From a virus, in the IMG/VR virus record IMGVR_UViG_3300005534_000049, positions 1 through 22,145 of that record: a stretch of DNA of 22,145 nt; one strand, 5' to 3'. The notes under the pieces were generated by a model, which was given only the letters and a program-made list of their open reading frames with translations, searched no databases and was not told the origin of the DNA. Positions within the stretch are counted from its first letter, which is position 1, and every line of letters starts with the position of its first letter. Position numbers and translations under genes: made by a program. Below, one piece after another: positions 1 to 22,145 of the stretch.

Positions 1-462
1 GGCATCCGCCGCGCGGGCGACAGCCTGGCCTGGTGGCGTTGCGAGTCCAGCTTCCCCAGCTCCCACGGCGCCGCGGGTCAGTAACGCCAGATCGAGCGCG
101 ACCCCAGCTGGGTCTTTCTTCGCGGTTTCCAGGGCCTGGTCGTAGCTGCCGTAGCGCTGCTTGATGTTGTTCCACCAGCCTTTGACTTCCTCGACTGGAT
201 CCGGAGCCCAGGGCTTTCCGGTGTCGCCGTCGATGAGTTGTTTGTTTTGCGGATCGACGCGGAGGTTCGGCGCCCCAAGTCCGGGCCGCGGAATGTTCTG
301 GATCGCGCGGAGAGCCGAAGAGGGCAGGTTGCGCGCGGCTTCTTTGACGCCATTCCAGAACGCGCTGGGTGTTTGTTCGGGCAGCGGCTCGCTGTTCGCA
401 ATGCCGAGACCTGCCGCTGGAAGAGGCTGGGAATCCGAAATACTGAGCTGCTGGTCAGCCAT
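1..462 (-). CDS. N-terminal part of a larger protein, cut by the left edge (154 aa seen)
   Basis: An ATG at 462, one base after the stop of the previous gene (TAAGATG), opens a frame with no stop to position 1. It starts MADQQLSISDSQPLPAAG. The visible sequence includes NGVKEAARNLPSSALRAIQ, PDPVEEVKGWWNNIKQRYG, SYDQALETAKKDPAGVALDL and ALLTRGAVGAGEAGL. It reads as a soluble Pro-rich start followed by amphipathic helices, as in large internal virion proteins of podoviruses. The family cannot be named from this part. The full size, and any enzymatic domain such as a lysozyme, lie outside the window. Confidence 0.72.
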   Translation of the reverse strand, partial: MADQQLSISDSQPLPAAGLGIANSEPLPEQTPSAFWNGVKEAARNLPSSALRAIQNIPRPGLGAPNLRVDPQNKQLIDGDTGKPWAPDPVEEVKGWWNNIKQRYGSYDQALETAKKDPAGVALDLALLTRGAVGAGEAGLATPPGQAVARAADA

Positions 463-463
463 C

Positions 464-2044
464 TTATTGCTTCGAGATCGTTCCGTCCGCGGCCTTCATC
501 CACTTCGACCCGTCGGTCAGGGTGTGGATGCCGGGGTTCACGGTTGCGGAGCTCAGCAGCTTCTTCACCGGGTCCGGAACGGTAGCCGGGCCATTGTTGG
601 CTGCATCGAACTTCATCGGAGCGAAGTTCGATCCATAGGCCTGATTGATCGACTGGACCTCGCGCGTGTGCTGCATCGAAGCGCCCTGGGCGAGCTGCGC
701 GTGCAGGGCCTTCATGTCGTTGAGGACGTCGTTCGGAATGGGTTGGCCTTCCGTCCATCCCTTCAACTTGCCCTGGATTTTGTCGAGCAGGCTTCCCGCG
801 GTTCCGTACTGCGCGATTTCGGCCGAGTTGATTCGCTTGATGCCGTTGATCGCGTTCAGAGCGCCGACGCCTACGAGGGGAACATTGGCACCAGCTGCTT
901 TGTTGCCCGAGGAAGCCATGTCGAGCACTTTCTGGACCTCCTCTGCGTGCGTGAGCGCATTGGCGAAAGTCGTGCCTGACTTCTGGTAGTCAGCGATGGC
1001 TGTCGGTGCGAGGTGAGGCGGAACGTTTGCGACCGCTCCGGTTCCATTCATGGCGCGCGCCGTGGCGACCGCCTGCTGAATCTTCAACGGCGTAGTAGCC
1101 TTTTCGACAGAGATCGCGTCCGCGACTTTCTTCTGGCGGGCAGCGTCACTGAGAGACGCGGTATGTTCGGCGGCCGTTTTCACGATCCCCGCCGCGCCTT
1201 CCACATTTCCGGACTGGATCATCGCTTGATAGGCGGCCTTCAGAGCCGTATTGGTCTGCGGGTCGAGCTTGGGATCGAGCGCCAGATCGATCGCGGCCAA
1301 ACCCTTCGATGGATCAGTCTGAGACTGTTTCATCAGGTCAGTGATCATCTGCTTTTTCTCGGCTTCGGCCTGGACTCCAGGGAGGGCGGCCGCGGACGTG
1401 ACGGCTTCCCGGTTTTCTTTGGCGACGCCGGTGGCGGCTTCGGTAGTTTTCGCCTGCGCCGTTTGCCGCTCGATCGCTTCCTTTGCGAGATTTCCGCCGT
1501 AGTCGAGCGTCGCCTTAAAGGCCTGTAGCGTCTTGTCGTCGGTCGATCCGAAGGTCTGTTGCGCGGTCTGGAGCTCCTGAGGAGGAAGCCACTGCTGAGC
1601 TTTTTGCCAGAATCCCGACATCGCGGCGTCGCGTTGTTCAGGAGGAAGCTGCGAGATCCCGTCGACGGCGCGGCTAAGCTGCTCGTGGTGCGACATCGCG
1701 AGCTCGTTCTGGGTTTTGGCGTTTCCGAGTAACCCGGTAACCAGTGTTTCGTGCGACTGTTGCGCGGCCTGAACCGCGGGCACACGCGCGCCGTAGGAGA
1801 TCGCGAGCTCGGGCAGCTTGTCGAAATCGCCGTTTGATTCGGTGAATGCGCGCCGCAGCGCGGTCTGGTCCTGGAACGCGGCCTGCTGCTCCTGGGCTTT
1901 TTGCTGGAGCGTCTGAGCCTGCGCCATGCGCTCGGCCTGCTGGGCCTGCATGTCGGCCAGCATGATGCGCCGCTTCAGTGCAAGCGTCGGATCGATCTCG
2001 ACGGGCCGGGGCCCTGCTGCGATCTGTGAAAGTAAGCCGCCCAT
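464..2044 (-). CDS. Long helical ejection-type protein (526 aa)
   Basis: The protein is almost entirely helical. About residues 24-66 are Gln/Ala-rich and coiled-coil-like (KRRIMLADMQAQQAERMAQ, QTLQQKAQEQQAAFQDQ). Several later helices carry Gln and Ala (AEAEKKQMITDLMKQSQTD, AAGIVKTAAEHTASL, AISVEKATTPLKIQQAVATA). The end (LTDGSKWMKAADGTISKQ) resembles the small domain seen at the end of several virion-internal proteins. It has no leader, Cys or catalytic motif. It begins at the TAAATG junction after the DNA-transfer-like gene and ends in TAAGATG before the next gene. I take it as an internal virion protein ejected with DNA (functionally like P22 gp20 or gp16). This rests on position and composition, not on a specific match. 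Confidence 0.7.
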   Translation of the reverse strand: MGGLLSQIAAGPRPVEIDPTLALKRRIMLADMQAQQAERMAQAQTLQQKAQEQQAAFQDQTALRRAFTESNGDFDKLPELAISYGARVPAVQAAQQSHETLVTGLLGNAKTQNELAMSHHEQLSRAVDGISQLPPEQRDAAMSGFWQKAQQWLPPQELQTAQQTFGSTDDKTLQAFKATLDYGGNLAKEAIERQTAQAKTTEAATGVAKENREAVTSAAALPGVQAEAEKKQMITDLMKQSQTDPSKGLAAIDLALDPKLDPQTNTALKAAYQAMIQSGNVEGAAGIVKTAAEHTASLSDAARQKKVADAISVEKATTPLKIQQAVATARAMNGTGAVANVPPHLAPTAIADYQKSGTTFANALTHAEEVQKVLDMASSGNKAAGANVPLVGVGALNAINGIKRINSAEIAQYGTAGSLLDKIQGKLKGWTEGQPIPNDVLNDMKALHAQLAQGASMQHTREVQSINQAYGSNFAPMKFDAANNGPATVPDPVKKLLSSATVNPGIHTLTDGSKWMKAADGTISKQ

Positions 2045-3274
2045 TTATGCCGGCACCCCCCAAGGATTGAGACCCTGCATCGCAGTCGCGAGCCCGTTGA
2101 TTCCGGTCGACGGATCATAGGCCACACTGCCCTGCAGGTGGAGAGCATCCCCACTCGGCGCAGGCGGACCATACGGCATGCCCCACGGGTTGCCCGGCCC
2201 GGTCATCATGCCGCCGATTCCGACTCCGCCCCATCCGCCGTTTCCGCCCGAAGTATTTCCGCCGAACGGCATCGCGCTGAACGCGTTGCCGATTCCCGAG
2301 GCCGCTCCGCTCCAGGCGTTCGCCTGGCCCATCTTGCCGGCCGCGTAGCCCTGCGCGCCCTGCATGTAGAAGTTGCCGGCGTTGACGTCGCCCTGCATCT
2401 GGTAGTTCTGCGCGGCTTCGGTGCCTCCGAGCTGAAAGCCTGCTTTGCCAGTCAGCAGATTCGCGTCGATGCCGGCGCCCTGCATTCCGAGGTTGGAGCC
2501 GTACTCCGCGGTTCCGACGCCCATGTTGCCGGCATATTGCGCCGCGCCCATGGTGTTAGAGTTGTAGAGATTGCCGTAGTTCTGCGTCGCCTGGTCCGCG
2601 AGTCCGGAGGCCTGCAGGCCCTGCTGGCCGAGCGCGAGCGCGCCGCCGAGATTCGTGTTGTACGCGTTGAGCGAATTGTTGAAAGCGTTCTGGTAGTAGG
2701 TCGAGGCGACCCCCTGGCCGTACTGCGTGAGCGCCTTCAATGCCCCGCCGGTGGCTGCGCCGCCGCTCGCCCCGAACTGCTGCGTAAGGCCGTTGAGGCC
2801 CTGCTGCATCTGGAATTGGAAGCCGGGCGTCGCCTCGGCCTCGGCCGCGGTGGGAGCGTGGAACCCCTGGCCGACCAGCTGCCCGGCCGCGTTGATCCCG
2901 CCCTGGCCAGCCTGCAGGTAGGGATTGAGACCCTGCATCTGCTGGTTGTAAAGCGAGTAGTTGTTCTGGTTGGCGTCGTCGCGGGCGCCGTAGATGCCGG
3001 AGATCGCCTGCTGGCCGGCCTGGTTTACGCCGTATTGCCCGGCCTGCACCGCCTGGTCGACGCCGCCCTTGGCCCAGTCGTAATCCTGGGCGCCGCCGGC
3101 GACGGCACCGCTGATCGCCTGGTTTCCGCCCCAGGCGTCCTTTGAAATCTGATTGCCGCTGTTGTTTCCCGCGGCCTGGATCGCGCGCCCTGCTTTGTTG
3201 GCCGCAGAGCCGCCGAAGATTCCGCCGATGAGGGAGCCGATCCCCCCGATGATGGGTGCAATGAATCCTGCCAC
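2045..3274 (-). CDS. Ejection / DNA-transfer-like virion protein (409 aa)
   Basis: The start is a GTG at 3274. The first 23 residues (MAGFIAPIIGGIGSLIGGIF) are a Gly-zipper hydrophobic stretch that could insert in a membrane. The rest is Gln/Gly/Asn/Ala-rich. About residues 149-200 (TPGFQFQMQQGLNGLTQQFG, then ASGGAATGGALKALTQYGQG and STYYQNAFNN) match a signature shared by DNA-transfer proteins of podoviruses and related phages (GFQFRLQQG-like, LKALTRYGQ, YxNAYN). This kind of protein leaves the virion with the DNA and helps form a channel across the envelope, the role of gp7/gp20/gp16 in P22. The rest (YNSNTMGAAQYAGNMGVG, etc.) is low-complexity and difficult to assign. The stop is adjacent to the next ATG (TAAATG). 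Confidence 0.8.
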   Translation of the reverse strand: MAGFIAPIIGGIGSLIGGIFGGSAANKAGRAIQAAGNNSGNQISKDAWGGNQAISGAVAGGAQDYDWAKGGVDQAVQAGQYGVNQAGQQAISGIYGARDDANQNNYSLYNQQMQGLNPYLQAGQGGINAAGQLVGQGFHAPTAAEAEATPGFQFQMQQGLNGLTQQFGASGGAATGGALKALTQYGQGVASTYYQNAFNNSLNAYNTNLGGALALGQQGLQASGLADQATQNYGNLYNSNTMGAAQYAGNMGVGTAEYGSNLGMQGAGIDANLLTGKAGFQLGGTEAAQNYQMQGDVNAGNFYMQGAQGYAAGKMGQANAWSGAASGIGNAFSAMPFGGNTSGGNGGWGGVGIGGMMTGPGNPWGMPYGPPAPSGDALHLQGSVAYDPSTGINGLATAMQGLNPWGVPA

Positions 3275-3331
3275 GCCGTTCTCGCTGAACAGCGCTTTCT
3301 AGGGAAGTGCGCAGGAACCGAACCCACTGGT

Positions 3332-3345
3332 ATAGTCGCCACTCG
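3332..3345 (-). promoter_or_regulatory. Repeated junction motif, copy A (candidate phage promoter or operator)
   Basis: CGAGTGGCGACTAT follows directly on the TGA stop of the 313-residue gene. ACCAGTG comes next, and a CTAGAAAG box begins 42 bases after the first G of GAGTGG (43 in copy B). It leads the group of ejection-type genes (2045-3274, 464-2044 and the left-edge gene). Confidence 0.45.
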
Positions 3346-4287
3346 TCAGGAACTGCCGGGGAGCCGGCGCTTGATGTACTCAGGCCCCGCGCCTGGCCGG
3401 CTTCCGAGCAGCAGCTCGATCACGGCTTGCGTAATCCGGATGCTGGCCGTCGACGGCAGAATGTTCGCCTCGATCACGCCCTGCGTCGCCCGCACGTTCG
3501 CGGTGGAGGGCAGGATGTTGGCTTCGATGACGCCCTGAGTCACGCGGGCTTTCGGGCTTCCGGGGTTGGGATAGGTCGGGGACGTCATCGGAGGAATGTC
3601 GATCGTCACCTCGTCGATTTCGGCCGAGTTCAGCGCGCCGCCGGCTTCCCAGCGCACCCAGTTGCAATCGCTCGCGATCGTGCCGCCGTGAGTTCCCAAA
3701 GTGGCACCGACCACCTGGTCCGTTGCGAGCGAGCCCGAGAGAATCAGCTCGCCGTCGGCGTACACACTGAACCCGATCGTGACGAAGTTGATGCCGCCGA
3801 TGACGGATGCGCCGAGCGAGACATCCACCTCGAAAAAGATTCCGAAGCGCTGATCGGCGCGCTGCTGCAGTACGCCGCCATCCCCAGGAGCGTGCAAGCC
3901 GGTGTTGTCAATCAAACCCGTCCCGAAGCTGCCGCGGGTGCCCGACGCATAGATCGAGAAGCTGTAATCGGATTCCTGCTGGAGCCAGCCGAAGATCACG
4001 AAGGCGTTTTGGTCGACCGCGTCCCACTGACCGAAGGCGACCATGCGGCCGCAGGCAATCGAGGCCGTGTGCTTCCAGGAAAACCACGCATTCACCGCGG
4101 GGATCGGCGCCGAGAAACCGTCGAACAGAATCGAGCCTTCGCGCATCTGCCAGGCGTTGCCGGCGTTTCCGTTGATGCCCAGATGGACGCCAGGCGTGAC
4201 GACGGATCCGCTGCCTCCGACGATGAAGCCGGGCACCGAGGTCGCCCCGACAGTCAGGGCGTCGAAATTCTGGTAGACGATGGCCAT
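3346..4287 (-). CDS. Tail protein with C-terminal 18-residue repeats (313 aa)
   Basis: The first 240 residues are beta-rich, with a lectin-like pattern (YQNFDALTVGATSVPGF, WFSWKHTASIACGRMVAFGQWD, FGIFFEVDVSLGASVIGGINFVTIGFSVYADGELILSGS, INSAEIDEVTIDIPPM-type end), and may be a distant relative of the preceding protein. The C-terminus (about 246-299) has three 18-residue repeats, KARVTQGVIEANILPSTA, NVRATQGVIEANILPSTA and SIRITQAVIELLLGSRPG, of a kind (R-x-TQ-x-VIE-L) seen at the ends of phage tail proteins. A basic tail (PEYIKRRLPGSS) follows. Its ATG overlaps the previous stop. The repeated motif copy A begins right after its own TGA. Confidence 0.75.
   Translation of the reverse strand: MAIVYQNFDALTVGATSVPGFIVGGSGSVVTPGVHLGINGNAGNAWQMREGSILFDGFSAPIPAVNAWFSWKHTASIACGRMVAFGQWDAVDQNAFVIFGWLQQESDYSFSIYASGTRGSFGTGLIDNTGLHAPGDGGVLQQRADQRFGIFFEVDVSLGASVIGGINFVTIGFSVYADGELILSGSLATDQVVGATLGTHGGTIASDCNWVRWEAGGALNSAEIDEVTIDIPPMTSPTYPNPGSPKARVTQGVIEANILPSTANVRATQGVIEANILPSTASIRITQAVIELLLGSRPGAGPEYIKRRLPGSS
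3391..3552 (-). repeat. Three 54-base tandem repeats coding 18-residue units
   Basis: The units lie at 3499-3552, 3445-3498 and 3391-3444 on the minus strand. The first two encode nearly identical peptides (TQGVIEANILPSTA in each), while the third has diverged. Recent duplication or selection to keep the repeats in register is likely. Confidence 0.8.
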
Positions 4288-5408
4288 CAGGCGACCAGGT
4301 TCACGCCGAAGGGCGTCCCGTTAAACCCGGCCTGGGTCCACAGCGCGAACGTGGCGGGATCCAGGTCATAGGCGAAGTGGTAGTAGATGTACTCGTCGCC
4401 CACCGAAAACGTGTCGCTCGACTGCGACGCGCCGCCGGCGCCGACGACTTGCTTGAACTGCTTGGTGCCTTCGTCATCTTTGCGCGCGCGGAAGCTCAGC
4501 ACGACGCCCTGGATGGTGCCCGTGAATCCCGGAATCGATTGCCAGTTGTAGATGTCCTGCTGGCCCACGGTCGAGCTTTTCACGTAGGTCGTATCTTCGT
4601 CGGGCGGCACTTCGTTCAACATGTTCCAGTGCGCCGCGCCCGGGCTCGGCGTCCACTGGATCGTGGCCGTGTCGCTGGCGGGGAAGATCGGCTGAATCTT
4701 GATGTCGCCCATCCAGGTGCTGAGCGGAGTTGCCTTCGCTACGCCGTTGACGAGCACGGTCCCGTCGCTGTCGACAATGTAAATATCCGAAAACACATGC
4801 GACGACGTGGCGGCCGGTCCGGCGATCTCCCATCGGTTGATCGTCGCGGTCTGAAGAAGCAGCTGCGTCGTGCTCACGCCGGTGTTGGTGGTTCCCTGTG
4901 CGACCTGCACGCCGTTGACGCGGATCGTCGCGGTGACTGCCACGTTTGAACCGAGCGCGATCCCGGTGACCTGCAGCTCGACGTAGTACTTTCGCCCAGC
5001 ATGGGCCGAAAAGCTCGACGTGCCTCCGCTCGATCCGCTGCCGGGCGCGACGTTTGACCCGCACGCGATCGAGAATGTTCCGTCGGCGTTGAGCTGGCAG
5101 GTCACCAGTAGCGTCCCGGCGTGGAACCCGTTGATGAGCGAGGCCGCCTGGATCGAGCCGCCGGCCTGGCCGAAATAGATCCGCGCTCCCATCGTCCAGC
5201 CGCCTTTGTGTGTGAGCGTCTTGCTGAGCGCGCCGCTGTTCAATCCGCCCGCTACCAGCTCGACTCCGAGGCCCAGGAAATTTCCCCTGGTGGTGTCGCC
5301 GGTGACCAGGTGGACCACGCCGCCGGCCGCGGTCCAGTAGTCCGTGAGAAATGCTTCGTTTCCGACCGGGCCGTATCGCCCGAAGGATTCCGCGTATCTT
5401 AAAGCCAT
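4287..5408 (-). CDS. Tail protein with lectin-like beta-sandwich features (373 aa)
   Basis: The protein begins with YAESFGRYG and a jelly-roll-like series of strands (GWTMGARIYFGQAGGSIQAAS, FSAHAGRKYYVELQVTGI, VAVTATIRVNGVQVAQGTTN), as in LamG/concanavalin-type domains. From about residue 235 it has WMGDIKIQPIFPASDTATIQWTPSPGAAHWNMLNEVPPDEDTTYVKSSTVGQQDIYNW. I know this pattern (D-I-x-x-x, wTPs.G..h...-NE.PPD.DttYv.sstvGq.D.Y) from many phage tail proteins. The last part (FRARKDDEGTKQFKQVV, YIYYHFAYDLDPATFALWT) matches the same family. It has a good ribosome site (GAGGTGA) and an ATG 9 bases after the previous stop. A role as a tail or baseplate component binding surface sugars is plausible but not shown. 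Confidence 0.75.
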   Translation of the reverse strand: MALRYAESFGRYGPVGNEAFLTDYWTAAGGVVHLVTGDTTRGNFLGLGVELVAGGLNSGALSKTLTHKGGWTMGARIYFGQAGGSIQAASLINGFHAGTLLVTCQLNADGTFSIACGSNVAPGSGSSGGTSSFSAHAGRKYYVELQVTGIALGSNVAVTATIRVNGVQVAQGTTNTGVSTTQLLLQTATINRWEIAGPAATSSHVFSDIYIVDSDGTVLVNGVAKATPLSTWMGDIKIQPIFPASDTATIQWTPSPGAAHWNMLNEVPPDEDTTYVKSSTVGQQDIYNWQSIPGFTGTIQGVVLSFRARKDDEGTKQFKQVVGAGGASQSSDTFSVGDEYIYYHFAYDLDPATFALWTQAGFNGTPFGVNLVA

Positions 5409-5417
5409 AGAGTCACC

Positions 5418-6974
5418 TCAGGTCTGAAGCACCACGCGCAAATTAGACCCCTCGATCGTCGCGCCCACCTGGACGACGACGGCCTGGATGTAGCCGTCCG
5501 GCGAGAACGGCTGGAGGTCGGTCCAGGTGAAGCCCATCGTCGGCAGCAGATTTCCGTTGGCGTCGAGTGCTGTGGTGCACAGCGGCAGCATGTTGGGCGG
5601 CCACTGGATCGCCTTGTTCGAAAACGTGAGGAACGGCATCTGCCGGCCATCGGGCGCATTCGCCGCCGAGAAGCTCGCGAAGTTGCCGGCGTCGATCACC
5701 AGGATGTCGATCAGCCGCACCACATTTGCGAGGCTCACCCAGCACAGGTACACCACAATTGCGGCGTTGGCGTCGACGGTTCCGTTCGGCCCGGTGTAGG
5801 ACGTCGCGCCCGTCGGCGCCGTGTCGACCTTGGCGTAAGCCGTGCGGATCGTTTCCCAGGCCTGCGACGCGTCGGCCTTGTTGGTCTGGCCGCCAGGGAC
5901 GAGCGACCCCGAGATGTTGAGCGAAATGTAGGCGGCGCCGCTCATCGTCCGGAGGCCAGGCGCAGGCGGGGTCGATCGCGTCGCGTTGATAGGCGGCGCC
6001 AGGTTCTGCAGCAGCGAGACGCCGGCGCCGTTGATCGAGAGCGCCGCGACGGCCATGTTATCCCAGAGAAACTTCAGCAGCTGCGGGCCCGCGGAGACGT
6101 CCAGGTTCGCGAGAAATTCTTTGTTGATGAGCCGGTAGAAGTTCTGCGCTGTGTGCGCGTTGAGCTTCGAGCCGTACTGGGCAAAGCCCGACGCGCCGCC
6201 GCTCGCGTGCCTTGCAAGAGTCACGGAAAAGTGCGTGTCGTCGGTGGGCACAATCTTGGTGATCTGGTCGATTTCGTAGCTGTAGGCGCCGCTTACGATC
6301 GTCGGATCGTTCCAGACGACGAAGTCCCCGACTGCCCACTGCCGGCCGAGGGTCGCCGCGGCGCCCGTTCCCGTGCCGCCGGTGACGGTCAGAGGGGCGC
6401 GCAGGTTGTAGCCCTGGACGGTGAGAGTAAAGCCGGTGACCACGCCGGCGGTGACGACCGCGGTCCCCTTCGCCGGCCGCCCTTGCCCGTTCGAGCTCGA
6501 GATCGTGAGCGTGTCGCCGTTGGTGTAGGCGGATCCCCCCGTAACTTGTACGCCGAAGCGTGACAGGCCGGTGAGGGTCGCGTTGAAGGTGATGGGATCC
6601 GTGTGATTGTCGGTGGTGCCGGTGGCGTACCAGGCGACGTCGGTCTCGTCAATCGAGGGCGCCAGGATCGTGAGCTGGTTCGATGCGCCAGGCGATTGAG
6701 ACAGAAAGCGCTTCAGCAGCCAGAACCACTGAATCCACGGCTTTGAAAAACGCGTGGCTTGCGCGTTCTTGAGCAACGTCACTATGTCGGGCGGCGGCTG
6801 CTGCGGATCCCCGAGCTGCTGGGCATCCAGGATCGGCTGCGGGATCGGTGGATCGATGAGCTGAACGGTCGGTCCGCCGGAGGCCTGCGGCGTGAGCGAC
6901 TGCAGCGCCTCGATCGTGAGCGTCGCGTAGCCTTCCGGCCGGATCTGAAAGATCAGCTGCGGCGTGGTGCTCAT
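5418..6974 (-). CDS. Virion-associated protein of unknown family (518 aa)
   Basis: No enzyme motif or leader is visible. The N-terminal 60 residues are Pro/Gln-rich (IDPPIPQPILDAQQLGDPQQPPP), followed by KPWIQWFWLLKRFLSQSPG. Residues about 135-210 form a Gly/Thr beta stretch (VQVTGGSAYTNGDTLTISSSNG, GVVTGFTLTVQGYNL, LTVTGGTGTGAAATLG) similar to small repeat domains in phage tail proteins. The middle (AHTAQNFYRLINKEFLANLDV) is helical, and the end is beta (TFSNKAIQWPPNMLPL, DLQPFSPDGYIQAVVVQVGATIEGSNLRVVLQ). It sits between the gp10-like protein and the lectin-like tail proteins, so a tail-associated structural role is likely. Its start overlaps the preceding stop. Confidence 0.72.
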   Translation of the reverse strand: MSTTPQLIFQIRPEGYATLTIEALQSLTPQASGGPTVQLIDPPIPQPILDAQQLGDPQQPPPDIVTLLKNAQATRFSKPWIQWFWLLKRFLSQSPGASNQLTILAPSIDETDVAWYATGTTDNHTDPITFNATLTGLSRFGVQVTGGSAYTNGDTLTISSSNGQGRPAKGTAVVTAGVVTGFTLTVQGYNLRAPLTVTGGTGTGAAATLGRQWAVGDFVVWNDPTIVSGAYSYEIDQITKIVPTDDTHFSVTLARHASGGASGFAQYGSKLNAHTAQNFYRLINKEFLANLDVSAGPQLLKFLWDNMAVAALSINGAGVSLLQNLAPPINATRSTPPAPGLRTMSGAAYISLNISGSLVPGGQTNKADASQAWETIRTAYAKVDTAPTGATSYTGPNGTVDANAAIVVYLCWVSLANVVRLIDILVIDAGNFASFSAANAPDGRQMPFLTFSNKAIQWPPNMLPLCTTALDANGNLLPTMGFTWTDLQPFSPDGYIQAVVVQVGATIEGSNLRVVLQT

Positions 6975-7177
6975 CGCGGCCAGTCTCCCGAGCGTTCGAC
7001 GTCACGCCAGCGCCGCGAAAGCTCGCGGGCGAGCTTCACGTCGAAGATTCCGCGACGTTCCTGCTCGGCAAATTGGTTGTAGACGCGCGCGAAGGCGTTC
7101 ATCAGGTCTGCCAGCTGGTCGACGTCGGCGGCCGCGGCGGATCCGCCCAGCGCGAGCAGAAACATGCGCCGGAGCAT
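6971..7177 (-). CDS. Small protein with leader-like N-terminus (68 aa)
   Basis: The N-terminus (MLRRMFLLALGGSAAAADV) resembles a short Sec leader with possible cleavage in A-A-A-A. The rest is a soluble helical stretch (QLADLMNAFARVYNQFAEQERRGIFDVKLARELSRRWRDVERSG) with alternating hydrophobic and charged residues. Its start touches the gp10-like stop (TAAATG), and its stop overlaps the next start (ATGA), so it belongs to the same run of genes. It might be a small chaperone-like or tail-associated protein. The leader is weaker than in the larger secreted-type genes. The function is unknown. Confidence 0.65.
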   Translation of the reverse strand: MLRRMFLLALGGSAAAADVDQLADLMNAFARVYNQFAEQERRGIFDVKLARELSRRWRDVERSGDWPR

Positions 7178-8710
7178 TTAGATCCCCGCCGTTGCGTTCT
7201 TGTACCGCGCGTAGCCGTCGATCCAGCACTGAGCCAGATTGTCGGTGGTGCTGAGCTTGTAAGCCCGCTTGCGTGACATTCCCATGCGGCGGAAAACCGC
7301 GCGATCGGGCGAGCTGCCGCCTGGCCCGGTCTGAAGAGTGAGCGGAGTCCCGAAGTTCTGGCCGCCGTCGTTTGAGATCGCGAGCGACCAGTTGCGCGTC
7401 TGGTTGTACGGGCCGCCGTAGTGGAGCTCGAGCTCGATGTGCGTCGTGAAGCGGTTCTCTTCCGAGATGATCGGCGTCGTGCGCGAGAACGTGATCGCGG
7501 CGCCGGCATCCTGGAAGACGTTGATGCTCGACGTGTAGAGGTTCCCCGCGCTGTCGAGCAGGTAGTGCTTTCCGAAAGCCCAGGCGTGGTACAGGCCCAA
7601 CTGCGCTGCCGTGGTTCCTCCCGAGGCCCGCCGGTGCCACAGGTTTTCTGTGGCGTCGTAGACGACGGTCTGGTTCGCAGTCGGGGAGGTGAGCACGTAA
7701 AAGTCGTGCCCGTTTTCCTGGTAGCTGTAGCCGATCGCGTCCGAGATATCCGAGCCCGAAATCGCCCAGGAGCGGAGGATGTTCTCGATCGCGTGAGTCG
7801 AGATGCGCTTCGGGATGTATCCCTCGGCCCTGTAGACGACGCCCACGCCGCGATCGTCGCCGCCGAGCCAGTAGAGCGACCCCTTGATCGCGACCACGCT
7901 CAGCGCGGCGTAACAGCCTTGCGAGATGAAGGCGCCGGGCACGCGCTGGAAGGGGAATGGATTCAGCGCGCTTCCGCCGGTGTCGTACCACACCTCGATT
8001 GAGCGCTTCGCGAGTAACCAGAGCTCCTCTGGACCTGGTCCGGTGTTCGAGCCAGGCGTGTGAACCATCTGCAGCTGGTCGGGCGCCCCAGTCTTGATCG
8101 CGAACTGCAGCGGGTCCCAGGTCGAGCCGTCGAAAATCTTGGACAGGTTGAACTGCGTGCCGTCGATCGTGAAGATCGGGATCGGGTCGGAGTTCGAGCC
8201 AGGCGGGATCGGCGGCCGGAGCACCACGCCGTACCCGTCGATGCACCCGACACCCACGCCCGAGATGACGGCCGGCGGCGTCGACGTGGATCCGTCGACG
8301 TACCAGATATTTGCCGAGGCGCCGTTTGAGCCGTCCCAGACGAGCAGCGCGCCCGACGTCGCGCCGGAAAGACCAGGTCCGGAGGGAACGAAAACGATCT
8401 GTGCGGGTCCGGAGCCGGCGATGGTGTAGGTGTGGATGATCGTCCCGCTCGAGTTGACTTCCACCAGGTTGCCGCCCACCACAGCGAAAAGCCGGTTGTT
8501 TCCGCCCCACAGCGCGCGCCCTGAGGCACCCAGGTTCCCGACCAGGGTCAGGCCCGGCCGGTTGAACAGCGCGTACTTGGTGCCCTTGGAAACGCCGTTG
8601 CCGGACTCGACGAGCTCCGGGTAGAGGTTGCAGAGGTCCTCGGGATCGACCGAGGGGTTTTGCGTCGTGTAGGCCGGCCCGACGAATCCGAACGACGAGA
8701 GGCCTGGCAT
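7178..8710 (-). CDS. Packaged-DNA stabilisation / tail protein, P22 gp10-like (510 aa)
   Basis: P22 gp10 forms a ring below gp4, closes the portal vertex after packaging, and is the platform for the tail needle and tailspikes. This protein is slightly longer (510 against 472) and has the family's beginning: FVGPAYTTQNPSVDPEDLCNLYPELVES, then KYALFNRPGLTLVGNLGASGRALWGGNNRLFAVVGGNLVEV. After it come beta-propeller-like repeats (IDGYGVVLRPPIP, SKIFDGSTWDPLQFAIKTGAPDQLQMVH, LWLLAKRSIEVWYDTGG, GSLYWLGGDDRGVGVVYRAEGY). The C-terminal part carries TATENLWH-like (DATENLWHRRASG) and KHYLLDSAGNLYTSSINVF motifs. Its start overlaps the KTSC stop, and its stop touches the next small gene. It is the best family assignment outside the portal and coat. 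Confidence 0.85.
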   Translation of the reverse strand: MPGLSSFGFVGPAYTTQNPSVDPEDLCNLYPELVESGNGVSKGTKYALFNRPGLTLVGNLGASGRALWGGNNRLFAVVGGNLVEVNSSGTIIHTYTIAGSGPAQIVFVPSGPGLSGATSGALLVWDGSNGASANIWYVDGSTSTPPAVISGVGVGCIDGYGVVLRPPIPPGSNSDPIPIFTIDGTQFNLSKIFDGSTWDPLQFAIKTGAPDQLQMVHTPGSNTGPGPEELWLLAKRSIEVWYDTGGSALNPFPFQRVPGAFISQGCYAALSVVAIKGSLYWLGGDDRGVGVVYRAEGYIPKRISTHAIENILRSWAISGSDISDAIGYSYQENGHDFYVLTSPTANQTVVYDATENLWHRRASGGTTAAQLGLYHAWAFGKHYLLDSAGNLYTSSINVFQDAGAAITFSRTTPIISEENRFTTHIELELHYGGPYNQTRNWSLAISNDGGQNFGTPLTLQTGPGGSSPDRAVFRRMGMSRKRAYKLSTTDNLAQCWIDGYARYKNATAGI

Positions 8711-8958
8711 CAGCTCACCATCCGCATCGGGTAGCTGGGTTGGCCGTCTTTAGAGGCGTCCCGGATCGCGGCGGCCCAGAAGCGGCCAGGCTCGCGCGAT
8801 TCGTGGAAATCCCGATAGAGGTCGGCCGGCACGCGGGAGTGAACGCATCTCCGGCCGTCGGCGAATTCGATCTCGAGAGTCTGGCCCAGCTCGTCGTACT
8901 GGTAGGCCTTGAAGAATTGGCTGCCGAGGCGATCGGGGCTGACTTCGACTCGCTGCAT
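8710..8958 (-). CDS. KTSC-domain protein (82 aa)
   Basis: Residues about 15-66 (QFFKAYQYDELGQTLEIEFADGRR, then YRDFHESREPGRFWAAAIRD) fit the KTSC domain, a small alpha/beta domain found alone in phages and bacteria or fused to other proteins. The pattern is: a residue or two after the start, Y-D, a strand with TLEIEF, a G-R turn, a strand with VHSRVP, then a helix of the YRDF type and a G-R/F-x-x-x-I end. The family's biochemical role is not well defined, and the namesake Lys-Thr-Ser-Cys motif is not intact here. Its start and stop overlap those of its neighbours (TGATG), so it is translated with the gp10-like gene. Confidence 0.72.
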   Translation of the reverse strand: MQRVEVSPDRLGSQFFKAYQYDELGQTLEIEFADGRRCVHSRVPADLYRDFHESREPGRFWAAAIRDASKDGQPSYPMRMVS

Positions 8959-9554
8959 CAGTACTCGCCTTCCCGCTCATCCTCTTTCGATGGCTCGTTG
9001 CCTTCGTACTCGGCCACGACTTCGGCGCCGTTGATCTGGCAGCATGCGTTCGGGAAAGTGCGAAAGTCGCCTTTTCGGCAGTAGGAGGGTCGGCCGCGGC
9101 TGTCGGGCGCGACGGCCTTTTCGGAAAAGGGGCATCGCTTGCATCCGAAACCGACGCCGTTCTTGGCCACGCCGTAGGACGCCATTTCAGCGGTTTCCAC
9201 ACCCGTCAACCGCAGTTCCGGATCTCCGGCGCAGAGGTTTTCCCAATGCCGGCAGCTGCCCGCCTCGGTGTCGATCTTGACGGGGATCACCAGGCAATCG
9301 CTCTTGTCCGCTTTGTTGCAGCGGCCGCAGTTGTAGCGCCCCTCTTCGTCGTAAGTTCGCGTGTTCCCGGTGTAGGGATCGGCGAACGAGAAAAGGTGTG
9401 CGAAATTCTGGCGGTTGTGATTCTCGACGATCTCGCGGTCCGGTCCGGTTTCCTTAGGCTGGATGAACAGCCCGTCTCCGTCGCGCGGAGTATCGATAAT
9501 CTTCCGCTGGACGGCTTCCTTCCGGGAGTTGACGAGATCGCCGATCGTACGCAT
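8958..9554 (-). CDS. Ten-cysteine protein, possibly metal or Fe-S binding (198 aa)
   Basis: Ten cysteines lie between residues 76 and 172, with two CxxC pairs: 76/79 in YNCGRCNKADKSDC and 138/141 in GCKRCPF. The pattern C76-x2-C79-x7-C87-x13-C101 followed by HW (AGSCRHWENL) recalls the C-x2-C...C-x13-C-xxW arrangement of high-potential iron-sulfur proteins, though the middle spacing is shorter than in classic members. Further Cys at 108, 159, 171 and 172 could form a second site. It has no signal peptide, and the ends are charged (EPSKEDEREGEY). It sits between the second adaptor and the KTSC gene, whose start overlaps its stop. It may be a small metal-binding virion or tail-tip protein, but zinc binding is equally possible. 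Confidence 0.75.
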   Translation of the reverse strand: MRTIGDLVNSRKEAVQRKIIDTPRDGDGLFIQPKETGPDREIVENHNRQNFAHLFSFADPYTGNTRTYDEEGRYNCGRCNKADKSDCLVIPVKIDTEAGSCRHWENLCAGDPELRLTGVETAEMASYGVAKNGVGFGCKRCPFSEKAVAPDSRGRPSYCRKGDFRTFPNACCQINGAEVVAEYEGNEPSKEDEREGEY

Positions 9555-9560
9555 TTGTCA

Positions 9561-10301
9561 TTACCTGGCCGGCGGCGCCTGGGGCGGCGGGATCGCGTCG
9601 GTCGGTCCGGAGGGCGGCGGTGTCGCCGGGTTGCCGAAGTTCGACGCGTTCATCGCGCGCAGCGCGGCCTTCGATTCCTTGGCTGCCTCGACCAGCTCGG
9701 CCGAGGCCTGCACGGTGAGCAGCGGCGCCAGGCGGATCGCCAGGTTGGTGATGAGGGCCTCGTCGTAGCCCTGCGGCGTGTTTACCGTGGTGACCAGGTC
9801 GGGGAAGTTGGCCAGGGCCTGCCAGCCGCCGAGCTCGAGCTTCGTCGCGGTTCCAGTGAATGCCGGCGTCGGCGCGAGGTTCCCGGTCGCGACAGGGAAC
9901 TGGAAGTCGTAATAGAACATCTGCGGGATCTGAACCGCAGCGCTCTTTTCCGGATACGACTGGAATTTCTGCTGGGAGACGATTTCGCAGGGCACGCGGA
10001 TGAAGGTCCCGGCGATCGCCGCGCTCGGGACCAGGATCCCGCACGAATCGAGCCGCAGAAACCGCGTGGTTCCGAACGTCCCGCCGGCGCCGAAGGTGTA
10101 GGCTGCCACGCCGTTCGAGAGCGCAGCGCTCGCGACGACGATCACGGGGATGTTGAGCCGCTCGAGCGACCAGTTGTCGATCATCGAATTCGCGACGGCG
10201 AGGAAATCGGTCTGTTCGGTGGAGTTCAGAGACTCGCCAGGATAGAGCCGGCCGAGCCGTTCGACTGCTGCGTTGAGGAGTGCGCCGCCGGTGAGTGACA
10301 T
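9561..10301 (-). CDS. Head-tail adaptor, P22 gp4-like, second paralogue (246 aa)
   Basis: The protein matches the first adaptor (14574-15359) in layout and in specific positions. LAVANSMIDNWSLERLNIPV corresponds to FFLNQLLDSWNTMRNKIFQV; PQGYDEALITNLAIRLAP corresponds to PPGYARALTYNLALELPA; and LVEAAKESKAALRAMNA corresponds to IERTAQESRNSIESLNA. Between them lie the beta segments (YTFGAGGTFGTTRFLRLDS, PQMFYYDFQFPV). The C-terminus is a Pro-rich tail (TPPPSGPTDAIPPPQAPP). P22 has one gp4, so one of these may bind the portal and the other a lower tail component, or they may form successive rings. It starts a run of closely spaced genes down to the gp10-like gene. Confidence 0.8.
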   Translation of the reverse strand: MSLTGGALLNAAVERLGRLYPGESLNSTEQTDFLAVANSMIDNWSLERLNIPVIVVASAALSNGVAAYTFGAGGTFGTTRFLRLDSCGILVPSAAIAGTFIRVPCEIVSQQKFQSYPEKSAAVQIPQMFYYDFQFPVATGNLAPTPAFTGTATKLELGGWQALANFPDLVTTVNTPQGYDEALITNLAIRLAPLLTVQASAELVEAAKESKAALRAMNASNFGNPATPPPSGPTDAIPPPQAPPAR

Positions 10302-10320
10302 AAATCAGTCCGCATGAGAG

Positions 10321-10336
10321 TAGTCGCCGCCACTCA
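10321..10336 (-). promoter_or_regulatory. Repeated junction motif, copy C (variant)
   Basis: The minus strand reads TGAGTGGCGGCGACTA, the same as copies A and B except for three inserted bases (GCG) before ACTA. The TGA is the stop codon of the beta-helix gene, and the second adaptor gene starts 20 bases after the motif. It is weaker than the other two copies, and no CTAGAAAG box follows. Confidence 0.3.
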
Positions 10337-11755
10337 CTGCACGATGGGAAACCCTTTCTGGCCGCCGCTTCCGGCTGGCTGGAGCACGCCGATCGCAGCG
10401 GATCCGGTTCCACCGATCGAGAGCGTGCCGGGGAAGCCGGCCGCTTTGAGCGCGGCGCCGCCGCCGGAGGTGCCATTCAGCGCGAAGTTGTTCGAGGCCC
10501 CGTTCACGAAGGGATCCGCGGTCAAGGTGACGTCGTGAGTGCCGGCGTTGACGTTCGTCGTCGATCCGCTCTCGTAGGCGTTGTAGTCGAACCACTGCGT
10601 CCCCGCCGGGATCTGCGCGGTGGTCATGTTGATGTCCTTGCCGGTGTTGCCGTAAAAGATCGAGTTCACGAAGGTCATCGGGTACTGCTGGGCCTGGGTG
10701 AAGCGCACTCCATCGCGGCCGTTTTTGTAGCTGATGATTCCGAACAGCACGGCCTCGTTCTGCGAGCCGTTCAGCTGAAACCCGTCCGAGCTCGCGCCGG
10801 TGTTGTTCGCCGCGATCGAGTGGATAAAAGTCACGCCACCGATCGAAGCCACGAATCCCGGCACGCTGTTCGAGTAGGCGACGCAGAAAATGCAGACGTC
10901 GTTAGAGCCGTTATTGAACAGGAAGGCCTGGCCGCCGCTCTGGGTCGTGACGAAGCACAGCTCGCAGGCCGTCCCGGTCCCGTTGAACTGCACGCCATAG
11001 ACCGCCGGACAGTTTTTCACCGAGAGGTTGAAGCCTCGAATGTTGCCGCCGTCGAGGTTGATTCCTCGCGTGTTGGCCTGGCTGTTGCAGTCGAGGATGA
11101 AATTCGCGAAAGTGGCGCCATTGGTCTGGAAGTCGATGATCGGATTGTTTGAGAGCGTGGCCGAGGCCTGGATCGTGACCTGGCCGTTGTCGCCGCGCGA
11201 CGAGGTGTATCCGTTGACCGCGGGCATCTGCGACGAGCTCGACGCCGGGTAGTTGATGGTGATGAGCGTCGAAATCGAAATTGTCGACTCGGCTTTCACC
11301 CACATGATGTTTCCGGCCGCCATCCCGCCATTCGCTTTGCCGATGGTCTTGAGCGCGCCGCCCACGGCATAGGTGCCACTCGAAAGCGAAGCGGTGGATC
11401 CGCAGGCTCGATCGAGCGTGGCGTTGTTCGACGCCACGGAAACGATCTGATAGAAACCCGTCGTCCAGTTCGTGCCGGCGGAAATCTGCATTACGTTGCC
11501 GACGTCGGCCGCGACGAAGTTGTGCGAAGCGCTTGAAACTACGCAGGGGTTAGTCGTTCCGACGGTGGAGGCGAGATCGGTGAAGGTGTACTGGGCGGAA
11601 TTCTGCTGGCTGAAATCGGTCCCGGATGCGCCGGTGACGAAGCCGCCGCCGTTCGAATCGCTGCCGTTCGTCGGCCGGACTTCGAAGACGCCGGCGGCGG
11701 CGATCGCCGCAAACGAGCGGATCGCGAGGAGGAGAAGTAGGGCTACTGATCGCAT
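10334..11755 (-). CDS. Parallel beta-helix protein with signal peptide (tailspike-like, 473 aa)
   Basis: A Sec-type leader (MRSVALLLLLAIRSFAAIAA) comes first. The mature N-terminus (VFEVRPTNGSDSNGGGFVTGASGTDFS) followed by TFTDLAS and NFVAADVGNVMQISAGTNWTTGFYQIVSVASNNATLDR is a head domain often seen before beta-helices in phage and environmental proteins. From about residue 170 the protein has repeating beta-helix rungs (NNPIIDFQTNGATFANFILDCNSQ, GINLDGGNIRGFNLSVKNCPAV, NGSNDVCIFCVAYSNS, NGRDGVRFTQAQQYPMTFVNSIFYGN), as in polysaccharide-cleaving tailspikes. No catalytic residues can be named. Seven Cys are present. The probable role is binding or degrading cell-surface glycan. The leader implies export if it is used. 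The start is not preceded by a clear ribosome site. Confidence 0.8.
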   Translation of the reverse strand: MRSVALLLLLAIRSFAAIAAAGVFEVRPTNGSDSNGGGFVTGASGTDFSQQNSAQYTFTDLASTVGTTNPCVVSSASHNFVAADVGNVMQISAGTNWTTGFYQIVSVASNNATLDRACGSTASLSSGTYAVGGALKTIGKANGGMAAGNIMWVKAESTISISTLITINYPASSSSQMPAVNGYTSSRGDNGQVTIQASATLSNNPIIDFQTNGATFANFILDCNSQANTRGINLDGGNIRGFNLSVKNCPAVYGVQFNGTGTACELCFVTTQSGGQAFLFNNGSNDVCIFCVAYSNSVPGFVASIGGVTFIHSIAANNTGASSDGFQLNGSQNEAVLFGIISYKNGRDGVRFTQAQQYPMTFVNSIFYGNTGKDINMTTAQIPAGTQWFDYNAYESGSTTNVNAGTHDVTLTADPFVNGASNNFALNGTSGGGAALKAAGFPGTLSIGGTGSAAIGVLQPAGSGGQKGFPIVQ

Positions 11756-13404
11756 TCGACGATGAGGCTCGCTTTCGTGGCGCTGGCCACGGTGTTGATG
11801 TTGACCGCGAAAATATCGTTGGCCGCGACGCTTGTCGTCCAGCCGGTTAAGGTGGTCGAATGCACGGCCGTGCCCGAGGAGATCGCCGGCAGCGCCGAGG
11901 CCGTGATCGAGTTACCCGAGGTCGGGATCGCCGTCCCGGTGGCCACCTTCCAGACGTCGAAGGTGATGGTCCCGGTGTCGACCGTGATGTTCCAGGCCGA
12001 GATCGTGCAGGCGAAGGGCACCGTGAAATAGCTCGTCGCCGTGGCGCCTGAAGTAAGCGCGGATCCGGATCCGTCGAAGCCGGCGCCGATCGCCCGGATC
12101 CTGACGTTCGAGGGAATCTGCGCGGCCGTCGCGGTTCCCGAGATATCCGTGAAAGCCGGCTGCGTCTGCCCGAACACGCCGGTCGACTGGGTGTAGGAGT
12201 TGAACCACTGGTGTGAGACCGAGCTCGTATTCGCCGGCGCGACGTGATTGCAGCCGCTCGCGAAGTCCGAGAGATCGGCGCACGCCGGCTGCGTAGATCC
12301 TGGCACGCCCAGCGTGCTGATGGAGTTGATCCACTGATGGGTGGCAGCCGCGAAAGACTCGATTCCGCCCAGCGTCGACGACGACGGATTCGGCATATCG
12401 GCGCCGACGAGCGCTCGGCATGTCGGAGCCGCGGCCGCGCCGGTGGTCGGACCAGCGAACACGCAATTCGCACTTTGACTCGTGATGTTGAAGCTGAGAG
12501 CCGGCGTCGACGTCGCGGTCGCGACGCTCGTCGTGAAGAATGGGGCGCCGGTTCCCGCGCTGAAGCTCGTTACGGTTCCGGTTCCCGAGGAGTGGCATGC
12601 TCCGTCGGCTGCCATGAACAGCGTCCCCGAGCACCCGCTAAACAGGCTCACGATGTTGGCTGCCGTGACGCTGAAGCGCGCAAAGGGAACTGTCCCGGCC
12701 TGTAAGGTGCCGGTGATGTCGACCTGCCACAGCGAGGCGCCGGCGAGCGACTTGAAGTTCATGAAATTGCCAGTGGGCGACGTGTCGGTGAATCTGGATC
12801 CACTCACCATGTCGGTGCCGTTCGCGCTCTGGCCGGCGAGCAGTAGGTCTGGCTGGAGCGACAGCGTGACGACACCCGAGGCGCTCACGGCTTTGATCTG
12901 GCGAGTGGTGCCCGCGATCACCGTCGCGCCGCCGCAGGTGCCCCACTGGACGATGCCTCCCACAAAGCACAGCTCGTAAGTCCCAGGTACAGGCGGGTTC
13001 GCGAGCGAATTCACGGGGATCTGCGGAGGCGGCGGAATGGAGACCGTCTCGACTCCCGAAAGCCCGACCGGGCCGCTTGCTGGGATCTTCCAGGTCGACG
13101 TCGCCGCGGCGCAGATCGTCGGCCGCAGGTCGTAGCGGATGGTGTAAAACCCTTGCGCCGGCGTCGATACCGTGTTCGTCGGCACCAGGTTGACCGTAAA
13201 GACTCCCGTCGCCGGATTCACAGCCACAGGGAGCGAGCCGCCCTGGATCCGGACGCCGTCCATCGACGTGAACGTGATCCAGCTCACCGTGATCTGGCCG
13301 CCGCAGAATGAGCCGTTAGCCAGGCGCAGGGTGTCGGTGACCGTGACCGTCGCCGGCTGCGCCAGCGCGATCGCGCCGAAGACGATGCCGGCGAGCCACT
13401 TCAT
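11743..13404 (-). CDS. Secreted-type tail-fibre-like protein (553 aa)
   Basis: A short Sec leader (MKWLAGIVFGAIALAQ) precedes a beta-rich repeat region. The middle (about 300-420) contains ANCVFAGPTTGAAAAPTCRALVGADMP and PAFTDISGTATAAQIP, a pattern common in phage tail fibres (AGPTSGAAAAPTFRALV and FTDLSGT-type). The last 118 residues (about 436-553; AIGAGFDGSGSALTSG, then WNITVDTGTITFDVWK, TLTGWTTSVAANDIFAV) match a C-terminal domain often found at the end of phage fibres, probably the receptor-binding part. There are about 14 Cys, far more than usual for a fibre. The leader and Cys suggest folding outside the cytoplasm, which is odd for a virion fibre. It overlaps the next start by 13 bases and is encoded with a beta-helix protein. 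Confidence 0.82.
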   Translation of the reverse strand: MKWLAGIVFGAIALAQPATVTVTDTLRLANGSFCGGQITVSWITFTSMDGVRIQGGSLPVAVNPATGVFTVNLVPTNTVSTPAQGFYTIRYDLRPTICAAATSTWKIPASGPVGLSGVETVSIPPPPQIPVNSLANPPVPGTYELCFVGGIVQWGTCGGATVIAGTTRQIKAVSASGVVTLSLQPDLLLAGQSANGTDMVSGSRFTDTSPTGNFMNFKSLAGASLWQVDITGTLQAGTVPFARFSVTAANIVSLFSGCSGTLFMAADGACHSSGTGTVTSFSAGTGAPFFTTSVATATSTPALSFNITSQSANCVFAGPTTGAAAAPTCRALVGADMPNPSSSTLGGIESFAAATHQWINSISTLGVPGSTQPACADLSDFASGCNHVAPANTSSVSHQWFNSYTQSTGVFGQTQPAFTDISGTATAAQIPSNVRIRAIGAGFDGSGSALTSGATATSYFTVPFACTISAWNITVDTGTITFDVWKVATGTAIPTSGNSITASALPAISSGTAVHSTTLTGWTTSVAANDIFAVNINTVASATKASLIVECDQ

Positions 13405-13408
13405 CGCG

Positions 13409-13921
13409 TTACTTTTCGACCCACTGGACCATCACCTGGTAGTTGCCAGAAGCCGAGGCGATGGAGATGGTGAAATTCTGGCCCGTTCCGCCGCCCTTGC
13501 CGAGATAGAACTTCGACAGGTCGAGCGTGGTGAGAGTGCCGGCCGCGATGTTGAATACGTTGCCGGTGGTTCCGGAGCCCACGTTTGAGGAACGCCACGC
13601 GGTCGCAGTTGGAGCTGCGGCGCCATTGAGCGAGGTCACAGCGAGCGACGTCGACGTCGCCGCGGTTCCGTTCCATGAGAGCGTCGCCGTGCAGGCGACT
13701 GAGCACCACAGGCTCGCCAGCTCGAACTGGATCGAGGCCGAGGGGCTCGCCGGCTGCTGGATCGTAATCGCCTCGGACGTAGCGCTGCTATCGGTGCGAA
13801 TCGCCTGGTAGCGTTGCTCACGGTCGGGCGTGCCAGGCACGACCGTGCCTTGGGCCCGCAGACCCGCGCACCAGGCGAGGGTCACCAGCATGGGCCAGAG
13901 AAAGAATTGCTTGGCCTTCAT
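13409..13921 (-). CDS. Secreted-type small beta protein (170 aa)
   Basis: Residues 1-24 (MKAKQFFLWPMLVTLAWCA then GLRAQ) make a Sec signal peptide with probable cleavage after A-Q or R-A-Q. The mature part is Ser/Thr/Ala-rich and reads as a beta-sandwich (AITIQQPASPSASIQFELAS, then ATLSWNGTAATSTSLAV, TGNVFNIAAG, TTLDLSKFYLG), ending in GNYQVMVQWVEK. Two mature Cys (WCSVAC, about residues 92-96) could form a disulfide. An AGGGG ribosome site lies 8 bases before the ATG, and the start overlaps the preceding stop. It is the first of three consecutive leader-bearing genes. It might be a decoration, head-fibre or surface-display protein. Its family is not known to me. Confidence 0.78.
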   Translation of the reverse strand: MKAKQFFLWPMLVTLAWCAGLRAQGTVVPGTPDREQRYQAIRTDSSATSEAITIQQPASPSASIQFELASLWCSVACTATLSWNGTAATSTSLAVTSLNGAAAPTATAWRSSNVGSGTTGNVFNIAAGTLTTLDLSKFYLGKGGGTGQNFTISIASASGNYQVMVQWVEK

Positions 13922-14382
13922 CCCTGGCGCCCCTTTTTCTTCGCGGCGTCCTCCGGCTTATTCAGCGCGGCGAGCTGGTGCGCGAAATCCGTGTACTCGG
14001 CGAGCAGGCCTTCGAGGATCTCGACGGGACTCTGGCCAGGCTCGACGCCGACGAGCTGGCAGATCTGGTCGAGCATGGCGAGCTTTTCCTCGGTCGAGAA
14101 GTCGCGAACCGCGGAAGGCGGGAGCTTTGCCGGCGTGTCGACCCAGCCATCCTCGGCGGGCGATCGCTTCTTCTCGTCCTCTGCGTTCCGGACGACGATG
14201 TGCGCCTTGTGCGGGTGGTACTTCGCCTTCGGATAAACGGAGTCCGCATGCGGCGGGTTGTTCGTGAGTCGGTGCTCGATCTTTTCGCCGGGCTGTTTCT
14301 GCGACTCGGCGAAGCTCTCGGCGCGGTGCCGGGCGAACTTCGCGAGCTTCATTTCGGGGATCTCTTTTTCGACCGCGTTCAT
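13918..14382 (-). CDS. Hydrophilic phage protein with HRLTN motif (154 aa)
   Basis: The N-terminal third is charged and helical (MKLAKFARHRAESFAESQK). It then has QPGEKIEHRLTNNPPHADSVYPKAKYHPHKAHIVVRN (about residues 31-67), a His/Pro-rich strip sharing EK-x-x-HRLTN with the preceding small protein. A central segment (DFSTEEKLAMLDQICQLVGVEPGQSPVEILEGLLAEY) is helical, and the end is a basic KKKGRQG tail. The start follows a GAGGAG ribosome site made by the end of the upstream gene, and the stop overlaps the next ATG (ATGA). It lies between the first adaptor and the first of three secreted-type genes. I know of no named family for it. The length and packing show it is a real gene. Confidence 0.75.
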   Translation of the reverse strand: MNAVEKEIPEMKLAKFARHRAESFAESQKQPGEKIEHRLTNNPPHADSVYPKAKYHPHKAHIVVRNAEDEKKRSPAEDGWVDTPAKLPPSAVRDFSTEEKLAMLDQICQLVGVEPGQSPVEILEGLLAEYTDFAHQLAALNKPEDAAKKKGRQG

Positions 14383-14387
14383 GGGAG

Positions 14388-14561
14388 TTACTCCTCTTCC
14401 TTGTGGTCGACGTTCGTCAGGCGATGCTGGAGCTTTTCGTGCGGCATGCCCGGCTGGTTGTGGATCTGGTGCCCGGAGTGAGCTTTCGCGCGCTCGATGT
14501 TGCGCGCCTTTTTCTCGTTGATCCGTGCTTCGTGTACTTCCTTGGGTTCGAGGTCGGCCAT
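14388..14561 (-). CDS. Small charged protein with HRLTN motif (57 aa)
   Basis: This gene is short but well supported. It has a strong ribosome site (AAGGAGA, 14569-14575) overlapping the stop of the preceding adaptor gene, an ATG at 14561 and a TAA at 14388. Its GAGGAG end supplies the ribosome site of the next gene. The protein is very hydrophilic: an N-terminal basic/acidic helix (LEPKEVHEARINEKKARNIE), then HSGHQIHNQPGMPHEKLQHRLTN and an acidic end. The EKLQHRLTN motif recurs as EKIEHRLTN in the next protein. It has no membrane segment or Cys. It may be a small capsid-cement, connector or regulatory protein; the role is unknown. Confidence 0.75.
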   Translation of the reverse strand: MADLEPKEVHEARINEKKARNIERAKAHSGHQIHNQPGMPHEKLQHRLTNVDHKEEE

Positions 14562-14573
14562 AAACAAATCTCC

Positions 14574-15359
14574 TTATCCGAGTGGCGACAGCCAGTTGAA
14601 CCGGCTGCGGCCGGTGCGCTGAGAGGTGGGCACGTCGACGACGGCTTCCTCGCAGGGCGCGTTTAGACTCTCGATCGAGTTGCGGCTTTCCTGAGCCGTG
14701 CGCTCGATCTTTTCGAATTCGCGATCGGTGAGCTCTTTGCGGTAATCCGCCGGCAGCTCGAGAGCCAGGTTGTAGGTCAGCGCGCGAGCGTAGCCAGGCG
14801 GCACGAAAAGCGTGTCGGACGAGTTCAGCGCGGAATTGAGAGCCTGCCAGGTGTAGAGCCTCAGCTGGTAGCCGAGCTGCGGGCCTGGGTACAGGAAGAT
14901 CGACGCGACGCCCGTCGGGACGGCCTGCGAGTAGCCGTTGTCGTAGTAGAGCTCGAGCGGGATCGAGAAAATGCCAGGGACGCGGATGTTCGCCTGCTGG
15001 TTGGTGTCGATGATCTCGAGGTCGAGGTTGAGCTCTTGCGGCGCCGTCTGGTAGATCAGCTGCGCGAAGCTGATCTTCAGCGGCCGCGCGGCGTTGAATG
15101 CGCCGTAGGAAATGCCGCCGATCACCGTCGGCGCTGCGCTCGGGCCGATGAGGTAGTACTGCAGGTTCGGGCTCAGCGTGTAGATGGCGGCTGCCACCTG
15201 GAAAATCTTGTTTCGCATGGTGTTCCAGGAGTCGAGCAGCTGGTTCAAAAAGAACGTCACCTCTTCGAGCTGCTCGGGCGAGACTCCGCGGCCGGGCCTC
15301 TGCATCTGCCCGCAGATCCGCATCGTGTCGCGCGCGTACTGTTGGACCGTCTTGTCCAT
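14574..15359 (-). CDS. Head-tail adaptor, P22 gp4-like, first paralogue (261 aa)
   Basis: Proteins of this family bind below the portal, extend the channel and seal packaged DNA. The protein has the family layout. An N-terminal helical pair ends in FFLNQLLDSWNTMRNKIFQ (about 31-49). Next comes a beta region with TLSPNLQYYLIG (about 57-68), an insertion (about 80-125), and then IPLELYYDNGYSQAVPTGVASIFLYPGP. A C-terminal helix follows: PPGYARALTYNLALELPADYRKELTDREFEKIERTAQESRNSIESLN. At 261 residues it is longer than P22 gp4 (166) but resembles the longer adaptors of other podoviruses. The ATG directly follows a hairpin with a T-run. A related protein is encoded at 9561-10301. Confidence 0.82.
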   Translation of the reverse strand: MDKTVQQYARDTMRICGQMQRPGRGVSPEQLEEVTFFLNQLLDSWNTMRNKIFQVAAAIYTLSPNLQYYLIGPSAAPTVIGGISYGAFNAARPLKISFAQLIYQTAPQELNLDLEIIDTNQQANIRVPGIFSIPLELYYDNGYSQAVPTGVASIFLYPGPQLGYQLRLYTWQALNSALNSSDTLFVPPGYARALTYNLALELPADYRKELTDREFEKIERTAQESRNSIESLNAPCEEAVVDVPTSQRTGRSRFNWLSPLG

Positions 15360-15362
15360 GCG

Positions 15363-15402
15363 AAAAGTGGGCGGTCCCCAGCTTGGTGAGCTGAGGGCCG
15401 CC
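15363..15402 (-). terminator. Strong hairpin with TTTT, overlapping the start region of the first adaptor gene
   Basis: On the minus strand GGCGGCCCTCAGCT can pair with AGCTGGGGACCGCC around a CACCA loop: 14 positions with one mismatch and one G-U pair. CACTTTTCGC then leads straight into the adaptor ATG at 15359. It has the form of an intrinsic terminator. The only Shine-Dalgarno-like GGGGA for the adaptor lies in the 3' arm, so the fold could also mask that ribosome site. Confidence 0.6.
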
Positions 15403-15408
15403 TGAGGG

Positions 15409-16437
15409 TTAAGGAACCGGGAGAATTTCGGGCGGATTCAAACCGAAGTAAAGAATCACGCCGCACACCTGCAGGGTGGTCGCGCTGGTGCCCGCGGTGG
15501 TGAACACCTGCTCAAGCGTCGGCTGGAAGGTGTCCGAGTTCAGGTAGAACGGAGTACCGAAGGAGACCTTCTCGTCGTAGCACTGGCCCGCCGTCGTGGT
15601 CGCCAGCTGCAGCGTGGTCGGGGTCACCGTGAGCGTGCCGCCGATCGCCGCCACGGTCGCTCCAGCCGCCGCGCCGGCCGCGGTGGAGGCGGGGTAGGTA
15701 ATGCCGTCGACGATCGCAGTCGCGATCGAGGAAAGCGCCGTGGTCTGCACGCCATAGAGAAGCGAGACAGCCTGGAGCATCACGCCGAAGGACGGCGCAA
15801 AGCCGAGCTGAATGTCGGCGAGCGAGCAGTTAACAGCGATCGTGCCGGCCGTGGTGTTGGTCGTTCCCGAGAGCACCTGAGAGCCAGCTCCGGTCCGCGT
15901 GAGAGCCGGGCCGGTCGTGAATGCCGTGGTGGTCGGGGTCATCCAGCACGCCGAAGGCGGGATGAAAACCGACTGGTTGGCGAGCACGTATTGGTTGTTC
16001 GAGCAGACCCAGATGCCGCCGGTGAGTGTGTTGATCCACGGCGAGCTGTACTCGGTCCCGATCGCGCACGTGCCGAGCGGATCCGACTGCTTGAACCATT
16101 GCGGGTTTCCGATCAGCACGGAGGCGCCGGAGATGTGGCCCACGGCTCGAGTGCCGTTCTGGCCTCGGAGCACCTGGAAGGTGGTCGTCGATCCGACCTG
16201 GGCGATCACGCGGATCGCTTCGCGGTCGACAAACAGCATCGTCCCCTGCGTTCCGTTGGTGATGGAAGGCACGTTGATGCCGGTGGCCGAGGCCACGGTG
16301 ATGTACTGCGCCGGAGGCGTCGACGCGGTGGGCTGCGCGATCGCGGCGCTCAGCGTGGTGGTCGTGAGCGTGTTGGACTGGGCGAGAGCCACGATGGGCA
16401 GGCCCAGCAAGAAGAGAATCGAGCGAAGTTTGGTCAT
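15409..16437 (-). CDS. Secreted-type beta-rich protein after the coat gene (342 aa)
   Basis: The start was set at 16437 because a good ribosome site (AAGGA, about 11 bases upstream) lies there and the encoded protein begins with a clear signal peptide (TKLRSILFLLGLPIVALAQ, probable cleavage after A-L-A). An in-frame ATG at 16572 would overlap the coat gene and hide the leader. The mature protein is Thr/Ala/Ser-rich and mostly beta, and contains FVDREAIRVIAQVGSTTTFQVLRG (about residues 68-91), typical of phage surface or decoration proteins. It has about six Cys (GTCAIG, VCSN, SACW, VNCS, GQCYDE, VCGV), which would suit an oxidising compartment. Its place just after the coat gene suggests a decoration or head-tail protein, but the leader points outside the cytoplasm. 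The function is not established. Confidence 0.82.
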   Translation of the reverse strand: MTKLRSILFLLGLPIVALAQSNTLTTTTLSAAIAQPTASTPPAQYITVASATGINVPSITNGTQGTMLFVDREAIRVIAQVGSTTTFQVLRGQNGTRAVGHISGASVLIGNPQWFKQSDPLGTCAIGTEYSSPWINTLTGGIWVCSNNQYVLANQSVFIPPSACWMTPTTTAFTTGPALTRTGAGSQVLSGTTNTTAGTIAVNCSLADIQLGFAPSFGVMLQAVSLLYGVQTTALSSIATAIVDGITYPASTAAGAAAGATVAAIGGTLTVTPTTLQLATTTAGQCYDEKVSFGTPFYLNSDTFQPTLEQVFTTAGTSATTLQVCGVILYFGLNPPEILPVP

Positions 16438-16464
16438 TTTCGTTTGTTTCCTTTTCTCGGAAGT

Positions 16465-16486
16465 GGCCCGGTCCGAGAACCGGGCC
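16465..16486 (-). terminator. Hairpin after the coat gene (possible terminator or mRNA stabiliser)
   Basis: A perfect 8-bp stem, GGCCCGGT with ACCGGGCC, surrounds a 6-base loop (TCTCGG). It starts 13 bases after the coat stop. No T-run follows, so it may not be a strong intrinsic terminator. It could lower read-through, or protect the 3' end of the abundant coat message from degradation. Confidence 0.5.
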
Positions 16487-16499
16487 TCGACCGGGTTTG

Positions 16500-17750
16500 T
16501 TAAGCTCCCGCCACGCGGCACGCGTGCTCGCGATACAGCGGTGAAATTCCCCAGTAGACGTCGAAGCGACACTTCCAGATGTCGGTGTCGGTGTCGAAGT
16601 CACGAATGAAGCGCAGATAAATCCCGGTCTCGGGATCCCGCTCCTGGTACGCCATGTCGGTTCCGCCGGGGACCTTTCCAGGCACCGAAACGACGGTGTA
16701 GGCGGTCTCGTGGAAGCACAGGTACTGCGTCGAGGCGGTCGAGGCAAGCGACTGGAAGTTAATCGAGGCGCCGTTCGCACCGACCTGGTTGACGTTCTGA
16801 TACTGGCCGCTCGGCGTGATCGCCGGCGAGATGGTCAGCGTCAGATTGCCCGCTCCGTCGGCGGTGCCGTCGGCTTCGACCACGAACTGCTGGGCTACCG
16901 GAGTCGACTGGTAGTTGCCGGCGTTCGTCATCGTGACGAGGGTCGCGCCAGATCCGATGGTGAAGACGTCGCCCTGCTTCACGGTGGTGGCCGCGGTGAA
17001 GCCGTTGAGGATCAGCTGCATCGTGCCGTTGTTTCCGCCGGTGCCGGTCTGATTGGCTCCGTTGATCACAGGAGTTCCGGCCTGGGCGCCCGCAGTGAGC
17101 GAGGCCAGGTTTTCCGTCTCGTACCAGTCCATGCCGCCGGTGTCTTTGCCGATGCGGTTCCGCTGGAACATCTTCGAGATGGTCGCCTGCGGATTGAACT
17201 GCCCCTTCAAGGCGTCGACGACTTCAGTCGACGCGTCGGAGTTGATGACCATGCAGCGGCCTTCCTTCGGCGCCAGATTCTGCTTCAGCTTCTTCGCCGC
17301 GAGCAGGTACTGCTTGAAGGCGGTCGTTCCCGTGGGCGTGGTGCCGTAGGTGCCGACCAGGTTCCAGGTCCGCTGCGCCATGTACTGCGCTGCCGCGAAA
17401 TCGAGCTTGTTGGCGAGGCGCTCGGCCGCGGGCTTGATATAGTTCTCGTCCCAGTCCTCGATGGACATGTAGTCTTCCATCGTGTCGGCCTGGAAGTGGA
17501 CGCCCGACTGCTGCGTGACGCTCACGGGCGTGACCAGATTGTCGAGGGGTTCCGGTTGAAACAGCGCGCCGTCGACGCCGACGAAACGCTGCGGTTTTTT
17601 CACTTCGACCGTGCGGCCGACTTTCGCGCCAGGCTGCCCGAATTCCTTGCTGTACCCGTCGTACAGGTTCGGCCAGATCTCGAGCATGTTGGAAAGCCGC
17701 GCCAGACCCCGGTAGAGGATCTTTTGCGTTGAGAGTAAATTGTTGGGCAT
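16500..17750 (-). CDS. Major coat protein, P22 gp5-like (HK97 fold)
   Basis: This protein forms the icosahedral shell. Its 416 residues are close to the 430 of P22 gp5. The N-terminal arm (LSTQKILYRGLARLSNMLEIWPNLYDGY) and KVGRTVEVKKPQRFVGVDGA match the P22-coat pattern. The helix at 104-125 (YIKPAAERLANKLDFAAAQY) is the spine-like helix of the family. The block around 245-270 contains VKQGDVFTIGSG, a recurrent motif in P22-type coats, and the region around 270-320 would correspond to the inserted extra domain of gp5. The C-terminus (ERDPETGIYLRFIRDFDTDTD, then KCRFDVYWGISPLYREHACRV) is the usual conserved end. It lies 42 bases after the scaffold gene. Its ribosome site and start codon lie within a hairpin. 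Confidence 0.93.
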   Translation of the reverse strand: MPNNLLSTQKILYRGLARLSNMLEIWPNLYDGYSKEFGQPGAKVGRTVEVKKPQRFVGVDGALFQPEPLDNLVTPVSVTQQSGVHFQADTMEDYMSIEDWDENYIKPAAERLANKLDFAAAQYMAQRTWNLVGTYGTTPTGTTAFKQYLLAAKKLKQNLAPKEGRCMVINSDASTEVVDALKGQFNPQATISKMFQRNRIGKDTGGMDWYETENLASLTAGAQAGTPVINGANQTGTGGNNGTMQLILNGFTAATTVKQGDVFTIGSGATLVTMTNAGNYQSTPVAQQFVVEADGTADGAGNLTLTISPAITPSGQYQNVNQVGANGASINFQSLASTASTQYLCFHETAYTVVSVPGKVPGGTDMAYQERDPETGIYLRFIRDFDTDTDIWKCRFDVYWGISPLYREHACRVAGA

Positions 17751-17781
17751 CGAGCCCGCTCCTATAGCGAGCCCGCTCGAT
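17749..17781 (-). promoter_or_regulatory. Hairpin enclosing the coat gene ribosome site and start codon
   Basis: The 33 bases are symmetric on the minus strand: ATCGAGC, GG, GCTC, the loop GCTATAG, GAGC, GG, GCTCGAT. This gives a 7-bp outer stem, a GG/GG internal loop, a 4-bp inner stem and a 7-base loop. The AGGAG ribosome site lies at the loop edge and inner stem, and the last two bases of the outer stem are the first two of the coat ATG. Translation of the coat gene could therefore be held back until the fold is opened, for example by ribosomes finishing scaffold 12 bases upstream. Confidence 0.6.
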
Positions 17782-17792
17782 CAGAGAGTCCT

Positions 17793-18806
17793 TTACGCTG
17801 CGTGCTTCGGGTCGAAGGATTTCTTCTTCCAGGCTGTATAGCCGGCAGATTCATCGATCACCGGAGGGTTGCCTCCACCGCGTAAATTCGTCCCCGCTGG
17901 CGGGGCTGAACTTTTTTTCGGTGCAGCAGGCGTCTGTCGAGCTTGCGCGAGCTCTGCTTCGAGCTCAGCGATGCGGGATTCGTACTTAAACTTGTAGAGC
18001 GCGTCGAACCGCAGAATCGGCGTTTTCTGGCCGTCGATCTCCTTCAGCTTGTCCGGCTCTTTCATAAGCCGGTGGAGCATCGCCGGGCCTTCCTCACCTT
18101 GGCATCCCCACAGCAGGAACGCCTGGGTTTCGGGAGAGATTTTCGTCTCCTTGAACTTGGCGACCAGGTCGGGATAATCATCGTGCTCGGCCGCGTACTC
18201 GCTGCTGCGCGTCTCGAAGTCGGTCACGGCGGCCTTATAGCCGCGCTGTGCTTCCTCGCGAGAGCGCGCCTGAGCTTCCTCGGCGGCCTTCTGCGTTTTT
18301 CTGTGTTCGAGCTTGCGAAACTCTTTGCGTCCGATCCAGCCGGCGCGGGCATCCAGCCACTGCTGGTAGTCCGTGAATTGGTCTTGTGTGGGCTCGGGAT
18401 CGCTCGGGTCGGTTCCGTCGAAGGGTTTCGGGGCAGCGCCTTCCGGCGCAGATTCTTTGGGCGACGGGCTTCCGCCTTTGAGTTTTCGCAGACGCTCCTC
18501 TTCCGCATCCGCTTCGCGCTTGGCGGCTTCCCTGCGGGCGACCTGTTGATCGATATCCCGCTGGATCTGCTGCTTGCGCTTCTCAACTTTGTCCTGCTTC
18601 AAAGACGGGTCCGAACCGTCGCCAGGTTGTGCCGCAGCCGGATCGCCGGCGGGCGCGGAAGGGTCAGAGCCCTGCGGATCGTTTACTCCGTGAGCATTGG
18701 GCTGGACATCGGCAGCGGCCGACGCGGGTTTGTCGAATCCGGTTTTGAAATCGGCATACGTCTCAGTCTTTGGTGCTTGCGGTTCAGCGACAGCGGGTTC
18801 AGGCAT
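17793..18806 (-). CDS. Capsid scaffolding protein
   Basis: Scaffolding proteins guide coat assembly into a procapsid and then leave or are degraded. This 337-residue protein (P22 gp8 is 303) is highly charged and has the expected layout. A disordered Pro/Ala/Asp-rich N-terminus (1-68) is followed by a long Lys/Arg/Glu helix (about 70-110), a second disordered linker, then a helical block (about 158-205). A segment (AFLLWGCQGEEGPAMLHRLM, about 229-248) resembles the segment before the final helices in many phage scaffolds. A C-terminal coiled coil (ALYKFKYESRIAELEAELAQ) and a basic tail (YTAWKKKSFDPKH) follow, the latter a plausible coat-binding end. It sits directly before the coat gene, the usual order. 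GGAGG lies about 15 bases upstream of the ATG. Confidence 0.85.
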   Translation of the reverse strand: MPEPAVAEPQAPKTETYADFKTGFDKPASAAADVQPNAHGVNDPQGSDPSAPAGDPAAAQPGDGSDPSLKQDKVEKRKQQIQRDIDQQVARREAAKREADAEEERLRKLKGGSPSPKESAPEGAAPKPFDGTDPSDPEPTQDQFTDYQQWLDARAGWIGRKEFRKLEHRKTQKAAEEAQARSREEAQRGYKAAVTDFETRSSEYAAEHDDYPDLVAKFKETKISPETQAFLLWGCQGEEGPAMLHRLMKEPDKLKEIDGQKTPILRFDALYKFKYESRIAELEAELAQARQTPAAPKKSSAPPAGTNLRGGGNPPVIDESAGYTAWKKKSFDPKHAA

Positions 18807-18856
18807 GGTTTCCCGAAAGGGCCTCCAAGAAAATCACCAGGCCCGGGAAACGAAAA

Positions 18857-18931
18857 GGCCGTCGGGATCACCGGATGCCGTTTCGAAGTAGAGGCAAAAT
18901 CGCCTCCCGGCACCAGGCAATCCGGACGGCC
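18857..18931 (-). ncRNA. Candidate structured leader RNA or terminator-like element
   Basis: On the minus strand a 7-base outer stem pairs GGCCGTC (18925-18931) with GACGGCC (18857-18863). Inside it CCGGAT can pair with ATCCGG, and GAGGC with GCCTC around a GATTTT loop. TTTT follows the outer stem directly (18853-18856), so it could act as an intrinsic terminator or attenuator between the motif and the scaffold start. The 75-base length and 7-base end stem recall a tRNA, but there is no T-arm in the right place. I match it to no known riboswitch or ribozyme. Confidence 0.4.
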
Positions 18932-18969
18932 CTTTCTAGAAAGCCGCTTCCCGGCGTGCTGGCACTCAG

Positions 18970-18983
18970 ATAGTCGCCACTCG
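18970..18983 (-). promoter_or_regulatory. Repeated junction motif, copy B (candidate phage promoter or operator)
   Basis: The minus strand reads CGAGTGGCGACTAT here, identical over 14 bases to copy A at 3332-3345. In both copies AGTG follows after three variable bases. It begins 14 bases beyond the stop of the upstream gene and lies ahead of the scaffold/coat genes. It does not look like a sigma-70 promoter, so a phage RNA polymerase promoter, an alternative-sigma promoter or a protein-binding site are all possible. Confidence 0.45.
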
Positions 18984-18997
18984 CGGGATGATGCTGT

Positions 18998-19366
18998 TTA
19001 GGCTGCGATTCCGATGTCGATCATGCCGACATGCGTGCGGCGTGTTGGATCCCATTCCTGCCGATAGCGAGCTTCGGGGAACGGAGCCAGGGCTGCGTGA
19101 AGGTTGCGATCCATCACCTCGGATTCAAACTCGTCCGATGGTCCGAGGCGGAAGTAAGTCGCGTAGCCATCCAGAAGCGCGCGATCGATCTGCGCCGCGA
19201 GCTTCTCCACGGCCGGCTGGATGTAGAGCCGCTGAAATTCCGCAAAGGTCTCGATCTCGAACTGCACCCCGAACTGGTGGAGTGTTCGGACGGCTGGAGT
19301 CGCGATCGCGGCGCCGGCGATCGCGCCGCCGAGGATCCCGAGAAAGCCGCGCCGGTTCACACGCAT
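18998..19366 (-). CDS. Twin-arginine-leader protein with capsid-like helix (122 aa)
   Basis: Residues 4-25 (NRRGFLGILGG followed by AIAGAAIATP) form a typical twin-arginine (Tat) signal: an RR motif, then a weakly hydrophobic Gly/Ala-rich core. The mature part begins with VRTLHQFGVQFEIETFAEF. Residues 48-65 (YIQPAVEKLAAQIDRALL) resemble residues 104-120 of the coat protein encoded two genes downstream (YIKPAAERLANKLDFAA). The rest (PSDEFESEVMDRNLHAALAPFP) is not recognised. The ATG at 19366 has no clear ribosome site, and a GTG two codons in is an alternative that would still keep the RR motif. It lies between the portal and scaffold genes. It could be a truncated and re-targeted relative of a capsid protein, or an unrelated small phage protein. 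Confidence 0.7.
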   Translation of the reverse strand: MRVNRRGFLGILGGAIAGAAIATPAVRTLHQFGVQFEIETFAEFQRLYIQPAVEKLAAQIDRALLDGYATYFRLGPSDEFESEVMDRNLHAALAPFPEARYRQEWDPTRRTHVGMIDIGIAA

Positions 19367-19377
19367 ATTATGCCCGA

Positions 19378-19629
19378 CTACTCGGCCTTGTTCATGTGCT
19401 CGAGCCGTGAAATCCGCTCGTCGGCGTCCTGGGCGGCCTCGATCAGGTGGAGGATGATCGTCTGGACCCGCTCGAACGCATCGCGCGCGCCGGCGTCGAT
19501 CGCGTCCTGGCCCTGCTTGAGCTCGGCGACCTGGTGCTCGAGCTGGGCGATGCGCTCGACGTCTTTCTTGTCGCGAGCCGGCGCGAAAGCGACCAGCGCG
19601 AGTAGGGCGAGAGGAATCAGGCGTTTCAT
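19378..19629 (-). CDS. Small coiled-coil protein with N-terminal hydrophobic leader (83 aa)
   Basis: The first 18 residues (MKRLIPLALLALVAFAPA) form a basic start plus a hydrophobic core, as in a Sec signal peptide or a membrane anchor. The rest is one long charged helix with heptad-like hydrophobic spacing (VERIAQLEHQVAELKQGQDAI, then VQTIILHLIEAAQDADERISRLEHM). There is no lipobox Cys. The start overlaps the portal stop (ATGA), so translation is probably coupled. The shape, an inner-membrane anchor with a periplasmic coiled coil, resembles a small inner-membrane spanin. However, there is no partner lipoprotein, holin or endolysin nearby, so I do not call it one. It could also be an exported virion-associated or superinfection-related protein. 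The gene is real; the function is unknown. Confidence 0.72.
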   Translation of the reverse strand: MKRLIPLALLALVAFAPARDKKDVERIAQLEHQVAELKQGQDAIDAGARDAFERVQTIILHLIEAAQDADERISRLEHMNKAE

Positions 19630-21698
19630 TGCTGAGGTGCTCCCTGGTCGCCGGCTGCCGGCGCCATCGGCGGCGGCGCCACGGCCGCCTGGTGGTCGAT
19701 GAGGGCGTGTTCGTGATCCATCTGGCCCATGTGCTCGGCCGCGTCCATCAGCTCGGAGAGGAGCATCTTGACCATGTCGCGCTTATGCGCCAGGACGTCG
19801 GAATGCGCCGCAGTCTGCGTTTCGAGCGCGGCCTTCATCAGCGTGCCGTGCTGCTTGATCTGCTCGACCTGGACGCGGCCCTGCGACTCGATCTGCTTCG
19901 TTTTGATGACCAGCATCGCCTGCTGAAGTTGCTGCTGCAGCTGCTGCAGCTGCTGCTGCATCTGGGCCATCTGCGCCTGGACCTGGGGCGGAACGCTCGC
20001 ACCCTTGTCGTCCTCGATCAGGCCTGGCGTCTTCATCGCGATGAACCGCTTCATCCGGTCGGCCGCGATGTCGGCGCCGGCGACGTCCTTGTGCGCGAAA
20101 TACTGATCGCCGAAAACCATCATCAGCTCGGGCGCCGCCTTGACCGTCGCTTCCCAGAAGGCGTCTTCTTCTTCGCGCTCGGTGTCGTAGCTCGGCCCGA
20201 TCTTGACCACCACGGAATACTTCCCGACGCCCAGCTGGTGGTGATAGGTCTTGCCGGTCTCTTCGTCTGTGTGCGGCTGCTCGGTGTTCACGCGCACGAT
20301 CTTCTCGGCCAGATCCTCGCCGAGGATCACGATTTCGCGCTCGGTGTCGTAGTACCACGGGATCCACTCGAGCAGGCAGTGACACATGGAGCGAATCGCC
20401 CGCGACAGGTTGTCGGTGTAGTGGTAGGTGGCGAGGTCGCCTTCACTTCGAAGCTGCGCGATCGCGCGGCCGCTTTGGCCCGCGTACTGCTGCTTTCCGA
20501 GCGACGGATCGTGCAGGCCGATCACGTCGCGCATTTCGTTGGCGGTCTGCGCCTTAGCCTGGGAGATGGCCGCGATCGGCGGCTCGGCCCAGTCGCGGAA
20601 GGGCTTGCCGCCCTGAATGAGCGGATCCGGATTGAATAGGACGTAGTTGCGGTTCGTCGTGTTCATCTGCTTCCACTCTTTTTCGTGGCCCTGGATCATC
20701 GCCGGCGTCGCGAGATACGGGTTTTTGCTGTTCATCGCCAGCGTTTCGGCTTCGTTGGTCGATTCCCAGTTGTAGAGAACGTTCAGGTCGCGCGAGTCGC
20801 GGATCAGCGAGCCGATGTTGCGCTTGCCGTCGACCCACATTTCATCGCCGTAGACCGGGAACAGCGGCACGCGCGTGCCAGGCAGCAGCGTGGGCGGCTC
20901 GAGCTCCTCGACGCCATTGATGATGTGCTTGACGAGCTCTTTGCCCTTTTCCTTGCGCTTGCGCGCCGGTTTGGCGTCCTCGCCTTCGAGATCGGCGCCG
21001 AGCGCGACGTTCGAGCTGCCGGCCTCTTCGATGCAGAAGTACTCCGCGACGAGAACGTGAGCGCCATCGCCGCGCGGATCCATCCACTCGGTTTCGCCGC
21101 TTGCGAAGTTCTGGCCGGTCGCCTCCGCGTTGGGCCACCGCTCCATGAATTCGATCCGGCTCATCGGGACGAGCTTCATCGCCCAGCGCGAATCGCTCCG
21201 GTCGGGCTTCATCGCGTGGTTATCGAAAAACACGGTGTCCGGATCGTAGACCGGTTCGATTTTGAGATCGTGCTCGCCGGTTTCCTCGTCGACCAGCTCG
21301 GCGACGAGCTGGAACACGCCGTAGCTCGATCCGATCGCGTATTTCGCGGCCTCGGTGAAAGCGATCTGCGAGTCGGAGTCGTACTGGATCGCGCGGATCA
21401 GGCCTTCATAGACTTCCGCGGTTTCCTTGGTCCCGTCGCGCCGCGGTGAGACGCGCGCCTGCGGGTTGTTCTGGCGGATGTCGTTTACGACCTGGTTGCG
21501 GAAGGCGCCGAGCCGGTTGATGGTCAGCGCGGCTTTGCCGCCGGCGATGCGCTCGTTTCTGACCTTCTCGTCCCACTGCTTGCCGATCAGGAAGCGTTTG
21601 TCGATCGCCGCTTCGTCGCGGATCTCCTGTTCGGCCGCGCGCGCAGATGCCAGGCGCGCCCGAGCGGTTGCGACGAGCTTGTCGACGTCGTAGGGCAT
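19626..21698 (-). CDS. Portal protein, P22 gp1-like
   Basis: This is the dodecameric ring at the capsid vertex through which DNA is packaged and ejected. At 690 residues it is close to P22 gp1 (725). The N-terminal part has the family pattern: a charged helix (about 1-40), FLIGKQWDEKVR, then LTINRLGAFRNQVVNDIRQNNPQ (about 58-80), followed by the stem and wing region with KIEPVYDPDTVFFDNHA (about 146-162). The YGDEMWVDGKRNIGSLIRDSRDLN segment (about 283-306) and the ANEMRD/GQSGRAIAQLRSEG segment (about 390-420) match the clip and crown-side core of P22-type portals. The C-terminal 120 residues are a long Gln/Met-rich helix, consistent with the barrel extension of P22 gp1. The start is ATG, with a GAGAGGG stretch upstream. 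The stop overlaps the next start (ATGA). Confidence 0.93.
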   Translation of the reverse strand: MPYDVDKLVATARARLASARAAEQEIRDEAAIDKRFLIGKQWDEKVRNERIAGGKAALTINRLGAFRNQVVNDIRQNNPQARVSPRRDGTKETAEVYEGLIRAIQYDSDSQIAFTEAAKYAIGSSYGVFQLVAELVDEETGEHDLKIEPVYDPDTVFFDNHAMKPDRSDSRWAMKLVPMSRIEFMERWPNAEATGQNFASGETEWMDPRGDGAHVLVAEYFCIEEAGSSNVALGADLEGEDAKPARKRKEKGKELVKHIINGVEELEPPTLLPGTRVPLFPVYGDEMWVDGKRNIGSLIRDSRDLNVLYNWESTNEAETLAMNSKNPYLATPAMIQGHEKEWKQMNTTNRNYVLFNPDPLIQGGKPFRDWAEPPIAAISQAKAQTANEMRDVIGLHDPSLGKQQYAGQSGRAIAQLRSEGDLATYHYTDNLSRAIRSMCHCLLEWIPWYYDTEREIVILGEDLAEKIVRVNTEQPHTDEETGKTYHHQLGVGKYSVVVKIGPSYDTEREEEDAFWEATVKAAPELMMVFGDQYFAHKDVAGADIAADRMKRFIAMKTPGLIEDDKGASVPPQVQAQMAQMQQQLQQLQQQLQQAMLVIKTKQIESQGRVQVEQIKQHGTLMKAALETQTAAHSDVLAHKRDMVKMLLSELMDAAEHMGQMDHEHALIDHQAAVAPPPMAPAAGDQGAPQQ
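19921..19971 (-). repeat. Low-complexity CAG/CTG tract inside the portal gene
   Basis: The plus strand shows repeated gctgctgcag/ctgctgcagctg units, which encode a run of Gln with Leu and Met (QMQQQLQQLQQQLQQ, about residues 577-592) in the portal C-terminal helix. Triplet runs like this can change length by replication slippage. The leucines are spaced as in a coiled coil, which argues that the run is structural and fits a barrel extension. Confidence 0.7.
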
Positions 21699-21701
21699 CG
21701 G

Positions 21702-21929
21702 CTAGTAAACCCTCTCGAGCGGCCCGCGGCAGACATAAGCCCACCGGTGTTTGCCGAATCGGAAGTGCCACATGAGGCCGCCGCCGTAGGGATGTTCGAA
21801 GTTGAAGCCCCACCACTTTGGCTCGCGACACAAAGCGAGCTTGAAAATCACCCGAGAGTCCACCGCGGCGTCGTAGTGCCACAGCTGCAGGATGGCGAGA
21901 CTTCGGCCGAGGCAGATCTGCAGGCTCAT
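21702..21929 (-). CDS. Small hypothetical phage protein (75 aa), aromatic-rich
   Basis: The protein is rich in Trp, His, Phe and Tyr (for example REPKWWGFNFEHPYGGG and MWHFRFGKHRWAYVCRGP) and has three Cys. The N-terminal half is helical and moderately hydrophobic (SLQICLGRSLAILQLWHYDAA) but has no clear signal peptide or membrane segment. The second half reads as short beta strands with aromatic and basic residues, so a small ligand- or nucleic-acid-binding domain is possible, though this is only a guess. It ends three bases before the portal ATG and begins three bases after the preceding gene, so it is probably co-transcribed with the portal. I know of no named family for it. Confidence 0.65.
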   Translation of the reverse strand: MSLQICLGRSLAILQLWHYDAAVDSRVIFKLALCREPKWWGFNFEHPYGGGLMWHFRFGKHRWAYVCRGPLERVY

Positions 21930-21932
21930 CGG

Positions 21933-22133
21933 TTACTCCGCGACGATCACTTCCCCGCCCTGCGCTTCGACGCGGAGGACTTTGCGGGTCTCGCTCGACT
22001 CGGCGTAGGCGATCGCGGTAGCGCCGGCCAGGTGCTCGGCCGCGACGCTCACGATTTCGTGATTGCGCTGGTTTCCGTCGCCGCCGATCTCGGCGAACCA
22101 GGCGCGGAAGAGCTTCAGCTTTTTGGTTTTCAT
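21933..22133 (-). CDS. Small hypothetical phage protein (66 aa)
   Basis: I do not recognise this protein. It starts with a very basic stretch (MKTKKLKLFRAW) and ends acidic. The middle (SVAAEHLAGATAIAYAESSE) looks like a short alpha/beta fold of the kind seen in small phage proteins, with no catalytic motif or membrane segment. The ATG overlaps a TGA in another frame (TGATG at 22131-22135), the same stop/start arrangement seen between many genes here, so an upstream gene may end at the right edge. It lies four bases upstream of the next small gene and ahead of the portal gene, where P22-type phages have terminase. The reading frame and gene packing are convincing; the function is unknown. Confidence 0.7.
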   Translation of the reverse strand: MKTKKLKLFRAWFAEIGGDGNQRNHEIVSVAAEHLAGATAIAYAESSETRKVLRVEAQGGEVIVAE

Positions 22134-22145
22134 CAGTACTTCCCC

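Follow-up and report, generated by a model that had tools for sequence, protein, structure and literature searches.

The window, a 22,145-base IMG/VR virus record, carries a P22-like head gene block on the minus strand. Followed in the direction of transcription, the block comprises a P22-like portal protein (19626..21698; PF16510, 3e-135), an 83-aa protein with a signal-like N terminus and a coiled coil (19378..19629), the start of which overlaps the portal stop, and a 122-aa protein (18998..19366) in which sequence, pairwise and profile matches reveal a leader and a segment resembling the coat spine helix. These are followed by the scaffolding protein (17793..18806; phrog_8865, 1.6e-19) and the P22-like coat protein (16500..17750; PF11651, 8e-32; phrog_283, 1e-67). 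The P22 assignment of the coat is safe, because its predicted structure aligns to those of the Sf6 and P22 coats at Z 21-23; in this model the spine helix occupies residues 101-125, after a strand at 87-95. The 122-aa gene starts 11 bases past the 83-aa gene, in a tight order with portal and scaffold. It does not touch the portal gene, from which its start codon is separated by 260 nt and by the 83-aa gene. The original prediction had the coat encoded just downstream of the 122-aa gene, which is incorrect, as the scaffold gene intervenes. A 42-kb contig (L001/L005) is identical to the window across 7.8 kb, with zero differences in the overlap. Elsewhere in the window, at 3346-4287, a tail-fibre-like protein has a short motif (VTQGVIEANILPSTA) three times in its C-terminal part.

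The 122-aa open reading frame (minus strand) begins with ATG and ends with TAA. Its GC content by codon position is 0.70/0.45/0.74 (0.70/0.68/0.46 for the overlapping antisense frame), which fits a coding gene. Residues 1-27 (MRVNRRGFLGILGGAIAGAAIATPAVR; 19286..19366, minus strand) form a twin-arginine-like leader, in which a twin-arginine motif is joined to an apolar stretch (NRRGFLGILGGAIAGAAIATPAV). The pattern, RRGFLG and then an apolar run, agrees with the Tat leader proposed originally, but the score against the curated TAT_signal family (PF10518) is 12.7 bits and so falls below the cut-off of 22.7 bits. Judged from its sequence, the protein is probably targeted to the membrane.

The coat-like segment covers residues 31-74 (19145..19276, minus strand), of which 31-68 are matched by coat profiles and 41-74 are predicted to form a long helix. 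Within it, YIQPAVEKLAAQIDRALL (residues 48-65) and YIKPAAERLANKLDFAA (coat residues 104-120) are identical at 9 of 18 positions, and the likeness continues upstream of the helix (TP-V...Q-GV-F...T), for example GVQFEIET against GVHFQADT. The claim that a leader-bearing protein contains a coat-like segment proved to be real by several measures. The mature part scores 62 against the window's own coat in a Smith-Waterman alignment, while shuffled versions score 28.6 +/- 4.3 (0 of 5000 as high), the portal 42, and the remaining proteins of the window 35 or less. A BLASTP comparison with the same coat gives E 6e-6 over 49 residues, and when the protein is compared with all open reading frames of about 110 loci nearly all top matches are coats, at the place of the spine. 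One of its two weak PHROG matches is phrog_283 (major head protein; E 0.37), and the alignment pairs its residues 43-68 with positions 101-126, at the homologous location.

The profile search against coat families that had been called for yields a match to the P22 coat family, located at the spine helix. With hhalign and a coat profile built without the window's own coat and that of its nearest relative, residues 31-68 align at P 7e-6 (probability 84%). A profile from 20 phages, which omits the window's own coat and that of a close relative, ranks the 122-aa protein top among about 6,800 non-coat sequences (E 0.03), and a spine-only profile from 72 coats finds it at 2e-5, where, full coats aside, a single sequence scores better, namely one of the short coat-like proteins described below (here termed mini-coats). 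Its mean score against 112 coats is 39.3 (shuffles 21.2 +/- 1.3), and the window's own coat is the joint best match among them. Since the likeness holds for the profile without the own coat and across the 112 coats, it is not tied to that coat, and the segment is coat-like in a family-wide sense. There is no match to PF11651 itself in the 122-aa protein, which at this size is not a complete coat and has no A and I domains; the conserved spine-helix motif of that family is present in the profile tests. The middle of the 122-aa protein is thus a coat-family spine-helix segment.

A single-sequence model, predicted without an alignment and of low confidence (pLDDT 64.5), has helices at 41-74 and 78-93 and a beta-hairpin at 99-106/111-118. 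The expectation of a spine helix in the predicted structure holds in part: the common stretch falls on a long helix in both this model and that of the coat, but searches of fold libraries with the whole model gave no convincing match. The best candidate, a tail protein (VIA-align Z 5.7), was within noise and was rejected. The hairpin lies in the C-terminal part (residues 96-122; 19001..19081, minus strand) and is a possible counterpart of the C-terminal hairpin of the coat. Its sequence (ARYRQEWDPTRRTHVGMIDIG) resembles the last hairpin of coats, such as VRIVVSWDPVRSVRVNRMDSLGG of L012, and in an alignment with the mini-coats it falls under their C-terminal hairpin, the sequence alignment setting EARYRQEWDP...MIDIG beneath AARVVKTYDV...RFDVSY. 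Scored apart from the helix, the hairpin likeness is not significant (best 39, P 0.08; profile score about zero), and the correspondence is suggestive only.

The viral contigs, 50,697 phage records and 398 bacterial genomes searched yielded no homologue of the 122-aa protein; four matches in the bacterial genomes (E 0.002-0.009) are the count expected by chance and were discarded. A DNA pattern search for the leader plus PA...LA..ID returned two matches, both out of frame, and among twin-arginine-like open reading frames near related portals none was like the 122-aa protein. Genome scans with portal alignments recovered one contig of a Methylobacter MAG; contigs could not usefully be scanned with portal and coat alignments made from seven distant sequences, which were too diverse. 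In the nearest other phage (L003/L006), with a coat 86% and a portal 72% identical, the 122-aa gene and the 83-aa gene are missing together, and the scaffold follows directly after the portal. The 122-aa gene is accessory or fast-evolving.

Neighbourhoods of related portals were scanned with profiles of the N-arm, spine and C-terminal blocks of the coat. Matches to coat pieces with E below 1 occur in 12 of 515 portal-adjacent open reading frames (11 of 514 without the window's own, counted as adjacent as its open frame extends upstream) and in 2 of 6992 elsewhere (Fisher p 8e-13, a value that overstates independence, as L083, L085 and L087 are related, as are L073 and L074, leaving at least five unlike cases). 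The main examples are plus-strand frames in L073 (5157-5705), L074 (5210-5926), L085 (5550-5912), L132 (5348-5836) and L050 (5093-5461), from which coat residues ~125-350 are apparently missing. In the best of these the A and I domains (~125-350) are gone, and the spine helix and C-terminal hairpin are left. The 137-aa protein of L073 combines the N-arm (SNTLITASIIAK), the spine and the C-terminal hairpin; those of L074 and L132 keep the spine and the hairpin; in L085 the hairpin region is clear, and among isolate phages the protein best matches major capsid proteins of Streptomyces phages, at their C terminus (E 1e-4); and L050 has a 114-aa protein at the 3' end of the portal with a weak spine match. 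A profile of these five matches full coats in two pieces, ~10-125 and ~350-400, with the middle absent, and the same two-piece match is repeated on the coat of the Methylobacter MAG contig when the profile includes the 122-aa protein. The 122-aa protein itself is matched by the five-member profile in the spine part only (E 0.3-0.8).

Smaller proteins of ~50-60 aa lie just upstream of the portal, on plus-strand frames at L083 5679, L087 5721, L076 5645, L058 5661, L064 2770, L070 5736 and L077 4066. Mostly they start with MDG and have a helix and a coat-like C-terminal hairpin, strong in L083 and L087 and weak in the others; in L083, L087 and L076 the hairpin closes proteins of ~58 aa. L004 (293-607) encodes a 101-aa protein, overlapping the portal start, in which a hydrophobic stretch is accompanied by a copy of the L004 coat N-arm (LWRTLARWHHNLDLLRSIDH; the piece LWRTLARWHHNL against LWKTLARWKNNL in the coat). 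Only the N-arm is copied, and the piece scores 91 with its own coat against 42 for the next best, whereas the mini-coats of L073 and L074 are most like each other; the origins of these proteins thus differ. Also in L004, a frame downstream of the coat (5831-6247) ends in a second copy of the coat C terminus (GLYPEWSAVIAS); the 3' end of the coat gene seems to have been duplicated locally. In L020 (MW202674), at 5501-7016, a P22-like coat gene is annotated as two pieces with a small open reading frame between, which an intron, a frameshift or a sequencing error could explain. Arginine-rich frames of L062 that scored against their own coat were rejected as artefacts of composition and reading frame, since reversed-coat controls scored equally high. 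The mini-coats of L073, L074, L085, L132 and L050 touch the portal or sit within 163 nt of it, and none of the mini-coats outside the window has a twin-arginine leader. Two of these short proteins are known in PHROGs only as weak matches to the major head protein, and no description of mini-coats was found in the literature searched, which left out most subscription journals.

Coat ancestry of the segment in the 122-aa protein is, in our assessment, likely. An unlikely alternative is an exported or membrane-anchored phage protein of ordinary kind, with an amphipathic helix that came to resemble the conserved coat helix by chance or convergence. The significant match spans just ~26-38 helix residues, shuffling destroys helical periodicity, and the lack of a fold match also suits this explanation; yet the match reaches upstream of the helix, the phage's own coat shares the best score among the coats compared, and among thousands of real and spurious open reading frames better scores are found only in truncated coats and portal-adjacent mini-coats. 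The original suggestion of a piece of a capsid gene is supported by the spine-helix profile match and by the helix in both models, and is strengthened by the other cut-down coats beside portals.

Such a piece could be a mere remnant, that is, a non-functional duplicate of the coat gene to which a leader became fused after an internal deletion. The absence of the gene from the closest relative, despite the similarity of their coats, is in keeping with this, as is the fact that coat pieces have arisen more than once, the N-arm copy and the duplicated coat 3' end of L004 being examples. But the reading frame is intact, has coding composition and is tightly spaced in a dense gene order, it has stayed open although about half of the positions in the common segment have diverged, and placement at the portal recurs elsewhere, all of which make decay still less probable than a chance likeness. 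Sensing of a major capsid protein by the host is cytoplasmic, whereas a Tat substrate would exit the cytoplasm, and a location among head genes suits assembly better; these points count against a decoy, an exported or membrane-bound coat mimic that would occupy a coat-recognising host factor or act against superinfection. Although the combination of a leader with a coat-like surface would be apt for such a mimic, and there is a precedent for hosts that sense a major capsid protein (PMC9712102), we regard it as quite improbable.

Returning to coat ancestry, the C-terminal hairpin of the 122-aa protein probably represents the C-terminal P-domain hairpin of the coat, which would make the protein a coat cut down to its P-domain core, with no A or I domains. 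Whether the entire protein has this mini-coat architecture we judge to be an even question; if so, it is probably a divergent, leader-bearing mini-coat. Taken as a whole, the best explanation, to which we give slightly less than even weight, is that a P22-like head block encodes a small protein derived from the coat, similar to its P-domain and fitted with an export or membrane leader. The evidence for the wider mini-coat pattern is stronger than that for the window's protein.

The likeliest role of the 122-aa protein lies in head assembly, at the portal or the membrane, and we infer it tentatively. The P-domain, made up of the spine helix and the C-terminal strands, contacts neighbouring subunits in HK97-type shells (phi12, Ccm; PMC8569155). 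The 122-aa protein may act in procapsid assembly through a surface like that of the coat, presented to subunits of the coat, scaffold or portal. Without an A domain, a P-domain protein could join the growing shell edge but would be unable to complete a capsomer, so that it might start, cap, position, limit or adapt the shell around the portal. The leader would hold the protein at the membrane, and because the 83-aa neighbour too starts with a signal-like stretch, the pair might form a membrane module; this step is weakened by the sub-threshold Pfam score of the leader and by the leaderless state of the other mini-coats. How a single portal is incorporated, at one vertex of the phage shell, is a long-standing question. 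Mini-coats, having core coat surfaces and genes against the portal, are direct candidates for starting or limiting shell growth. We further speculate, and think it rather doubtful, that portal-coupled mini-coats (P-domain cores or single coat pieces), made recurrently by P22-like phages, are head-assembly factors of a class not yet described, with the 122-aa protein a membrane-targeted member linking shell initiation to the membrane. If this were true, the HK97 fold would have been pared down to the P-domain on more than one occasion, and for a use other than the shell lattice.

Among known systems, the P22-like coat (PF11651, phrog_283; gp5 of P22 and Sf6) shares with the 122-aa protein the spine-helix segment at a homologous position and possibly the C-terminal hairpin, but it has ~416 rather than 122 residues, and in the smaller protein the A and I domains are absent and a leader replaces the N-arm. 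In T4 the portal initiator is located at the inner membrane and depends on gp40, and the vertex protein gp24 probably derives from the major capsid protein through duplication (PMC9958956). Like the 122-aa protein, gp24 is a second, coat-derived head protein, but it has an HK97 fold and forms pentamers, whereas the 122-aa protein has at most the P-domain core, with a leader. The capsid protein homologue Ccm of SaPIbov5, which redirects assembly (PMC8569155), is similar in being a coat homologue that could affect coat assembly; it differs in its full HK97-like fold and in being satellite-encoded, and for the 122-aa protein we infer the role. The mini-coats of L073, L074, L085, L132 and L050 resemble the 122-aa protein in being short, in lying near the portal in the head block and in missing the middle of the coat, and in the first four, unlike the 122-aa protein and L050, the C-terminal piece is clear.
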